NCBI GenBank assembly: GCA_022614805.1
Contig: JAKEHY010000001.1
Coordinates: 1-64,000 of the forward strand
DNA from: Candidatus Zixiibacteriota bacterium
GTDB lineage: Bacteria > Zixibacteria > MSB-5A5 > DSPP01
Reading direction: 5' to 3'
Length of the DNA stretch: 64,000 nt
Shown: positions 1 to 64,000 of the stretch, piece by piece
How the letters are laid out: every line of letters starts with the position of its first letter
How positions within the stretch are numbered: position 1 is the first letter of the stretch
Notes under the pieces: generated by a model
Seen by the model: only the letters and a program-made list of their open reading frames with translations
Databases searched by the model: none
Told to the model about the DNA's origin: nothing
Made by a program: the position numbers and the translations under genes

Positions 1-1071
1 CGTAACCGAAATGGTCACGCTATGAGCCGGGCCGGCATCCGCCGCGCTCGGCGTCCAGGAAACGGCGCCAGTCGGAGAAACCGACAGGCCGGCCGGACCG
101 GCTACCTTGGCAAATGTGTGGGATGGCACCCCCCCAGAAACCGAGGCCTGCGCGCTGTAAGGCTGGTTGCCCTGTATCGTTTCATTCACCGGGCAGGCAA
201 CGGCGGGCGTCACCGGCGTGACTTTAAGGGTAAAGGAATAGGTCTGGGTCCCCGCCGGTCCGCAATCCGCCGCAATGGTCACCGGATAGGTGCCGGCGCA
301 CAGTCCGCTGACGCAGTAGGCGCCGGAGGGCGAAATCGACCCCGGCCCGGAGACAAGGCTGAAATTCGAGCAGTAGTTCGAGCAATTGGTGCTGATGAAT
401 CCGTAGCAGAACGTCTCTCCAGCACCAATTGATGCCTCGTTATACGGTAAGGGATCGCACGCGGCGAACTGCACGGTCAGAATTCCGCTGACTTTGTTCA
501 CCGGCACATCTATCGCCCGGGTGTTGGTGAAGTAGCTAGAAACTTGGCTGGCAACCGTGGCGTTGGGGTTTATCAGCATCTGTCCGGGCGCAGCCGAGGA
601 AGCCCTGAACTTAATCGCCCAAACCGGCGTCCGGTAGGCATTAGGGGGCCAGTTGGTGCCCGGGTCAACCCCGTCACTACCCCCCGCCACCAGAAAGGCG
701 TCCGGGCTGACATCGTTGTAGCTCACACCACTAAATGCCGTGAAGGAGGCGCCAAAAGGCGTCAAAGTGCGGACGACGCTGCCGAAAGTCAGCAGGTTCG
801 TGCCGGTTCTGTTCAGCAGGGCATATCCTGAACCGGAAACGGTTCGCGTGGTACAGTTCAGCACCATATAAGCCAGCGAATCCTTGTTTGTGGTGTACAC
901 CAGCACCTCAAAGGCTGGCGTCCCGGTCAAACCGGCCGCCACCGTCTTGGATTCGATGATTATCGAATCCCGGGGGTCCTGCCCCCAAGCCAGAACGGGA
1001 AGGGCCAGCAGAAGACCCACACGCAGGGAAACGAAAGCTAACACTGAACCAAGCTTTACAGCTTTAGGCAT
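1..1071 (-). CDS. secreted Ig-like/putative cadherin-type domain protein (C-terminus cut by window edge)
   Basis: Open on the minus strand from an ATG at 1071 to the left window edge, so the C-terminus is missing (357 codons visible). The N-terminus is a clear Sec signal peptide: positive MPKAVK, a hydrophobic stretch, then a probable cleavage after LAWG. The middle has a Cys-rich part (FCYGF, NCSNYCSN, YCVSGLC). The end has a dystroglycan/cadherin-like putative Ig segment with the signature VSPTGAVSWTPSAADAG. It is probably a cell-surface or secreted structural protein; no catalytic domain is visible. The reading frame stays open for over 1 kb with biased codon use. Function unknown. Confidence 0.75.
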   Translation of the reverse strand, partial: MPKAVKLGSVLAFVSLRVGLLLALPVLAWGQDPRDSIIIESKTVAAGLTGTPAFEVLVYTTNKDSLAYMVLNCTTRTVSGSGYALLNRTGTNLLTFGSVVRTLTPFGASFTAFSGVSYNDVSPDAFLVAGGSDGVDPGTNWPPNAYRTPVWAIKFRASSAAPGQMLINPNATVASQVSSYFTNTRAIDVPVNKVSGILTVQFAACDPLPYNEASIGAGETFCYGFISTNCSNYCSNFSLVSGPGSISPSGAYCVSGLCAGTYPVTIAADCGPAGTQTYSFTLKVTPVTPAVACPVNETIQGNQPYSAQASVSGGVPSHTFAKVAGPAGLSVSPTGAVSWTPSAADAGPAHSVTISVT

Positions 1072-1409
1072 AATGTCTTCCTTCTTGCTCCTCAAAGACC
1101 ACGGCCGCATTTCCCCCGCCCGTGGCGGTTATAATCAAGTGATAAAAAAATAACCTCCGGGATTACGCCAGTCAAGGGAAAAGTTGACGTAACCCTGTTG
1201 CACCTCACGTAAAGATTTAGGGAAATAAATTCGCTAAAAAGTGAAAACTCGCTAATTTGGTTTAACTTGATTAAAATTGGTTAAAGGACTATTTTTTCAA
1301 CGCGTGAATGAAGTTATCGCAAGCCCGTCTTTTGCAATCAAATACGGAAGTTTGACAGGAGGAATCCTTCCCTCTCCAAAAAAAGTGGAATTTTTCCCTT
1401 GTTTCCGGA
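1072..1409. other. intergenic region between divergent genes
   Basis: 338 bases without a convincing gene. It separates the secreted protein gene (minus) from the membrane glycosyltransferase-like gene (plus). A minus-strand promoter is visible at 1147-1175. The part from about 1205 to 1290 is AT-rich, unlike the flanking coding DNA. A TTGACA hexamer at 1352-1357 lacks a good -10 at the right spacing, so I do not call a plus-strand promoter. Confidence 0.6.
1147..1175 (-). promoter_or_regulatory. sigma70-type promoter for the secreted Ig-like gene
   Basis: On the minus strand, TTGACT (1175-1170) and TATTTT (1152-1147) are separated by 17 bases. This predicts a start near 1140 and a leader of about 70 bases before the ATG at 1071. 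Call rests on sequence match only. Confidence 0.45.
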
Positions 1410-1439
1410 TTGCCCGACCGTTTATCTGATGCCGAGAAA

Positions 1440-3191
1440 ATGAAAGCTAACGCCCACACGATTTTATTGGCGTTAATCCTGCTTGGAGCCGGCATTCTGT
1501 TATACGAAGGCTGGAAGCTCTTCTGGTTTCTGACCGATGATGCTTTCATTGCCTTTCGTTACGTAAACAACAGCATCGCGGGGTATGGCTATACCTGGAA
1601 TCCCCCTCCCTTCCGTCCGGTCGAAGGATATACCTGTTTTCTATGGGTGGTCTTACTGGACTTTATCTGGAGAGTGTTCGACCTCACTCCTCCGGAGGTG
1701 GTTAACTATCTTTCCCTGGGATTTTCCTATCTCACTTTAGGCTTAGTCACCTGGGTCGTGATGCGGATGAAGCTGCATCCGGCTCTGGACCGCTTTAGAC
1801 TCGTTTTTCTTTCTCTGATTCTCGCCGGCACTCTCTCCAATCGCACCTTCCTGGCCTGGACCAGCTCTGGAATGGAAACCGCCATGTTCAATTTCTTTTT
1901 CACCCTCTGGCTGGTTGCCGCCCTATTGGGCCAGCATCTAAACAACCGATGGCTCCTCTGGCTGACCGGCTCGGCGGCCTTGACCTACCTTACCCGACCG
2001 GATGGATTGGTTGCCGTTTTTGGCACCTTGCTGATGCTTTATTTTTCTTTCCGGGCCAAACGCCGGGAGGGCGAATTGAATATAAAGTGGCTCCTATTCG
2101 TCAGTCCCCTGATAGCCGTGCCCGTTCACCTCTTCTGGCGGAAATCCTTTTACGGCGAGTGGCTCCCAAACACGTTCTACGCCAAGGTGGTGGCCCCCTG
2201 GCCGGAAGCCGGCCTAAGGTATTTTGCCTCGTTCATTCTTGAATATGCCCTGTGGATATGGTTTTTTCTCTTGGGCATCCTTGTCTACACTCGGATCAAA
2301 AAATTTACAAAGTCCCGTCAGCAAGAAACATTCCGCTCAAAAGAGGATGGTCACATACCCTTCCACGGGTGGCCCCAATCGGCTTTCTCCCTTATTGCAA
2401 TTTCGGTCTTGGCCTTCCACACGGGCTACTATACCTTGGTCATCGGAGGGGACCATTTCGAATACCGCATCTACAGCCATCTCATTCCCTTCATCTTCAT
2501 TTCATTTTTATGGACGTTGAACGCCCTGAATAATAGACCAAAAACGGCCATCGGGCTTCTCGGTCTATTTATACTGCTCTCCCTCCCTCTCCCTTGGACC
2601 CATTGGATGCTTACCAAAAACAAAACCACCCGCAAGGAAACCTGGCTTCTGGCAGAACCGGTGCGGGATAAATTCCCCTCCTTTCTGCAATGGTATCCCG
2701 GAACTTTCGACCGGCTGCAGAGCTGGCTCGTCCAGCACAACATCTGCCTGCGCCACCAGGAACACAAAATTTTCCTTGAATATTTCAAGAACTGGTGCCC
2801 TCCCCGGGAAGAGGGAAAAAGAATTCCGAGGGATGGTTATCCCGTTCTGGTGACGGGTTCGGTAGGGATACCCGGCTGGGTTTTTCCCAATGTTGCCATT
2901 TTGGACCAGAACGGACTGACCGATTACGTAATCGCGCGAAGCCCTTTTCGAAAGGGTACGCGATTGATGGCACACGAACGAATACCTCCGCCGGGCTATC
3001 TGGAGTCCTTTCTTCCCAATATCTCCGTAGAAGAAGCCGGGCAGGTAAGAATCCAACCCCGCCAGCACAACCTGACGGCAAATGACATAATCGCCAACGA
3101 AGCACATTGGACAAACGAGCTCAAAATAATGCGCGCCGAACTTGAGCAGATGTCAGAGCAAAAGGAAAACAAGCAAGAAAGCACCCGTTGA
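1440..3191 (+). CDS. polytopic membrane protein, GT-C-type glycosyltransferase-like
   Basis: About 583 residues with an N-terminal anchor (MKANAHTILLALILL) and roughly ten hydrophobic segments. Shortly after the first membrane segment comes TDDAFIAFRY, the acidic-pair loop motif seen in GT-C enzymes that use polyprenyl-phosphate sugars (the AftB/PMT-like group carries DD.(Y/F)I.FRY). The hydrophilic C-terminal third would be periplasmic. The ATG at 1440 is chosen because the upstream in-frame start at 1410 is TTG with no ribosome-binding site. It probably transfers a sugar to an envelope polymer; substrate unknown. Confidence 0.7.
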   Translation: MKANAHTILLALILLGAGILLYEGWKLFWFLTDDAFIAFRYVNNSIAGYGYTWNPPPFRPVEGYTCFLWVVLLDFIWRVFDLTPPEVVNYLSLGFSYLTLGLVTWVVMRMKLHPALDRFRLVFLSLILAGTLSNRTFLAWTSSGMETAMFNFFFTLWLVAALLGQHLNNRWLLWLTGSAALTYLTRPDGLVAVFGTLLMLYFSFRAKRREGELNIKWLLFVSPLIAVPVHLFWRKSFYGEWLPNTFYAKVVAPWPEAGLRYFASFILEYALWIWFFLLGILVYTRIKKFTKSRQQETFRSKEDGHIPFHGWPQSAFSLIAISVLAFHTGYYTLVIGGDHFEYRIYSHLIPFIFISFLWTLNALNNRPKTAIGLLGLFILLSLPLPWTHWMLTKNKTTRKETWLLAEPVRDKFPSFLQWYPGTFDRLQSWLVQHNICLRHQEHKIFLEYFKNWCPPREEGKRIPRDGYPVLVTGSVGIPGWVFPNVAILDQNGLTDYVIARSPFRKGTRLMAHERIPPPGYLESFLPNISVEEAGQVRIQPRQHNLTANDIIANEAHWTNELKIMRAELEQMSEQKENKQESTR

Positions 3192-3258
3192 AAGGGAAAA
3201 CAGTTTGGCTGTTGATGGGAGTTGCAAACGTTCTTTTGAAAACCTACATTATAAGAGC

Positions 3259-3311
3259 GCGGGAGTAACTCAGCTGGTTAGAGTCAGCCGTACGGCTTGG
3301 TCGCGGGTTCA
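3259..3311 (+). pseudogene. truncated duplicate of the tRNA-Gly gene
   Basis: The first 28 bases (3259-3286) are identical to the 5' part of the intact tRNA-Gly at 3593, including acceptor strand and D-arm. The anticodon arm is replaced by the palindrome AGCCGTACGGCT, and GGTCGCGGGTTC of the T-arm follows. The 3' acceptor strand CTCCCGC is missing, so no functional tRNA can fold. The copy lies 334 bases before the intact tRNA with a GIY-YIG remnant between them. Confidence 0.75.
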
Positions 3312-3342
3312 CCTGCCCGGTCAGAGAGTCCGGTCGAAGTAG

Positions 3343-3615
3343 GCAAAGAGTTTCTATTTATATATATTACGGAGTCGGATAGATGGAAAACTGTACGTCG
3401 GCCATACAAAAAATCTAGCCAGACGGCTTGAGCTGCATAATCTTCGCACGCTAAGGTCCACGCGGCGATGAGCACCGTTTGACTTGGTTTACGCCGAAGA
3501 ATTTTCGACTCGAGGCGAAGCAATAAAAAAAGAGAAATTTTTAAAGAGTTTGGAAGGAAGCACCATCAAGAAAGCGCTGGTAGAAAAGTATTGCGGGAGT
3601 AACTCAGCTGGTTAG
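3343..3615 (+). pseudogene. decayed GIY-YIG nuclease gene (UPF0213/YhbQ-like)
   Basis: Translating from 3343 gives YLYILRSRIDGKLYVGHTKN, then LARRLELHN, a TGA at 3469-3471, then APFDLVYAEEFSTRGEAIKK, EKFLKSLEGS and IKKALVEKY. This is the full core of a small GIY-YIG domain: YVYIL and YVG motifs, the catalytic Arg region RRL..HN, and the conserved E in GEAIKKEK. There is no start codon and the frame holds one stop, probably CGA to TGA. The frame runs on into the tRNA-Gly gene and stops in its D-loop at 3613-3615. Dead as a protein gene unless a start is supplied elsewhere. Confidence 0.8.
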
Positions 3616-3666
3616 AGTCACAGCCTTCCAAGCTGTTGGTCGCGGGTTCGAGTCCCGTCTCCCGCT
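3593..3666 (+). tRNA. tRNA-Gly (anticodon UCC)
   Basis: Complete cloverleaf. Acceptor GCGGGAG/CTCCCGC; D-stem ACTC/GAGT; anticodon stem ACAGC/GCTGT with loop CTTCCAA, giving anticodon TCC; T-stem GCGGG/CCCGT with loop TTCGAGT; discriminator T. CCA is not encoded. The 3' end lies 12 bases before the likely start of the next gene. Confidence 0.95.
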
Positions 3667-3678
3667 TTTTTGATTCCA

Positions 3679-4725
3679 GTGAAAATACTCTACTTGGCAC
3701 ATTCCGGCAGCCCGCATACGCAGAAGTGGGTGCGGCACTTCGTCCAACGCGGGGATGAAGTCCACGTCGCCAGTCTCGGGAACGCACCGATTGAGGGGGC
3801 CATCCTTCATCCCCTTTGGCACCCCACTGGAACCAAACTGGATTATTTGATCAATAGCTGGTCGGTCAGAAGGCTTGTTCGGGCGCTGAAACCAGACATA
3901 CTCCATGCGCATTACGCCACCAGCTACGGTTATTTAGGGGCCGGATGCAACTTCCATCCTTTTGTAATTACGGCCTGGGGTAGCGACGTTCTGGAGTTTC
4001 CCAAATCGGCCCTTAAAAGAAAACTGCTTCACTCCACGCTGTCCAAAGCCGACGGCGTGACGACCGCCGGGAAATTTTTAGCCGGGGCAACTGAAAAGCT
4101 ATTAGGAAACAGACAAAAGGTTATCCTGACCCCTTTTGGCGTGGATGTGGAAACTTTTCAACCCCGGCAAAAGGATAAACACAAAACCATCGTCATAGGA
4201 ACCACAAAAAGTTTAGAACCGGTTTATGGATTGGAATTCCTCTTGCGGGCATTCGCCCGGCTCGCTCGTAACAACATAAAAATCCTCCTCGTTGGCGATG
4301 GTTCGCTCCGACAGAAACTCAAAGAACTTGCTTTTGAGTTGAAAATCGCTGAAAAAGTCGAATTTGCTGGAAACGCGGTTCACGCAGAAATTCCAGGCTA
4401 CCTGCAAAAGGTAGACATTTTGGTTAATCCCTCCCTGCGGGAATCCTTTGGCGTTTCGGTGCTGGAAGCACAGGCCTGCGAAATTCCGGTTATCGCCAGC
4501 GACATCGGGGGCCTGCCAGAGGTGGTTCAGGACGGGGTGACCGGATTTTTGGTTCCGCCCACGGATGTTAATGCCCTTGCGGAAAAAATCGAACTTTTGG
4601 TTTCCGACGAAAGCCTCCGAAAACGTATGGGAAAAGGGGGCCGGGAATTTGTGAAGAAAAATTACGACTGGAGCGAAAACGCCAAAATTATGGAGCGGCT
4701 GTATGATTCGCTCGTCAAAAAATAG
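3679..4725 (+). CDS. family 4 glycosyltransferase (GT-B fold)
   Basis: About 348 residues from a GTG at 3679 (MKILYLAHSGSP). A TTG three codons earlier at 3670 would sit only three bases after the tRNA. The N-terminal acceptor domain has HAHYATSYGYLGAG; the C-terminal nucleotide-sugar domain has GDGSLRQKL and the EX7E motif in ESFGVSVLE (about residues 255-265), then GGLPEVV..G.TGFLVPP. These are hallmarks of retaining GT4 enzymes that build capsule, O-antigen or glycolipids. Acceptor unknown. The gene begins immediately after tRNA-Gly and has no visible Shine-Dalgarno, so it may be expressed from the tRNA transcript. Confidence 0.85.
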   Translation: MKILYLAHSGSPHTQKWVRHFVQRGDEVHVASLGNAPIEGAILHPLWHPTGTKLDYLINSWSVRRLVRALKPDILHAHYATSYGYLGAGCNFHPFVITAWGSDVLEFPKSALKRKLLHSTLSKADGVTTAGKFLAGATEKLLGNRQKVILTPFGVDVETFQPRQKDKHKTIVIGTTKSLEPVYGLEFLLRAFARLARNNIKILLVGDGSLRQKLKELAFELKIAEKVEFAGNAVHAEIPGYLQKVDILVNPSLRESFGVSVLEAQACEIPVIASDIGGLPEVVQDGVTGFLVPPTDVNALAEKIELLVSDESLRKRMGKGGREFVKKNYDWSENAKIMERLYDSLVKK

Positions 4726-4738
4726 GGACTCTTTTCTC

Positions 4739-4757
4739 GGTGTTCACTCTGAACACC
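4739..4757. repeat. inverted repeat between convergent genes
   Basis: GGTGTTCA, a 3-base CTC spacer, then TGAACACC: a perfect 8-bp stem between the end of the GT4 gene and the stop codon of the UPF0158 gene. It has no clear T-run on either side, so it may be a weak bidirectional terminator or only a palindrome. Confidence 0.4.
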
Positions 4758-5191
4758 TACACCAGCTGGAGTGTCAGCCCTTCACTTTTAAGTTTCCCGG
4801 CCAGCTCCTCCAGATATTTCTCCCGCAGAAAGTCTTTCCAGCGCTTGAGCTCGTTGGGATGCTCGAAGAAAACCTCGTTTAACCTAAAACGGACGAATTT
4901 CTCCTTTATCAATCCCTCCAACTGGTTTTTCAATTCCCCACTTTCCGTCTTTTGGGAAAACTGCCGGACGAGGTCTTTTATGGCGGCCTCCGTGTGTTTG
5001 GGAAGCGGGATGAAGTTGGAGCGCCGGGCCAAATCGTGGGAGACGAAATCGTAATCTTCCTGCCCGGCAATGGAACGGGCGGCTGTTTTGCGGATTGTGC
5101 CGGCGTTCAAATCGAGATAAAAGTGCGCGTCCGGTTCGCTGGAGGAGAGCGCCAGGTCCAACTCTTTTTTGTCGATTAAGATTTTTTTCAC
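4757..5191 (-). CDS. UPF0158-family protein
   Basis: About 144 residues starting at GTG 5191; its GTGA overlaps the TGA of the upstream threonine aldolase fusion. Family features are a start YLDLNAGTI, a central FIPLP followed by a helical region, FVRFRLNEVFFEHPNELKRW and a C-terminal aromatic/basic helix. UPF0158 members share the pattern Y.D..TG...-LP-F...AFRRFKD.L...P....RW..F. The function of the family is unknown. The C-terminal domain of the upstream gene belongs to the same family, so two paralogous domains are coupled in translation. Confidence 0.7.
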   Translation of the reverse strand: MKKILIDKKELDLALSSSEPDAHFYLDLNAGTIRKTAARSIAGQEDYDFVSHDLARRSNFIPLPKHTEAAIKDLVRQFSQKTESGELKNQLEGLIKEKFVRFRLNEVFFEHPNELKRWKDFLREKYLEELAGKLKSEGLTLQLV

Positions 5192-6702
5192 GGCAACTCC
5201 AAGGCAATCTGGTTCTCCTCGAGCCATTCCCGTATCCGGTTTTCGTCCCGCTCGTTGGAAAAGGTGAACCACTTGCGCCGGTCTTCGGGGTACGCCAGGA
5301 GAACGTCTTTGAACCGGCGGAAGGCCCCTTGTCCTTGCACGGCAACCGCAAGCTTCTCGCGCAAAGAGCCGTCCCCCAGAACTTCTATAAAATCGAGCAG
5401 GTCCTGATACCCATCCCGGCTTCTTTTCTTGGGCAGCAAAACATAATCGTTCTCCGATAGGTAAATCTCCTCCCGTTCTTTTTCGCCGCTCTGGTCATTC
5501 AACAGCCGGATTTGTCCCGTCCGCAGGGAGAGATAGTATTCGTTTTCCAGCCGGCCATCGGCGAAGGAGTTTATCAATTCAGGAAGGTCGGCGCGCACCC
5601 GCCGGGCCGCATAGGGGGGCGGCTTTTCGGGCTCGGGCGTCCCCGAAAAGGAAGCGGCCGGGACGCGAACCGGTTCAAAATGGCGCTGAAATACCCCCAA
5701 TGCGATATCCACATCCTCCCGGCTGACGTCCAGATGGCAAACGGCGCGAATGCGGGTCGGGCCGAACGGCACCACCCAAACCCCATCCTCTTTCAGCCGG
5801 ACCACCACCTCCGGAATGGGCTTCCCCGATGATTGGAGGTCAAAAACGACAATGTTGGTCTGGACCGAATCTAAATCCACCCGGACGCCCCGCAGGTTGG
5901 CCAATCCGGCCGCCAGCTGCCGGGCGTTGGCGTGGTCTTCCACCAAGCGGGAAAAATTGTGTTCCAAGGCGTACAATCCGGCGGCGGCCAAAATACCGAC
6001 TTGGCGCATGCCGCCGCCAAAAAGCTTGCGAACCTTGCGGGCTTTGGCGATGATTTCCTTGCCGCCCACCACCATCGAGCCGATGGGACAGCCGAGCCCT
6101 TTGGAAAGACAGGACATCACCGTGTCGAACGGAGCGGCCCAATCAGCCAGCGGAATTCCCGTCGCGGCCGAGGCATTCCAGAGCCGGGCCCCGTCCAGAT
6201 GCAGCTTCAACTGACGGGTGACGGCGAGTTGCTTGACCCTTTTGAATTCCTCCAGGGAAGCAACCGTTCCTCCGGCGCGGTTGTGGGTGTTCTCCAAAGC
6301 CACCACCCGGGTAAGCGGCAGGTGCAAGTCCGAGCCGCGGATGTGGGCTTCAATCTGCCGGGCGGTAAGATGGCCCCGTTCTCCATTTAGCGGATGAGCC
6401 AGAAGACCGGAAAGCGCCGCCGGTGCGCCGACCTCGTAATTGAAGATATGGGAATTCTCATCCAAAAGCAGTTCTTCACCGGGATTGCTTAAAACTTTGA
6501 GAGAAATTTGATTGCCCATCGTTCCGGAGGGAACGAACAGGGAGGCTTCCTTGCCGAAAAGCTCGGCCACTTGTGCCTCCAAGGTCTGGACGGTAGGGTC
6601 ATCGCCGAATACGTCATCCCCCACTTCCGCCTCGTACATCGCCTTTCGCATTCCGATAGAGGGGCGGGTAACCGTATCGGAACGCAAATCGATTATCTTC
6701 AT
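5188..6702 (-). CDS. ltaE: low-specificity L-threonine aldolase fused to a UPF0158 domain
   Basis: 504 residues; ordinary threonine aldolases are about 340. Residues 1-345 form a complete fold-type I PLP enzyme: DLRSDTVTRP, GDDVFGDDPTV, FVPSGTMGNQ, ENTHNRAGG, LHLDGARLWNA, and the PLP lysine in CLSKGLGCPIGS. It would cleave L-threonine to glycine and acetaldehyde. Residues of about 385-504 form a UPF0158-like domain (YYLSLRTGQIRLL, YVLLPKK, GQGAFRRFKDVLLAYPEDRR, KWFTFSNERD). A linker rich in Pro and Ala joins them. The start has a strong GAGGTGG site upstream. The frame is continuous through the join, so this is a true fusion if the assembly is right. Confidence 0.85.
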   Translation of the reverse strand: MKIIDLRSDTVTRPSIGMRKAMYEAEVGDDVFGDDPTVQTLEAQVAELFGKEASLFVPSGTMGNQISLKVLSNPGEELLLDENSHIFNYEVGAPAALSGLLAHPLNGERGHLTARQIEAHIRGSDLHLPLTRVVALENTHNRAGGTVASLEEFKRVKQLAVTRQLKLHLDGARLWNASAATGIPLADWAAPFDTVMSCLSKGLGCPIGSMVVGGKEIIAKARKVRKLFGGGMRQVGILAAAGLYALEHNFSRLVEDHANARQLAAGLANLRGVRVDLDSVQTNIVVFDLQSSGKPIPEVVVRLKEDGVWVVPFGPTRIRAVCHLDVSREDVDIALGVFQRHFEPVRVPAASFSGTPEPEKPPPYAARRVRADLPELINSFADGRLENEYYLSLRTGQIRLLNDQSGEKEREEIYLSENDYVLLPKKRSRDGYQDLLDFIEVLGDGSLREKLAVAVQGQGAFRRFKDVLLAYPEDRRKWFTFSNERDENRIREWLEENQIALELP

Positions 6703-6826
6703 ACCACCTCGTTTCTTCTGACTTAATCAATCCGGTTGGACTTTGCCATTCTTTGTTCTGAATTCCTATTGTTTATTCTGCTTTTGCAGTGCTTTGTTTT
6801 TTTTGCTCTAAACTGCATTTCAAAAC

Positions 6827-6860
6827 AAATCCCCCACGACCTTGGGGTCGTGGGGGATTT
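6827..6860 (-). terminator. rho-independent terminator of the cold-shock gene
   Basis: Perfect 15-bp stem (AAATCCCCCACGACC with its complement) around a TTGG loop. On the minus strand it is followed by a T-rich stretch (TTTGTTTTG). It lies 16 bases past the cold-shock stop codon. The remaining gap to 6702 shows nothing further. Confidence 0.85.
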
Positions 6861-6875
6861 GACCCCAAGGCGGGG

Positions 6876-7076
6876 TTACAGTCTCATTACGTTGGCGGCC
6901 TGCTTTCCTTTCTCGCTGGTTTTAACCTCATATTCGACCTCTTCCCCTTCGACCAACGTCTTATACCCCCTACCCTGTATGTCCGTGAAATGAACGTACA
7001 GCTCCTCACCATCCTGGTTGGTTATAAAGCCATACCCCCGAGTCTCATTAAACCATTTGACTCTGCCTTTGGCCAC
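6876..7076 (-). CDS. cspA: cold-shock domain protein (CspA family)
   Basis: 66 residues forming one OB-fold cold-shock domain: GRVKWFNETRGYGFI (RNP1), VHFTDIQG (RNP2, usually VHFSAI), LVEGEEVEYEV, and the usual end AANV. It binds single-stranded RNA or DNA as an RNA chaperone. The start is GTG 7076, seven bases after AGGAGGT; the in-frame TTG at 7082 sits too close to that site. It stands alone with its own promoter, leader and terminator. Confidence 0.92.
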   Translation of the reverse strand: MAKGRVKWFNETRGYGFITNQDGEELYVHFTDIQGRGYKTLVEGEEVEYEVKTSEKGKQAANVMRL

Positions 7077-7143
7077 GGCCAAACCTCCTGTATTGGGTTA
7101 CGGTTAAACGGCTTTTGGAGACCACCTTCCTTCACTGAAGTAA

Positions 7144-7171
7144 AATTTAAATTGGTCAAAACAGAAGTCAA
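7144..7171 (-). promoter_or_regulatory. promoter of the cold-shock gene
   Basis: Minus strand TTGACT (7171-7166), 16 bases, TAAATT (7149-7144). The expected start is near 7137, giving a leader of about 60 bases. The palindrome CTTCACTGAAG (7130-7140) lies at the predicted transcript 5' end. The rest of 7203-7307 holds only a 10-base palindrome GGTCCGGACC. Confidence 0.45.
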
Positions 7172-7307
7172 GCGAAAAAAAATCGGGATAACCTTTTCGT
7201 AACCATTGGGTTAGGATAGCGGACAGGTCCGGACCCTCGTTTTCAGAGGGAAATTGGTCTGAAAATTCAAACAACCGTCATCTTTGGGACATTTTTATTG
7301 CTTAAGT

Positions 7308-7910
7308 CTACGAGATTAAAGTTAGAAAACCGGCCGTTCCAAGGGGTACGGTCAAGTTATCATCCAGCTTAAGGGGCAAGGATTCCACTATGGTAGCCAC
7401 CGCAGCGGCGGCAATTTTGGCTGCAAACGACAAGCCCGGAACGAGCGGTGAAAAAGTGAGGCAGGCAAGAAAGAAAGCTATGCTTCCTTCCCAGCTTTTG
7501 TCAAAAAGCCGGTGGCGGCCAAAGCGGCGACCCATCAACGCACCGGCTACGTCACCAACCACAACATAAACCAGGGACAATGCGGCTATCTCTCGGCGGA
7601 AAAAAGCGGCCGCCAAAACGGCTGAAAGCAGAATGTAGCTGGAGCCGGAAAGGCTTCCTTTCTCATTTGGCCGGAAAAGGGCGGCCAAATGACGCCACCC
7701 TTTTGCGTCCGCAGGAATACGGTGCCGAAGAAACTCGACCACCAAAGAGCCGACGAGGGCAATCCCCAGAACCCAGACCGAACGGTTTTTTGGCAGGTAC
7801 CAAATGACCGCCGGAATCGAAAGCGAGCCGAAGTGGATCAGCTTTCGTTTTACCTCGGTGGCGTAAGAAAGATCGGGCAGCCCGCCGGACGGCGATGGGA
7901 AAAGGCTCAA
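7308..7910 (-). CDS. COG0170 family lipid/polyprenol kinase (SEC59/DGK1-like)
   Basis: About 200 residues, mostly membrane segments. Family signatures are EVKRKLIHFGS at the N-terminus, then VVGDVAGALMGRRFGRHRLF (the CTP-binding GD..A...GR..G motif) and the conserved tail VESLPLKLDDNLTVPL. Members are CTP-dependent dolichol, phytol or diacylglycerol kinases or related CDP transferases; the substrate here is unknown. The TTG start overlaps the TGA of the parvulin gene upstream (TTGA), so translation is probably coupled. Confidence 0.8.
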   Translation of the reverse strand: MSLFPSPSGGLPDLSYATEVKRKLIHFGSLSIPAVIWYLPKNRSVWVLGIALVGSLVVEFLRHRIPADAKGWRHLAALFRPNEKGSLSGSSYILLSAVLAAAFFRREIAALSLVYVVVGDVAGALMGRRFGRHRLFDKSWEGSIAFFLACLTFSPLVPGLSFAAKIAAAAVATIVESLPLKLDDNLTVPLGTAGFLTLIS

Positions 7911-9655
7911 GGCCGCTCGGAAGAGGCCGTTCCGGTGGGACGATACTCGATTCGTCTTAAAGTCCGCTCGTAAATCTTAATGGCGTGCCCCTCCCGCAGG
8001 GAAGCTTCCCAGTTGTTCTTGTGCTCGGCCTGCTTCTCTTGGCGTATGGCGGCGGCGATTTTGGGGCGGACGACCTCAAAGCTTAAATCCGGTCGGCGGG
8101 CCACGACGCGGATGAGGTGGTAACCCCATTGCGTCCGGACCGGCCGGCTTACGGCCCCGAGAGCCAGCGTTTCGGCCACTGCAAAGAAATCCTTTGGCAT
8201 TGCGGGGGGGGATATGAAGCCGAGATCGAACGATTCCTGGGCAATATCGGAATCGCCCGGGAAGTACTTGCGAGCCAAAAGGGAAAAATCGCCGCCGGCT
8301 CGAATTTCATCCAGAACCCGTTCGGCCTCTTTCCGGGTCTTAAACACCATTTGCTGAACGTGAACGGACAAGCTCTCTTCCTTCAGATACTCCCGCTGAT
8401 TCTGGCGGTAGTACGCCTTGATTTCCTCCTCGCTCGGACTGTACTCAATCATTCCCTCCCGCAGAACCCGGTCCAGCTGTTCACCCTGATAAATCTGTTC
8501 TTTTTTTTCAAGATAAACCGGGCTTTTGGTAATTCCAAGTTCCTCGGCGCACCGGCGCAACAGGAGGGGGTTTATCAGGTCTTTGAGCAAACCGAGTTGC
8601 TGGTCGCGGGTCAGCGACGCTCCCTTAAGTTGGGCTTGTGCAGCTGCGCGTCTGGACGCAAAAAGGTTCGCCCGAATTGTATCCCCAAATTGGGATGCGA
8701 CCGCCCAAGTTTTTTCCTGCCGGAGTGCGGAGTCCGACATTCCCAAAAATTTCTCATTAAAAACCAAACCTGCCGCCTCCCGCAGACTGTCGACAAAGGC
8801 CCGGCTCCGAGCCAAAACTTTCTCCTCCTGCAACTCTGCTTTGATAACGGATTTCAGGCTGTCGTTCAGGGGGGCGCGCCCCTTTTCCTGTCGAAAGGTT
8901 ACCTTCACCAGGTGGTAGCCGAACATGGTTTTGAAGGGCGGAGACACGGAGCCGACCGGAAGGCTGAAGGCCACCGAATCGAATGCCGGCACCATTTGAC
9001 CGCGGGGGAACCCCCCCAAATCTCCCCCATTAATGCCGGAGGCCATATCCTGGGACCAATGGCGTGCCAACGAGTCGAAGGAGGCGCCCCTTTGAATCAT
9101 CCGGTAGAGCGAATCGGCAATGGATTTTGCCTTTTCGTCCGTATCGGCCCACCAGCCGGATTCCTTTTGACGGGCGGTCAATTGCAGGGTGTCCTCGACG
9201 TGAGCTGCCAGAATGTGGCTGGCGCGGACGAGGTCTTCGAACCGGTACTTGTCCGGGTTTTTCTGGTGCCGGTCCACGACCTCGCTGTCCAAAACGGAAA
9301 CGACCGAGACAACCACTTTGTTGAACAGCTCCCGGGACGCCACCTGGGAAAGGAGGTAATCGGCGCGCCGGATAAAATCAGGGTCATTCTCCACCGGAAC
9401 GGAACGGGCTCGAATTTTGGCCAGATGTTCGTTAACGAGTTGGTTTACCGCTTCCCGTTTCAGATCCTCCGCCTCAACCCCGGAACGGTTTCGGCTCAAA
9501 TCGGAGAGCTTTTTCTGCACGTCGGCTACGGTTATCCGAAAGCTGTCGACCTCCGCCACCACATCCGCCGGTTTCGGAGCCGCAGACAACCCTGAAGGCC
9601 CCAGCAAAAACGTGAAAACAAGCCAAGCCTTGCTCCGTTGTAAAAAATCCTGCAT
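7907..9655 (-). CDS. periplasmic peptidyl-prolyl isomerase with two parvulin domains (SurA/PrsA-like)
   Basis: 582 residues with a signal peptide (LVFTFLLGPSGLSAA). The N-terminal part resembles the SurA helical chaperone region. Parvulin domain 1 is at about 165-300 (RASHILAAH, GGDLGGFPRGQMVPAFD, GYHLVKV), and domain 2 at about 435-545 (VQQMVF, GFISPPAMP, WGYHLIRVVARR). It would fold outer-membrane proteins in the periplasm. AAAGGAGG precedes the ATG. It lies just downstream of a PorV-like outer-membrane gene, a likely client. Confidence 0.85.
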   Translation of the reverse strand: MQDFLQRSKAWLVFTFLLGPSGLSAAPKPADVVAEVDSFRITVADVQKKLSDLSRNRSGVEAEDLKREAVNQLVNEHLAKIRARSVPVENDPDFIRRADYLLSQVASRELFNKVVVSVVSVLDSEVVDRHQKNPDKYRFEDLVRASHILAAHVEDTLQLTARQKESGWWADTDEKAKSIADSLYRMIQRGASFDSLARHWSQDMASGINGGDLGGFPRGQMVPAFDSVAFSLPVGSVSPPFKTMFGYHLVKVTFRQEKGRAPLNDSLKSVIKAELQEEKVLARSRAFVDSLREAAGLVFNEKFLGMSDSALRQEKTWAVASQFGDTIRANLFASRRAAAQAQLKGASLTRDQQLGLLKDLINPLLLRRCAEELGITKSPVYLEKKEQIYQGEQLDRVLREGMIEYSPSEEEIKAYYRQNQREYLKEESLSVHVQQMVFKTRKEAERVLDEIRAGGDFSLLARKYFPGDSDIAQESFDLGFISPPAMPKDFFAVAETLALGAVSRPVRTQWGYHLIRVVARRPDLSFEVVRPKIAAAIRQEKQAEHKNNWEASLREGHAIKIYERTLRRIEYRPTGTASSERP

Positions 9656-9686
9656 TACCAGCCTCCTTTGCTCATTATGAAGTTAT

Positions 9687-10631
9687 CTAAAACTCAATGG
9701 ACAGCGAAACCCGGTAGCTGTTATCCAGCGCCGGGTGAGTCAAAAAAGCGAAATCGACCCGTACCGGTGAGACCCAAATGCCGGCCCCGGCCGTGAAGTC
9801 CCCCACATCGAATCCCAATCGGGCAAATCCCTTCCGACGGTAGCCAATCTCCAATCCATAATGGTTGTCGGCGGAAATGGAACCCTGGTAGTATTGGGCC
9901 GAGGCCTTCCGCCCCTCAAAACGCACATCGGTCGAGAAGGCTCCCAGAAAACTAAAATCCTGACAGGAATATTCATAGCTGCTTCCCAGCTTCACGGTCG
10001 GCGTAATCGTTTCCTTGGTGCCTGTATCGTAAGCCAAAAGCGTGGAGGTAAAATCGTTAACCACAATGGCTGTCCACCAATTCACTCTCGGTTGCCATAA
10101 CAAACCAGCGTCGGCGCCAATCCCGAAAGCCGAGTTGTCGACGATGGCCCGGTAAATTAATTTTACACTCCCCCCCCAAAAAAGATTCGGCCCAAGCGGG
10201 CGGCCGTATGAACCCAAAAAAGCATAGTCCCCGTGCCCTTCTACTTTAACCACGTACGGCCGATTGTTGTCCCCTATCAAAGAATCGGGATGGGGCAATT
10301 CGGTCACCTTGATTCCCCCCCCACCCAGGCGAAGGGCCGAAAAAACCAGCCCAAAATTGTCCCGGGGCAAACCGACCGACAGATAGTCATGATTCAAAAG
10401 CGAGCCAAAGGTTTCCGCGTGCATAAAAACCGCCTGGCGGGAGGAAAGCCGGGCAACTCCGGCCGGGTTCCACCAGCCGGAGGTGGCGTCATCGACCACG
10501 GAAATATACGCTCCTCCCATGCCCAATCCGCGGGCACCCACCCCCAGACTTAAAAACTCACCGGCATATTTGGTGGCGGAAACCGAGGAGAAAGTCAAAA
10601 CCAAAAAACCGGCCAAAATGCCAACCTTCAT
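9687..10631 (-). CDS. PorV/PorQ family (UPF0164) outer-membrane beta-barrel protein
   Basis: About 314 residues from the ATG at 10631, preceded by GAGGGA. It has a signal peptide (MKVGILAGFLVLTFSSVSA), then KYAGEFLSLGVGARGLGMGG and the conserved WWNPAGVARL, the N-terminal signature of PorV/PorQ/FadL-like barrels in the FCB group. The chain ends in a C-terminal phenylalanine (SLSIEF), typical of barrel proteins. In Bacteroidetes PorV is a type 9 secretion shuttle; no other T9SS gene is visible here, so that role is not implied. Confidence 0.82.
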   Translation of the reverse strand: MKVGILAGFLVLTFSSVSATKYAGEFLSLGVGARGLGMGGAYISVVDDATSGWWNPAGVARLSSRQAVFMHAETFGSLLNHDYLSVGLPRDNFGLVFSALRLGGGGIKVTELPHPDSLIGDNNRPYVVKVEGHGDYAFLGSYGRPLGPNLFWGGSVKLIYRAIVDNSAFGIGADAGLLWQPRVNWWTAIVVNDFTSTLLAYDTGTKETITPTVKLGSSYEYSCQDFSFLGAFSTDVRFEGRKASAQYYQGSISADNHYGLEIGYRRKGFARLGFDVGDFTAGAGIWVSPVRVDFAFLTHPALDNSYRVSLSIEF

Positions 10632-10675
10632 TCCCTCGTACAATCTAACCACTATGGCCTGGCTGTCAATAAAAA

Positions 10676-10695
10676 AGCGGAGCTTGCGCTCCGCT
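10676..10695 (-). terminator. rho-independent terminator after the HMA gene
   Basis: AGCGGAGC, loop TTGC, GCTCCGCT: a perfect 8-bp stem followed on the minus strand by TTTTTTATTG. It separates the HMA-protein transcript from the PorV gene. Confidence 0.85.
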
Positions 10696-10719
10696 TTCCG
10701 AACTCCCCATATCTGGTTG

Positions 10720-11139
10720 TTAGGTATCCGACTTGACCGATTTGACCGAAGCCGTAAAACCGGTGGCATTGACGGCCTGAATGATTGATTCCTCGTTGAG
10801 TGTGGTCGGATTGTACTTCACTTCGGCCGACTTGCGGGTGTAACTCACCTTGGCAGATTGTACGCCATCCAGCTTGGTCAGGGCCGCCTGCACGGTTTTG
10901 CTGCAGCTGCCGCAATGCATTCCGCTGACCGAAAGCTTTAGCACCTGAACCGAAGCGGCGCCGGCCTGTTCCGTTTTGGTCTCGCAGGCCGCCGCCGAAG
11001 CTTTTTCCACCCTTTCGCAGGCGGCGGAAGCCGAAGTTGTCGTCGATTTTGCCTTGGAACAACAACCCGGACCGGCAACTGCCCAGGAACAAAAAGCCAA
11101 AACCGCCAGACCAACTGCCAAGGCCAGAATCTTCTTCAT
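10720..11139 (-). CDS. exported heavy-metal-associated (HMA) domain protein
   Basis: About 139 residues from the ATG at 11139, which follows GGAGG. It has a signal peptide (MKKILALAVGLAVLAFCSWA) and a short Cys-rich linker (GPGCCSK, AACERV, AACETK). An HMA ferredoxin-like fold starts near residue 70 with GMHCGSCSKTV. The paired cysteines bind soft metals (Cu, Hg, Zn), as in CopZ or MerP. A periplasmic location makes it MerP-like in topology. It lies downstream of two exported thioredoxin-like proteins but has its own promoter and terminator. Confidence 0.85.
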   Translation of the reverse strand: MKKILALAVGLAVLAFCSWAVAGPGCCSKAKSTTTSASAACERVEKASAAACETKTEQAGAASVQVLKLSVSGMHCGSCSKTVQAALTKLDGVQSAKVSYTRKSAEVKYNPTTLNEESIIQAVNATGFTASVKSVKSDT

Positions 11140-11188
11140 GTAACTCCTCCTTCCGGTTGCGTTTTTCGTTTTCCCCTCGCTCCCCTTC

Positions 11189-11216
11189 AATATAATCTTT
11201 CTCCTTTGGAAAGCAA
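11189..11216 (-). promoter_or_regulatory. promoter of the HMA protein gene
   Basis: Minus strand TTGCTT (11216-11211), 16 bases, TATATT (11194-11189). It predicts a leader of about 40 bases. Motif match only. Confidence 0.45.
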
Positions 11217-11271
11217 GGTTTTTCACGACCTATAATCCTCGGAGCCGAAAAGGCTTCGGGACGAAACAATC

Positions 11272-11826
<555 letters not shown>

Positions 11827-11945
11827 ACCCTGGTTAAACCCTTCGTAAAGTTCGAAGGTTCCCAAAATTTTAAACTACCGCTGCCTGCCAAACACGAGAG
11901 GGGGGTTGAGGGAAACTCGGTCTGGCGTGGTCGACAGCGGTAGCT

Positions 11946-12515
11946 TTAATTTGTCTTTTTGGCCGCCAGTTCTTTTTCGTATTCTTCAAATTTCTTGGTC
12001 TGGTATGCCTTGCTGCTGATGAATGTCAGGATGTTGACAAACTTGTCCTTCGGGATGTAGCCGGGAATGTAAGTCAATTTTTCCCCGGAGGAGGTCAAAA
12101 ACCAGAGGGCCGGATACCCCTGCACGCCAAAGACCTCGCGTGCCAGGCGAGCATCCGTATACTCTTTGCCGTCATCCAGAACAAACCGCCGGCTGGATTC
12201 GGCGTTGGTTTTTACGGTGACGAAATGGCGGGCCAGAACAACTTTCACCGCGCTGTCCGAATAAACTTCCTTGTCCAGCTTTTTGCACCAGCCGCACCAG
12301 CTCGTGTAAAAATCGACGAAAATATTTTTGTTATCCAGCTTCCCTTTTTTCAGGCCATCTTCATAGTTGAGCCAGGTAATCTCGACCGGCCAAGCGGGCG
12401 CTTCCCCTTTCTTGGAAGCGGCGACCTTCTTGACGGAGCCGCCCTCCTTCTTCGGTTCCGGCCCGGAGGCCCCCAAAAGAAAGACTGCGGAAAGCAAAAT
12501 TGTGGCGAAACGCAC
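11946..12515 (-). CDS. exported thioredoxin-fold protein (WCGWC active site)
   Basis: About 189 residues from the GTG at 12515, placed just after AAAGGAGGT. It has a short signal sequence (MRFATILLSAVFLLGAS) and a Lys/Ala-rich linker. The thioredoxin domain has IFVDFYTSWCGWCKKLDKEV and the cis-Pro loop GYPALWFL. It resembles the thioredoxin_7/DsbD-gamma-like group that acts on periplasmic disulfides. No gene lies in the 215 bases between it and the end of dnaE. Confidence 0.82.
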   Translation of the reverse strand: MRFATILLSAVFLLGASGPEPKKEGGSVKKVAASKKGEAPAWPVEITWLNYEDGLKKGKLDNKNIFVDFYTSWCGWCKKLDKEVYSDSAVKVVLARHFVTVKTNAESSRRFVLDDGKEYTDARLAREVFGVQGYPALWFLTSSGEKLTYIPGYIPKDKFVNILTFISSKAYQTKKFEEYEKELAAKKTN

Positions 12516-12730
12516 TCTACCTCCTTTGTCCAATCCCTTTAACCGCCTTACTTCGGAATACACCATACTTCCTCGCCGGTGTACGTATCTTCAACAACCG
12601 CAGTCATCTTCGGGTTCCCTTATATTTTACACTTTCCGGGACGAAAAGTCACTAATTAATTTCCATCCGCTTCGGGGCCACCCGGTCTCCTTTGCTTTAT
12701 CGTCGACTCGCCGGGAGGGAAATTTGAGCC

Positions 12731-15700
12731 TCAACAAAGCACCTCCGATTCCGTCAGGCCGCCGTTTTCTTCCAAGTCGGACGACGGAGCCGGTTTTGAG
12801 GACCGGGCTGCTCGAACGAACCCATTCCTCTGGGCCCGTGAAACCGCTATTCTTTCCGCGCCGACAAACTGCCGAAGGTTTTCCAAAAGCTCCGGGGAGA
12901 GCTTCAGCCCCCCCCGGCGGGAATGAGTCAACAAGGTTTCATCGGAACCGACCACCCGCAGGTTCAGGACCGCCAGCCAGCTTCCAAATTCAAACAGAGG
13001 CAGGGTCCGTTCCAGAAGCGGTCGGTCGGTCACCCCTAAAGTAAGGGTCAAAACAAGGGGGGTGCGCAGGTAGGCTTCTTCTACGGTATGAATTTCGGAG
13101 GCGACCAGCTTCGGCTTTTCCCCCTCCTTGGTCGAGACCCGCCCGCGGGTGACCACCAACTTTTCCGGATGAAGGGAGGGACGGGAACGCTCATAGACGT
13201 CCGAAAAGACCACCAGCTCCGTCCGTCCCGTGATGTCTTCGATGCCGACAAAAGCCATCCGCTTCCCTTTTTTGTCCAGTTTGGTTTTGATATCCCCAAT
13301 CATTCCGGAAAGAGTCACTTCCTCTCCATCCCGGAAGTTTTCCAGATTTCCAATCCGGGTGGTGGAGAACAAATCCAGTTCCAGCCGGTAGTTTTCCAGC
13401 GGGTTACCGGAGAAGTAAAATCCCAGCACCTCCTTTTCCCGGGTCAGGCGCATCCCCTCCGGCCATTCCGCCTCCGGCTCCGTCGCCGGCTCGCTAAGCC
13501 CGGCTTCAGCCCGCCCGCCAAAAAGAGAAGCCTGGCCGGACGCTTCAGCCAGCTGGACGTCCGCACCCCGGTCGAGCGACCGTTGAACGTTTTTGAAAAG
13601 CCGGCCCCGATTCGCATCCAGTTGGTCGAAGGCCCCGGCCAGAATCAGACTTTCTGCCATTCGGCGGTTCAAGGCGCGGGACTCCACCTTGCGTGCGAAA
13701 TCGAAGACGGACCTGAACTCTCCTTTGAGCTGTCGGGCGGCGATGACGGCTTCCACCGCTCCTTCCCCGACGTTTTTGACGGCCCCCAGGCCGTAACGGA
13801 TTTTTCCATCCTCGACTGTAAATGCGGAAAAACTCCGATTGACGTCCGGCGGCAAAACTTCAATCCCAAGCCGCCGGCTTTCTAAAATCAATTGCACAAC
13901 TCGGTCGGTGTTCCCCATTTCGGAAGAAAGGGAGGCGGTCATAAAATAAACCGGCCAGTGGGCTTTCAAATATCCGGTCTGGTAGGCCAGACAGGCATAG
14001 CCGACCGAATGGGCTTTGTTAAAACCGTACCGTCCGAAGGTGACAATCTGTTCGAAAATCCGTTCGGCCTTCGGCCGGTCGATGTGACGGGTGACCGCGC
14101 CTTTGATGAACTCCTCCTTCTCTCCGGCCATCAATTCGGCGTCCTTTTTCCCCATCGCCTTTCGCAGAATATCGGCTTGGCCCAACGTATAACCGGCCAA
14201 CTCCTTGGCGATTTCCAAAACCTGTTCCTGAAAGACGATGACGCCGTAGGTTTCTTTCAAGATTTTTTCCAGCTTGGGGTGCTCGTAGTGGACCTTTTTC
14301 CCTTTTTTTCGGTCGATGTATTCATCCACCATATAGGCGTCCAACGGGCCGGGGCGGTACAAAGCGTTCATCGCCGCCAAATCGGAGAGGGAGTCCGGTT
14401 TAAGCTTGCGCAAATAATCCCGCATACCGGCCGACTCGAACTGGAAAAGCCCGGTGGTTTCGCCGGAGGCGAAAAGCTCGAAGGTTTTGGAATCATCAAG
14501 GGGAATTTTGTCGACGTCAATTTCAACCCCCTCTTTCTCTTTCACCAACCGGACGGTGTCCTCAATTACGGTGAGGGTGCGCAGCCCCAAAAAATCCATT
14601 TTCAAAAGGCCGATATCTTCAATCCCCTTCATGTCGAACTGGGTCACCGTTTCATCCCGGTTGGTGCGATAGAGGGGAACATAATCGGTCAGATTGGAGG
14701 GGGCGATGACGACCCCGGCGGCGTGGACGGAGGCATGACGGGAAAGTCCCTCCAAGGTTTTGGAATATTCCATCAACTGGGCAATTTTAGGGTCGGCGGC
14801 AACCAGCCGCTTCAAATCCGGCTGAAGTTCCATTGCCCGCTCCAAAGTCATTTCGGTATCAAAAGGAATGAGCTTGGCAATCCGGTCCACTTCCGAATAG
14901 GGCAAGGACATTACCCGCCCGACATCCCGCACGACCGCGCGGGCGGCCATCGTTCCGAAGGTTATGATCTGGCTGACGTTATCCTGGCCGTATTTGTCGA
15001 TTACATATTTAATAATTTTGTCCCTATCCCGGTCGGAAAAATCGATGTCGATATCCGGCATCGAGATTCGCTCTGGATTCAAGAATCGCTCGAACAAAAG
15101 TCCATATTTTATTGGGTCAATGCGGGTTATGCCAGTACAATAGGCTATTAAGCTTCCCCCTACGGAGCCCCTGCCGGGGCCGACCGAAATGTTGTTCCGA
15201 AGGGCGTAATCAACGAAATCCCGCACGATTAGAAAGTAACCGGAATACCCCATCTCCCGAATAACTTTCAGCTCGTATTCCAAGCGCTCCTTCACTTCCG
15301 GAGAAACCGGATGATAGCGTTCCTCCATCCCCTTCCGGGCCAGGTGTTCCAGGAATTGGTCGGTGGAGGCAAAACCGGGCGGGAGCGGAAAGCGAGGCAG
15401 GTGCAGTTTTCCCAATTCCAATTCAAGGTTGCAGACCTCGGCTATTCGCAGGGTGTTTTCAATTGATTCCGGCGCCCAGCCGAAAAGCTCTTTCATTTCC
15501 CGGTCGGATTTGAAATAAATCTGGTCGGTTTCGTATTTAAGCCGGTCGGTGTCGGAGATTACCTTTCCTGTCTGGATGCATAGAAGGGCGTCGTGGGCGG
15601 CGGCATCCGAGCGCCGCAGGTAATGGCAGTCGTTGGTAGCCACCAACCCGAGCCCCATTTCCTGTCCGATTTTTGACAGTTCTCCCCGAATTCGGTCTTC

Positions 15701-16261
15701 TTCCGTAATGCCGTGATCTTGCAACTCAACAAAAAAGTTTTCCTTGCCGAAAATATCGGCGTACTCTTTGGCCACTTCTCTTGCCTTCTTGAAGTCGCTG
15801 TTGCGCAGCTGGGCCGGCAGTTCGCCGTTGAGACAGGAAGAAAGGCAAATCAACCCGTCCGCGTGTTTTCGCAAAAGCTCTTTGTCCACCCGGGGACGAT
15901 GATAGAAACCCTCCAAGTAACCGGCTGTTGAGAGTTTGACTAAATTGCGGTAGCCGTTGAGGTTTTTGGCCAGCAAAATCAAATGGTAGCCGGCGTCGGG
16001 GAACCCCCGCAGAGGCTCCTTTTTATGGCGGCTTTCCGGCGCCACGTACGCCTCGCAGCCGATAATCGGTTTGATGCCGTGTTTTTTGGCTGACTTGTAA
16101 AATTCGATGGCGCCGAAAAGATTGCCGTGGTCGGTCACAGCCAGAGCCGGCATCCCGTACTCCTTGGTCTTGGCCATCAAATCATCTATTTTTATCGCCC
16201 CGTCCAAAAGCGAGTAGGTGGTGTGGTTGTGCAGGTGAACGAAGTCCGCCAGGTGTTTCAT
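12731..16261 (-). CDS. dnaE: DNA polymerase III alpha subunit
   Basis: 1176 residues, the DnaE1 length. The PHP domain is intact (HLHNHTTYSLLDG, VTDHGN, GCEAYVA, CLSSCLNGE, ATNDCHYL), so metal-dependent proofreading by PHP is possible. The palm carries PDIDIDF near residue 400 and the third acidic site in KMDFLGL. GPGRGSVGGSL takes the place of the common GPGRGSAAGSL. A helix-hairpin region, an OB fold (VTLSGMIGDIKTK) and a variable tail follow. It starts inside the GNAT gene stop (ATGA). It is the replicative polymerase. Confidence 0.97.
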   Translation of the reverse strand: MKHLADFVHLHNHTTYSLLDGAIKIDDLMAKTKEYGMPALAVTDHGNLFGAIEFYKSAKKHGIKPIIGCEAYVAPESRHKKEPLRGFPDAGYHLILLAKNLNGYRNLVKLSTAGYLEGFYHRPRVDKELLRKHADGLICLSSCLNGELPAQLRNSDFKKAREVAKEYADIFGKENFFVELQDHGITEEDRIRGELSKIGQEMGLGLVATNDCHYLRRSDAAAHDALLCIQTGKVISDTDRLKYETDQIYFKSDREMKELFGWAPESIENTLRIAEVCNLELELGKLHLPRFPLPPGFASTDQFLEHLARKGMEERYHPVSPEVKERLEYELKVIREMGYSGYFLIVRDFVDYALRNNISVGPGRGSVGGSLIAYCTGITRIDPIKYGLLFERFLNPERISMPDIDIDFSDRDRDKIIKYVIDKYGQDNVSQIITFGTMAARAVVRDVGRVMSLPYSEVDRIAKLIPFDTEMTLERAMELQPDLKRLVAADPKIAQLMEYSKTLEGLSRHASVHAAGVVIAPSNLTDYVPLYRTNRDETVTQFDMKGIEDIGLLKMDFLGLRTLTVIEDTVRLVKEKEGVEIDVDKIPLDDSKTFELFASGETTGLFQFESAGMRDYLRKLKPDSLSDLAAMNALYRPGPLDAYMVDEYIDRKKGKKVHYEHPKLEKILKETYGVIVFQEQVLEIAKELAGYTLGQADILRKAMGKKDAELMAGEKEEFIKGAVTRHIDRPKAERIFEQIVTFGRYGFNKAHSVGYACLAYQTGYLKAHWPVYFMTASLSSEMGNTDRVVQLILESRRLGIEVLPPDVNRSFSAFTVEDGKIRYGLGAVKNVGEGAVEAVIAARQLKGEFRSVFDFARKVESRALNRRMAESLILAGAFDQLDANRGRLFKNVQRSLDRGADVQLAEASGQASLFGGRAEAGLSEPATEPEAEWPEGMRLTREKEVLGFYFSGNPLENYRLELDLFSTTRIGNLENFRDGEEVTLSGMIGDIKTKLDKKGKRMAFVGIEDITGRTELVVFSDVYERSRPSLHPEKLVVTRGRVSTKEGEKPKLVASEIHTVEEAYLRTPLVLTLTLGVTDRPLLERTLPLFEFGSWLAVLNLRVVGSDETLLTHSRRGGLKLSPELLENLRQFVGAERIAVSRAQRNGFVRAARSSKPAPSSDLEENGGLTESEVLC

Positions 16262-16710
16262 TTTTTTCCATCCGATGGGCCGGCTGTTTTTCTCAATACC
16301 ATAGCGGCAATGCCCGGTCGGGGGGTGAAATGGCAGAAATTCTCCAGTTTATCTTTTATGGAAGCCGGCATCCTTTCCGATTCGGCAAAGCCGAATTGCC
16401 GAAAATAATCCCGCAGGTTGGTGGTAATCCAGATTTCCCCCGGAGCTTTCTTGATAAGCGCTTCCACCATCTTTTTTCCGTAACCCAATTCTCGCCGGTC
16501 CGGGCGGACGCCGACGCTTCCCAGTTCGACGGCATCCGGATACGGCTTTAACCGGCCGAAGGCGACGACCTGACCCTCTTCCTCAATAACCAGAAATTGT
16601 TCAGGCGAAAGCTGTTCATAATCCAGGTCAAACTCCCCTATCATTCGGACGATATGGGGCATATCGTTTATGGTGGCGCTGCGCAATATCATTTTTTCGC
16701 TTTTAATCAT
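16258..16710 (-). CDS. GNAT-family N-acetyltransferase
   Basis: 150 residues: one GNAT fold with the acetyl-CoA motif region VELGSVGVRPDRRELGYGKK (motif A V.P..R..G.G..L) and a C-terminal strand around FRQFGF. It is similar in style to the ArgA/YitI-like stand-alone N-acetylglutamate synthase domains, but the substrate cannot be read from sequence. It overlaps the rhomboid gene by 8 bases and dnaE by 4. Confidence 0.8.
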   Translation of the reverse strand: MIKSEKMILRSATINDMPHIVRMIGEFDLDYEQLSPEQFLVIEEEGQVVAFGRLKPYPDAVELGSVGVRPDRRELGYGKKMVEALIKKAPGEIWITTNLRDYFRQFGFAESERMPASIKDKLENFCHFTPRPGIAAMVLRKTAGPSDGKK

Positions 16711-17392
16711 AATACACCGCTTTCTTTTTCATACCCCCCAGCAGGGGAAAAAGCAGAAACCCGGCTACGAAGCCTCCCACGTGGGCGAACCAGGCCGTGC
16801 CGGAAGTGGCGGCGACGGTGAAGCTGGCGCCGGCGTTTAACAGTTGAATGATAAACCAGAATCCGAGAACAATCAATGCCGGTATGCGCACGACCTGAAC
16901 GAAGAAACCGAGAAAAATTAGCGTGTAAACTCTGGCCCGCGGAAAGCGCAACAAATACCCCCCCAGAACCCCGGCAATGGCGCCGGAGGCGCCTACCAAA
17001 GGCACTCGGGAACTTGGGAAAAGGTAGGTGAAGCTCAAAGCGGCGACGACACCGACAAGTAAATAGAACAGGACAAAGCGAAAATGCCCCAACTGGTCTT
17101 CCACGTTGTCGCCGAAAATCCAGAGGTAAAGCATATTCCCCGCCAGGTGGAAAAATCCCCCGTGCATAAACATCGAGGAAAAAACGTTGCCAAAAGGCGG
17201 CACGTCCATTCCGGGGGTGAGCTCGACTTGATGGGTGAACTCGTACGGCACCAGCCCCCATTTCCAGATGGTCGCCTCAAACCCTGCAACGTTCAGCTTT
17301 TCCCAGAAGAAAATCAGTGCATTTATTACAATCAAAAGCACGGTGACCACCGGCAAGCGGGAGGATGGAATGTCATCCTTCAAAGGAAACAT
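16703..17392 (-). CDS. rhomboid-family intramembrane serine protease
   Basis: 229 residues with six membrane helices. The catalytic serine is in GASGAIAGVLG and the catalytic histidine in FAHVGGFVAG. The conserved loop-1 WR-like region precedes HGGFFHLAGNMLYLWIFG, with the HxxxN oxyanion element. It cleaves substrates within the membrane. It is first in a run with the GNAT gene and dnaE. Confidence 0.9.
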   Translation of the reverse strand: MFPLKDDIPSSRLPVVTVLLIVINALIFFWEKLNVAGFEATIWKWGLVPYEFTHQVELTPGMDVPPFGNVFSSMFMHGGFFHLAGNMLYLWIFGDNVEDQLGHFRFVLFYLLVGVVAALSFTYLFPSSRVPLVGASGAIAGVLGGYLLRFPRARVYTLIFLGFFVQVVRIPALIVLGFWFIIQLLNAGASFTVAATSGTAWFAHVGGFVAGFLLFPLLGGMKKKAVYYD

Positions 17393-17513
17393 GGATTCAT
17401 AATAACCGACCTCATATAATTGTCAAATGACCTTTGAGTTTACAGCCGCTAATTGCTTTCGTATTATTTTAAAGTATCTTTCTCCCCTTGAAACGAAAAA
17501 CGAGGAGCATAGT

Positions 17514-18038
17514 ATGACCGACCTGCGATATCCGATAGGCCCGTTCAAATTCGAAGGGAATGCAACCGAAACCGTTCGTCAATTGTGGATTGGGCAGATA
17601 GCCGCCGCGCCGGCGCTTTTGCGAAAAGCGGTGGCGGGGCTTTCCGAACAGCAACTCGACACCCCTTACCGCGAGGGGGGCTGGACGGTGCGGCAGGTGG
17701 CGCATCACGTGCCGGACAGCCACCTGAATGCCTACACCCGGTTCAAGCTTACCCTGACCGAAGAAGAACCGACTATCAAACCCTATAATGAAAAACTATG
17801 GGCGGAGCTCATGGACACGAAAAAAACCCCGATCGATATTTCGTTGAATCTGCTGGATTCCCTGCACATACGCTGGGTCAATCTTTTACGGTCACTCAAA
17901 CCGGAAGATTTCAAGCGTACGTTGCAGCATCCGGAAAGCGGGATTATGACTCTCGAAAAACTCCTGGCCCTCTACGCCTGGCACGGCCGCCACCATACGG
18001 CGCATATCACCTCTCTAAGAGAACGGATGGGGTGGTAG
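17514..18038 (+). CDS. YfiT/DinB-family metal-binding protein, possible bacillithiol S-transferase
   Basis: About 174 residues from the ATG at 17514, preceded by GAGGAG. It matches the YfiT pattern from end to end: [52 protein letters not shown]. The His residues in HHVPDSH and HGRHH are the DinB four-helix-bundle metal ligands. Some DinB/YfiT relatives are bacillithiol transferases (BstA). This genome makes bacillithiol (bsh genes at 52.5-55.9 kb), which supports that role by inference. Confidence 0.85.
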
Positions 18039-18043
18039 TTCCC

Positions 18044-18071
18044 TTGACATTCGCACCGGAAGATATAAACT
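18044..18071 (+). promoter_or_regulatory. probable promoter of glutamate dehydrogenase
   Basis: TTGACA (18044-18049), 16 bases, TAAACT (18066-18071). A TATAAA overlaps the -10 but at only 14 bases. The expected start is near 18078. Confidence 0.4.
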
Positions 18072-18143
18072 TCTCATTGTGACCCCGTCGACTTTCAGGA
18101 AAAAGCCCCGCTTGTATATACCTCAATAATCAAGGAGGATGCC

Positions 18144-19631
18144 GTGCCCACCGCAGGAACCGTCAGAAAAAGCCCGAGAGTAACTGCCCCGGCCGTTCAA
18201 GATGGAGCCGCTTCCATTGCGTCCGGTCAGCTTTCTTTCTTTGAAAACGTATGCGCCTACTTTGATAAAGCGGCGGCTTTCACCCGGCACCCCAAAGGGC
18301 TCTTGGACCAAATCAAGGAGTGCAACAGCGTCTATTCCTTCAAGTTCCCACTCCGCTCCGAGAAGGGATACCAAGTCATCTCCGGCTGGCGGGTGGAACA
18401 CAGCCACCACAAGCTGCCCGTCAAGGGAGGGATTCGGTATTCGGAGGACGTGAACGAAGATGAGGTGAAGGCCCTGGCGGCTTTGATGACCTACAAGTGC
18501 GCCGTTGTAGACGTCCCCTTCGGAGGTGCCAAAGGTGGTGTGAAGATTAACCCAAAGAAACACACAGTTGAGGAATTGGAGCAAATTACCCGCCGGTACA
18601 CGGCCGAATTGATAAAGAAAGACTTTATAGGCCCCGGGGTGGATGTTCCGGCGCCCGATTCCGGTACTGGCCCTCGGGAAATGGCCTGGATAGCCGACAC
18701 CTACGCCGCTTTCAACCCGGGACAGACCGACGCTTTCGGTTGCGTGACCGGCAAGCCGGTCTCCCAGGGGGGAGTGCGGGGCCGGACGGAGGCGACCGGG
18801 CGGGGCATTTACTATGCCCTGCAGGAGGTCTGCAGCTATCCGGAAGATATGAAGAAACTGGGCTTTTCCGCCGGTTTGAAGGGAAAATCGGTGGTGGTGC
18901 AGGGGTTCGGAAACGTGGGGTATTACGCCGCCCTGTTTTGTCAGGAAGAGGGATGCCCCGTTATAGCCATTGCCGTGCCGGAAGGGGCCATCTACAACCC
19001 GAAGGGCTTGGACGTTGAGGCTGCCTTCCAGCACCGCAAGGAGACCGGCTCGATCTTGAACTTTCCCGGCGCCAAAAATCTGGCCAAAAGCACCGATGCC
19101 CTGGAATTGGATTGCGACATTCTAATCCCTTCCGCCTTGGAAAACCAGATTACCGAAGCCAACGCCCCGCGTATCAAAGCCAAAATAATTGCCGAAGGAG
19201 CCAACGGCCCCACCACCGCCGCGGCCGACGAGATTCTGGCGAAGAAAGGGGTGCTTGTCATCCCGGATATGTACGCCAACGCCGGCGGGGTCACGGTTTC
19301 CTATTTCGAGTGGCTGAAGAACCTTTCGCACGTCCGCTTTGGCCGGATGGGGAAACGGTTTGAAACCACGGCCTACGACCGGATTTTACGGGCGGTCGAA
19401 ACCGCGACCGGCAAACGTTTTTCCGAACAGGAAAGGCGGGCCGTGGCGCACGGGGCCGACGAGATTGACCTGGTGAACTCCGGGCTGGAGGAAACGATGG
19501 CCGTGGCCTACAACCAGATTCGGGAGGTCTGGAAAAGCAATCCCAAGATTCCCGATTTGCGCACGGCCGCCTTCGTTTCGGCCATCGACAAAGTGGCGGC
19601 CTCCTACATGGAGCTGGGCATCTTTCCGTAG
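18144..19631 (+). CDS. gdhA: glutamate dehydrogenase (Glu/Leu/Phe/Val family)
   Basis: 495 residues from GTG 18144, preceded by AAGGAGG; an ATG at 18139 is out of frame. The substrate site is [11 protein letters not shown], then [20 protein letters not shown] with the catalytic lysine, [13 protein letters not shown] and [10 protein letters not shown]. The Rossmann motif is VQGFGNVG, later [12 protein letters not shown]. It is longer than the usual 420-450 residues, with an extended N-terminus and insertions such as the [10 protein letters not shown] loop. It catalyses reversible deamination of glutamate to 2-oxoglutarate; cofactor choice is not readable. Confidence 0.92.
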
Positions 19632-19659
19632 GGCTCGCCGTTTTTTCCAGCAAAGACGG

Positions 19660-19687
19660 TTGCAAAAAAGCGTTTTATTCGTATCTT
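19660..19687 (+). promoter_or_regulatory. promoter of the PpiD-like gene
   Basis: TTGCAA (19660-19665), 16 bases, TATCTT (19682-19687). The expected first base is about 19694, where the stem-loop below begins. Confidence 0.4.
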
Positions 19688-19693
19688 TTACGC

Positions 19694-19724
19694 AAGCAGG
19701 AACAGGCCTTTGGGGTTCCTGCTT
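19694..19724 (+). repeat. 10-bp stem-loop in the ppiD leader (or gdhA terminator)
   Basis: AAGCAGGAAC and GTTCCTGCTT form a perfect 10-bp stem with an 11-base loop. It has no T-run directly after it, so it may be a 5' stabilising hairpin of the downstream mRNA rather than a terminator of gdhA. Confidence 0.5.
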
Positions 19725-19757
19725 GACTGTTTAATTGTAGAAAGAGAAGGAGTAAAA

Positions 19758-21593
19758 ATGCTGAAAACCATGCGCAAAAACACCAAGATTGTTTTGTGGC
19801 TCGTCATCGCCGCCTTCATCGGGACCATCGTATTCGCCTGGGGGATGCAGTACACCGCCTCGGAGCGGATGAGAAACTACGTGGCCAAAGTAAACGGCGA
19901 AAAAATATCCGCAGACGAATATCTCTTTTACTTCGACCGGATGGTCCGCCAGTGGGAATCGCAAAACCCCCAATCCGAACTCCCCGACGACCAGCGCGCC
20001 AAACTTCACTACGACGCCTGGCGGGAACTGCTGCGGAACGTGTTGATGGAGCAACAGGTAAAACAGTACGGATTGCGGGTGACCGACGGCGAGGTTTTGG
20101 AATTTTTGCAAAAGTACTACTACGCCGTTCCGGAACTCACGCAGCTCGAGGTTTTTCAAACCAACGGCCAGTTCGATTACAACAAATACATGACTATAAT
20201 GAATTCCAAAGACCCCGCCGCCGGCCCGTTCTGGGCGCAAATCGAAGCCTTGGTGCGCCCCAAGATTCTGGAATTCAAGCTCTCCAACGCCGTCTTCTCG
20301 ACGGCCCGGGTCTCCAACCAGGACGTGGTCAACCGGTACAAGGAGTTCAACGAATACTACAAGGTTAAAATCGTCCACGTCCGTTCCGACCAGTTCCGAA
20401 CTCAAATTCCCGCCCCGACCGAGGAAGAACTGAAAACGGAGTTCGAAAAAAACAAGGAAAAATACCGCCAGCCTGAACGGGCCTTTATCAAGTTCGTCCA
20501 TTTCAAAAAAGCCTCGGGCCTGGAGGATGAAGAGCGGGCCGAAGACAACGCGCTTAAAATACGAGAAGCGGTCAATAAGGCTGCCGATTCGGCCGCTTTC
20601 GCCGCGCTCGCCCGCCTGTATTCCGACGACCCCACGGCTCTTCAAAACGGCGGCGATTTGGGCTGGTTCGGGCGGGGGCAGATGGTGGCGGCCTTCGACT
20701 CGGCCGCCTTTGCCATGAAACCGGGCGAACTTTCCCAGCCGGTCCGAACCAGCTTCGGCTGGCATTTGATCAAGCTCTGGTCCAGGAAAAAGGGGAAAAA
20801 CGGGGAACAGGTGCACGCCAGCCACATTTTGTTGAAAATTGAACCGAGCCGCGAAGGAACCGAGCAGCTGAAAACGATGGCCGAAAATTTTTCCCGGCGG
20901 GTCGGGGAAGGGGGATTCGAAAAAGTCGCCTCCGAAATGCAGCTGGTTATCGACTCCTCCAACATTTTTACCCGGGACGCCTCCATTGCCGGTGTGGGGC
21001 TTTTTACCGAAATCAACCAGTTCGTTTTTTCCAGCAAACCGGGTTCCACCTCCCCCGTTTACAACGTGCCGGGCTCCTTCGTCGTGGTGAAAGTGGAAAA
21101 ACATTTTCCGGCCGGCATCCCCCGTTTCGATGAAGTGAAAAGTATGGTTCGGTCCGATTTTATCCGCCGCAAAACAATGAACCTTGCCCGCCAGAAAGCG
21201 GAGGGGATAGGCCAACTTTTGCAAAAGGGAACTTCCATCGATTCGGCCGCCGCCCGTTTCAATCAAACGGTGGAGACCGAGCATATTTGGGGCTGGGGGG
21301 CGTGGGTGCCGGGAATGGGGGATGCGCCCGCCTTTTTGGGGGCCGTCATCCGCGCCCATCAGCAAAAACAGCGCTTTATCCCCCCCGTGCCAACCGATAT
21401 CGGTTACGTTTTGGGGGAACTGCTGCAGTACCTCCCTTATGACGCCGGCCGTTTTGCCGTAGCCAAGGATTCCACGGTCCAGTCCCTGTATCAAAAACGC
21501 AGAACGGATGCCATAAACGCCTGGATTGCCCAAGAGCAACGGGATGCGGATATAGAGGATTATAGAATGGAAGTCCTGGGAGCCAATTTTTGA
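19758..21593 (+). CDS. PpiD/SurA-type membrane-anchored parvulin chaperone
   Basis: About 611 residues from the ATG at 19758, after GAAGGAG. It has one N-terminal membrane anchor (IVLWLVIAAFIGTIVFAWGM) and then the SurA_N-type helical region (VAKVNGEKISADEYLFYFD). The first parvulin domain at about 235-345 is well kept (GGDLGWFGRGQMVAAFDSAA, FGWHLIKLW). A second begins at VHASHILLKI but is degenerate. This is the PpiD layout: a periplasmic chaperone at the inner membrane that helps newly exported proteins fold. Confidence 0.87.
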   Translation: MLKTMRKNTKIVLWLVIAAFIGTIVFAWGMQYTASERMRNYVAKVNGEKISADEYLFYFDRMVRQWESQNPQSELPDDQRAKLHYDAWRELLRNVLMEQQVKQYGLRVTDGEVLEFLQKYYYAVPELTQLEVFQTNGQFDYNKYMTIMNSKDPAAGPFWAQIEALVRPKILEFKLSNAVFSTARVSNQDVVNRYKEFNEYYKVKIVHVRSDQFRTQIPAPTEEELKTEFEKNKEKYRQPERAFIKFVHFKKASGLEDEERAEDNALKIREAVNKAADSAAFAALARLYSDDPTALQNGGDLGWFGRGQMVAAFDSAAFAMKPGELSQPVRTSFGWHLIKLWSRKKGKNGEQVHASHILLKIEPSREGTEQLKTMAENFSRRVGEGGFEKVASEMQLVIDSSNIFTRDASIAGVGLFTEINQFVFSSKPGSTSPVYNVPGSFVVVKVEKHFPAGIPRFDEVKSMVRSDFIRRKTMNLARQKAEGIGQLLQKGTSIDSAAARFNQTVETEHIWGWGAWVPGMGDAPAFLGAVIRAHQQKQRFIPPVPTDIGYVLGELLQYLPYDAGRFAVAKDSTVQSLYQKRRTDAINAWIAQEQRDADIEDYRMEVLGANF

Positions 21594-21608
21594 AACGAAG
21601 CCGAAAAA

Positions 21609-21632
21609 AGCCGTCTTCGGCTAAAAATTTTT
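21609..21632 (+). terminator. likely rho-independent terminator after the PpiD-like gene
   Basis: AGCCG, loop TCTT, CGGCT, then AAAAATTTTTC. An alternative stem GCCGAA/TTCGGC overlaps it. A TTGACA follows at 21634-21639 and may begin the next gene's promoter, but no good -10 is present. Confidence 0.6.
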
Positions 21633-21690
21633 CTTGACAATTCCTCTTTCCACCTCATCTTACGGGCAGAGCAAAGAAGCATAAAATGGG

Positions 21691-23139
21691 GTGAATAGGT
21701 TTTTAGTTTCGGCCGGTCTTTTTCTCCTTGTCTCTACTCCTATAGCCTCTTCCCAACCCGACAGCATCTACGCTTTCTCTTCGGATGTGAAAATTACGGA
21801 GGCCGGGCAGTATGAGGGTTCTTCCTTCGGGTTTTTCAGTTCCGGCCAGCACTTCACCGCCTTCCGGGGGGACACGGTTTACGTAGCTTGGCAGGAAAGC
21901 CGGGATTTCACCTATATTTTCTTTGCCCGGTCGAACGATGGGGGTTTAACCTTTGGCCCAAACGTGGTCGCTGCTGGGGGTGTCAATCCCTCAATGCGGG
22001 TGGACAGTGCCGGGGTAATCTATCTGGCCTATCAAAATAGCGGGGACATCTTTTTCCGGAAGTCCACAGATGGCGGGACGACCTTCAGTGCAAGAGTCAA
22101 AGTTAACGACGACACCATTCCCCAGATTGGCCAGGAAGAACCGGCTATCGCTGTGAACAACAAAGGCCAGATTTTCATAGCTTGGATTGACAAAAGACTG
22201 TACCCCCAGTCAATTTTCATAGCCGCGAGCTATGACGGCGGCAACACGTTTACCGCAAACGTACAGGCCAGCGATTCAGGCTTTTATGCCTATTCTTGTG
22301 ATATAGCTGCCGATGATTCGGGTCGAGTATATGTAGTATGGTCGGAGGCTGTGACAGCTCTTAATCTCCCCCTCCGGCTTGCCCGGAGCGATGATTCGGG
22401 GCAATCATTTTCTTACCGAACTACGGTGAGTGACCTGCCAGTTGACCCAGACCAAGTTTATGCTCTTTGGCCAAGTGCGGTCGTGGGGGATGGCGGTGTT
22501 CTTGGTGTAGCTTGGCAAGACCGTCGTTTCAATCAGTATACCCTCCACTTTTCTACAAGCAATGATTACGGCCAAGCCTTTTTTCCCAGCGTGCGAGTGG
22601 ATGATGACCTTAATCTTACCAGCAGCACGGCACCGCAAACTCCCTCTTTAGTATGTAGAAATGACATTTTTTATGTGGTTTGGAGTGATGTAAGGATTCG
22701 CGCCAGCGACTCCCAGACGGTGGCTAATATATTCTTTTCTTACAGCTTGGATACCGGTAAGAGTTTTGTTCCCAATGTGGATGCCAACGCTGCCGACCCG
22801 AACCGTCCGTTTCGACTTATCCCAAGCCTGGCTGTGAATGAAACAGGAAAGGCGTTTGTATGCTGGGTGGATGACCGCTACGACCCGGTCTTTTCAGAAA
22901 TCTATCAGATTTTCGGAACTACTGGAAAATACATCCAACTGTTGAAGGGGGATTTAAACCTAGATGAAATGCTATCAGCCGCGGATGTTGTGATGCTGGT
23001 GAACGCAACTTTTTCAAGGCAGCATTACCCCGCTCCTTTCCAAAACGCCGACGGCAACTGCGATGGAAAACTTAGCGGAGCGGATATTGTCCTGCTGCTG
23101 TATGCCGTCTTTGCAAATAATCCGTTTCCATGCTCGTAA
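21691..23139 (+). CDS. secreted sialidase/BNR-like repeat protein with C-terminal dockerin
   Basis: 482 residues from GTG 21691. Signal peptide FLVSAGLFLLVSTPIASS. Then six or more beta-propeller repeats carrying Asp-box-like S.DGG.TF turns (RSNDGGLTF, STDGGTTF, SYDGGNTF, SNDYGQAF, SLDTGKSF) and repeated AW.D.R strands. Residues of about 420-482 form a type I dockerin: GDLNLDEMLSAADVVMLVN and NADGNCDGKLSGADIVLLL, two Ca-binding loops. It is probably a non-enzymatic or glycan-related surface protein. No cohesin is visible here; dockerin-like tails are common on secreted proteins of uncultured FCB bacteria. Confidence 0.87.
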   Translation: MNRFLVSAGLFLLVSTPIASSQPDSIYAFSSDVKITEAGQYEGSSFGFFSSGQHFTAFRGDTVYVAWQESRDFTYIFFARSNDGGLTFGPNVVAAGGVNPSMRVDSAGVIYLAYQNSGDIFFRKSTDGGTTFSARVKVNDDTIPQIGQEEPAIAVNNKGQIFIAWIDKRLYPQSIFIAASYDGGNTFTANVQASDSGFYAYSCDIAADDSGRVYVVWSEAVTALNLPLRLARSDDSGQSFSYRTTVSDLPVDPDQVYALWPSAVVGDGGVLGVAWQDRRFNQYTLHFSTSNDYGQAFFPSVRVDDDLNLTSSTAPQTPSLVCRNDIFYVVWSDVRIRASDSQTVANIFFSYSLDTGKSFVPNVDANAADPNRPFRLIPSLAVNETGKAFVCWVDDRYDPVFSEIYQIFGTTGKYIQLLKGDLNLDEMLSAADVVMLVNATFSRQHYPAPFQNADGNCDGKLSGADIVLLLYAVFANNPFPCS

Positions 23140-23192
23140 ACTCTAAAATCGAATAGAGGTCTTAAGAGCAAATTTTTAACCCAAGCAAAACC

Positions 23193-23222
23193 AAGAAAGC
23201 GCCCCGTTCGGAGCGCTTTCTT
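23193..23222. terminator. bidirectional terminator between convergent genes
   Basis: AAGAAAGCGC and GCGCTTTCTT form a 10-bp stem with a short loop between the dockerin gene (plus) and rng (minus). It overlaps the rng stop codon (TAA at 23223-23221) and gives a T-run on both strands. Confidence 0.7.
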
Positions 23223-24822
23223 ATTTCATAAAAAGCTCGGTCACTTCCTTTTTGGTATCCGCCTCCAAAACCCGGAAACGGTCGGGTGGCGTAAAGGTGT
23301 CCCGAATGACGTCAATATCCAGTTTCAAGTTTTTGGAAAGCAGGGCAATCCGGTTGCCGGCTCCGTCCGCGACCGCTTCCGCCAGATAGGGGTGGATGAT
23401 AAGCTTGAAAGACCGGGTGGCCGAGCCGGCCTTCGCCCGCTTGAACCAGCGCTCGATTTTGGTGGCCAGCGTTTCCTTGGATAAAATCCGGCCAAAACCG
23501 CTGCAGGTCGGACAGGGGTCGGAAAAGGTGAAAATCAAGCTGGGTCGGACTCGCTCCCGGGTCATTTCGATAAGCCCGAACTCGGAAATGGGGCTGATGG
23601 CGTACTTGGAGCGGTCGCTGCGCATCGCCGAGCGGAACTCCTCGAAAAGCCGGCGGCGGTGCTCGCGGGAGGGCATGTCGATAAAATCCACGATGATGAG
23701 GCCGCCGATGTCCCGCAGCCGGATCTGGCGGGCGATTTCCTTGGCCGCTTCCATATTGGCCCGGAAAATGGTCTGTTCCTGGTTGTCCTTCCCCACAAAT
23801 CGTCCGGTATTCACGTCGACGGTGACCAAGGCCTCGGTCTGGTCGATGACCAGATAGACCCCCCGCTTGAGCCAGATTTTCCGCTCCAGCATTTTGTCGA
23901 TTTCCGGCTCGATGCCGTACAAGTCAAAGATCGGCACCGGTTCCGCGTAGAGAACGACTTTCGAACGCAGCTCCGGAGCAACTTCCTTCAAATACCGGAT
24001 AATTTTACGGTATTCGTCCTTGTTGTCGCAGACCAGCCGGTCCACGTCGGAGGTGAACAGGTCGCGGATTACGCTGGTGGTGCTTCCGCTTTCTTTGTAA
24101 AGGAGCGCCGGCGCCTTGACCCGACGGGACAAGCGGCTGATTTTTTTCCAGAGGTGTGCCAGGCTTTTGAGGTCGGCGGAAAACTCTTTTTCATCCTTCC
24201 CTTCCCCTTCCGTGCGGATAATGGCGCCAAAACCGGACGGCAGATGCTTCAAGGCCACGTCTTTCAAACGCCGCTTTTCCGCCCAATTGGAAATCCGCTT
24301 GGAGACGCGCACGGCCCGGCCGCCCGGAATTAAAACCAAGAACCGGCCCGGCAGGGCCAGCTCGGTGGTCACCCGGGGGCCCTTCGTTCCGATTTGTTCC
24401 TTCACCACCTGGATGAGAACCTCGTCCCCTTTTTTCAAAATTTCCTCTATGGACGCCCGAAAGCGATGGCGCTCCGGGGCGGGGGCTTCTTCCTCCAGCT
24501 CCTCCAGCTCTTCATCGGCCTGGGAACCGTAGTGCCAGGCCAGGTCGGAAACGTGCAAAAAGGCCGATTTTTCCAGGCCAATATCCAGAAAGGCGGCCTG
24601 CATGCCCGGCAATATGGAATTGACTTTGGCCTTGTAGATGTCTCCGGCGATGCGTTCCCGGTCGGCCCGCTCCACCATCAGTTCCATCAGCCGCCCTTCT
24701 TCCAGAAGGGCGATGCGGGTCTCAAAATCGGAGGCGTTGATTACGATTTCTTTGGAAAGTTTCTCGGGGTGTTTCTTTGATTCCTTCTCCCTGGAAAACC
24801 AAACCAGCGGATTTTTTATCAT
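23221..24822 (-). CDS. rng: ribonuclease G/E family endoribonuclease
   Basis: 533 residues: RNase G size, without the long RNase E tail. The S1 domain (GDIYKAKVNSILPGMQAAF) carries an acidic insert (DEELEELEEEAP). The DNase I-like catalytic core has TVDVNTGRFVGK and VDFIDMP, holding the Mg-binding aspartates. The Zn-link CPTCSGFG joins protomers. It processes rRNA and mRNA 5' ends. The ATG overlaps the fmt stop (ATGA); rng is the last gene of the translation/repair run. Confidence 0.93.
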   Translation of the reverse strand: MIKNPLVWFSREKESKKHPEKLSKEIVINASDFETRIALLEEGRLMELMVERADRERIAGDIYKAKVNSILPGMQAAFLDIGLEKSAFLHVSDLAWHYGSQADEELEELEEEAPAPERHRFRASIEEILKKGDEVLIQVVKEQIGTKGPRVTTELALPGRFLVLIPGGRAVRVSKRISNWAEKRRLKDVALKHLPSGFGAIIRTEGEGKDEKEFSADLKSLAHLWKKISRLSRRVKAPALLYKESGSTTSVIRDLFTSDVDRLVCDNKDEYRKIIRYLKEVAPELRSKVVLYAEPVPIFDLYGIEPEIDKMLERKIWLKRGVYLVIDQTEALVTVDVNTGRFVGKDNQEQTIFRANMEAAKEIARQIRLRDIGGLIIVDFIDMPSREHRRRLFEEFRSAMRSDRSKYAISPISEFGLIEMTRERVRPSLIFTFSDPCPTCSGFGRILSKETLATKIERWFKRAKAGSATRSFKLIIHPYLAEAVADGAGNRIALLSKNLKLDIDVIRDTFTPPDRFRVLEADTKKEVTELFMK

Positions 24823-25775
24823 ACGGTCAGCTCAAAGGTTTTATCGGCCAGCTTTCGATGGCCGCGGGCAAACTCCGGCCCGGTTGATTTTTTTCTTCCT
24901 TCTAAGGAAAGCTCGACCAGCTCCACCGCTCCTTCCCCGCAGCAAACGGCCAATCCGGTTTTGTCGCTGAAATAACACCAGCTGCCCGGGGCGTTGGCGG
25001 TACTCTTTTCCAAATCGGCGGTCGAAAGAAGGACTCTGCTTCTGTAAATTTTAACGATAACTCCCCCTAATTTACCCCAGGTACCCGGTACGGGTGAAAA
25101 AGCCCGGATTTGGTTATGCACCTGCAGCGCGGAAAGGTCCCAACGAACAAAGCCATCTTCCTTTTTCAGTCTGGGAGCCGAACTAGCCCCGGCTTCCGAC
25201 TGGGGAACCGGCATCAAACTTCCGACTTCCATCCCATTCAAGGTTTCCAAAAGAAGCTTTGCCCCTAAACGAGAAAGCTTTTCCGCCAATTCCCCGGCCG
25301 TTTCGTCCGGCCCGATGGGGCAGTCCCGCTGGGCCAGGATGGCTCCCGTGTCCAGCCGGTCGTCCAAAAGAAAAGTGGTGACTCCGGTCTTCCGTTCACC
25401 GTGGTAGATGGCCCAGTTGACCGGTGCCGCTCCCCGGTATTGGGGCAAAAGGGAAGCGTGCAGATTGACGCTCCCCCATCGAGGCAACGAATACACTTCT
25501 TTGGAAAGGTACCGAAAGGCCACCACCACTCCCACATCCGGCCCCCGGGCCCCCAGCCAACCCAGAAACGGAGGGTCTTTAAGTTTTTCCGGTGTTTGGA
25601 CCTCCAGTCCAAGCTCCCGCGCCCGCCGTTCCACGGGGGACGGCGCTACTTTTAACCCGCGACCGGCCGGCTTTGGAAAGGCGGTGACCACGCCGACAAT
25701 TTTATGTTCCGACGATACCAGCGCTTCCAGACTCGGAAGGGCGAATTCCGGCGTACCCATAAAAACCACCCTCAC
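24819..25775 (-). CDS. fmt: methionyl-tRNA formyltransferase
   Basis: 318 residues, family length. It has MGTPEFALPSLEAL at the start, the catalytic SLLPQYRGAAPVNWAI (the HxSLLP.YRG.AP.. motif, with NLHASLLP), DTGAIL and a C-terminal OB-like anticodon-arm domain. It formylates initiator Met-tRNA. GTG start overlapping the def stop (GTGA). def and fmt are paired as in most bacteria, since the two steps are linked. Confidence 0.95.
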   Translation of the reverse strand: MRVVFMGTPEFALPSLEALVSSEHKIVGVVTAFPKPAGRGLKVAPSPVERRARELGLEVQTPEKLKDPPFLGWLGARGPDVGVVVAFRYLSKEVYSLPRWGSVNLHASLLPQYRGAAPVNWAIYHGERKTGVTTFLLDDRLDTGAILAQRDCPIGPDETAGELAEKLSRLGAKLLLETLNGMEVGSLMPVPQSEAGASSAPRLKKEDGFVRWDLSALQVHNQIRAFSPVPGTWGKLGGVIVKIYRSRVLLSTADLEKSTANAPGSWCYFSDKTGLAVCCGEGAVELVELSLEGRKKSTGPEFARGHRKLADKTFELTV

Positions 25776-26290
25776 AGGGCAGCCGCTTTTCTCCTCATCT
25801 CCGCCAACTTCCCTTTCAGCAAATCCCGCTCCAAAGCGGTCAAGTGGTCGATGAACAAGACCCCGTTTAAGTGATCGGTTTCATGGCAGAAAACCCGGGC
25901 TGCCATATCCTCCGCCTCCAATTCCATTTTTTCTCCTTTCAGGTTCTGGCCCGCCAGCCTGATTTTTTTCGGCCGCCGCACTTCCGCATACACCCCTGGG
26001 ATGGACAAACACCCCTCCTCCTCCACACTTTCCTCGGGGGAGCGAAAAACAATTTCGGGATTGACGACGGCGATTTTTTTCCCGGAAAGCTCAAAGCCGG
26101 CCATGTCGGCCACAAAAACTCGTTCCAAAACCCCCACCTGGTTCCCGGCCAGGCCGACGCCGTTGGCGGCTTCCATTGTTGCCATCATATCGGCCGCCAG
26201 GCGTGCCAATTTTTCGTCAAATACGGTGACCGTCCGGGCGCGCTCTCGTAAAATCGGGTCGCCGTATTTCCTGATTTCCAGAACCGTCAC
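25772..26290 (-). CDS. def: peptide deformylase
   Basis: 172 residues from GTG 26290, which overlaps the yajC stop (GTGA) and is preceded by GGAG. Longer upstream starts would run antiparallel through yajC and are not likely. Motif I is GVGLAGNQVG (commonly GxGLAAxQ, so one Ala to Gly), motif II EEGCLSIPG with the metal-binding Cys, motif III CHETDHLNG (HExDH). It removes the formyl group from new proteins. Confidence 0.95.
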   Translation of the reverse strand: MTVLEIRKYGDPILRERARTVTVFDEKLARLAADMMATMEAANGVGLAGNQVGVLERVFVADMAGFELSGKKIAVVNPEIVFRSPEESVEEEGCLSIPGVYAEVRRPKKIRLAGQNLKGEKMELEAEDMAARVFCHETDHLNGVLFIDHLTALERDLLKGKLAEMRRKAAAL

Positions 26291-26580
26291 GACTCCAGTT
26301 TGCCGGCGATGGCCGTGCGCAAAAACTCGATTTTGGTGTCCTCCCCCACTTTCAAGACGATTTTGTTTTCCTTTTCGTCTATGCCCCAGATATGACCGAT
26401 AATCCCGCTGGTGGTGACGACCCGGTCTCCCCGTTTCAAGGCGGACAGCATTTTTTGATGCTCCTTCTGCTTTTTCTGCTGGGGACGGATTAAAAAAAGA
26501 TAGAAAATGGGGATGATTAAAAGCAGGGGCAAAATCTGCATAAAGAAATTCCCCCCGTTTTGGCTGGGCGGTCCGCCCAT
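26287..26580 (-). CDS. yajC: preprotein translocase subunit YajC
   Basis: About 97 residues from the ATG at 26580. Upstream TTG starts at 26589 or 26598 are also possible because AGGAGG lies at about 26600. One membrane helix (ILPLLLIIPIFYLFLIRPQ) is followed by the family mark RPQQKKQKEH, then GDRVVTTSGIIG and KVGEDTKIEF. It is the accessory subunit of SecDF-YajC. It sits between tgt and def; secD and secF are not in the window. Confidence 0.93.
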   Translation of the reverse strand: MGGPPSQNGGNFFMQILPLLLIIPIFYLFLIRPQQKKQKEHQKMLSALKRGDRVVTTSGIIGHIWGIDEKENKIVLKVGEDTKIEFLRTAIAGKLES

Positions 26581-26591
26581 TAAAAGCAAGA

Positions 26592-27758
26592 CTAACAAAC
26601 CTCCTCCTCTCTGTAACGTTCCGTAAAGCTTTTCTTAAACGCCGCAAATTCATTCGTTTTGATTTTCTCCCGGATCACACGCAACAATTCCTGATAGAAC
26701 CAGAGGTTGTGAAGGCTGGCCAGATGCATTGCCGTAATTTCCCGGACGTTGAACAGATGCCGGATGTAGGCCCGGCTATAGTTCCGGCAGGCCGGACATC
26801 CGCACCGTTCGTCAATGGGTTGAAAGTCATCCTTAAACCCGGCCCCCTTCAAGACCAATTTCCCTTCCCAGGAATAAACCGTCCCGTTGCGAGCATTGCG
26901 GGTCGGCAAGGCGCAATCGAAAAGGTCGATTCCCGCCTCGATTCCCAAAAGCAAATCTTCCGGCGTTCCCATCCCCATCAGGTAGCGCAGCCGGTCAGGC
27001 GGAAGATGTTCCAAGGAAGTGCCGACCGTTTCAAATGTTTCCCCCTTGGTTTCTCCCAGGGAAAGCCCGCCGAGGGCATAGCCGTCGAATTCCAGTTCCG
27101 AAAGCTCTTGGGCCGAACGTTTACGCCAAACCAGGCTGGTGGAGCCCTGAACGATTCCAAAAAGGTACTGCCTCTGTCCTAAGGGGGATACCCGGCCGCG
27201 CGACTTCCACCAGGACTTGGAGCGTTTGGCCCATTCGGTGGTCACCCGGACTGAACGGGCAATCAAAGCCTCCTCCGCCGGATAGGGAGGGCAAAAATCC
27301 AGGGGCATTATCAAATCCGAACCCAAGCCTTGCTGGATTTCCAATACCTTCTCCGGGGAAAAAAAATGTTGCGACCCATCCCAATGCGAGCGAAAGGCAA
27401 CCCCTTCCTCCTGGTAATCGAAAAACTCCGACAAGCGGTAGGCCTGAAAGCCGCCGGAATCGGTCAGAATTGGACCTTCCCAGTTGATAAACCGGTGTAG
27501 TCCACCGGCTTCGCGGATGACCTCCACGCCCGGTTTCAAATAAAGATGGTAGCTGTTCGAAAGAACGATTTCTGTCCCCAGCGAGCGGACTTCCTCAAAC
27601 AAAAGCGTTTTCACGCTCCCGGCCGTTGCCACCGGGGCGAAGGCGGGGGTCTGAAAATCCCCGTGCGTCGTTTTCATCCATCCGCTGCGGGCCGACGTTT
27701 TCCGGTCGACCGCCTCAACCAAAAATCCTGTGGTTTCACTCGCAACTGCCAAACTCAC
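26592..27758 (-). CDS. tgt: queuine tRNA-ribosyltransferase (tRNA-guanine transglycosylase)
   Basis: 388 residues, family length. It has LSNSYHLYLKPG, the catalytic TDSGGFQAYRL, the substrate loop GGLSLGETK and GID.FDCALPTRNARNG with the nucleophilic Asp region. The zinc site is CGCPACRNYSRAYIRHL. It exchanges guanine 34 for preQ1 in Asp, Asn, His and Tyr tRNAs. GTG start overlaps the radA stop (GTGA). Confidence 0.96.
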   Translation of the reverse strand: MSLAVASETTGFLVEAVDRKTSARSGWMKTTHGDFQTPAFAPVATAGSVKTLLFEEVRSLGTEIVLSNSYHLYLKPGVEVIREAGGLHRFINWEGPILTDSGGFQAYRLSEFFDYQEEGVAFRSHWDGSQHFFSPEKVLEIQQGLGSDLIMPLDFCPPYPAEEALIARSVRVTTEWAKRSKSWWKSRGRVSPLGQRQYLFGIVQGSTSLVWRKRSAQELSELEFDGYALGGLSLGETKGETFETVGTSLEHLPPDRLRYLMGMGTPEDLLLGIEAGIDLFDCALPTRNARNGTVYSWEGKLVLKGAGFKDDFQPIDERCGCPACRNYSRAYIRHLFNVREITAMHLASLHNLWFYQELLRVIREKIKTNEFAAFKKSFTERYREEEVC

Positions 27759-29113
27759 TTCAAACCTTTCTTTAACGCCTCTTCCAACTTCCGTACTCCC
27801 ACCACTTCTATCTCAAACTTCCGGGCCATTGCCCGGACGTTGGTCAGGGGAACCAAAATCCGCTCGAAGCCCATCTTCAGGGCTTCGGCAACTCGCGCCT
27901 CGATTTGCCCCACACCCCGAATCTCCCCACCCAATCCAACCTCTCCGACTGCTGTGGACTTCGAGTCGAAGGGGACGTCCTCCAGGCTGGAGGCCAAGGC
28001 CAGAGCGAACCCCAAATCGCAGGCCGACTCTTCAATTTTTACTCCGCCGGCGACGTTTACGAAAACGTCCTTCGTCCCGAAGGAAAATCCCAGCCGTTTT
28101 TCCAAAACGGCCAGAATCAAAGCCAAACGGCGGGGGTCAAACCCTCCCACCACCCGCTGGGGCGTGCCCCAAGGAGTGGGGGTAACCAGAGCCTGCACTT
28201 CCAAAAGCAGCGGCCGGTTACCATCCAAGGCCGCCACCACAACCGACCCGGAGGAGGCCCCGGAACGCTCCCCCAAGAAGAAACCGGAAGGGTTTTCCAC
28301 CTCCACCAACCCCTTTTCGGTCATTTGAAATATACCGATTTCCGCCGTCGAACCAAAGCGGTTTTTCACCCCCCGCAGGATGCGGTAAAAATGGTTTTTC
28401 TCCCCTTCAAAGTATAAAACCGTATCCACCATATGTTCCAGAACCTTCGGCCCGGCCAGAAAACCGTCTTTGGTGACGTGCCCGACCAGAAAGAGAATCT
28501 CGCCGGAGGTTTTGACCCGTTCCACCAGGACCTGGGTCGCCTCCCGCAGCTGCCCGACCGAGCCGGGCGGAGAAAAAAGCTGACCGGAGGAGATGGTCTG
28601 GATGGAGTCGAAAATCAGAATCCCGGCCTTGATTTTCTTTAACTGTTCCAGGATGACTTCGAGACGGGTTTCAGCCAGAAACCAAATTCCTTCCTGATGT
28701 ATCTCGAGGCGTTGCGCACGTGACTTTAGCTGCAAGAGCGATTCCTCCCCCGAAACATACAACACGGTTGCCCCCTGACGGGCCAGCCGGCCCGCCGCCT
28801 GCAAGAGCAAAGTCGATTTGCCGATTCCCGGGTCCCCCCCGACTAAGATAGCCGAGCCTTCGACCGCCCCACCCCCCAAGACCCGGTCAAATTCCGCTAT
28901 CCCGACCGGAACTCGGCCGGTTTCCTCAAAAGCGACGGCCTGCAAGGCGGTTGGTTCCTGAAAAGTGGCCGATGGCTTGGCCGTTTTACGTTCGACCCGT
29001 TCCTCGACGAAGGTGTTCCAGCCCCCGCAGGAAGGGCAGCGCCCCAGCCAGCGCGGCTCGACGGCGCCGCAATTCTGGCAAACGTAGGCGGTTTTGGTTT
29101 TAAGCGCCGGCAT
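27755..29113 (-). CDS. radA: DNA repair protein RadA (Sms)
   Basis: About 452 residues from the ATG at 29113, whose TGATG overlaps the mlaF stop. It has an N-terminal C4 zinc finger (CQNCGAVEPRWLGRCPSCGGW), a RecA-like ATPase with Walker A GDPGIGKST and Walker B GILIFDSIQ, the RadA-specific KNRFGS, and a Lon-like C-terminal domain. It drives branch migration in recombination. Confidence 0.96.
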   Translation of the reverse strand: MPALKTKTAYVCQNCGAVEPRWLGRCPSCGGWNTFVEERVERKTAKPSATFQEPTALQAVAFEETGRVPVGIAEFDRVLGGGAVEGSAILVGGDPGIGKSTLLLQAAGRLARQGATVLYVSGEESLLQLKSRAQRLEIHQEGIWFLAETRLEVILEQLKKIKAGILIFDSIQTISSGQLFSPPGSVGQLREATQVLVERVKTSGEILFLVGHVTKDGFLAGPKVLEHMVDTVLYFEGEKNHFYRILRGVKNRFGSTAEIGIFQMTEKGLVEVENPSGFFLGERSGASSGSVVVAALDGNRPLLLEVQALVTPTPWGTPQRVVGGFDPRRLALILAVLEKRLGFSFGTKDVFVNVAGGVKIEESACDLGFALALASSLEDVPFDSKSTAVGEVGLGGEIRGVGQIEARVAEALKMGFERILVPLTNVRAMARKFEIEVVGVRKLEEALKKGLK

Positions 29114-29859
29114 CAAACCACCTGTATCGGCCCGACCGAGGTGCCGGTGATAAACTGCTGTACCACCGGGTCTTTCGTGTCGCGGGTTTCTTCCGGCGAG
29201 GCGTCCCAGATGATTTTCCCCTTAAAAAGCATGCAGATCCGGTCGGCGATTTTGAAGGCCGAGGCCATATCGTGCGTAACCACGACGGCGGTATTTCCCA
29301 GCCGCTTGCGCAGGTCCAAAATAAGCTCGTTGATGACGTCCGCCATAATCGGGTCCAGGCCGGTGGTCGGCTCATCGTAGAGCATCACCTCCGGCTCGGC
29401 CACCAAAGCCCGGGCTAAAGCCACCCGTTTGCGCATCCCGCCCGAAAGTTCGGCCGGCTTTTGATTGTCAACGCCGGAAAGCCCGACCAACGCCAGTTTT
29501 TCGCGGACAATTTCAAGTACTTCCTCCTCCTTCAAGTCGGTGTGTTCGCGCAGAGGCAGACCGACGTTTTCCACCACGGTAAGGGAATCGAAAAGCGCCC
29601 CGCTTTGGAATACCATTCCGAATTTTTTGCGCAAAAGATACAGCTCCTCCCCCCGGACGGAGCTGACGTCCGTGCCGTCAACCAGAATACTTCCCTCGTC
29701 CGGTTCCAAAAGGCCGATGATATGTTTCAAAAGAACCGACTTCCCCGTGCCGGAGCCGCCGATGATGACCGCCGTTTCCCCCTCCCGCACGGTCAAATTG
29801 ATTCCATCCAGCACCCGCTTGCGGCCGAAACTTTTGTGCAAATCGACGATTTCTATCAA
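29113..29859 (-). CDS. mlaF: ABC transporter ATPase of the Mla lipid system
   Basis: 248 residues: Walker A GGSGTGKS, Q-loop FQSGALFDSLTV, signature LSGGMRKRVALARAL, Walker B VMLYDEPTTGLDP, H-loop VTHDM. The MlaF/Ttg2A family marks GALFDSLTV and SGGM.KRVALARA are present. With MlaE it moves phospholipids between the membranes. No MCE protein (MlaD) or MlaB lies next to it in this window. Confidence 0.93.
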   Translation of the reverse strand: MIEIVDLHKSFGRKRVLDGINLTVREGETAVIIGGSGTGKSVLLKHIIGLLEPDEGSILVDGTDVSSVRGEELYLLRKKFGMVFQSGALFDSLTVVENVGLPLREHTDLKEEEVLEIVREKLALVGLSGVDNQKPAELSGGMRKRVALARALVAEPEVMLYDEPTTGLDPIMADVINELILDLRKRLGNTAVVVTHDMASAFKIADRICMLFKGKIIWDASPEETRDTKDPVVQQFITGTSVGPIQVV

Positions 29860-29867
29860 ACGGTATC

Positions 29868-30650
29868 CTAAATCGAGAAAAGCAAAGTCGCAACCACGTA
29901 ATCGGAGACTAAAATCAAAACCGAAGCCCAGACCACCGCCCGGGTCGTTGACTGCCCGACCCCTTCGGCCCCCCCCTCGGCCGAGAGCCCATGATAGCAG
30001 CCGACCAAAGAAATAATAAGGCCGAAGACGGCCGCCTTGACCAGGCCGGACATCAGGTCGGAAACGTGGAAGAAAAGCTTCACGCCATTCAAAAAAATCT
30101 CGCCCGGCAATCCGACAAAGAAAACCGCCACCGCCATCGCCCCCATAATGGCGATGAAATCGGCAAACACCGTGAGCACGGGAAGCATGACGACCGAGGC
30201 GGCCACCCGGGGGAAGACAAGGTAGGAAACGGGGCTTATTCCCATCGCCTCGAGCGCATCCACCTGCTCGGTCACCTTCATCGTGCCGATTTCCGCCGCT
30301 ATCGCCGCCCCGACCCGGCCCGCGACCACCAGGGCGGTCAGAACCGGCGCCAGCTCGATGACAATCGCCTTCCCCACCGCCGTCCCGAGGTAGCGTAAGG
30401 GGATGTATCCTTTGAACTGGTAGGCCGCCTGCCAGGCGGAAACGCCGCCGGTAAAAACGGAGGTAATGACGATGAGCGGCAGCGAGCGCACCCCGACGAA
30501 AAGCATCTGGTCAAACCAGAGGCCAACTCGCTTGCGTATTTCGGCGAGCGCGACGACCGTTTGGCCCAGCAAAATAAAAACGGCGCCGGTATGGCTGAAA
30601 AACCGGACTACTTTTCCGCCGACGTACTCTAATTCAATCGTCCGGGGCAC
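29868..30650 (-). CDS. mlaE: ABC transporter permease of the Mla lipid system
   Basis: About 260 residues from GTG 30650, placed a few bases after GAGGTGG; an ATG at 30662 lacks a site. It has five to six membrane helices and the MlaE signatures RYLGTAVGKAIVIELAPVLT, AGRVGAAIAAEIGTMKVTEQ, DALEAMG and GAEGVGQSTTRAVV. It pairs with MlaF to keep outer-membrane lipid asymmetry. Confidence 0.93.
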   Translation of the reverse strand: MPRTIELEYVGGKVVRFFSHTGAVFILLGQTVVALAEIRKRVGLWFDQMLFVGVRSLPLIVITSVFTGGVSAWQAAYQFKGYIPLRYLGTAVGKAIVIELAPVLTALVVAGRVGAAIAAEIGTMKVTEQVDALEAMGISPVSYLVFPRVAASVVMLPVLTVFADFIAIMGAMAVAVFFVGLPGEIFLNGVKLFFHVSDLMSGLVKAAVFGLIISLVGCYHGLSAEGGAEGVGQSTTRAVVWASVLILVSDYVVATLLFSI

Positions 30651-30728
30651 TTGCCACCTCATCCGATGTCAAGAAATGCGGGGCGGGGATTGCAACGGCG
30701 CGAGTGAATCGAAGCGGTACGGGCGCCA

Positions 30729-32147
30729 TCAAAAGGGGGCCGGCCCGCCGCCCGAAGGAACCGCTTCCGGTAGGGTGGCCATATTTTCAAAGCGGGCGTA
30801 TTCTTTAATGAAGGTCAGCCTCACCGTGCCGGTGGGGCCGTTGCGCTGCTTGGCGACGATGACTTCAGCCACCCCTTCCAGCGAACGACCCTCCTTGTCC
30901 CTTTCCATCTTGTACATCTCCGGCCGGTAGATGAAAGCCACCACATCGGCATCCTGCTCGATGGCCCCGGACTCGCGCAGGTCGGCTAGAACCGGCCGGC
31001 GGTCGCCTCCGCGTATTTCCACTTGACGGGAAAGCTGCGACAGGGCGACAACCGGTATATCAAGCTCCTTGGCCAGTCCTTTCAGCGAACGGGAAATAAT
31101 GGAAATTTCCTGTTGGCGCGACTCGGCACCGCGAGGACCATGCATCAGTTGCATGTAGTCGATAACCAGAAGCCCGATTTGATGCTGGGACATCAGCCGG
31201 CGGGCCTTGGCCCGCATTTCGAGAACCCCGATGTTGGGGGAATCGTCCACAAAAATTTTGGCTTCCGAAAGGGGGCCGACGGCGATTCCCAAATTTGTCC
31301 ATTCCGCATTGGCCAGCCGCCCGGTCCGCATCCGGTGCCAGGAGACCCGCGCCCGGCTGCAGAGCATCCGCTGGGCAACCTGCTGTTTGGACATTTCCAA
31401 AGAAAAAATTGCCACCGGAGTTGGCTGGGTCGCGTGCAAGGCGGCATGCTCGCAAAGCGTCAAAACAAAAGCGGTCTTCCCCATGGAAGGCCGTCCCGCC
31501 ACCACAACCAAATCGGAAGGCTGCAGGCCGCCGGTCAAGGCGTCCATCTCCGGGAAACCGGTCTCCAAGCCGGTGATGGCCCCTTCCTGGCGATGGTACT
31601 CTTCGATGGACTCGAAGGTATGCGGCAGAATGGAGCCCAATTCCACAAACCCCTGTTTCATCCGTACTTCCGAGATGGCAAAAATTCTTGATTCCGCCCG
31701 GTCCAAGAGGTCATCCACTTCGGCTGTCGGGTCGTAGCAGGAGGAAACGACTTGCGTTCCGGTTTCAATCAGCTGCCGCAGAGTGGCTTTCTCCAAAACA
31801 ATTCGGGAATGGTATTCCACGTTGGCCGAGGTGGCCACCCCCTCGGCCAGCGAAACCAAATAGAGCCTTCCGCCCACTTCTTCCAGCTCGCCCGATTTTG
31901 CCAAGGCGTCCGAAAGCGTGGTCAAATCGACCGGTTCGTTGGCATCGTAGAGCTTAACCATCCTCCAAAAAATCTTTTGATGCGCGGGCCGGTAAAAGGC
32001 GGTCTCGTCTATCATTTCAAGAGTCCGCCCGATGGCTTCTTTGTCCAGAAGCATCGCTCCCAAAACCGCCCGTTCCGCCTCTAAATTGCTGGGCGGAATT
32101 CGCTCAGCTGTTTCCGCTTCGGTTCCAAATCTGGCCCGTTCGACCAT
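30729..32147 (-). CDS. dnaB: replicative DNA helicase DnaB
   Basis: 472 residues. The N-terminal collar domain is PPSNLEAERAVLGAML and the RecA-like ATPase has Walker A GRPSMGKTAF, IFSLEMSKQQ, VIDYMQLM (Walker B) and the arginine-finger region VALSQLSR..E.R...RP. The C-terminus has AKQRNGPTGTVRLTF. No intein is present. The ATG overlaps the udg stop by one base (TAATG). Confidence 0.97.
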   Translation of the reverse strand: MVERARFGTEAETAERIPPSNLEAERAVLGAMLLDKEAIGRTLEMIDETAFYRPAHQKIFWRMVKLYDANEPVDLTTLSDALAKSGELEEVGGRLYLVSLAEGVATSANVEYHSRIVLEKATLRQLIETGTQVVSSCYDPTAEVDDLLDRAESRIFAISEVRMKQGFVELGSILPHTFESIEEYHRQEGAITGLETGFPEMDALTGGLQPSDLVVVAGRPSMGKTAFVLTLCEHAALHATQPTPVAIFSLEMSKQQVAQRMLCSRARVSWHRMRTGRLANAEWTNLGIAVGPLSEAKIFVDDSPNIGVLEMRAKARRLMSQHQIGLLVIDYMQLMHGPRGAESRQQEISIISRSLKGLAKELDIPVVALSQLSRQVEIRGGDRRPVLADLRESGAIEQDADVVAFIYRPEMYKMERDKEGRSLEGVAEVIVAKQRNGPTGTVRLTFIKEYARFENMATLPEAVPSGGGPAPF

Positions 32148-32896
32148 TACTTCAACTCCATTCCATCATATGCACGGCGCAAAGTTTTCATATCCTCCCA
32201 GACGTCCTTTTTGTATTCAGCAAAGCGCAAAAGGGCGGCCGGGTGGTAGGTGACCATCACTTTGATGCCGTTAAAGTCGTGAAAGGCGCCGCGCAGCCGC
32301 CCCAGCGCCAGCTTGGTTTCCAAAAGCTGCATCGCGGCAATGCGGCCCAGACAGACGATAAATTTGGGGTTAATCAAACGAATCTGTTCCAACAGATAGG
32401 GGGAGCAGGTGTCCATTTCCTCCGGCTGGGGGTCGCGATTCTCCGGCGGACGGCATTTCAGAACATTGGCGATGTAAACCTCTTCGCGGGCAAAACCGGT
32501 CGCTTCGAGGATTTTGTCCAGCAATTTTCCAGCCCGACCGACGAACGGTTCCCCCTGCAAGTCCTCGTCCCGGCCCGGAGCTTCGCCGATAAACATAATG
32601 TCGGCTTTGGGATTCCCCACGCCGAAGACGAACTTGGTGCGGGTGTGACCCAGAGGACAGCGGACGCAATCTTTGATTTCGTGATAAAAAGACTCCAATG
32701 TCCGGTTGGGGTCCGGCCGTACCGGGTTATCTCTCAAACCGGCCGAAGCGCCGCCAAAAAGCGTTTCCTGCTTCACAACCGGCTGCGACAACGCAAGCGG
32801 TTTTGCAACCGGCTCTTCAGCCCGCACAACAAGCTTACCGACCCCCAGTTCCATTCTTTGGGCCAGGTATTTTTTCAGCTTTTCCCGCGAGCTCAC
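32147..32896 (-). CDS. family 4 (type IV Fe-S) uracil-DNA glycosylase
   Basis: 249 residues. The C-terminal domain has the 4Fe-4S ligands: CVRC, then NVLKC and TCSPYL. Motif A is GEAPGRDED and motif [14 protein letters not shown] poorly conserved N-terminal 65 residues precede it. It removes uracil from DNA. GTG start overlaps the coaBC stop (GTGA). Confidence 0.93.
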
Positions 32897-34083
32897 AAAA
32901 GTTTCGCCAGTTTTCTTAAAATCACGCGGGCCACTTCATCCTTGGAGGCCAAGGGAACCTCTTCTTTTTTGCCGGAAGGAAAAAACAAAGTCACCCGGTT
33001 AGTGTCCACGTCAAAGCCGGCGTCGGGCTCGTCGGCTCGGTTGAGAACCAGCATATCGAGATTCTTCTCCTCCAGCTTCTTTTTCCCGTTCCCCAACCCG
33101 CCCCCGGCTTCGAGGGCAAAACCGACCAGCTTTTGTTTTTTCTTCGATTTTCCCAGACCCGCAAGAATATCCGGGTTGGGTACCAGCTCCAAAGTCAGGT
33201 GCTCTTTGCGCCTGATTTTTTCCCGGCTGACCTTTTCCGCCCGGAAGTCGGAAACCGCCGCCGCCATTATCACGGCGTCGCTTTTGGCGTAAAGCTCCAA
33301 TAACTTCTTCTGCATCTCCTCCGCCGTTAAAACAAGGAAATTGTCGGTATTTTGCGGCGGTTCCACGGACATTCTCCCGTGAACAAAGCTGACTTGGGCT
33401 CCCATACGGGCCGCCGCCCGGGCCAAAGCCGCCCCCATTTTTCCGGACGAACGGTTGGAGAGATACCGCACCGGGTCAATTGCTTCCTCCGTCCGTCCCC
33501 CGGTGACGACGATTCGTTTCCCTTTCAAAAGCTCCCGTTCGGAAAAAATCTCCTCGATTCTCTTGACAATCGTATCCGGCTCGCTCATCCGCCCCATTCC
33601 TTCCCCTTCCGAAGCGGTCGCCAGCTTCCCCTCCTCCGGCCCGATAAATTCATACCCGAGCTTTTCCAGCTTGGCGCAATTTTCCTGGACTTGAGAATGA
33701 AACCACATTTCAGTATTCATTGCCGGAGCCAAAAGAACCGTGCTTGTGGCGACTAAAAGGACGTTGCACAACAGATCCGGCGCCAGGCCGTTGGCCACCC
33801 GGCCGATGAAATCGGCCGTGGCCGGGGCGACCACAATCAAGTCCGGCCAGCGGGCCAGCTCGATGTGATGGGTGGAGGCAAATTGCCGGGGGAAAAGCTC
33901 GGAGGAAACCGGGTTGCCGGAAAGGGTTTCCAACACGAGCGGGGTGACGAAATTTCCGGCCGCCTCCGTCATCACCACCCGCACAGATGCCTTCTTTTCA
34001 ACCAACTGGCGAACCAGAAAGGGGGTTTTGTAGGCGGCTATCCCGCCGGTCGCCCCGACCAAAATTTTCCTATCCGCCAGCAT
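32893..34083 (-). CDS. coaBC: bifunctional phosphopantothenoylcysteine decarboxylase/synthetase
   Basis: 396 residues. The CoaC half is flavodoxin-like: VGATGGIAAYK, the catalytic His in ASTHHIELA, and PAMNTEMW (PXMNXXMW). The loop holding the E. coli active-site Cys (LACGD..G.GRM) reads LATASEGEGMGRM here, with no Cys. The CoaB half starts at about residue 190: VVTGGRTEEAIDPVRYLSNR, SSGKMG and AAAVSDFR. It makes 4'-phosphopantetheine for CoA. ATG overlaps the smg-like stop (TGATG). Confidence 0.95.
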   Translation of the reverse strand: MLADRKILVGATGGIAAYKTPFLVRQLVEKKASVRVVMTEAAGNFVTPLVLETLSGNPVSSELFPRQFASTHHIELARWPDLIVVAPATADFIGRVANGLAPDLLCNVLLVATSTVLLAPAMNTEMWFHSQVQENCAKLEKLGYEFIGPEEGKLATASEGEGMGRMSEPDTIVKRIEEIFSERELLKGKRIVVTGGRTEEAIDPVRYLSNRSSGKMGAALARAAARMGAQVSFVHGRMSVEPPQNTDNFLVLTAEEMQKKLLELYAKSDAVIMAAAVSDFRAEKVSREKIRRKEHLTLELVPNPDILAGLGKSKKKQKLVGFALEAGGGLGNGKKKLEEKNLDMLVLNRADEPDAGFDVDTNRVTLFFPSGKKEEVPLASKDEVARVILRKLAKLL

Positions 34084-34559
34084 CAGTGGACCCCCCCCGC
34101 CTCCTGCAGTTTGGACGCGGGGTCAATTGGGTATCCCATTATCCGCTCGGCCGGCGAAAAGATTAAAATTGAAACCAGCCACTCCAGGTTTTTTCTGTCG
34201 ACCGGAACCTTCCCCGCCCAGCCCACCTTTTCCAGCAACAGCTCCAAACGGTCGGGAATCAGAATTCCCAGCGCGTAATGACGGACCAAAGCAGCGAAGG
34301 CATCCGGCGTGAACAAGGCCATCTCGGCCTCGGAGAAGATGCGTACGGAAGCCGAGGAAACCCGCCTCTCCCCCCCGGAACCGAAACGCTCCAAAATCCA
34401 GCTCAAAGCGGTCCCCACCTCCCGGTCGGAAAAGCCCATTTTCCCCAACTGGGCCGACCAGAAGGAGAGTTCTTTTTCGTACTCCTTGCCGCTATCTTTG
34501 GCGGGGCGGGCCTTTTCAGCCAAAAAGGCGACCGCCTCCAAAAGCCTCTCTTCGCTCAT
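34083..34559 (-). CDS. DUF494/Smg-family protein
   Basis: 158 residues, all helical in appearance. The pattern fits Smg: KMGFSDREVGTALSWILERF, RIFSEAEMALFTPDAFAALV, ALGILIPDRLELLLEKV, NLEWLVSILIFSP (Smg proteins have a LEDLKWVVLMVLF-like element there). Smg function is unclear; in proteobacteria it sits near fmt/def/dprA. Here it lies between purH and coaBC in the same run. Divergent member, so moderate confidence. Confidence 0.7.
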   Translation of the reverse strand: MSEERLLEAVAFLAEKARPAKDSGKEYEKELSFWSAQLGKMGFSDREVGTALSWILERFGSGGERRVSSASVRIFSEAEMALFTPDAFAALVRHYALGILIPDRLELLLEKVGWAGKVPVDRKNLEWLVSILIFSPAERIMGYPIDPASKLQEAGGVH

Positions 34560-34600
34560 ACCTTTTTATAAGGTAAAACTTTGAAACGGTTTTGCCAAGC

Positions 34601-36160
34601 TTAATGCCGGAAATGGCGGTGGCTGGAGAAAACCAGACTGATGCCAGCCCGGTCCGCCGCCGCTATCACCTCGGCATCTTTCTTCGAGCCGGAAGGGGCC
34701 AGAATTGCTGCTACTCCGCCAGCGGCCGCTTTCTCCACTCCGTCCGGCATGGGAAAAAAGGCATCCGACGCCAAAACCGAACCGTTTGCCCGTTCCCCCG
34801 CTTTATACAGGGCCAGCCAGACGGCATCCACGCGCGAGGCGATTCCGCCGGCTATCCCGACCGTCTTTTTCCCGCGCGTCAGAACAATGGCGTTGGAGTG
34901 GGTATGCTTGGCGATTTTTTCCGCAGAAAGCAGGCTTTCGATTTCGGCCTCCGACGGCCTTTTTTTTGAAACCACCCGCAGGCTCTGTTGTTCTGAGACG
35001 ATGTCATCAATGCTTTCGGCCAGAAACCCTCCTTCAAGGTGAAACAGCCGGAAGCCGCCGCGACGGCCTTTCCAGTTCCGGCAGGCCACAACCCGGCGAT
35101 TTTTCTTTTCCTTCAAAAGCTCCAGCGCCTCCGGCTCAAAAGCCGGTGCCAGGACGCACTCCAAAAAAGCCGATTCGTTCAAAACCTTCGCCGTGTCCAA
35201 ATCGATTTTTTGGTTCAAGCCGGCGATTCCGCCGTAGGCGGAAAGGGGGTCGCAGGCATAGGCATCCCGATACGCCTCGGCCAAGGTTTTTCCGGCCGCT
35301 GCGCCGCAGGGGTTGGTATGCTTGAGAATGCAGGCAAAAGGCTCCTCAAATTCCAAAGTCAGTTTGTAGGCGGCGTTCAAATCCCGCAGGTTGTTGTAGG
35401 AAAGCTCCTTCCCGCCCAGAATCTCAAAGCTGTCGGCCCCCCACCCTTCACCGGAGGAATACCAGGCCCCCTTTTGATGGGGATTTTCCCCGTAGCGAAG
35501 TTCCTGTTTTTTTAAAAGCTCCAATCGTATGCTTTCCGGCAGTCCCTCTCCAATCCCCCCCGGCTCTTCCGCCAGGTATCGGTTGATTGAGCGGTCGTAA
35601 CGGGAGGTTAACGCAAAAACCTTCCCCGCGCATTTTCTTCGGAACCCAAGGGTCGTAGCCCCTCCGTTCGCCCGCAATTCTTTGCCAAGGAGTTCGTAAT
35701 CCTCGGGACTGGTGACAGCCGTTACGGTCTCAAAGTTTTTCGCCGCCGCCCGCAAAAGCGCGGGGCCGCCGATGTCGATATTTTCTATCGCATCCTCTTC
35801 CGACACCCCCTGCTTTTGTATGGCGGCCTCAAACGGGTACAGGTTCACCACCACCAAGTCGATGTTTTCCCAGCCCTGTTTTTTCATCGTGGCCTGATGT
35901 TTCTCCTCCGAGCGGCGCGAGAGAATCCCGGCGAAAAGTTTTGGGTGCAGGGTCTTCACCCGGCCGTCCAGAATTTCGTCCGAACCGGTGTAGGCCGCCA
36001 CGGACTCCACCCAAACGCCGAGTTTTCCCAAAACCTCGAGAGTTTTCCCGGTCGAAAGAACGGCGACGGCGTGGCGCTTCAAAATTTCAGCCAAGACCTC
36101 CAGCCCGGACTTGTCGTAAACGGAAACCACAGCCCGCCGGACTGGAACCAAATCGGTCAT
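34601..36160 (-). CDS. purH: bifunctional AICAR transformylase/IMP cyclohydrolase
   Basis: 519 residues from the ATG at 36160, which follows GGAGGAA; a longer open frame upstream would run into purC. The N-terminal IMP cyclohydrolase has AVVSVYDKSGLEVL, GRVKTLHPKLFAGIL and VVNLYPFE. The C-terminal transformylase has YGENPHQ, KHTNPCGAA (the KHxNPCG motif), and FFPMPDGVEKAA. It catalyses the last two steps of IMP synthesis. Confidence 0.96.
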   Translation of the reverse strand: MTDLVPVRRAVVSVYDKSGLEVLAEILKRHAVAVLSTGKTLEVLGKLGVWVESVAAYTGSDEILDGRVKTLHPKLFAGILSRRSEEKHQATMKKQGWENIDLVVVNLYPFEAAIQKQGVSEEDAIENIDIGGPALLRAAAKNFETVTAVTSPEDYELLGKELRANGGATTLGFRRKCAGKVFALTSRYDRSINRYLAEEPGGIGEGLPESIRLELLKKQELRYGENPHQKGAWYSSGEGWGADSFEILGGKELSYNNLRDLNAAYKLTLEFEEPFACILKHTNPCGAAAGKTLAEAYRDAYACDPLSAYGGIAGLNQKIDLDTAKVLNESAFLECVLAPAFEPEALELLKEKKNRRVVACRNWKGRRGGFRLFHLEGGFLAESIDDIVSEQQSLRVVSKKRPSEAEIESLLSAEKIAKHTHSNAIVLTRGKKTVGIAGGIASRVDAVWLALYKAGERANGSVLASDAFFPMPDGVEKAAAGGVAAILAPSGSKKDAEVIAAADRAGISLVFSSHRHFRH

Positions 36161-36195
36161 TTTTTCTTCCTCCGTCAGAACTTCTTGAACCGCGA

Positions 36196-37122
36196 TCAAA
36201 AATCCTGGCCGGTCAGGAGCCGATAGGCTTCGAGATATTTTTCGCGTGTCTTCAAAATCACCTCCTCCGGCAAATGGGGGGCCGGCGGTTTTTTGTCCCA
36301 TTTCATCGACTCGAGATAATTGCGGAGAAACTGCTTGTCGAAGCCGTCTTGGGCCTCCCCCAGCCGGTATTGGGAAGCCAGCCAGAAACGGGAGGAATCG
36401 GGTGAAAGCACCTCGTCAATCAGGGAGAGTTGGTCTCCGGTAAAACCAAACTCAAACTTGGTATCGACCAAAATGATGCCGCGTGAGAAGGCATAATCCG
36501 AAGCCCGGTGGAAAATGGCCAGCGAAATGCTCCGCAGCTTGTCGACGGTTTCCGCACCAAACCTTTTCTTTGCTTCGCTGACCGAGATGTTCTGGTCGTG
36601 GCCGGTATCCTCCTTGGTGGCGGGCGTAAAAATCGGCTCCGGCAGTTTCTGCGATTCCAGCAGGTTTCCTGGAAAGTCGTAATCGTACAGGTGAACCGGC
36701 TGGCCCCCGTCTCGGCGGGCGGCTCTGTACTCTTTCCAGAGCGACCCGGCAATGTAGCCCCGCACCACGCATTCGAGGTCAATCCGCCGGGCTTTCTTGA
36801 CCAAAAGCGACCGCCCCTCCAGCTGGTCGCGATGTTTTTGCAACTCCTTCGGGAAATCACGAACCCGCTGGGCAACCAGATGGTTGGGAACGACCCCTCT
36901 AAGAAGCTCAAACCAGAAAACAGAAAGCGCCGTCAAAATTTTCCCCTTGTCCGGAATTCCTTCCGGCATCACCACGTCGAAGGCCGAAACCCGATCGGTC
37001 GCAACCAGCAAAAGATGTTCTCCCAAATCATAGATATCCCGCACTTTGCCGCGCCGGAAAAGCGGGATATCGGATAGGTTCGTTTTTAACAAGGCCATAG
37101 CCGTATCCGTTATGTCTGCCAT
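36196..37122 (-). CDS. purC: SAICAR synthetase
   Basis: 308 residues, the long form. It has RRGKVRDIYDLG, LLVATDRVSAFDVVM, IPDKGKILTALS, ECVVRGYIAGSLWKEY, FTPATKEDTGHDQNIS and LVDTKFEFGF, the ATP- and substrate-binding motifs of PurC. It joins aspartate to CAIR in purine synthesis. The start codon lies in an inverted repeat (see 37118-37136) and no Shine-Dalgarno is visible. Confidence 0.96.
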   Translation of the reverse strand: MADITDTAMALLKTNLSDIPLFRRGKVRDIYDLGEHLLLVATDRVSAFDVVMPEGIPDKGKILTALSVFWFELLRGVVPNHLVAQRVRDFPKELQKHRDQLEGRSLLVKKARRIDLECVVRGYIAGSLWKEYRAARRDGGQPVHLYDYDFPGNLLESQKLPEPIFTPATKEDTGHDQNISVSEAKKRFGAETVDKLRSISLAIFHRASDYAFSRGIILVDTKFEFGFTGDQLSLIDEVLSPDSSRFWLASQYRLGEAQDGFDKQFLRNYLESMKWDKKPPAPHLPEEVILKTREKYLEAYRLLTGQDF

Positions 37123-37136
37123 ATTGCTAATATGGC
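37118..37136 (-). repeat. inverted repeat enclosing the purC start codon
   Basis: GCCATATT, 3-base spacer, AATATGGC: perfect 8-bp arms. On the minus strand the ATG of purC (37122-37120) is inside the second arm, so a hairpin would hide the start. Confidence 0.5.
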
Positions 37137-37158
37137 CAAAAAATCTTTTTCCGCAAGC

Positions 37159-38589
37159 TTATCTCCCTTTATACTGGTAACAGGGGTATATATAAAAGGT
37201 GGTGACGTATCCCCGCCCGCTTTTCGCCACCAGAGAATCCGGCGGTTCGACTTGCGAAAAGAAATTTGCAAGCACGGCCGAAGCGTTTTTCAATTGGTAT
37301 CGACGGTCAATCACGAAGATAAAATTTTTTCCCAAAACCTCTCGCTCCTTGAACCAAAAATCATATTGCAGCCCCGGCCGGCCGACGAGCGTGTTGGAGT
37401 ATGTTTCCGGCTGGCCGGAAAGGTAAAAGGCCAGTCCGGAAGCGGCTTTATATTCATATCCGGCAACCAGCCATTCCCCCATCCGTGAGCCTTTCATTCG
37501 CTCGACTTTTTCGGCCAGCTCTTTCCACCCCGCCAAACTATTGCCCGACCAGTTTACTGCAAACGGCTGGTAAAAAAGCAGAAAGGTTGAAAGCACGGTC
37601 ACCGCGGCCGAGCTGACCAAACTGGTCTTGAACCAAAGCCGGAGTTTCTGATGGGAAGCGAGAAGGATGGCCAATGCGGTTGCACATAAATAGCCCGGCC
37701 AAAGCCAGTTCAATTTCACCCAGTAGAAAAAGGAAAGGAGAGTAAAGATTGAGAAAAAAGGGAGCGCAAAGCTGGTTAGGAACAGAAAGGACCGATTCGA
37801 CCCCTTCAGCCCCTCTCGAAAACCAACCCATAGCGCCCGCCAGTTTACCAGCCACAGAATCGGAGAGACCGTTATGATTTGGGTTATCAAATAGCGGCCA
37901 AAATCATTAAAATGGAACCCGGATAGCTCTCCGGCCCGCCGGGTGGACTGGAAAAGAAACGAGGCCCAACCGTTTTGGGTGTTCCAGATGACCACCGGAG
38001 AGAAAATCAATGCACAAAGCAGAATAGAAAACCAAAAATTACGGGAACATAGAAAATGCCAGCTCCTGGTCAGGAGCACATACGTCCCCAAGCCGGCAAA
38101 AATTATAACGGCCGTGTATTTGGATAAGAGGGCCAGCCCGGTTGCCGCCCCGAAGCCGTACCAGGCCTTTTCATCCCCTTCAATGGCCGCCTGATGGCCG
38201 GCGAACAGCACCAGTGAGAAAAAAAACAAAAGCGGGGAGTCGGGGAGCATCTGCGAACCCCCGATAAAGAAAAAAGGGGACAAAAGCAGAGGCAGAAACT
38301 CTTCGAGCCGGGACCCAAACAGCTTGCGGACAAATAAATGGAGGGCGAGAAAAGTTCCAAAAGAATACAAAAGCGCCGGAAGCCGGATGCCAAAAACGGA
38401 GTCTCCAAAAGCAAATGTGGAAAGGGCAATCGACCAAGCCACCAGCGGTGGATGGTCAAAGTAGCTCAAAGCCGGATGGCGGGAATAGTTCCAATAGTAG
38501 GCCTCTTGGGGTGAAAGCGGCAAAAGAAGAGCCAGAACAAAACGAACCGTAAATAAACCGAAAACCAAAACCCAGATTTTCTTATTCAA
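37159..38589 (-). CDS. ArnT/PMT-like GT-C glycosyltransferase (family 39/83 type)
   Basis: 476 residues with about ten membrane helices. The first periplasmic loop is LSPQEAYYWNYSRHPALSYF, then DHPPLVAWSI, the typical ArnT/GT83 loop EAYYW..S..P..SYFDHPPLVA. The usual leading D of the DEAYYW acidic pair is Q here. The C-terminal soluble part has LVGRPGLQYDFWF. It uses a lipid-linked sugar to modify an envelope acceptor. TTG start overlaps the Omp85 stop by 8 bases. Confidence 0.82.
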   Translation of the reverse strand: MNKKIWVLVFGLFTVRFVLALLLPLSPQEAYYWNYSRHPALSYFDHPPLVAWSIALSTFAFGDSVFGIRLPALLYSFGTFLALHLFVRKLFGSRLEEFLPLLLSPFFFIGGSQMLPDSPLLFFFSLVLFAGHQAAIEGDEKAWYGFGAATGLALLSKYTAVIIFAGLGTYVLLTRSWHFLCSRNFWFSILLCALIFSPVVIWNTQNGWASFLFQSTRRAGELSGFHFNDFGRYLITQIITVSPILWLVNWRALWVGFREGLKGSNRSFLFLTSFALPFFSIFTLLSFFYWVKLNWLWPGYLCATALAILLASHQKLRLWFKTSLVSSAAVTVLSTFLLFYQPFAVNWSGNSLAGWKELAEKVERMKGSRMGEWLVAGYEYKAASGLAFYLSGQPETYSNTLVGRPGLQYDFWFKEREVLGKNFIFVIDRRYQLKNASAVLANFFSQVEPPDSLVAKSGRGYVTTFYIYPCYQYKGR

Positions 38590-40198
38590 GCTTGAAGCTC
38601 ATACCCGTTCCAAACGAGAATACCCAGTCTCCCCGGCCAAAAGGCCGCGCCCAGTCGAAGCGAAGCACTTTGAACTGCGAGGAGCGGAGCAGCCCGACCC
38701 GGAGTCCGATGCCCCAATTACTTTTGAGCTTGCCCGACCGAAAATCTTCCCCGGTTTTCCAGGCCTCGCCCAAGTCCGCAAAAAGCGCCCCGCCCAACCC
38801 GAATAAAGAAAAAAAGCGGGGTCCGAAGATTCGTTGCTCCATCGTCCCCAAAACCATCCGGCTGCCGGAAAAACTCCGGGCTTCATACCCCCGCAGCCCG
38901 CTTTCCCCCCCCAAAAGAAACTGGCCAAAGCGGGAAAGGCCGTTTATGGCCGACAGGTCGAACCGCAGGGCCGCCGTTTGATGCGTCCCCCAGCGCCAGT
39001 AATAGCGGACCCCCCCCTGCCAAAAAGTTCCTTCCCAACCATCCGGGAGAAAAGTGGTCCGGTTTCCGGCCGAAAACCGTAAAAAATGCCTTCCGGCCTT
39101 GCAGGTTGTGCCGACCGACAGGGCCAACTCCTGTCGGGTAAGCGAGGAGCCCAGAAACTTCGGAGCCAGAACGTATTCGAGGGAAAACGTTTCCCCCCGG
39201 CGAACATCTTCCACGATTCCGAAATTATCCAGATGGCTTTCTTCCCAATACCGATTGGCATACCAGGTTACTCCGGTGGAAAAGGCGTGAACTCGTTCCT
39301 CTGGGAGTATGTAACCGTACCGAATTCGGGCGTCGGCAACATCTGCTAATTTCGCTTCAAACCTGTTTTGGGTTATCAAATACCCGACATTGACGTTGGT
39401 TTTGAAACTCCTTCCCCAAGAGCGCAGAAGGGACATTCCCGCCTCCCTCGTAGTCTGCCGGAAAGAAAAGAGCTCTTCCCCGGCGTCAAAAAAACGGAGC
39501 GGCCCGCTAAAGGAAAAAAGCCGCACGTTGGCCCCCCATCTGTCCTTTGAAGAGTAAAGGGGACGGCCGGCTTCAACTGAATAATACTCCCCATCCGAAC
39601 GGCTTTCCCCAACAACCCACAACGAGACGGGTTTGGAGAAAATCCGCCGCTCATAAAGGGAGCCCCGACGTCCAACCTGCAAATCACTCTCTTCGTAGAG
39701 CAGCTCCAACTGCTGCCCCCATCCCAAAAGATTTTTCTCCTCCAGTCCAAGCGAGAATTCGTAGGCCCCGCCCCCTCCGCCGAATGAAAAAGTTCCTTCC
39801 GTGCTCCACTGGTCGGTCGTTTCGACCAAAAGGTCGACGGCCGAATCGGAAACGTAATGAGAGGTCACTGAAACGGAACCAAAAAGTCCAAGGCTTCGCA
39901 AGTTCCGCTCCGTTTCCTTTGCCAAAGACGAATCGTAGGTCTCTTCCGGTTGGAGCAAAAGCTCCCTTTGGACGACCGCTTCCTTCGTGCGCATATGCAA
40001 CCGATTGGCCCAACGGAAGAGCCAAAAATCTTCCTGTTCCCTGGAGAAAACGCTTTGCCGGTCGATGACGACGGCCCGGATTTTTGGGGCCGTCCCCCCC
40101 AAAGAATCGGCCCGGGCGCTTCCCAACAAAAGCAGGCTACCCGCGAGCCAGCTTTTCCAGAACCTGCGCGATGGCTTGGGGGTAGATTTCGTATTCAA
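38582..40198 (-). CDS. Omp85/BamA-family outer-membrane protein (POTRA plus barrel)
   Basis: Up to 538 residues. An N-terminal export signal (WLAGSLLLLGSARA) is followed by a POTRA-like region (ELLLQPEETYDSSLAKETER, NLRSLGLFGSVSV) and a 16-strand-like barrel. The lid-loop motif GLRGYEARSFSGSRM near residue 430 is the conserved (V/I)RGY of Omp85 proteins. The end SFGTGMSFKLE lacks a terminal Phe. The most upstream start is TTG 40198, 62 bases inside purN; the true start is uncertain. Too short for BamA itself (about 800), so it is probably a one-POTRA relative. Confidence 0.8.
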   Translation of the reverse strand: MNTKSTPKPSRRFWKSWLAGSLLLLGSARADSLGGTAPKIRAVVIDRQSVFSREQEDFWLFRWANRLHMRTKEAVVQRELLLQPEETYDSSLAKETERNLRSLGLFGSVSVTSHYVSDSAVDLLVETTDQWSTEGTFSFGGGGGAYEFSLGLEEKNLLGWGQQLELLYEESDLQVGRRGSLYERRIFSKPVSLWVVGESRSDGEYYSVEAGRPLYSSKDRWGANVRLFSFSGPLRFFDAGEELFSFRQTTREAGMSLLRSWGRSFKTNVNVGYLITQNRFEAKLADVADARIRYGYILPEERVHAFSTGVTWYANRYWEESHLDNFGIVEDVRRGETFSLEYVLAPKFLGSSLTRQELALSVGTTCKAGRHFLRFSAGNRTTFLPDGWEGTFWQGGVRYYWRWGTHQTAALRFDLSAINGLSRFGQFLLGGESGLRGYEARSFSGSRMVLGTMEQRIFGPRFFSLFGLGGALFADLGEAWKTGEDFRSGKLKSNWGIGLRVGLLRSSQFKVLRFDWARPFGRGDWVFSFGTGMSFKLE

Positions 40199-40733
40199 TC
40201 TGGTGAACTCGCCGGGCCAAAGTTACGGGCGTATCCTCGGGCAAAACCGGCACTTTTTTTTGCAAAATGATGGAACCATGATCGTATTGCTCGTCCACGT
40301 AATGAACGGTGGCCCCGCTTTCTTTTTCCTTGGCCGCCAGAACCGCTTCGTGAACCTTTTGACCGTACAACCCCCGGCCGCCGAATCTCGGCAAAAGCGC
40401 TGGATGGATGTTTACGATTCTTCCCCGGTAGGCCCGCACCACTTCATCCGGGACTTTTGTCAAAAAGCCGGCCAGACAGATTAAATCTACCCGATATTTT
40501 TTGAGCAGTTCCAAAAGCGCCCGGGCATACGCGCCTTCGCTTCCGCAGTTTTTTGAGGAGACGATTTCGGATGGCAGGGAATGTTTCTCCGCCCGCTGGA
40601 GGGCCAAAATCCCGGGCCGGTCGGAGACGACCAGAACCACCGAAGCCGGAATTTCCTTATTCCGACAGGCTTGAATAATCCGTTCGAGATTGGAGCCCGA
40701 CCCGGAAACCCAGACGGAAAGCCTACTCTCCAA
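40137..40733 (-). CDS. purN: phosphoribosylglycinamide formyltransferase
   Basis: 198 residues: SVWVSGSGSNLERII, LAGFLTKVPDEVV, and the catalytic NIHPALLPRFGGRGLYG (N..H..LLP.F.G) with HYVDEQYDHGSIILQ containing the catalytic Asp. It transfers formyl from 10-formyl-THF to GAR. It overlaps gatB by 11 bases upstream and shares 62 bases with the longest reading of the Omp85 gene. Confidence 0.95.
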   Translation of the reverse strand: MESRLSVWVSGSGSNLERIIQACRNKEIPASVVLVVSDRPGILALQRAEKHSLPSEIVSSKNCGSEGAYARALLELLKKYRVDLICLAGFLTKVPDEVVRAYRGRIVNIHPALLPRFGGRGLYGQKVHEAVLAAKEKESGATVHYVDEQYDHGSIILQKKVPVLPEDTPVTLARRVHQIEYEIYPQAIAQVLEKLARG

Positions 40734-42159
40734 GATGCTTTTTCACCAGGGTAGAAACCAGCTTGGGATTGGCCTTTCCCCCGCTTTTTTTGACCGTTTC
40801 CCCCACAAAAAACCCCAAAAGCTGTTTTTTCCCCGCCTTGTAACTTTCCCTCTGTTTGGGAAAAGCGCTAATGACTTCCCGCACCCAGCCGTCCAATACG
40901 GCTTCGTCCGATTCCTGAACCAACCCTTTTTGGGCCACCACCGCTTCGACGGTCTTTCCGGTTTCCACCATTGCCGCCAGCACTTCCTTGGCCATGGTGT
41001 TGGAAAGAGAGCTGGAATCCAGCTTTTTCAAAAGCGCCGCCAATTCGGCCGCCGGCACCTTCAGGTCATCAATGAATATCTTTTTCTCCTTCAGAAAACG
41101 GAACACCTCAACGTTTATCCAGTTCGCCACCATCTTGGGGTTGGGATAAAGCCCGACGGCGGTCTCGTAATAATCCGCTATGGCCCGTTCGGAGGTGAGA
41201 AGCGAGGCGTCGTAATCGGAAAGCGAAAAGACCTCGATAAACCGCCTCCGGCGCGCCTCCGGCAGCTCCGGCAGGCCCTTGCGCACGGACTCCAGCCAAT
41301 CCATCGAGACTTCGAGGGGCAAAAGGTCCGGCTCCGGGAAATAGCGGTAATCGTCCGAAAACTCCTTGGCCCGCATCGGGGCCACCGCTTGCCGGTCCTC
41401 ATCCCAGAGCAGGGTCTCCTGAACGACTTTGCCGCCGGAATCGATTATTTTGATTTGCCGGGCAATCTCAACTTCAAGCGCCTTTTGAACCGCCCGGAAG
41501 GAGTTCATATTTTTCAATTCGGTCTTGGTGCCAAATTCTTTTTGGCCCTTCGGGCGGACGGAAACGTTGGCATCGCAGCGCAGCTTCCCCTTTTCCATAT
41601 CCGCCCTGCTCACCTCCGTGTACTGCAAAATTTGCTTGAGCGCAACGAGGTACGCATACGCTTCCTCCGGCGAGCGGATTTCCGGCTCGGAAACGATTTC
41701 AATCAAAGGCACCCCGCAGCGGTTCACGTCCACCAACGAGTACTCGATGGCCCGCCCTTCGGGATGGAACGACTTCCCGGCATCCTCTTCGAGATGAATC
41801 CGGGTTATTCCTACCCGCTTTGCTAGGCCATCCAAATGAACGGTGACCGACCCGCCCGTCCCCAAGGGCCTTTCGTATTGGGAAATTTGATATCCCTTGG
41901 GCAAATCGGGATAGAAGTAGTTTTTGCGGGCAAAAATGCTTTTCGGTTGGACCTGCCCGCCCACGGCCAAAATCGACCGAAGGGCCAGCTCGACGGCCCG
42001 TTTATTCAAAACCGGCAAAACCCCCGGCATTCCCAAACAGATGGGGCAGGTCTGGCTGTTCCCTTCCGCTCCAAATTCCGTCGAACAGCCGCAGAAAATT
42101 TTGGCGGCCGTGTCCAACTGGGCGTGGACCTCCAAACCGATTACGCTTTCGTACTCCAT
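40723..42159 (-). CDS. gatB: Asp-tRNA(Asn)/Glu-tRNA(Gln) amidotransferase subunit B
   Basis: 478 residues, family length. It has IGLEVHAQLDTAAKIFCGCS, CPICLGMPGVLPVLN (zinc-type cysteines C..C and CP.C), KNYFYPDLPKGYQISQYE, MEKGKLRCDANVSVRP, FPEPDLLPL and the C-terminal YqeY-like helical tail. It activates and amidates misacylated tRNA with GatA. gatA lies just upstream on the same strand with a REP-like doublet between them; gatC is not adjacent. Confidence 0.97.
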   Translation of the reverse strand: MEYESVIGLEVHAQLDTAAKIFCGCSTEFGAEGNSQTCPICLGMPGVLPVLNKRAVELALRSILAVGGQVQPKSIFARKNYFYPDLPKGYQISQYERPLGTGGSVTVHLDGLAKRVGITRIHLEEDAGKSFHPEGRAIEYSLVDVNRCGVPLIEIVSEPEIRSPEEAYAYLVALKQILQYTEVSRADMEKGKLRCDANVSVRPKGQKEFGTKTELKNMNSFRAVQKALEVEIARQIKIIDSGGKVVQETLLWDEDRQAVAPMRAKEFSDDYRYFPEPDLLPLEVSMDWLESVRKGLPELPEARRRRFIEVFSLSDYDASLLTSERAIADYYETAVGLYPNPKMVANWINVEVFRFLKEKKIFIDDLKVPAAELAALLKKLDSSSLSNTMAKEVLAAMVETGKTVEAVVAQKGLVQESDEAVLDGWVREVISAFPKQRESYKAGKKQLLGFFVGETVKKSGGKANPKLVSTLVKKHLGE

Positions 42160-42179
42160 CTCAATTACTACGGCAAGAA

Positions 42180-42254
42180 CCTCTCCCCCTGATCCCTCTC
42201 CGATACGGATAGGGGAACTCCCCTTCCCGTTCCGGGAAGGGGCCGGGGGTTAGG
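42180..42254. repeat. REP-like inverted doublet between gatA and gatB
   Basis: Two copies of one palindromic unit in opposite orientation: copy A 42180-42216 and copy B 42218-42254. Copy B forms CCCCTTCCC (loop GTTCC) GGGAAGGGG, followed by CCGGGGGTTAGG. Copy A forms CCCTCTCCG (ATA) CGGATAGGG with one mismatch and ends in a GATCAGGGGGAGAGG-like flank on the minus strand. A single unit of the same family is at 52433-52470. The arrangement is BIME-like. Confidence 0.7.
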
Positions 42255-42265
42255 TGTTCTGCTTT

Positions 42266-43723
42266 TCACAGCTTGATTCCTAAGCTTTCCAACATTATAG
42301 CCGCCTTCAAAACTATTTCATCTTTTTTCTGTGGGCCGATAATCTGCAGCCCCATCGGCAGCCCTTCCCTGTTTTTTCCGCAGGGGATGGAGACGGCGGG
42401 AACACCGACCAAGTTTACCGGTACGGTATATATGTCGTTAAGATACATCTCCAGGGGGTCGTCCGTTTTTTCCCCCAGCTTGAACGCCGCCGAAGGAGTG
42501 GTCGGTCCCAAAAGAAAGTCAACTTTTTTGAAAACCTCGGCAAACTCTTTTTTCATGACCGCCCGCACCTTCTGGGCTTTCAGATAGTAGGCATCGTAAT
42601 ATCCGGCCGACAGCACATAGGTGCCCAGGATAATCCGGCGTTTGACTTCGGCCCCGAATCCCGCCGCTCTCGTTTTGGCGTACATCTCAAACAAATCGGC
42701 GTAATCATTGACCCGCACGCCGTACTTGACCCCGTCGTAACGGGCTAAATTGGAGGAAGCCTCCGCCGTGCAGATGATGTAATAGACCGCTATGCCGGCC
42801 GAAAGGGCCGGAAGCGAGACTTCTTCCACTTCATATCCGGCTTTGGAAACCTTATCAATCGTTCCCCGAACGGCCTCCCGCACTTCCGGCGCCAAGCCCT
42901 CTCCCCAAAACTCTTTCGGAATCCCGAAACGGGTGGTCTTGGGCAGCCCGGCTTTTCCCTTGAAACCGGAATAAGGATAGTCGAAAAGCCGCTCCGGGAT
43001 GGAGGTCGAATCCCGTCGGTCGTGACCGGAAATCACATCTGATATAAGCCACAAATCTCGGGCATCTTTGGCAAACGGGCTGATTTGGTCCAGCGAGGAG
43101 GCGAAGGCCACCAGTCCGTAGCGGGAAACGGCGCCGTAGGTCGGTCGGAAACCGGCGATGCCGCAAAGAGACGCCGGCTGACGAACGGAGCCGCCGGTAT
43201 CCGTTCCCAACGCCAAAATCGTCTGATGGGCCGTCACCGCCGCGGCCGACCCGCCGGAGGAGCCGCCCGGCACCCTGGCCGGGTCAATCGGATTCAAAGT
43301 CGGGCCGAATGCGGAATGCTCGGTAGAGGAACCCATTGCGAACTCATCCATATTGGTTTTGCCGATGACTACGGCATCCGCTTCCTTCAATTTCCGAATG
43401 ACGGTGGCGTCGTATGGGGGAAAGAAGTTTTGCAAAATCCGCGAGCCGCAGGTGGTTCGCACCCCCTTTGTGCAAAGGATATCCTTAACCGCCACCGGAA
43501 CGCCAGCCAGCCTGCCGACGGGCAGGCCTTTTGACCTCTTGACATCCACCTCCCGCGCTTTTTCCAGGGCGGAATCGCTCAAAACGGTAATAAAACTGTT
43601 CAGCTTTTTGCCGCTCCGGTCGATTTCAGCCAGGCAGGATTGCGTAAGCTCAACCGCCGAAATTTCCTTCGTGTCCAGAAGGGACAAAAGCTCCCAGGCC
43701 TTTTTTCTGTTCAATTCGCCCAT
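42266..43723 (-). CDS. gatA: Asp-tRNA(Asn)/Glu-tRNA(Gln) amidotransferase subunit A
   Basis: 485 residues of the amidase-signature family. The Ser-cisSer-Lys triad lies in GVPVAVKDILC (Lys), VPGGSSGGSAAAV (cis-Ser) and GTDTGGSVRQPAS (nucleophile Ser). It also has GKTNMDEFAMGSSTE and LGPTTPSAAF, specific to GatA. It releases ammonia from glutamine for GatB. Confidence 0.97.
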   Translation of the reverse strand: MGELNRKKAWELLSLLDTKEISAVELTQSCLAEIDRSGKKLNSFITVLSDSALEKAREVDVKRSKGLPVGRLAGVPVAVKDILCTKGVRTTCGSRILQNFFPPYDATVIRKLKEADAVVIGKTNMDEFAMGSSTEHSAFGPTLNPIDPARVPGGSSGGSAAAVTAHQTILALGTDTGGSVRQPASLCGIAGFRPTYGAVSRYGLVAFASSLDQISPFAKDARDLWLISDVISGHDRRDSTSIPERLFDYPYSGFKGKAGLPKTTRFGIPKEFWGEGLAPEVREAVRGTIDKVSKAGYEVEEVSLPALSAGIAVYYIICTAEASSNLARYDGVKYGVRVNDYADLFEMYAKTRAAGFGAEVKRRIILGTYVLSAGYYDAYYLKAQKVRAVMKKEFAEVFKKVDFLLGPTTPSAAFKLGEKTDDPLEMYLNDIYTVPVNLVGVPAVSIPCGKNREGLPMGLQIIGPQKKDEIVLKAAIMLESLGIKL

Positions 43724-43779
43724 AAAACCAAAAAAATGGAATTTCCCTCTGTTGGCAAGTTAAACTTCCCTAAACAAAA

Positions 43780-43802
43780 AGGGCGGCCGATTGGGCCGCC
43801 CT
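43780..43802 (-). terminator. rho-independent terminator of glnA
   Basis: AGGGCGGCC, 5-base loop, GGCCGCCCT: a perfect 9-bp GC-rich stem followed on the minus strand by TTTTTG. It sits 20 bases after the glnA stop and separates glnA from gatA. Confidence 0.9.
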
Positions 43803-43821
43803 AAACGGTTTATACATCGGC

Positions 43822-45141
43822 CTACAGCACCGGCAGGAAAGTATCAATTTCGTACTGGGAAACGTGCATCCGGTAGCGGTCCCATTCCATCTTCTTGTTG
43901 GCAATGAGATTGGTGAACAAATGGTCCCCCAAGACTCCCCGCACGAGCGGGCTTTTTTCCGCCAGTTCGATGGCTTCCGGAAGGGATGAGGGCAGGGAGC
44001 CGATTTTGTGGCGTTTTAGCTCTTTCTCGTCCATCTCGTAAATGTCTTCCTCGACTGGTTCCGGAATCGGATATTTCCCCTCGACCCCCTTCATACCGGC
44101 CGCCAGCATAACGGCAAAGGCCAGATACGGGTTGCAGGCTGGGTCGGGACAGCGCAGCTCCACCCGGGTGGCGTTCTCCTTGCCGGGTTGGTACATCGGC
44201 ACGCGGACAAGCGAGGAACGGTTGCGGCGGCCCCAGGAAATGTACACCGGCGCTTCGTAGCCCACCACCAGCCGTTTGTAGGAATTCACCCATTGGCACA
44301 AAATCAAAGTGATTTCCCGGATGTGGGTCAAAATGCCGGCAATGTACTGCTTGGCAAATTCGGAAAGGTGGTATTTATCCTTGGCGTCGAAGAAAAGATT
44401 GGCCTTCCCTTTGAAAAGCGACTGATGGCAATGCATCCCGCTGCCATTCTCGCCGAAGATCGGCTTGGGCATGAAGGTGGCGTAAACCCCCTCCTGGGCT
44501 GCCAACTCCTTGACCACCAGCCGGTAAATCATCGCCTGGTCCGCCATCGTCAAAGCATCCTGGTAGCGCAAATCAATTTCGTGCTGGCTGGGAGCCACTT
44601 CGTGATGGGTGCATTCGACCGGAATCCCCATTGCCTCCAGGGCCGTGGCGGTCTTTTTGCGCAGGTGGGTGCCGATGTCGATGGTGCCGTAACTGAAATA
44701 TCCCTCCCGGTCCAAAACCTGCGGCTCTTTGGCCGATTTCAAGTAAAAATATTCAATCTCCGGCCCGCAGTAATACGTGTAACCCAATTTTTTGATTTTG
44801 TCCAGCGTCCGGCGGAGGATGTAGCGCGGGTCGCCCTCGTGCGGGCTTCCGTCCGGGTTGTACACGTCGCAGAAAAGCATCCCGACTTTGACCCCTCCCA
44901 CCGGCCAGGGAATGACCCGGAAAGTGGATAAATCGGGCCGCGCGACCAAGTCCGACTCTTCGATGCGGACAAACCCTTCGATGGAAGAGCCGTCAAACCC
45001 CTGTCCCCGCTCCAAAACCCCCTCCATCTCCCGGCGGGTCATGTCCATTCCCTTGAGTTGTCCCAGAATGTCGGTGAACCAGAGCCGGACGTATTTGACT
45101 TCTTGTTTGTCCAACTCCTTCAAAAACTCTGCGCCCGTCAT
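43822..45141 (-). CDS. glnA: glutamine synthetase, type I
   Basis: 439 residues from the ATG at 45141 (MTGAEFLKEL), preceded by GAGAGGAAA. An in-frame ATG at 45216 would add 25 residues, but it lies about 3 bases after the predicted transcription start. Motifs: FDGSSIEGF, YYCGPEIEYF, HHEVAPSQHEID, GSGMHCHQSL, RVPMYQPGKENATRVELRCP. The NLYDLP adenylylation loop of GSI-beta is not seen, so this is the GSI-alpha type, which is not controlled by AMPylation. Confidence 0.95.
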   Translation of the reverse strand: MTGAEFLKELDKQEVKYVRLWFTDILGQLKGMDMTRREMEGVLERGQGFDGSSIEGFVRIEESDLVARPDLSTFRVIPWPVGGVKVGMLFCDVYNPDGSPHEGDPRYILRRTLDKIKKLGYTYYCGPEIEYFYLKSAKEPQVLDREGYFSYGTIDIGTHLRKKTATALEAMGIPVECTHHEVAPSQHEIDLRYQDALTMADQAMIYRLVVKELAAQEGVYATFMPKPIFGENGSGMHCHQSLFKGKANLFFDAKDKYHLSEFAKQYIAGILTHIREITLILCQWVNSYKRLVVGYEAPVYISWGRRNRSSLVRVPMYQPGKENATRVELRCPDPACNPYLAFAVMLAAGMKGVEGKYPIPEPVEEDIYEMDEKELKRHKIGSLPSSLPEAIELAEKSPLVRGVLGDHLFTNLIANKKMEWDRYRMHVSQYEIDTFLPVL

Positions 45142-45225
45142 TTTCCTCTCTCCCTTGGAATCCTTGACGCCTCGGATGATTTTTTCCGCTTCGAGCACCT
45201 CGTTTTGTTTTTTCATGATTCTCCA

Positions 45226-45253
45226 AATGTATGGTTCCGGCCGGACTTGTCAA
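45226..45253 (-). promoter_or_regulatory. promoter of glnA
   Basis: Minus strand TTGACA (45253-45248), 16 bases, TACATT (45231-45226). The start is expected near 45219, giving a leader of about 78 bases to the ATG at 45141. Confidence 0.5.
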
Positions 45254-45278
45254 CCAAAATTAAAAAAAAATATACGGT

Positions 45279-45299
45279 GATTAAAGTGTTGCTTTAATC
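45279..45299 (-). terminator. probable terminator of the slipin gene
   Basis: GATTAAAG, 5-base spacer, CTTTAATC: perfect 8-bp arms. On the minus strand a run of nine T lies about 8 bases later. It stands between the slipin stop (45322) and the glnA promoter. The stem is AT-rich, so an operator role is also possible. Confidence 0.5.
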
Positions 45300-45321
45300 C
45301 CCGCTGTTCGGAAAGGAAAAA

Positions 45322-46086
45322 CTATCTTTTCTCCGCCGCCTGCTTCAAAAATGGGGTCAGCAAATCGATGGGCAGAGGAAAAACAATGGTGGAATTTTTA
45401 TCCGCCCCGATTTCTACCAAGGTGGACAGGAATCGAAGGGTGATGGCCGATGGCTCTTTCCCTATAATGGAGGCCGCTTCCGCCAGTTTGGTGGAGGCCT
45501 GCAGTTCCCCTTCGGCGTGGATGACTTTCGCCCGGCGTTCCCGCTCCGCTTCCGCCTGCCGGGCAATGGCCCGCTGCATTTCTTGGGGCAAATCGACGTT
45601 TTTGACCTCCACCACCGAAACCTTGATTCCCCAAGGTTCCGTTTGGGAGTCGATGATTTTGGTAAGTTCCTGATTGATTTTTTCCCGGTTGGCCAATAAA
45701 TCGTCCAGTTCCACCTGGCCGAGCACCGAGCGGAGGGTGGTCTGCGAAATCTGCGAAGTGGCGTACAAAAAGTCCTCCACTTGCACGATGGCCTTGGAGG
45801 GGTCTATCACGCGGAAATAAATAACGGCGTTGACCTTCACCGAAACGTTGTCCCGGGTGATAACGTCCTGCGAGGGAACGTCCATTGTCACCGTCCGCAA
45901 GGATACTTTGACCATCTTATCGATGATGGGGATTAAAAAAATTATTCCGGGTCCCTTCGCGCCGACCAAACGCCCCAGCCGGAAAATGATGCCCCGCTCG
46001 TACTCCCGTAGGATGCGGATGGCATTGGCCAGAATGAAAAGGCCTATCAGAATGACGGTTATGGCACCGGCGTTAAACGGCAGCAT
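45322..46086 (-). CDS. slipin (stomatin-like SPFH/band 7 protein)
   Basis: 254 residues. An N-terminal hydrophobic hairpin ([13 protein letters not shown]) precedes the SPFH domain ([40 protein letters not shown], [19 protein letters not shown]) and a C-terminal coiled coil rich in [10 protein letters not shown]. It forms membrane microdomain scaffolds. The neighbour is the NfeD-family protease, the classic slipin/NfeD (stomatin operon) pair. Confidence 0.93.
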
Positions 46087-46121
46087 TTTCCCTCCTCGAA
46101 ATGGGTTGGCTTTTCAAGAAA

Positions 46122-47435
46122 CTATTTCTCTTTGGACACTACCAGGGTCAGATTTTCAACTCCGACCACTTTCACTTTTTCGTTCGGGTTCACTTTTTCC
46201 GCCTCGCCGGGAGCCGGCGCCAGCCGGGCCTTCCAGATTTCTCCCGCCACTTTGACCAGCCCCTCCGGCGCCAGAGGTTCCGTGGCGACCGCCACCAAGC
46301 CGACCATCCCTTCCATTCCGGTGGTGGCTTGGCGCCGTTGGGCCCGCAAACCGGCGCCCACGGCGAACAAAAAGAAAGCCGCTGTCGCCGCCACGGTTGA
46401 GATAATCACCGAGAGCGAAATCCTCAAATACGGGGCCGAGGAGTTGATGAGCATAATCGAGCCCAGAAACATCGCCACCACTCCGCCGATGGTCAAAATT
46501 CCGTGGCTGGGGAACTTCACTTCGAGAATGAAAAGTATCATTGCCAGAAGAATGAGCAAAACCCCGGCATAGTTGATGGGCAGGGCCTGGAAGGCGAAGA
46601 AAGCCAGAATCAAGGAAATCCCGCCGATGACCCCCGGCAAAATGGCGCCGGGATTGGAAAATTCGAAATAGAGTCCCAAAAGCCCGATGGTCATTAAAAT
46701 GTAGGCAATGGTGGGGTCGACAATGACCTCCAAGATGCGGTCGAAGACATTGGACTTGATATGTACGATTTCAGCCCCCTTGGTTTTCAACACCCGTTCT
46801 CCCAAAGGGAGCTGAACCTTCCGCCCGTCAATTTTTTCCAAAAGCTGGGAGAGGTTTTCGGCGACCACGTCGATGACCTTGAGCTTGAGCGCCTCGTATT
46901 CCGGGATGGAAACCGACTTGCGCACGGCTTGTTCCGCCCAGTCCGCGTTGCGCCCGCGCTTGACGGCCGCCGAGCGGACGTTGGCGACGGCGTCGTTGGT
47001 CACCTTTTCGGACATGGTGGAGTCCATTTTGCCGCCGCCACCCTCGACCGGATGGGCCGCGCCGATGCTGGTGCCGGAAGCCATTGCCGCAACGTGGGCG
47101 GCATAAGTGATGAACATTCCGGCGGAGGCGGCCCGCGCGCCGGAAGGGGCCACATAAACGATGACCGGAAGGTCGGCATTCAATAGCGTGGAATTAATCT
47201 TCCAGGTGGAGGCTACCAGCCCGCCGGGCGTGTTCAATTGGATGACAAGAGCTTGGGCCCCCTCTTCGACCGATTTTTCCACCGCTCCCTGGATAAGCTT
47301 GACCGTTATCGGCGTGATGGCCGACTCGATGGTTAAAACATGAACCGTCCGCTCTTGGGCCAAAACCGGCAGCCTGGCAACAATCAAGATAGCGGAGATT
47401 GGCAAAAAGCAGAGGAAATTGCGCATAGCGCTCAC
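46122..47435 (-). CDS. NfeD family membrane-bound serine protease (long form)
   Basis: 437 residues with a signal sequence. The ClpP-like protease domain has INTPGG-like LNTPGGLV, catalytic Ser in GARAASAGMFI and Lys in GGGGKMDSTMSEK. Four membrane helices follow, then a C-terminal OB (NfeD) domain (GMVGLVAVATEPLAPEG, KVVGVENLTLVV). Family enzymes (PH1510-N type) cleave the hydrophobic end of stomatin partners. Paired with the slipin downstream. Confidence 0.93.
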   Translation of the reverse strand: MSAMRNFLCFLPISAILIVARLPVLAQERTVHVLTIESAITPITVKLIQGAVEKSVEEGAQALVIQLNTPGGLVASTWKINSTLLNADLPVIVYVAPSGARAASAGMFITYAAHVAAMASGTSIGAAHPVEGGGGKMDSTMSEKVTNDAVANVRSAAVKRGRNADWAEQAVRKSVSIPEYEALKLKVIDVVAENLSQLLEKIDGRKVQLPLGERVLKTKGAEIVHIKSNVFDRILEVIVDPTIAYILMTIGLLGLYFEFSNPGAILPGVIGGISLILAFFAFQALPINYAGVLLILLAMILFILEVKFPSHGILTIGGVVAMFLGSIMLINSSAPYLRISLSVIISTVAATAAFFLFAVGAGLRAQRRQATTGMEGMVGLVAVATEPLAPEGLVKVAGEIWKARLAPAPGEAEKVNPNEKVKVVGVENLTLVVSKEK

Positions 47436-47470
47436 CGTTTTAAGCTAACATCCCCGCCGGGCTTTGTCAA

Positions 47471-49075
47471 TTACGGCCCCACCCCGGAGCCCTTGCGGCT
47501 GTAAACAGTCTCCCCTCCAACAACGGTAGCCAAAACTTCCAGGGCGGAAAGCCGCTCGGAAGAGAGCTTGAAGGGATCTTCGGAAAGCACCACAAAATCG
47601 GCCAGCTTTCCCGGCGTCAAAGTTCCTCTTTTGTTCTCGTCTCCGGAGAGAACGGCTGGAGCTATCGTATAGGCCCGAATGGTCTCGGCAATCGAAACTT
47701 CCTGGGAAGGATACCAGCTTTCCTCCTCTTCCGGCTTTTTGCGGCAGACGGCGGAATACATTCCAGCCAACGGTTCCAACGGTTCGACCGGGGCATCCGA
47801 ACCGAAAGCGACCAAAGCCCCTGCTTTCAAAAGGGAGCGCCAGGGGTAGGCGTTCCGGCAGCGGCTCCCCCAATGCCGGTCGGCGATATGCCGGTCGGAC
47901 GGGGCATGACTCGGCTGCATCGAAGCCGCCACCTTATACTTCTTGAACTTGGGCACATCCTCGTCCCGGACGAGTTGAACGTGTTCAATTCTTTGCCGCA
48001 AGCGGCCGTTATGAATGGGGAAGGTTTTGCCAAAAGCCTCCAGAGCATGAAACACCGCTTTATCTCCAATGGCGTGGACGGCGCAGGCCAGATTGGCCTT
48101 TGCCGCCTTTGATAGTTGATTTTCAAGATGGGATAACGTGGACACTTCGATACCGGTACTAAAACTCCCTTCGTAGGGCTCAAACATCAAAGCGGTCTGT
48201 GAGCCGAGAGCCCCATCGACGAAAATCTTGACCCCTCCGACTTTGAAGAAGTCGTTGCCGAAACCGGACTGCAACCCGAGTTCAACCCCCCAGTCGAGCC
48301 TTTTTTCCGGGATGTACATAAAAATTCGTAATCGAAGTTTCCCCTCCCGGGTCAACCGCTCCAGCAAACCGAACGATTGCTCAAATCCGGGATCGGGCAA
48401 GGCGTGGATGCCGGTCACCCCCTGCCTCCAGGCCTCCTTTTGAGCCGAAAGCACAACTTTTTCCATATCCGGCTTCTTCCGGTTCTTTTCGAGATATTCG
48501 TTTACCAGCCGGCAGGCCGTTTCCAGAAGATAACCGGTCGGCTCCGATGAGCCGGGGTAGCGGACGATTTTTCCGCCCGACGGGTCGACCGTCATAGAAG
48601 TGATTCCGACAGCCGAGAGAGCCGCCGAATTGAGCCAGAGGGAGTGAACATCCTTGCTGGCAAGAACCACCGGCCGTACCGGGCAGACGGCATCCAGAAT
48701 TTTCTTGTTGGGCTGTTCCCCTGACGGCCATAGGTTTTTGTTAAAATTACACCCATAAAGCCACGCTTCTTTCGGAAGTCCTCTTTCAAAAGTGGACACT
48801 CCTTCCCGAACTTCAGCCGTCGACCGGGCGTTCTCCAAGTCCAGCCGAGTCCGAGTTTCGGCCCAATAGACGAAATGAACGTGGCTGTCCACCAAACCGG
48901 GAATGACCGTATGATTTTGGAGGTCAAAAACCGCATCCCCCCGCCCTTTGAGTTTCTTGGCTTCCTGCGAACTTCCGACAAAAGTTATAACACCGTTTTC
49001 TGTCACCAAGGCGCCTGCCTTGGGTGCTTTGCCATCGAGCGTGTAGATATTGCCGTTCAGAAAAACGGTTCTCAT
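47471..49075 (-). CDS. amidohydrolase family protein (YtcJ-like)
   Basis: 534 residues of the amidohydrolase_3 type. Metal ligands: VDSHVHF (HxH), CAVHAIGDKA (His), RIEHVQLV (His) and FGSDAPVEP (Asp). Residue order and length fit YtcJ-like enzymes, whose substrates are mostly unknown (amides or formyl groups). ATG overlaps the selB stop (ATGA), though nothing links it to selenium in known biology. Confidence 0.87.
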   Translation of the reverse strand: MRTVFLNGNIYTLDGKAPKAGALVTENGVITFVGSSQEAKKLKGRGDAVFDLQNHTVIPGLVDSHVHFVYWAETRTRLDLENARSTAEVREGVSTFERGLPKEAWLYGCNFNKNLWPSGEQPNKKILDAVCPVRPVVLASKDVHSLWLNSAALSAVGITSMTVDPSGGKIVRYPGSSEPTGYLLETACRLVNEYLEKNRKKPDMEKVVLSAQKEAWRQGVTGIHALPDPGFEQSFGLLERLTREGKLRLRIFMYIPEKRLDWGVELGLQSGFGNDFFKVGGVKIFVDGALGSQTALMFEPYEGSFSTGIEVSTLSHLENQLSKAAKANLACAVHAIGDKAVFHALEAFGKTFPIHNGRLRQRIEHVQLVRDEDVPKFKKYKVAASMQPSHAPSDRHIADRHWGSRCRNAYPWRSLLKAGALVAFGSDAPVEPLEPLAGMYSAVCRKKPEEEESWYPSQEVSIAETIRAYTIAPAVLSGDENKRGTLTPGKLADFVVLSEDPFKLSSERLSALEVLATVVGGETVYSRKGSGVGP

Positions 49076-50931
49076 TCCGCCAAAACCCTTTCATCACCCA
49101 CCCTCCGGGTAATGCCCAAAGCGTCCATTTTTTCCAGCAATGGAATAACCAGCTTGCGGGAGGAGCCCAGGAAGTCCCGAAACCGGGCCGCCGATATCCT
49201 CCCCTCGCTTTGAATGAGGCTTTTGACCTGCCCGGCCAGCTTCTCAAAATCGGATTTGGGAAGAAAGAAATCGGTTGCCACCTCCACCACCTGACCGGAA
49301 TAAACAAGAAAACGCAAGACTTCCTTTTCCGCTTCCGATTGAACCGCTCCGCCTTTGGCCGCTTGATTTTGCCGTTCGAACCGCAGCCGTTCCAAAAGTT
49401 CTTGAGCAATACTTTTTTGGCTGTCGGTCAAGGCCGGTTCAAAACCGTTTTCTGAAATAAACGGCCCTCGTTTTTTGTATTCGTCAAAGGAAGCCAGGTG
49501 CTCGCAAACCAAAAACCCTTCTTCCTCGGCAATGCCCAAAAGTTTGCCGGCTTCGGCCATCCGCAAACCGGGCCGGCTGGGAAATTTCTTTTGGTAATCG
49601 GAGATGAATGCTTTTAGAAGGATTGACACTTCTTCGAGCCGGTCGCCTCGAACCAATCTTTCACCTAAGTATTCCACCTTGTTCTGTTCCTGGAGCAGCT
49701 CTACCACTTTCTGCAGCTCCACTGAACTGAAAAAGGTCCCCATCGCCAACTCGCCGACGGACAGGCTGAACTTCTTTCCAAGCCGGAATCTCACCCAGGC
49801 CTCGGGCGTTCCCGCCAACAAAGTTTCAAGTCCGCCTTCAGATTCTTTTCTAACCGGAGACGGAAAGAAGGAGTCATACACTTTTCCCCCTCCGAGCGTC
49901 AACCCGGGGGAAGGAAGCCGGACAATAAAGCGGTCCAAATAATAGGCGCAAATCGGTTCTTTGAAACGAAAAACCGCCCAATCTTCACGGTCCGGTGCAA
50001 TCTCCTTTTTGTCGAAGAGTGAAACATAACCCAAAACCTCCTGCGTTCCGAGAACGAAAAGGTATTGTTGGTTATCCTTTAACCCGAAGCGCGAGGGAGC
50101 CAGAACCCTTACCCTCGCCGCCAGCCGTGAAGTAAGCAGCCCATCCCCAGGCCGCACCAAAACGTTCCCCCGCGAAAGCTTCACTTTTTCCACGTCGGCC
50201 AGATTCAAAGCCAACCGGCTGCCCGGCTGTCCGGTTTCCAATTCTTTTTTGTGGGTTTGCAGGGAGCGGATGCGGTATTCTTTGCGTAAAGGGAGCACTT
50301 CAACCTTCTCTCCCTTATTAAAGCTTCCCCCCGTTAACGTGCCGGTAACGACCGTGCCCTTGCCCGCGAGCGTGAACACCCGGTCGATAAAGAGCCGCGG
50401 CTTCCCCTTATCCTGCCGAGCGGAAACCACGCTCAAAAGCTTGACGATTTCGGCTTTCAACTCCGAAATACCAACCCCCTGGGATGCTATGGTGCGAATA
50501 ACAGGGGCTTCGGCTAAAAACGTTCCCGTCAGTTTCGCGCGTAAATCCTGCTCGACCATTTCCACCCAATCCGCAGATGCAACATCGGTTTTTGTCAGGA
50601 CGACGATTCCCCCCGAAACCCCCAAAAGCTCCAAAATTTCCAGATGCTCCTGCGATTGCGGCATCCAGCCATCGTCTGCGGCCACTACGAACAGAACGGC
50701 ATCAATGCCGCCGACACCGGCAATCATATTTTTGACAAACCGCTCGTGGCCGGGAACGTCCACGATGCCAATTTCGCGGCCGTCCGGCAACGCCATCCAG
50801 GCAAACCCCAGATCAATGGTCATCCCCCGGGCTTTTTCTTCCGGCAACCGGTCCGGGTCAATGCCGGAAAGGGCCGTCACCAAGGTTGATTTGCCGTGGT
50901 CCACGTGCCCGGCGGTACCGATGACGAACAT
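49072..50931 (-). CDS. selB: selenocysteine-specific elongation factor SelB
   Basis: 619 residues. GTPase domain: GHVDHGKST (G1), DVPGHERFVKNM (G3), TKTD (G4). Two beta-barrel domains follow (GKGTVVTGTLTGGSF), then winged-helix repeats at the C-terminus ending in a domain starting ISAARFRDFLGSSRKLVIPL that binds the SECIS hairpin. It delivers Sec-tRNA to UGA. The ATG overlaps the selA stop (TGATG). Confidence 0.96.
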   Translation of the reverse strand: MFVIGTAGHVDHGKSTLVTALSGIDPDRLPEEKARGMTIDLGFAWMALPDGREIGIVDVPGHERFVKNMIAGVGGIDAVLFVVAADDGWMPQSQEHLEILELLGVSGGIVVLTKTDVASADWVEMVEQDLRAKLTGTFLAEAPVIRTIASQGVGISELKAEIVKLLSVVSARQDKGKPRLFIDRVFTLAGKGTVVTGTLTGGSFNKGEKVEVLPLRKEYRIRSLQTHKKELETGQPGSRLALNLADVEKVKLSRGNVLVRPGDGLLTSRLAARVRVLAPSRFGLKDNQQYLFVLGTQEVLGYVSLFDKKEIAPDREDWAVFRFKEPICAYYLDRFIVRLPSPGLTLGGGKVYDSFFPSPVRKESEGGLETLLAGTPEAWVRFRLGKKFSLSVGELAMGTFFSSVELQKVVELLQEQNKVEYLGERLVRGDRLEEVSILLKAFISDYQKKFPSRPGLRMAEAGKLLGIAEEEGFLVCEHLASFDEYKKRGPFISENGFEPALTDSQKSIAQELLERLRFERQNQAAKGGAVQSEAEKEVLRFLVYSGQVVEVATDFFLPKSDFEKLAGQVKSLIQSEGRISAARFRDFLGSSRKLVIPLLEKMDALGITRRVGDERVLAE

Positions 50932-52283
50932 CAGAGCAGCGTTTTCAGGACGGAAACCAGAATTTCATCTTCTTCAGGGAAAACCGCGCGTAGGTCAATC
51001 ACTAACCGCTCGTTGGCAATCTTGCCTATCACCGGAGGTGCGGCGGCCCGAAATTTTTCTTCCCACACGTTGGCGGGATAGATTTCCGGCAGGGCAATCC
51101 CCCAGGAGGAAAGCGCTTCTTCCGGCAGCGCCCCTCCTCCCGCTTGGCTTTCGGTTTGAACCAGTTCAACTCCCTGTTTCTGAAAATCGTTGGCGATTTT
51201 TCCTGCCCGTGCCTTTAAACTTTCAACCGGCGTCGAAAGCAGCCGGTAGGCCGGAAGCTCAAGGGTCTCTTTGTGATTCAAGTAATACTTTAAAGCTTCC
51301 CCCAAAAGCAAAAAGTATAGCTTATCTACGCGCAGAGCCCGAAAGAGCGGAGATTTCTTCAGGCGCTCAACGACTTCCTTTTTGCCGACGGCAATTCCCG
51401 CCTGCGGCCCGGCTAAAAGTTTGTCGCCGGAAAAGGTAACCAGATCGCACCCCGCTTCGACGGCGGAGGCAACCAAAGGTTCCCGCGGCAGCCCGAACCG
51501 GTCGGTCGGAACAAACGCTCCGGACCCCAAATCTTCAACCAGCAAAATTCCTCTTGAACGAGCAAGCGACGCCAATTCGCCGGCCGGAACCGACTCGACA
51601 AACCCCATCTGTTTGAAATTGGACGTGTGCACTTTCAAAATCAAAGCCGTTTTTTCACCAGTGGCTTTTTCGTAGTCGGCAAGCATTGTGCGATTTGTGG
51701 TTCCGACCTCTTTCAAAATCGCACCCGCCTCCTCCAGTATTTCCGGAATTTTGAACCCCCCGCCGATTTGAATCAACTCGCCGCGCGAAATAATCACTTC
51801 TTTTCCCCTTGCCAAAACCGAAAGCGCCAGATACAGAACCGAAGCGTTGTTGTTTACAACCAGCGCCGCCTCCGCGCCTGAAATCAGGCAAAACAATTCT
51901 TCAACAAACGCCCCCCGGCCGCCCCTCTTTCCGGTCTTCAGGTCAAACTCCAAGTTTACATAACCCGACAATCGTTCCGCCGCTTTTTCCAGCGACCGCC
52001 GTGAAAGCGGCGCCCGGCCCAGGTTGGTGTGCAGAATGACCCCCGTGCCGTTGATTACTTTTACAAGAAACCGCCGCTCCTTTTCTTTAAGCCGGTGGAT
52101 TATCGCCGCTATAAGTTCCGTCTCCTCGAAACTGCCCCCCGTGCGAAGTTTTTCGCGAAAATCGGCGACCACGTTCCGGGCTGTCTCCACCACTATCGGA
52201 CGGGAGAGGGATTCGATGAAAAAGACAAACTCAGGGCGCTCGGCTAACTTTTCAATGCTGGGCAAAACCGAAAGCTTGGTCAT
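50931..52283 (-). CDS. selA: L-seryl-tRNA(Sec) selenium transferase
   Basis: 450 residues from the ATG at 52283 (MTKLSVLPSIEKL). The open frame continues upstream through the tRNA-Sec gene, but that part is tRNA, not protein. Motifs: INGTGVILHTNLGRAPLS, VNNNASVLYLAL, VGTTNRT, VEDLGSG, and the PLP lysine in FSGDKLLAGPQAG. It turns Ser-tRNA(Sec) into Sec-tRNA(Sec). The ATG is only 5 bases after the tRNA CCA end, so no Shine-Dalgarno outside the tRNA is possible. Confidence 0.96.
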   Translation of the reverse strand: MTKLSVLPSIEKLAERPEFVFFIESLSRPIVVETARNVVADFREKLRTGGSFEETELIAAIIHRLKEKERRFLVKVINGTGVILHTNLGRAPLSRRSLEKAAERLSGYVNLEFDLKTGKRGGRGAFVEELFCLISGAEAALVVNNNASVLYLALSVLARGKEVIISRGELIQIGGGFKIPEILEEAGAILKEVGTTNRTMLADYEKATGEKTALILKVHTSNFKQMGFVESVPAGELASLARSRGILLVEDLGSGAFVPTDRFGLPREPLVASAVEAGCDLVTFSGDKLLAGPQAGIAVGKKEVVERLKKSPLFRALRVDKLYFLLLGEALKYYLNHKETLELPAYRLLSTPVESLKARAGKIANDFQKQGVELVQTESQAGGGALPEEALSSWGIALPEIYPANVWEEKFRAAAPPVIGKIANERLVIDLRAVFPEEDEILVSVLKTLL

Positions 52284-52288
52284 AAATT

Positions 52289-52383
52289 TGGCGGAAGGGG
52301 TGGGAATCGAACCCACCGCACCGGCTTTTACCTGCACCAGCGGATTTGAAGTCCGCGAGGACCACCAGATCCCATCCGCTTCC
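52289..52383 (-). tRNA. selC: tRNA-Sec (anticodon UCA), CCA encoded
   Basis: On the minus strand: GGAAGCGG acceptor start, a long D-arm GGGATC/GGTCCT, anticodon arm CGGACTTCAAATCCG with TCA, a long variable arm, T-arm GTGGGTTCGATTCCCAC, 3' acceptor CCCTTCC, discriminator G and an encoded CCA. 95 bases with CCA, as expected for Sec tRNA. The acceptor has one apparent C-C mispair at the sixth base pair. selA follows after 5 bases. Confidence 0.95.
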
Positions 52384-52391
52384 AATGGGGG

Positions 52392-52400
52392 AATATAGCA
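52392..52400 (-). promoter_or_regulatory. extended -10 promoter of the selC-selA-selB operon
   Basis: Minus strand TGCTATATT: TATATT (52397-52392) with the TGn extension. No good -35 is seen. The tRNA 5' end is 8 bases later. Confidence 0.4.
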
Positions 52401-52432
52401 AATAAAAACAAAGACATCCTCGCCCCCTTCGG

Positions 52433-52470
52433 TCCCCTCTCCATTTTATGGAGAGGGGTCAGGGGTGAGG
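52433..52470. repeat. single REP-like palindromic unit
   Basis: CCCCTCTCC, 7-base loop, GGAGAGGGG, then TCAGGGGTGAGG. It is of the same family as the doublet at 42180-42254, with paired changes in the stem. It begins directly at the bshB1 stop codon. Confidence 0.7.
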
Positions 52471-53214
52471 TTAAATCGATTTTACCGTGAGCTTCATCGG
52501 GTCGGTCGCCTCGGCGATTTCCTTGGTGTAAAACGCCTCCCCGTAGTGCTTGCCGATTTTGTATCCCAAAGCCCGGTTCTGTACCTCCATAAATTCAAAA
52601 ACGTTGCGGGCCGGAGGAAATATCTCTTTCGCCTCCCGCGACCCGTCAAATTGGGACTTGTAGCAGGCTACGGCCTCGATTTTGCGCTTGAACTGGTCGC
52701 TGATGTCAACAATGAAAGAATGGCGGACGTCATGATAGGAAGTCGAATAGATGATTTTATACGGCCGGTGCGGCTCCCCCGGCAGGGCCGCTTTTTTAAG
52801 ACCGGCCAGAAAGGCGGCGTCCCAGGAGATTTTGGGGCACATTGCATGGTCGGGATGGCGCTGCTCCCAGTACGGCAATATCAAAAGGTGGGGTTTGTAG
52901 CGGCGGATAACCTCGGCCACCCGCAAAACGTTCTCGCGGGTCATCTCCAAACCGGCATCCGGCATTTTCAAATTCTCCCGGACGTGGATTCCCATCACCC
53001 GGGCCGCCGCCTCCGCTTCCTTGGCCCGGTCAATCTCCGTCCCTTTGGTCCCCATCTCCCCCTGGGTGAAATCAGCAATGCCTACTTTGTATCCCAAATC
53101 AACCAGTTTAATCACCGTCCCTCCGCAGGTGATTTCAATGTCATCGCGGTGCGCCGCCAACACCAAAACGTCCAATTTTTTTGCCATTTTGCCCTTTCTA
53201 TGCGAAGTTTTCAT
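52471..53214 (-). CDS. bshB1: bacillithiol biosynthesis deacetylase BshB1
   Basis: About 247 residues from the ATG at 53214, which overlaps the bshA stop (ATGA); an ATG at 53187 (MAKKLDVLVL) is the alternative. LmbE/PIG-L fold: LVLAAHRDDIEITCGGT (the AHPDD zinc motif with Pro replaced by Arg), and the third ligand in RHPDHAMCPKISWDAAFLAG, typical of BshB1. It removes acetyl from GlcNAc-malate. A REP-like unit follows the stop. Confidence 0.92.
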   Translation of the reverse strand: MKTSHRKGKMAKKLDVLVLAAHRDDIEITCGGTVIKLVDLGYKVGIADFTQGEMGTKGTEIDRAKEAEAAARVMGIHVRENLKMPDAGLEMTRENVLRVAEVIRRYKPHLLILPYWEQRHPDHAMCPKISWDAAFLAGLKKAALPGEPHRPYKIIYSTSYHDVRHSFIVDISDQFKRKIEAVACYKSQFDGSREAKEIFPPARNVFEFMEVQNRALGYKIGKHYGEAFYTKEIAEATDPMKLTVKSI

Positions 53215-54329
53215 TGTTTCAAAACCTTTTCGTAATACGCCTCGTAGCGGGGTAGAATTTTTACCCAATCAAACCGCTCTACGGCTATCCGCCGCGCCTT
53301 TGCCTTCAAAGTCGCCCCATCCTGTCCGCTCAAAATTTCTATCCCCTTGGCCGCCATCCCCTCCACGTCGCCGACCTCGAACAAAAACCCGGACTCTCCC
53401 TGTATTACGACTTCCGGCAGCCCGCCGACTTTTGTGGCCAAAACCGGCACGCCCGAAGCCATCGCCTCCAGAGCCGCCAGGCCGAACCCCTCCTGCTCGC
53501 TGGGCAAAAGAAACAAGTCCCCCAGGCACAAAAGGTTTTCCACGTACTCCTGCTGCCCCAGAAAGAGAACCTGTTTTTCAAGTTTGTATTGCTCGACCAT
53601 AGCTTGTGCCCGGGCGGCCTCCGGTCCGTCGCCGATTAAAAGCAGCCGGGCCGGAAGCCGGGCCTGTATGCGCCGGAAAACTTCGACAACGTCCGGAATC
53701 CGTTTGACCGGCCGGAAATTGGAAATATGGATGACTATCTTTTCATCGGGAGGGGCAAAGTGGTCCCGCTGGCAGCCCGGCTTGTCGGGGCTGAAGCGGT
53801 TGATGTCCACAAAATTGGGTATGACCTCAATCGGCTTGGTGATGACAAACTGCTCCTTGGTTTTGCGGGCCAGGAAATTGGAAATGGCCGTGATGCCGTC
53901 GGAGGACATGATTGAAAACCGGGTAACGTCAAAAAAAGAGGGGTTCAATCCCACCAGGGTTATGTCCGTGCCGTGCAGCGTGGTTATAACCTTGGGCAGC
54001 ACGGTGCCCAAAATCTGCTTGGCCAGAAAGGCGGAAGTGGCGTGGGGAATGGCGTAGTGCGCATGTACGACATCCAGCTTCCATTTCTCGGCCACGGAAG
54101 CGATTTTGGCGGCCAACGTCAACGTATAGGGCGGGTGCTGGAAGAGCGGGTAGTTGGTTACTTCCACTTCGTGGTAAAACAAGTTCTCGTAATAGCGGGA
54201 AAGGCGGAACGGACGGGCGTAGCTTAGAAAGTGCACTTCGTGCCCCCGGCCCGCCAAACCGATTCCCAACTCGCTGGCCACGGCGCCGGACCCCCCCGGC
54301 ACGGGATAGCAGACGATTCCGATTTTCAC
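53211..54329 (-). CDS. bshA: N-acetyl-alpha-D-glucosaminyl L-malate synthase
   Basis: 372 residues, GT4 fold. N-terminus GIVCYPVPGGSGAVASELG is specific for BshA; then VVHAHYAIPHATSAFLA, VITTLHGTDITLVG, VIPNFVDINRF, HISNFRPVKRI and the EX7E motif in EGFGLAALEAMASGVPV. It makes the first bacillithiol intermediate from UDP-GlcNAc and malate. GTG start overlaps the bshC stop (GTGA). Confidence 0.96.
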   Translation of the reverse strand: MKIGIVCYPVPGGSGAVASELGIGLAGRGHEVHFLSYARPFRLSRYYENLFYHEVEVTNYPLFQHPPYTLTLAAKIASVAEKWKLDVVHAHYAIPHATSAFLAKQILGTVLPKVITTLHGTDITLVGLNPSFFDVTRFSIMSSDGITAISNFLARKTKEQFVITKPIEVIPNFVDINRFSPDKPGCQRDHFAPPDEKIVIHISNFRPVKRIPDVVEVFRRIQARLPARLLLIGDGPEAARAQAMVEQYKLEKQVLFLGQQEYVENLLCLGDLFLLPSEQEGFGLAALEAMASGVPVLATKVGGLPEVVIQGESGFLFEVGDVEGMAAKGIEILSGQDGATLKAKARRIAVERFDWVKILPRYEAYYEKVLKQ

Positions 54330-55945
54330 AGCGCAATCACTCGATGGTCGAAGTTCTCCCAGTTGATTAGGCCCCTGACCTTCGGTAAAACCTCAAAACC
54401 GTATTTGACCAAAAAGTAGGTGGCGTTGAAAACCCGTTCCTGCAATACCCTTTCGGGGAATAGAAGCTCCTTGGTGCGATAAACCTGCTCCCGCAAAACC
54501 TCGTTTTTCCTTTTAACCGCCGCCACCCCTTTTTTCTCCAAGTTTTGGATTTCGAGGTCGAATTTGGCCTTGACCTGCTCCGCGGTCTTCTCCAGAGTCG
54601 GGTCCAAACCGGCCAGTTCCTTTTTTAACGCCTCCATAGCTTCTTTAGTCGATTGGCGGGCAAACAAAACTTTGGTTTCCAACTCCTTTCCTTCCGTTTC
54701 CCGTATCAGGCGGCCCAGAAGCACCTCCGGGTCGCCGGCGAAATCGAGAACGGAAAGGTTGTGTTTCTTCAAAACGTTTGCGACTTTACCTTCCAGGAGA
54801 GTGACGCTTTTTCTCGGCCAGACCACCGGAAAGGGGAGTTGGTGTAATTCGAAAAGCGGTTCCGCCTGGGCAAAGTAGGCCACCTCCGAAGGTCCTAATA
54901 CCGCGGCAACGACCGGAAAAAGATGACTCTGCAGCACCGGCCGCAGCAAAACGTTGGGAGAAAAATCTCCCGGAGATTGACGAACCCTATCTTGTAATTC
55001 CGAAGCTGAAAAGCGCCTTCCGGTTTCAGTGACAAACCCGCCGTTCGATTTTCGGACGGTCTCCCGCCGCCCGGGCTGGTAAAACAGATTCAAGAGTTCC
55101 TCCGTTTTATGCACCTGGACGTGATAATTGGAAGCCAAGAGCCGTTCGTTAACCACCGCCACTTTCGCCTGTGAAGTGCCGTTCAGGTCGAGCTCGGCGA
55201 CGAAAAACTCCGCCGCCAACTCCTTCAGGCCCGAATCGTTCGGATTTACCCAGACCAGCCCGGAATCCCCCAAAAGCTGGTTCATCCAAAAAGCAAACGC
55301 CTCTGGAAAGCTGCGGCCAGCCGTGTAAGCGGAGGAGAGTTTTGCGAAAACCTCTCCCTTGAAGTCGGATGGATGGAAGGCCTCGTCCCACTGGTTTAGC
55401 GTCCCGCCTATCGACTCCTCAAATCGCACCCTTCCCATCGGCAACCCCGGCGGCGGTTTCGATGGGGCATATTCCAGTTTGGTCAAACGGTTTTTTTTGT
55501 CCATCACAAAGGTGTGATTTACTTCGGCAAAATCGTGGTCGTCCCCCGCCATCCAGAAAAAAGGAATGGTCGGACGCCCCAGCTCCCGTTCCAGCTGGCC
55601 GGCCAGATGCAAAACCGTCCAGGCCTTGTAGAGGGTGAAAACCGGCCCGCCGAAAAGCCCTCCCTGCTGGCCCCCGAATACTGCCAGCGAGCCGGGCTTT
55701 TCAAACCGCTTCAGATTCTCGAACGTTTTCGGGCCGCTCCCAAAGAGCCGGTTCTGCTCCGTCAGGATGGCAGCTCCTTTTTGTCTCGGGTGGCTGCCGG
55801 CAAGAACTGTCTCGGCGACGGCGGAAAAGCTTCCTTTATCCCGAAAATTCCGCCCCAAAAACGGCTCCACCCGCTGAAAATCGTAGAGAAAGTCGGCAAA
55901 AAGCCGGGTGGTGGCGGGGAGCTGTCGAAAGGAGATATCGATCAC
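54326..55945 (-). CDS. bshC: putative bacillithiol cysteine ligase BshC
   Basis: 539 residues, BshC length. Rossmann core: VFGGQQGGLFGGPVFTLYKA, FFWMAGDDHDFAEVNH, the pattern RPV.QS.LFP-like NVLLRPVLQSHLFPVVAAV with GPSEVAYFAQ, then a long coiled coil (about 430-520) used for dimerisation. It adds cysteine to GlcN-malate. First of the compact bshC-bshA-bshB1 run. GTG start. Confidence 0.95.
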   Translation of the reverse strand: MIDISFRQLPATTRLFADFLYDFQRVEPFLGRNFRDKGSFSAVAETVLAGSHPRQKGAAILTEQNRLFGSGPKTFENLKRFEKPGSLAVFGGQQGGLFGGPVFTLYKAWTVLHLAGQLERELGRPTIPFFWMAGDDHDFAEVNHTFVMDKKNRLTKLEYAPSKPPPGLPMGRVRFEESIGGTLNQWDEAFHPSDFKGEVFAKLSSAYTAGRSFPEAFAFWMNQLLGDSGLVWVNPNDSGLKELAAEFFVAELDLNGTSQAKVAVVNERLLASNYHVQVHKTEELLNLFYQPGRRETVRKSNGGFVTETGRRFSASELQDRVRQSPGDFSPNVLLRPVLQSHLFPVVAAVLGPSEVAYFAQAEPLFELHQLPFPVVWPRKSVTLLEGKVANVLKKHNLSVLDFAGDPEVLLGRLIRETEGKELETKVLFARQSTKEAMEALKKELAGLDPTLEKTAEQVKAKFDLEIQNLEKKGVAAVKRKNEVLREQVYRTKELLFPERVLQERVFNATYFLVKYGFEVLPKVRGLINWENFDHRVIAL

Positions 55946-55996
55946 CGGCCCAACCCCTTTTTTCGATGAGAGAGCAAAAACGGCGGCCGTGGTTTG

Positions 55997-56515
55997 TTAA
56001 AATTCACTGTATTTTTCCAGTTCGTTCAACAGCATATCGAAATCCGGCCGCTCCTTCTCTTCCAGCACCACCCGTTTGAAGCGAATCACCCGTTCCCGGT
56101 CGATGACGAAAAAGGTCGGATAGGGGGCCGGACGCTCGCTGTTCAAATTCAACAGTCCGTATAGCCGGACGGTCGTCAAATCGGCGTCAACCAAAAGTGG
56201 AAAGGAGAGACTCTCCCTTTCAGCCAGCCGTTTGGTGAGTGTTTTCGATTCGGGCGAAATCGCCGCAAACTCCCCCTTCCTCTTCCCAAACTCCGGTAAA
56301 ATTCGCTGGGCCTTTTTCAACGTCGCGACACAAGACCCAGACCAACCCCCGCAGAAGAAATAAAGCACCAGCGGCCCCTTCCCGATTTCCCGCACCAAAT
56401 TGAACCGCCCCCCCTGCACCTTCTCCAAATCAAACTCCGGGGCGAAAAACCCGGGCTGGACTAAGTTCACATAGTCCGGTGAACGGCTTCCCATCTCTCC
56501 TGCTCTAACGGCCAT
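55997..56515 (-). CDS. AhpC/TSA-like thioredoxin-fold protein with altered active site
   Basis: 172 residues. Peroxiredoxin-type fold: GFFAPEFDLEKVQG, VLYFFCGGWSGSCVATLKKA, FAAISPES, FPLLVDADLTTVRLYG, PTFFVIDRERVIRF. Related proteins have a GGWCPYC-type site; here the first Cys of CxxC is Ser (SGSC) and another Cys stands four residues earlier. It may be a one-Cys redox enzyme or an inactive fold. It lies 51 bases upstream of bshC on the same strand, which hints at a bacillithiol link. Confidence 0.8.
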   Translation of the reverse strand: MAVRAGEMGSRSPDYVNLVQPGFFAPEFDLEKVQGGRFNLVREIGKGPLVLYFFCGGWSGSCVATLKKAQRILPEFGKRKGEFAAISPESKTLTKRLAERESLSFPLLVDADLTTVRLYGLLNLNSERPAPYPTFFVIDRERVIRFKRVVLEEKERPDFDMLLNELEKYSEF

Positions 56516-56539
56516 AACCAGTTTTTGTTCCCCTTCCTT

Positions 56540-57547
56540 TTAGAATACGGTTTCTTTGGGCGCCTGTTTCTCCAATTCCTGAACGCTTAAATGCTCCCGC
56601 ACCATAAAATAACTCCCCAAAACCGCCGCGGGCAAGATGTCAAAAAAATGCAAAACGATGCCGAAGGAAAGCGCCTCTTCCTTCGGGATGCCGAATAAAC
56701 CCAAGGAAAAGAGGGTGGCCAGTTGGAAAACCCCCACGTTTCCCGGCGTTATCGGTATCATAATCGCCAGCGTGTTGATAATCATCACCAGAACGGCCGC
56801 ATAGGGCGGGAGCGAATACCCGAAAGCGAAACTAAGGCCGTAGATCACCCCCGCCTGGGCGGTCCAGGAAGCGAGTGAAAAAAGCACCACAAAGACCAGA
56901 TGCCGGGTGCTTTTCAGGCTGGCAAGACCGGCCGTGAAGGAGGAAAACAATCGGCCCAGCTTGTTTCGAACCCTTTCCGGCAGCCAGCCCATAAGCTTTT
57001 CCGGCAGGCCGAAAAACCACTTTCGGTGCAAAAGCGAAAGGTAGAAAACGGAAAACAAAATTACAACCGCTCCAAAAACGATGGATTCGATGCGCACGAA
57101 GGAATCGGGAAATCGAAAGATAAAAGAGGCGGCATACATAAAGATAATCAACGAGAAAGCGTCAAACAGAACCTCCAGAAGCATGGTCGAAAAGGCAAAC
57201 GTCTTCGGCACCTTGACCCGTCGGGCCAAAAGCCATAAGCGAACGGCCACCCCGGCCAGGAGGGGCAGAAGCAGATTGGCTAAAACGCCGACCGTATAAA
57301 CGGAGAATATTCGCAGAAACTTCACCGGTTGGTGGGCAGCAATGATGGCTCGCCAGCGGGCCGCGCGAAAAACGGGAATCAAGAACTCAATAGCCAGAAC
57401 CAAAAGCAGATACTGCGGCCGGAGCTCCTTGGCCGTCTCCCAGACCCGCGGCAGACGAATGTCCCGCAGGACGATGGCCAGAACAACAAGCGAAACTGGG
57501 ATTCCCCAGAATTTTTGGTACTTACGGACTTTTTTCCAAAAAGACAT
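56540..57547 (-). CDS. LPG-synthase-TM/UPF0104 family flippase-like membrane protein
   Basis: 335 residues, seven or eight membrane helices. Family marks: FRAARWRAII (R..RW), LANLLLPLLAGVAVRLWLL (the N..LP...GE..R region with G-V in place of GE), and ITPGNVGVFQLATLFSL (PGG.G..E variant PGNVGVFQ). Members move or make lipids at the inner membrane. Substrate unknown. Confidence 0.82.
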   Translation of the reverse strand: MSFWKKVRKYQKFWGIPVSLVVLAIVLRDIRLPRVWETAKELRPQYLLLVLAIEFLIPVFRAARWRAIIAAHQPVKFLRIFSVYTVGVLANLLLPLLAGVAVRLWLLARRVKVPKTFAFSTMLLEVLFDAFSLIIFMYAASFIFRFPDSFVRIESIVFGAVVILFSVFYLSLLHRKWFFGLPEKLMGWLPERVRNKLGRLFSSFTAGLASLKSTRHLVFVVLFSLASWTAQAGVIYGLSFAFGYSLPPYAAVLVMIINTLAIMIPITPGNVGVFQLATLFSLGLFGIPKEEALSFGIVLHFFDILPAAVLGSYFMVREHLSVQELEKQAPKETVF

Positions 57548-57615
57548 TTAGGGGGATAATACTTACCGTGAAAAACGGTGTCAATTTCCCTTTTTAAGAT
57601 CATAACTAAAGAAGG

Positions 57616-58305
57616 CTATAGATACTCAAACAAAGCACGGATCAACATTACCCCGCCCATAAGAAGAATGATAATACTGGAGAGCAACGGCGCTTTATCC
57701 AGCCAGCGATTTGTAGAAAGCTTCCGACCTACCCATTGCGCAGCTTTGGTGACGATTATTCCCAATATAATGAGAGCCAAGGCGAGTCCTACACTGAAAG
57801 ACAAAACCCACAACAGGCCATTCTCCGGCTTACCAGCGGCAATCGATGCCAACAGGACGGCAAAAGCCGCCGGGCAAGGGACAATTCCACCGGAAATTCC
57901 CAGAAAGATCAAATCCTTCCAGAAAACTCCCGTCTTTTGATCCAGCTGGTGCTCGTGCGAATGCGGGTGGTGATGATGACGCAGGTCGTGAAGGTTCCGC
58001 CGGAGCATCCATATCCCAACGATAAGTACAATGGCTGCCGCACCTATTTCAAAAACCGGTTGAAGGCGTTCGACATCGACGTTTTTCGCCAAAATCAGAG
58101 TTAAAACGGCCAACAGGATTATCCCTATGGTATGGGTAAATGTCACAATGGCTCCCAGGGCCAAGGCATGTTTGGGCTTTCCATGGCTGCCCACCAGGTA
58201 AGCGGCTACGATTGTTTTTCCGTGACCCGGCTCCACAGCATGCAGCGCCCCCAAGGCAAAGGCGGAGACCAGGTAGAAAAAAGCGCCATCTGCCAAAAGA
58301 TTCAT
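57616..58305 (-). CDS. NicO-family nickel/cobalt (or zinc) transporter
   Basis: 229 residues, six membrane helices. ALHAVEPGHGKTIVAAYLVG carries the H.(X4)D/E-like motif HAVEPGHGK of NicO/RcnA proteins. A His-rich loop (HHHHPHSHEHQ) lies in the middle, and GGIVPCPAAFAVLL follows. Usual role: metal efflux or uptake. It is the last gene after an ABC-3 metal permease and a binding protein, so it is probably part of the same metal response. Confidence 0.87.
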   Translation of the reverse strand: MNLLADGAFFYLVSAFALGALHAVEPGHGKTIVAAYLVGSHGKPKHALALGAIVTFTHTIGIILLAVLTLILAKNVDVERLQPVFEIGAAAIVLIVGIWMLRRNLHDLRHHHHPHSHEHQLDQKTGVFWKDLIFLGISGGIVPCPAAFAVLLASIAAGKPENGLLWVLSFSVGLALALIILGIIVTKAAQWVGRKLSTNRWLDKAPLLSSIIILLMGGVMLIRALFEYL

Positions 58306-58317
58306 GGTTGTTCCTCC

Positions 58318-59124
58318 TTACTTTCGAAAAATTTTAAGGAGCTGCCGAGTTAATGCTATCAGCAGCAAGAACAAACCGAACGTCGCCACCAAGGTGGAGC
58401 CGGTTGGCAAATCGGCCTTGTAGGAAAAAAAGAGGCCGAAGTAAGATGCCAAAGCGGCAAAGCCGAACCCGGCCCAAAAACGAGGCCAGAACCGTTCGGC
58501 AACCAAAAGTGCCCCTACCGCCGGAACAATCAGGTAGGTGAAGACGAGCAAAACCCCGGCCGTGCGGATGGCTAAAGCAATGCACAACCCAAGGGTGAGG
58601 TAGAAAAACAGGTTCCAAAGCCCCTTTTTGACCACTCCTTTCCCTTCCTCAAAGGAGAGCGAAACGAACCGGCGGTAAAATATCAGATGGAACGCCAAAA
58701 CCGCCAAAAGCACGGCCGCCATCGATTGTACCTGGCCCGGCTCGGAAGCCAGAATGTTTCCAAAGAAAATTTTCAAAACGTCCGCTTCGCCGTGAGGCGA
58801 TTGGGAAACAATCAAGATGGAAACCGCCGAAGCCACGGCATAAACGATTCCCATCACCGCTTCCTGCGGAATTCTGCTTTTCCGTTCCGGAAAGGACAAA
58901 AGTACGGCACCTACCAGGGTAAAAACGAGCGAAAAGAAGGTTGGCTCTTTGTCCAAGAGCACCGCCACGGCCACACCGACGGCGGATATCTGGGCGATGG
59001 CCAAATCAACAAACACGATGCGCCGACGGACCACGTGCAGGCCGAAGTACGGCAAAACCAAAGCCAGCACCAGACAGACCAAAAAGGCCTGAAACAAAAA
59101 GGGAAGCTGAAATATGTCGGTCAT
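58318..59124 (-). CDS. ABC-3 type metal permease (ZnuB/MntB-like)
   Basis: 268 residues, eight or nine membrane helices with the ABC-3 marks GLHVVRRRIVFVDLAIAQIS, ALFFGNILASEPGQV-like KIFFGNIL and LVFTYLIVPAVGALLV. It forms the channel of a Zn or Mn importer. ATG overlaps the znuA-like stop (ATGA). The ATPase normally coded between these two genes is not in this cluster. Confidence 0.9.
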   Translation of the reverse strand: MTDIFQLPFLFQAFLVCLVLALVLPYFGLHVVRRRIVFVDLAIAQISAVGVAVAVLLDKEPTFFSLVFTLVGAVLLSFPERKSRIPQEAVMGIVYAVASAVSILIVSQSPHGEADVLKIFFGNILASEPGQVQSMAAVLLAVLAFHLIFYRRFVSLSFEEGKGVVKKGLWNLFFYLTLGLCIALAIRTAGVLLVFTYLIVPAVGALLVAERFWPRFWAGFGFAALASYFGLFFSYKADLPTGSTLVATFGLFLLLIALTRQLLKIFRK

Positions 59125-60017
59125 TTCGGTTCGCCCCCCTTTAGGGCTTGAGCCAATAAGTTCACGTCGTAATCGAACATTGCGATGCAGTCGTTGGTCC
59201 CGTTGAAAGCGCCTACCATCGAAGCTAGCTTCACCACTTTAGCACCTGTTTCACGGGCAATGAAATTCGGGTCTTTATCCGAAAAATACGGTTCCATCAA
59301 AATCAGTTTGATTTTTTCGCGCTTCATCTGGTCGATAAGCTCCTTCAGATGAGATGGAGAGGGTGCAATCCCCGGCTTCGGCTCCAGAAAGCCGGCCCGA
59401 ACCAACCCGAATCGCTCACCGAAATACGGCCAGCTGTTGTGGTAGGTAACCACTTTCGTGCCGGCATACGGTTTCAACTTTGCCTCCCATACAGATAGAG
59501 CGGAATCCAGTTTTTTTGAGTAAGCCGCGCGATTGGCTTCGTAAAAAGATGCATTGGCCGGGTTGGTTCGTTTAAGAGCGGCGGCTATTGAATCCAGAAA
59601 AACCCTGCCGTTGGCCGGGTCCAGCCAGATGTGCGGATTGCCGAAGGGGTGAATATCCCCCATCGAACGGTCAACGGAAGAGGGAACTTCCAAGAGTGGC
59701 ACGCCGCGTGAGCAATCCACCACTTTCAATTTAGCGTTCCGGGCCCCGATGACCAAAGGCTCCAGCCAGAGCTCCAGACCGAGGCCGATTTTGAACAGCA
59801 AGTCGGCGGACTGGAGTTTCAAAATATAAGAGGGCTTGGGATCCACGAAGTGTGGATCCTGGTATCCTTTGGCAATGGAGGTCACCTCCACCCATTCGCC
59901 GCCCACGGCCGAAACCAAGGCCGCTAGGTCGGGTAGGGTGGTGACCACTTTTATTTTTGCTGCAAGACTCGAAACCAAAACAAGTGAGACCATCAAGCTG
60001 AAAATTATCTTTTTCAT
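59121..60017 (-). CDS. metal ABC transporter substrate-binding protein (ZnuA/PsaA-like)
   Basis: 298 residues with a signal peptide (IIFSLMVSLVLVSSLAA). Metal ligands of cluster A-I proteins: DPHFVDPKPS (His), GNPHIWLDP (His), VTYHNSWPYF (His) and a C-terminal Asp in FDYDVN. The His-rich loop of ZnuA is absent; Zn or Mn cannot be told apart. An outer-membrane protein gene precedes it by 9 bases. Confidence 0.93.
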   Translation of the reverse strand: MKKIIFSLMVSLVLVSSLAAKIKVVTTLPDLAALVSAVGGEWVEVTSIAKGYQDPHFVDPKPSYILKLQSADLLFKIGLGLELWLEPLVIGARNAKLKVVDCSRGVPLLEVPSSVDRSMGDIHPFGNPHIWLDPANGRVFLDSIAAALKRTNPANASFYEANRAAYSKKLDSALSVWEAKLKPYAGTKVVTYHNSWPYFGERFGLVRAGFLEPKPGIAPSPSHLKELIDQMKREKIKLILMEPYFSDKDPNFIARETGAKVVKLASMVGAFNGTNDCIAMFDYDVNLLAQALKGGEPK

Positions 60018-60026
60018 TTCATCCTC

Positions 60027-61085
60027 CTAAAAGACGTGGGCACCGTGGGCGCCGATGGAAAAGTTGGCCTGAACCAAAACTTCCTTAATCGCTTCTGTCT
60101 CGCTGTTGTCGTCGGTATGACGGTATTGCAATCGGAAACGGGAAAACTCGCTCGAAGTAAAGGTAATCATTCCGGAATAAGCAACTTGGTGATAGATTTT
60201 TCCAGACACCAAAGCATTGTTTTCCGGCTCCTGCGCTAAATCAAAGCGGGCTCCCCAGTACCATCGCCGCCCGGACTGATACTGCAAAAAAGAGTAAAAA
60301 CCGCGGGCAATCAGGTTTTCTGGCGTGTTAAATGGACGGCGGCAGAAAAACTCCGTCCGCCAGAAAAAGGAGCGATACAAGGCCGTAGAAAGCGGCTTGT
60401 AGCGGAACGTAACATCCGCTCCCCCAATTAGATTCCGCCTGAAGTCCGGCTCCGGCCCGTAGCCGTGCGCGGCCGATGCGCCAACCTCGAAGTTGGAGGC
60501 CTCGCTCAAATCCCAGAAGCCTTTCAGGTGCCCCACAAAAAGCGGCTTTTTGAAATCCCCGGAGCCAAAAGCAACCTCATTATCCCCCGAAAACGCTTCC
60601 GCACTCGCTTCCAGAAAGAAAGGAAAGGGCAGGGTTCGGGACGTAGACACCCCAATTTCCACCAAACCTTCTTCGCCAAAATACTGGATGAGGGGCAGAG
60701 GCCTATCCACGTATGGAATGAAGTGGGTGTGTTGGGTGTTCACCTTACCAAAGTTGGCTCTCATTTTGCCGACTTTGAGACCGAAGTTGGCGGGAAGTTT
60801 CAAAAGGGTAAGATACCCTTCCTCCACTTCTACTTCATCTGGAGTCAACGACAGAAAAATATCCGCGCGCGAGAACGGGTCCACGTTGGCCTGAAAGCTC
60901 GCCTCCACCTCATCCAAATCAAACCGCCCCTTTTGCTCTGAATCAAAATTATATCCGCCCAAAAAATTGCTTATAACTGAAATGTCAGGGTTTAACGCCT
61001 TGGCCGCACCCGACTGGACCTGCTGCGCCACGGCCCGAAGTGCATAAAGCAGTACCGTCAAGCCTATCGTCAAAAGTTTCTTCAC
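60027..61085 (-). CDS. outer-membrane beta-barrel protein associated with metal uptake genes
   Basis: 352 residues with a signal peptide (LLTIGLTVLLYALRAVAQQ). It starts ALNPDISVISNFLGGY, a sequence found on barrels of unknown function. Alternating strands with aromatic girdles run to the end, which has SIGAHGAHVF with a terminal Phe. Leader of the operon with the binding protein, permease and NicO gene, so it probably lets the metal or its chelate through the outer membrane (inference). Confidence 0.75.
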   Translation of the reverse strand: MKKLLTIGLTVLLYALRAVAQQVQSGAAKALNPDISVISNFLGGYNFDSEQKGRFDLDEVEASFQANVDPFSRADIFLSLTPDEVEVEEGYLTLLKLPANFGLKVGKMRANFGKVNTQHTHFIPYVDRPLPLIQYFGEEGLVEIGVSTSRTLPFPFFLEASAEAFSGDNEVAFGSGDFKKPLFVGHLKGFWDLSEASNFEVGASAAHGYGPEPDFRRNLIGGADVTFRYKPLSTALYRSFFWRTEFFCRRPFNTPENLIARGFYSFLQYQSGRRWYWGARFDLAQEPENNALVSGKIYHQVAYSGMITFTSSEFSRFRLQYRHTDDNSETEAIKEVLVQANFSIGAHGAHVF

Positions 61086-61216
61086 GTGCTAACCTCTCTT
61101 TTAGTTTTTCAAATCCCTGATTCTAACCAAACGGCCTCCAGCATTCCAATCCCAACAGACAGAGAAAGAAAGCTGGTCCGAAAAGTGAAACTGTTCTTAG
61201 TTAATGGCTGAAAAAC

Positions 61217-61498
61217 TTAGAAAGCTGCCGGGGGAGCCCGGCCGGAAGAAACTAAAAAGAAGCGGGAAGCTAGCTTTTGCGAAGGTGTGGTTAGAACGTA
61301 TCCGATGAAAACTAAAATCGACAGAAGTGAAGAGGCCGGAAGGACAATGTTGTAGCTGGAATAAACAGCGCAAAGGGGACAGTTGGGTGGATGATCCTTG
61401 CCCAAAGCATCCAAAACGAGAGGATGAAACAGCGCCAAAGCCAAAAACAAAACCCATCCAATCAGAACCCACTTCTTGGCGTCCCTGGATAAGTGCAT
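61217..61498 (-). CDS. small membrane protein with CPLC motif
   Basis: About 93 residues from the ATG at 61498; a preceding ATG at 61501 lies too close to AGAAGG. It has two membrane helices (WVLIGWVLFLALALF and IVLPASSLLSILVFIGYVL) flanking HPPNCPLCAVYSSYN, an exported Cys-pair/His loop. Family not recognised; the loop suggests metal or redox binding. It is upstream of the metal-uptake operon and divergent from the TPR-Fis gene. Confidence 0.6.
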   Translation of the reverse strand: MHLSRDAKKWVLIGWVLFLALALFHPLVLDALGKDHPPNCPLCAVYSSYNIVLPASSLLSILVFIGYVLTTPSQKLASRFFLVSSGRAPPAAF

Positions 61499-61614
61499 CA
61501 TAACCTTCTCATATTACGCAAAACCGGGCCAAAATGGCAACAAAATTTTTTGTCTTGCTAACGCCATTCGCCTGCCTTAACTTATGCCCAAGTGGATTAT
61601 TGAGGTAGGGTCAC

Positions 61615-63276
61615 ATGGAGTTCGCCAGGAAAGGAAGCGTTTTCTTGCGAAAAGAAAGCATCGACACCGAGCTTCAAACCGAAGAGCCCTCCATAGTCGA
61701 GGCCTTGAACCAGGCCGAGGCTCTAATTCAGTCCAAGCGCTACCAAGAAGCTCGCAGCAAGCTTCAAAAAATATCCCTCAATCTCCAAATCACGGGCGTC
61801 TGCGACGAATCGTGGCGTTATCACTACTTGTGCGGCCTGACTTATTTTTGGTTGGGAGAGCAAACAGAGGCCTGGAAGGAAGCCGAAGAGGCCCTGCAGA
61901 CATTCACGCGGGCTCACCAGCTCGTTGTCCTGCCGAAATCGGACGAGCTACCCGCCTTGGTGGCGAAAAATCTGAAAAACCTGCGCACCATAGAATTGGC
62001 TTTGCTGGATGGATTGGAAGGCCAAATTTCGGATGAAAACGGGCGAAAACAGGAAACTCTGGAACGCCGAATCGCCGAGATTTCCGCTTCCCTGGAACAA
62101 CTGACCCCCCTGGCTAAACTGCACCAATTGGCCGGCAACATCCTTAGACCTTTGGGAAAACTGCCCGAGGCGCTTGAGCATCTGGAATGGGCCGCCACCG
62201 GTTTTCGGCTTACAGGGGACTGGACTTCCCTCGCCGAGACGCTAAACAAGGCCGCTTTGGCGCGCATGGCGTTGGGAGAACTGCCATCTGCCCTCCAAGT
62301 CCTCGAACAAGCCAGATATTATTGCCTTAAAGCCAAGGACCACCGTTATCTCGAATTAGTTATTCATTCAAATATGGCCATTTGCCAGCTTTTGGGCGGC
62401 AACTGGAGGCCACCACTCTCCACCCTCTCGGAGCTACTGCCCGAAGCAAAAAATTCGAACGATTTTCCAAGGTATAGCAATACCTTGCTGCTTTGGGGTT
62501 GGGCCAACCTCTTGGGGGGCCGGTTGAGACAGACCCGCCGGGCCATCGTCGAAGCCCGCCACATTGCGGCAGAAAAAAACCTCGTCGGCTTTCTGAAAGT
62601 TTCTTATGGATTTTCGGCTGATTTGGCAATCGCCGAGGGCCGTTTGGAGGAAGCGGAGAAATACATAAAGACCCTATTGGAGCTTTCCCGGTCAACGACG
62701 CCTGGCGGCGAGCACGTAGCCCAGGCCTGGCAGGTGCTGGGGGAAATATATATAGCACGAAAAGAATACGCCCGGGCCCTTAAAGCCCTCGCCGTCTGTT
62801 TGGAACAGTTGTCCAAACAGCCGGAAAGATGGGTAGAAGGGGCCGTTTACCGCGGGATGGGAATTTGCCACGCCAAATCGGGCCTGCTCCGGCTTGCGCG
62901 CAAGGAGTTCAAAAAATCCTGTGAAATTTTTGAGCTCTGCAGCAACCAGTGGGAAAAGGCCAAAACCATTGTGGCCGCAGCCGAATCCGGCGTTTATACC
63001 CGAGCCGAAATGGAACCAGACATCGCCTGGGCGAAAGAGGTTTTTAAAAGGCTGGAACACCCGGCTTGGATTAAAAGGGCGCGGGCTTTTCTAAAGAAAC
63101 CAAAAAACTCCGGCCGGAAGGTTCCTCTCCCATTAACCCGAGAGCGAACCGAACGAGAACAAATCGTTAGAGCTTTGTTAAGCTGCAACGGCAACATCAC
63201 CCAAGCCGCCAAAAAGCTTGGCCTTTTGCGCCAAACCCTACAGTATAAAATCCACCACTACGGGATAGAAGTCTAA
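61615..63276 (+). CDS. TPR-repeat regulator with C-terminal Fis-type helix-turn-helix
   Basis: 553 residues. The bulk is about ten tetratricopeptide-like helix pairs (EALNQAEALIQSKRYQEARS, LGKLPEALEHLEWAATGFRL, ARKEYARALKALAVCLEQLS). The last 45 residues are a Fis/HTH_8 DNA-binding unit: IVRALLSCNGNITQAAKKLG, LLRQTLQYKIHHYGI. There is no AAA+ sigma54-interaction domain and no receiver domain, unlike most Fis-HTH regulators. It starts after AGGTAGGG. It probably controls the palindromic region that follows. Confidence 0.85.
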   Translation: MEFARKGSVFLRKESIDTELQTEEPSIVEALNQAEALIQSKRYQEARSKLQKISLNLQITGVCDESWRYHYLCGLTYFWLGEQTEAWKEAEEALQTFTRAHQLVVLPKSDELPALVAKNLKNLRTIELALLDGLEGQISDENGRKQETLERRIAEISASLEQLTPLAKLHQLAGNILRPLGKLPEALEHLEWAATGFRLTGDWTSLAETLNKAALARMALGELPSALQVLEQARYYCLKAKDHRYLELVIHSNMAICQLLGGNWRPPLSTLSELLPEAKNSNDFPRYSNTLLLWGWANLLGGRLRQTRRAIVEARHIAAEKNLVGFLKVSYGFSADLAIAEGRLEEAEKYIKTLLELSRSTTPGGEHVAQAWQVLGEIYIARKEYARALKALAVCLEQLSKQPERWVEGAVYRGMGICHAKSGLLRLARKEFKKSCEIFELCSNQWEKAKTIVAAAESGVYTRAEMEPDIAWAKEVFKRLEHPAWIKRARAFLKKPKNSGRKVPLPLTRERTEREQIVRALLSCNGNITQAAKKLGLLRQTLQYKIHHYGIEV

Positions 63277-63280
63277 CCCC

Positions 63281-63316
63281 GCAAAACATTTTGCAGGGGG
63301 GTGCAAAAATTTTTGC
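63281..63316 (+). promoter_or_regulatory. two tandem palindromes, candidate operator pair
   Basis: GCAAAACATTTTGC (63281-63294) and GCAAAAATTTTTGC (63303-63316), both perfect dyads, centres 22 bases apart (two helical turns). A related half-site GCAAAAC is at 63364-63370. They lie between the TPR-Fis stop and the subtilase gene and would be at about -65 and -43 from the predicted start. Confidence 0.6.
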
Positions 63317-63317
63317 G

Positions 63318-63346
63318 TTGCTCCCCTTCCACTGGCAATGTTTTAT
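63318..63346 (+). promoter_or_regulatory. candidate promoter of the subtilase gene
   Basis: TTGCTC (63318-63323), 17 bases, TTTTAT (63341-63346). Weak hexamers that fit an activated promoter. The start would be near 63353. Confidence 0.35.
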
Positions 63347-63380
63347 CCGACTACAAAGAGGCTGCAAAACCGGCCTTTAG

Positions 63381-63429
63381 AAAGGAGGACTAGAACATTA
63401 AAACCTGTTGCCAGAAGGACGAAGGCTAA
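63381..63429 (+). other. strong Shine-Dalgarno without ATG; possible 10-codon leader
   Basis: AAAGGAGG at 63381-63388 has no ATG, GTG or TTG at normal spacing. Eight bases after it an ATT (63397) opens 10 codons to TAA at 63427-63429, with adjacent Cys codons. It might be a leader peptide using the rare ATT start, or a leftover site. Confidence 0.25.
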
Positions 63430-63463
63430 AAAATTGAAACCTTTAATTTTTGTAGGAGGATTT

Positions 63464-64000
63464 ATGAAATGTTTTTGGTTACTTTCGGTTCTTACAGCCA
63501 TAGCCACTTGCAGTTTCGCTTCCGGAAGCAGAGATGCGGATTACGCACCTGGTGTGCTTTATGTCACTTTCCGACCCGGCTCAATTGATTCCATCTGGCA
63601 CGACGCTGCCGGGGTTATACGGTGCGGCATTCCGTATATTGACTCGTTAAACCAGGCCAATCATTGCCGGGATTTTCGGTTCATCGGTCACCCAGCTTTA
63701 TCATTAAGCAAGAACGATTATCACATCATCTTGCCCGAAAATGCCGATATTCCATCCTTAGCTGCCGCATATCGGGCCGAACCAAAAATCCGGTGGGCAC
63801 GGGCGGACCACTACGCTAAGTTGCAATTCACTCCTAATGATCCATACTTTTCAGGTGTAAATCCGGGAAACGAATGCTATCAATGGAATATGGACGAAGC
63901 CCACTGTAAGTTCGAAAAGGCTTGGGACATAACTCAAGGCGACACCAGCGTGGTGATTGCTATAATTGATAATGGCTTTTTCTACAACCATCCGGACATA
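63464..64000 (+). CDS. secreted subtilisin-like serine protease (C-terminus cut by window edge)
   Basis: 179 codons visible from the ATG at 63464, preceded by GGAGGA. Signal peptide LLSVLTAIATCSFA. A propeptide-like region follows (YHIILPENADIPSLAAAYRA), then QWNMDEAHCKFEKAWDITQG and VVIAIIDNGFFYNHPDI, the S8 catalytic-Asp region (VAVIDTG...HPDL in the family). The His and Ser sites lie beyond the edge. Exported peptidase S8. Confidence 0.87.
   Translation, partial: MKCFWLLSVLTAIATCSFASGSRDADYAPGVLYVTFRPGSIDSIWHDAAGVIRCGIPYIDSLNQANHCRDFRFIGHPALSLSKNDYHIILPENADIPSLAAAYRAEPKIRWARADHYAKLQFTPNDPYFSGVNPGNECYQWNMDEAHCKFEKAWDITQGDTSVVIAIIDNGFFYNHPDI

Follow-up and report, generated by a model that had tools for sequence, protein, structure and literature searches.

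Towards the end of the window, the whole 64,000-nucleotide stretch of Candidatus Zixiibacteriota DNA analyzed here, a regulator gene is followed by two palindromes and then by the gene for an exported protease (Table 1). The encoded protein, which we refer to as TPR-Fis, was modeled by AlphaFold (mean pLDDT 82) as a TPR superhelix followed by three helix-turn-helix (HTH) helices (residues 505-523, 528-535, and 539-549), the last of which is the recognition helix, RQTLQYKIHHY. The top Foldseek matches to the TPR part are TPR proteins, the Foldseek matches include a Rap protein, and the closest solved structures to the HTH include NtrC-family DNA-binding domains. Pfam matched TPR repeats and HTH_8 (residues 509-548, 9.7e-12) and found neither an AAA nor a Sigma54_activat domain in this protein, which bears out the first-pass annotation of a Fis-type regulator without the sigma54 ATPase.

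That annotation had also described two perfect palindromes 22 bases apart, and both are indeed exact. They begin 22 bp from each other, at 4 nt (GCAAAACATTTTGC) and 26 nt (GCAAAAATTTTTGC) from the regulator stop codon, and are the only matches without mismatch in the window. A single TGTCAGGATGTTGACA at 12024 was set aside, as it has no partner dyad. The TTGCTC and TTTTAT boxes are separated by 17 nt and, taking +1 near 63353, the dyad centers fall at about -43.5 and -65.5. The placement at about -65 and -43 thus stands, while the promoter role given to the two boxes is putative: we infer activation and a sigma70 promoter rather than observe them, because the -10 box is not conserved among the sites. 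The presumed target carries a Peptidase_S8 domain with a FlgD_ig/Por_Secre_tail C-terminus (Pfam), and its start is preceded by AGGAGG at 63454.

Table 1. Features of the regulator locus in the window, and of a neighbor of its paralog on contig C1 (G000, window genome; G008, sister genome).
Feature	Position	Strand	Basis or remark
TPR-Fis regulator gene, 553 aa, class I HTH	61615..63276	+	ORF and Pfam
TPR superhelix, residues 27-494, presumed input domain	61693..63096	+	Pfam TPR, AlphaFold model, Foldseek
Fis/NtrC-type HTH helices, residues 505-549	63127..63261	+	HTH_8, model, solved relatives
Candidate operator dyad 1, GCAAAACATTTTGC	63281..63294; 16-bp frame 63280-63295	.	Exact palindrome; same place at paralogs
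Candidate operator dyad 2, GCAAAAATTTTTGC	63303..63316; 16-bp frame 63302-63317	.	Exact palindrome
TTGCTC, putative -35, abuts dyad 2	63318..63323	+	TTG in register at 13/13 aligned sites
TTTTAT, putative weak -10	63341..63346	+	Sequence only; not conserved among sites
Exported subtilase, presumed target	63464..64000, on to about 65938 of contig	+	ORF and Pfam
TPR-Sigma54_activat-HTH_8 neighbor	L100:929-3754 (G000 C1); L099:2018-4906 (G008 C74)		Divergent from C1-type TPR-Fis

No operator pair lies 5' of the regulator gene itself. An AT-rich palindrome does occur there (ACAAAATTTTTTGT, 61540-61553), unpaired and with two mismatches to the dyad of this HTH class; autoregulation through it is not supported.

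We then examined the distribution of the dyads. The 2.56-Mb window genome (G000) contains six exact GCAAAANNTTTTGC palindromes against five for a reversed control, a total near that expected of chance palindromes, but their positions are not random-like. Five of the six lie directly 3' of three TPR-Fis paralogs: two at the window gene, two at the paralog on contig C1 (56% protein identity to the window protein), and one at the paralog on C30 (47%), where the 5' dyad of the pair is degenerate. The sixth, at C26:7083, is unpaired and close to housekeeping genes. Weaker matches with one or two mismatches were discarded; those read in context were mostly coding and lacked a partner dyad. A search of 132 genomes from the phylum gave the paired form twice in the window genome and once in a sister species of the same genus (G008), 7 nt past the stop of the corresponding TPR-Fis gene, and a control pattern has no match in the same 132 genomes. 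The dyads are thus found beside homologous regulators and not scattered, as the first-pass annotation would have it. Close protein relatives (470-560 aa) were found in this genus only; outside it, what matched at the threshold used was mostly of greater length and aligned over the TPR part. The system is present in only two genomes.

Within this family the dyad differs with the type of HTH. Taken as 16-mers, the dyads have the form TGC-N10-GCA or TGT-N10-ACA. Class I recognition helices (RQTLQYKI) go with TGCAAAANNTTTTGCA, class II (R[GP]ALHY[KR]I) with TGTCAANNNNTTGACA, and class III (RSTLHYKI) with GCCAAANNTTTGGC. Tandem dyads spaced by 20-22 bp, the second one adjoined by TTG, follow all eight TPR-Fis genes with a readable 3' flank, a count that includes C30 with its degenerate first dyad and leaves out the class IV genes (G008 C2 and C65), whose 3' flanks were looked for and not found. 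The most divergent paralogs are of class II (C18 in the window genome, C7 in the sister genome), and here two TGTCAA-N4-TTGACA-like dyads lie 21 bp apart, 6 nt past the stop, and abut TTG. A perfect TGTCAANNNNTTGACA occurs once in each of the two genomes, both times at a class II operator site. Searching with the second unit plus TTGAC also retrieved C15 (G000) and its sister ortholog C64, both 5' of a lipoprotein gene, and their first dyads are good though these were outside the query. Several class II second units are degenerate.

Class III genes were found in the sister genome (C11 and C18) and none in the window genome. Both are cut at contig ends, and a 30-nt overlap links them to contigs C77 and C78, where the flank reads stop, TGCCAAAAATTTGGCG, 5 nt, CGCCAAAATTTTGGCG, TTGAC; the sister genome has two perfect copies of GCCAAANNTTTGGCRTTG and the window genome has none.

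Over 13 aligned sites, the mean number of palindromic pairs at the expected offsets is 6.4 and 5.2 of 8, compared with 1.9 overall, a figure that is descriptive because part of the set (some of class II) was chosen with a pattern containing TTGAC. TTG stands in identical register at all 13, and it was not used to find the class I pairs or the sites on C18, C7, C77, and C78. Since it lies 3' of the second dyad and not of the first, TTG is not part of the symmetry, and the simplest reading is a -35-like element. The tracking of dyad variants with HTH type strengthens the cognate-operator reading, and the earlier proposal of a new class of TPR-sensing activator is partly supported; the novelty claimed for an AAA-less Fis-type HTH does not hold, as discussed below. 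Three HTH types with matching operators in one small family make the recognition code of the Fis/NtrC-type helix directly testable.

The GCAAAANNTTTTGC pattern extended by RTTG has precisely six perfect matches across both genomes, one of them GCAAAAATTTTTGC with its adjoining GTTG. Two others, in the sister genome (C73:32374 and C74:6835), lie 5' of exported-protein genes with no adjoining TPR-Fis gene. Sites of this kind, in front of exported-protein or lipoprotein genes without a TPR-Fis neighbor, resemble trans operators, and from sequence the dyads look as if they act as such. Targets appear to be exported proteins and lipoproteins in general rather than proteases, which corrects the earlier suggestion of a secreted protease; among them are exported proteins from a lineage that has been little studied. 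Downstream of the C1 operator pair, we observed a tandem of two related exported proteins, each ~1220 aa long and dockerin-like at the C-terminus (L026:6398-10063 and 10164-13838), relatives of which also occur 3' of operators in the sister genome. The 41-nt operator block at C1 is 78% identical to that of its ortholog, compared with 42% over the next 100 nt (44% when shuffled). For C15/C64 the values are 83% and 57%; C18/C7 (76% and 83%) is uninformative on conservation because both identities are high.

The window palindromes are very probably sites that the regulator itself binds, placed ahead of the secreted-protease gene; the sequence evidence is where they lie, how they are spaced in tandem, their specificity across the genome, their conservation, the trans sites, and the tracking of the HTH. 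The wider proposal, that such dyads are tandem operators through which the TPR-Fis protein encoded just 5' activates the next gene without a sigma54 ATPase, is in our view likely. Against it count the restriction to two genomes, the unconserved -10 region, the degenerate units (the first at C30 and several second ones of class II), the lack of an operator pair 5' of the window regulator gene, and the use of a TTGAC-containing pattern to find part of class II. A dimer of the NtrC-like HTH would occupy each 16-bp dyad, here of the TGC-N10-GCA type, placing two dimers two helical turns apart on one face of the DNA at about -44 and -65. So positioned against the -35-like TTG, they would activate the next gene, here the exported subtilase, through contact with ordinary RNA polymerase and without a sigma54 ATPase step. 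The TPR superhelix would be the input domain, and sister paralogs would keep this geometry with a half-site matched to their own HTH. GG-N10-GC scores at 11 sites are not above those of shuffled sequences; with no -24/-12 element better than shuffles, a sigma54 promoter at these sites was rejected.

TPR-Fis could instead be a repressor that binds beside the -35 element and blocks polymerase until the TPR domain meets a ligand. Dyad 2 touches TTG at every site, a possible position for repression, whereas activation is the better fit for a pair of dimers near -44 and -65 combined with a TTG upstream and a -10 box that is poor and not conserved, and relatives of the HTH are mostly activators; we regard repression as unlikely. 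It is improbable that the sites belong to another regulator such as the TPR-Sigma54_activat-HTH_8 protein encoded divergently beside the C1 paralog, even though this neighbor is kept in both genomes and is related in its HTH and TPR part. It adjoins a single locus, whereas dyads accompany every TPR-Fis gene and change in type with the TPR-Fis HTH, and the -24/-12 element expected of a sigma54 system is no better than shuffles.

Slightly less probable again is a role in RNA, with the dyads terminating the regulator transcript or forming a hairpin in the leader. The window dyads do lie 3' of a stop codon and are flanked by C and G runs able to pair, but the fold is not better than shuffles (z -0.59), no terminator was called there, and Rfam gave no match; on these grounds the hairpin or terminator reading of the window dyads was rejected. 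Moreover, the base sequence itself is kept, beyond what pairing alone would need, the C/G arms are missing from the flanks at C1 and C30, and the trans sites are not 3' of any regulator gene. Chance, or passive copying of the dyads with a duplicated gene, is very improbable: the relatedness of the paralogs and the 141 nt shared without difference by two sister-genome flanks speak for it, but the C1 operator has been kept while its neighboring 100 nt drifted to shuffle level, and sites exist without a TPR-Fis gene.

The leaders downstream of the operators have features of their own. After class II and class III operators, a strong hairpin whose GCCGGGGGAGG/CCCCGGGGGAGC arm recurs is found about 60-250 nt past TTG (G000 C18 and C15; G008 C7, C64, and C78; loci L146, L147, L148, L151, and L165), followed in four cases by a terminator-like T run. 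For three of four leaders the fold is better than that of shuffles, and the hairpins have no Rfam match; they may end a small RNA or work as attenuators. Several leaders (L116, L119, L121, L146, and L147) also contain a CCCCACGCC-like motif (e.g., TGGGTTCCCCACGCCC) about 40-140 nt past TTG.

Four TPR-Fis genes of the sister genome (C11, C18, C2, and C65) form a 2x2 mosaic. Of 23 informative sites in the first 300 shared columns, 18 group C11 with C65 and C18 with C2; over the last 172 columns, all 57 group C11 with C18 and C2 with C65. From the last TPRs onward, DNA identity is 89-100%, compared with about 50% before them; the two class III flanks share 141 identical nt that span the operators and end about 55 nt beyond TTG, where divergence sets in. 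Given this 3' grouping and the identical flanks, the HTH and, for one type, the operator appear to have moved together. The regulator 3' end (HTH, stop, tandem operators, and promoter start) may thus be a portable cassette exchanged between TPR sensors, a suggestion we make tentatively and hold somewhat short of even. If true, sensor and promoter could be re-paired in one recombination step with HTH and operator still matched, and operators attached to the regulator 3' end would explain the reshuffling of regulators and targets without mismatch. As the 3' parts of these four genes (loci L101, L106, L107, and L108) are pairwise near-identical, each gene breaks off precisely at the end of its contig, and automated annotation will overlook the operators of such genes in assemblies of this sort.

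Compared with known systems, TPR-Fis shares a C-terminal HTH_8 (1e-10 to 1e-12 across TPR-Fis proteins) with NtrC/NifA-type enhancer-binding proteins. NifA enhancer sites have TGT-N10-ACA spacing, and the TPR-Fis dyads, TGT-N10-ACA or TGC-N10-GCA, have the same, which suits an HTH with solved relatives in the NtrC family. Unlike these proteins, the four TPR-Fis proteins searched gave no match to the AAA+ sigma54 domain, and their sites directly adjoin a -35-like TTG and are not placed far 5' of a -24/-12 promoter. Judged by its predicted domains and sites, with neither AAA+ nor -24/-12, TPR-Fis falls outside the sigma54 enhancer-binding proteins but resembles them at its DNA-binding end.

Fis and the response regulators RegA, PrrA, and ActR carry a Fis-type HTH without AAA+ and work with ordinary polymerase. 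A Fis-type HTH without AAA is not novel in itself, because Fis and RegA-type regulators are already of this kind; it is the TPR-Fis form that we count as new. The TPR-Fis HTH has weak sequence matches to Fis/RegA-type proteins. Its input, however, is a TPR superhelix and not a receiver: TPR-Fis gave matches to TPR and HTH only, with no receiver domain, and NCBIfam ActR_PrrA scored far below the cut-off. In contrast to the loose binding of Fis, TPR-Fis has specific tandem 16-bp candidate operators.

MalT and the RRNPP regulators (Rap/Rgg/PlcR) place a TPR input on a DNA-binding regulator, and RRNPP genes often lie beside their own target. TPR-Fis likewise couples a TPR input domain to a DNA-binding part. 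Its HTH, however, is C-terminal and of the Fis/NtrC type, unlike the N-terminal Xre-type HTH of RRNPP proteins and the LuxR-type HTH of MalT, and it lacks the NOD ATPase of MalT. With a C-terminal HTH_8 and a model that begins with TPR helices, TPR-Fis is not an RRNPP protein. A literature search found no description of AAA-less TPR-Fis regulators. A further counterpart is encoded beside the C1 paralog in both genomes: the divergent 941-aa TPR-Sigma54_activat-HTH_8 protein shares the TPR input part and HTH_8 with TPR-Fis but has AAA+ (Sigma54_activat, 3.2e-69). It is possible that this protein is a partner of the AAA-less form, and possible too that the AAA-less family arose from a protein of the 941-aa type by domain loss, which suggests how an ordinary activator could arise from one of the sigma54 type through loss of the ATPase.
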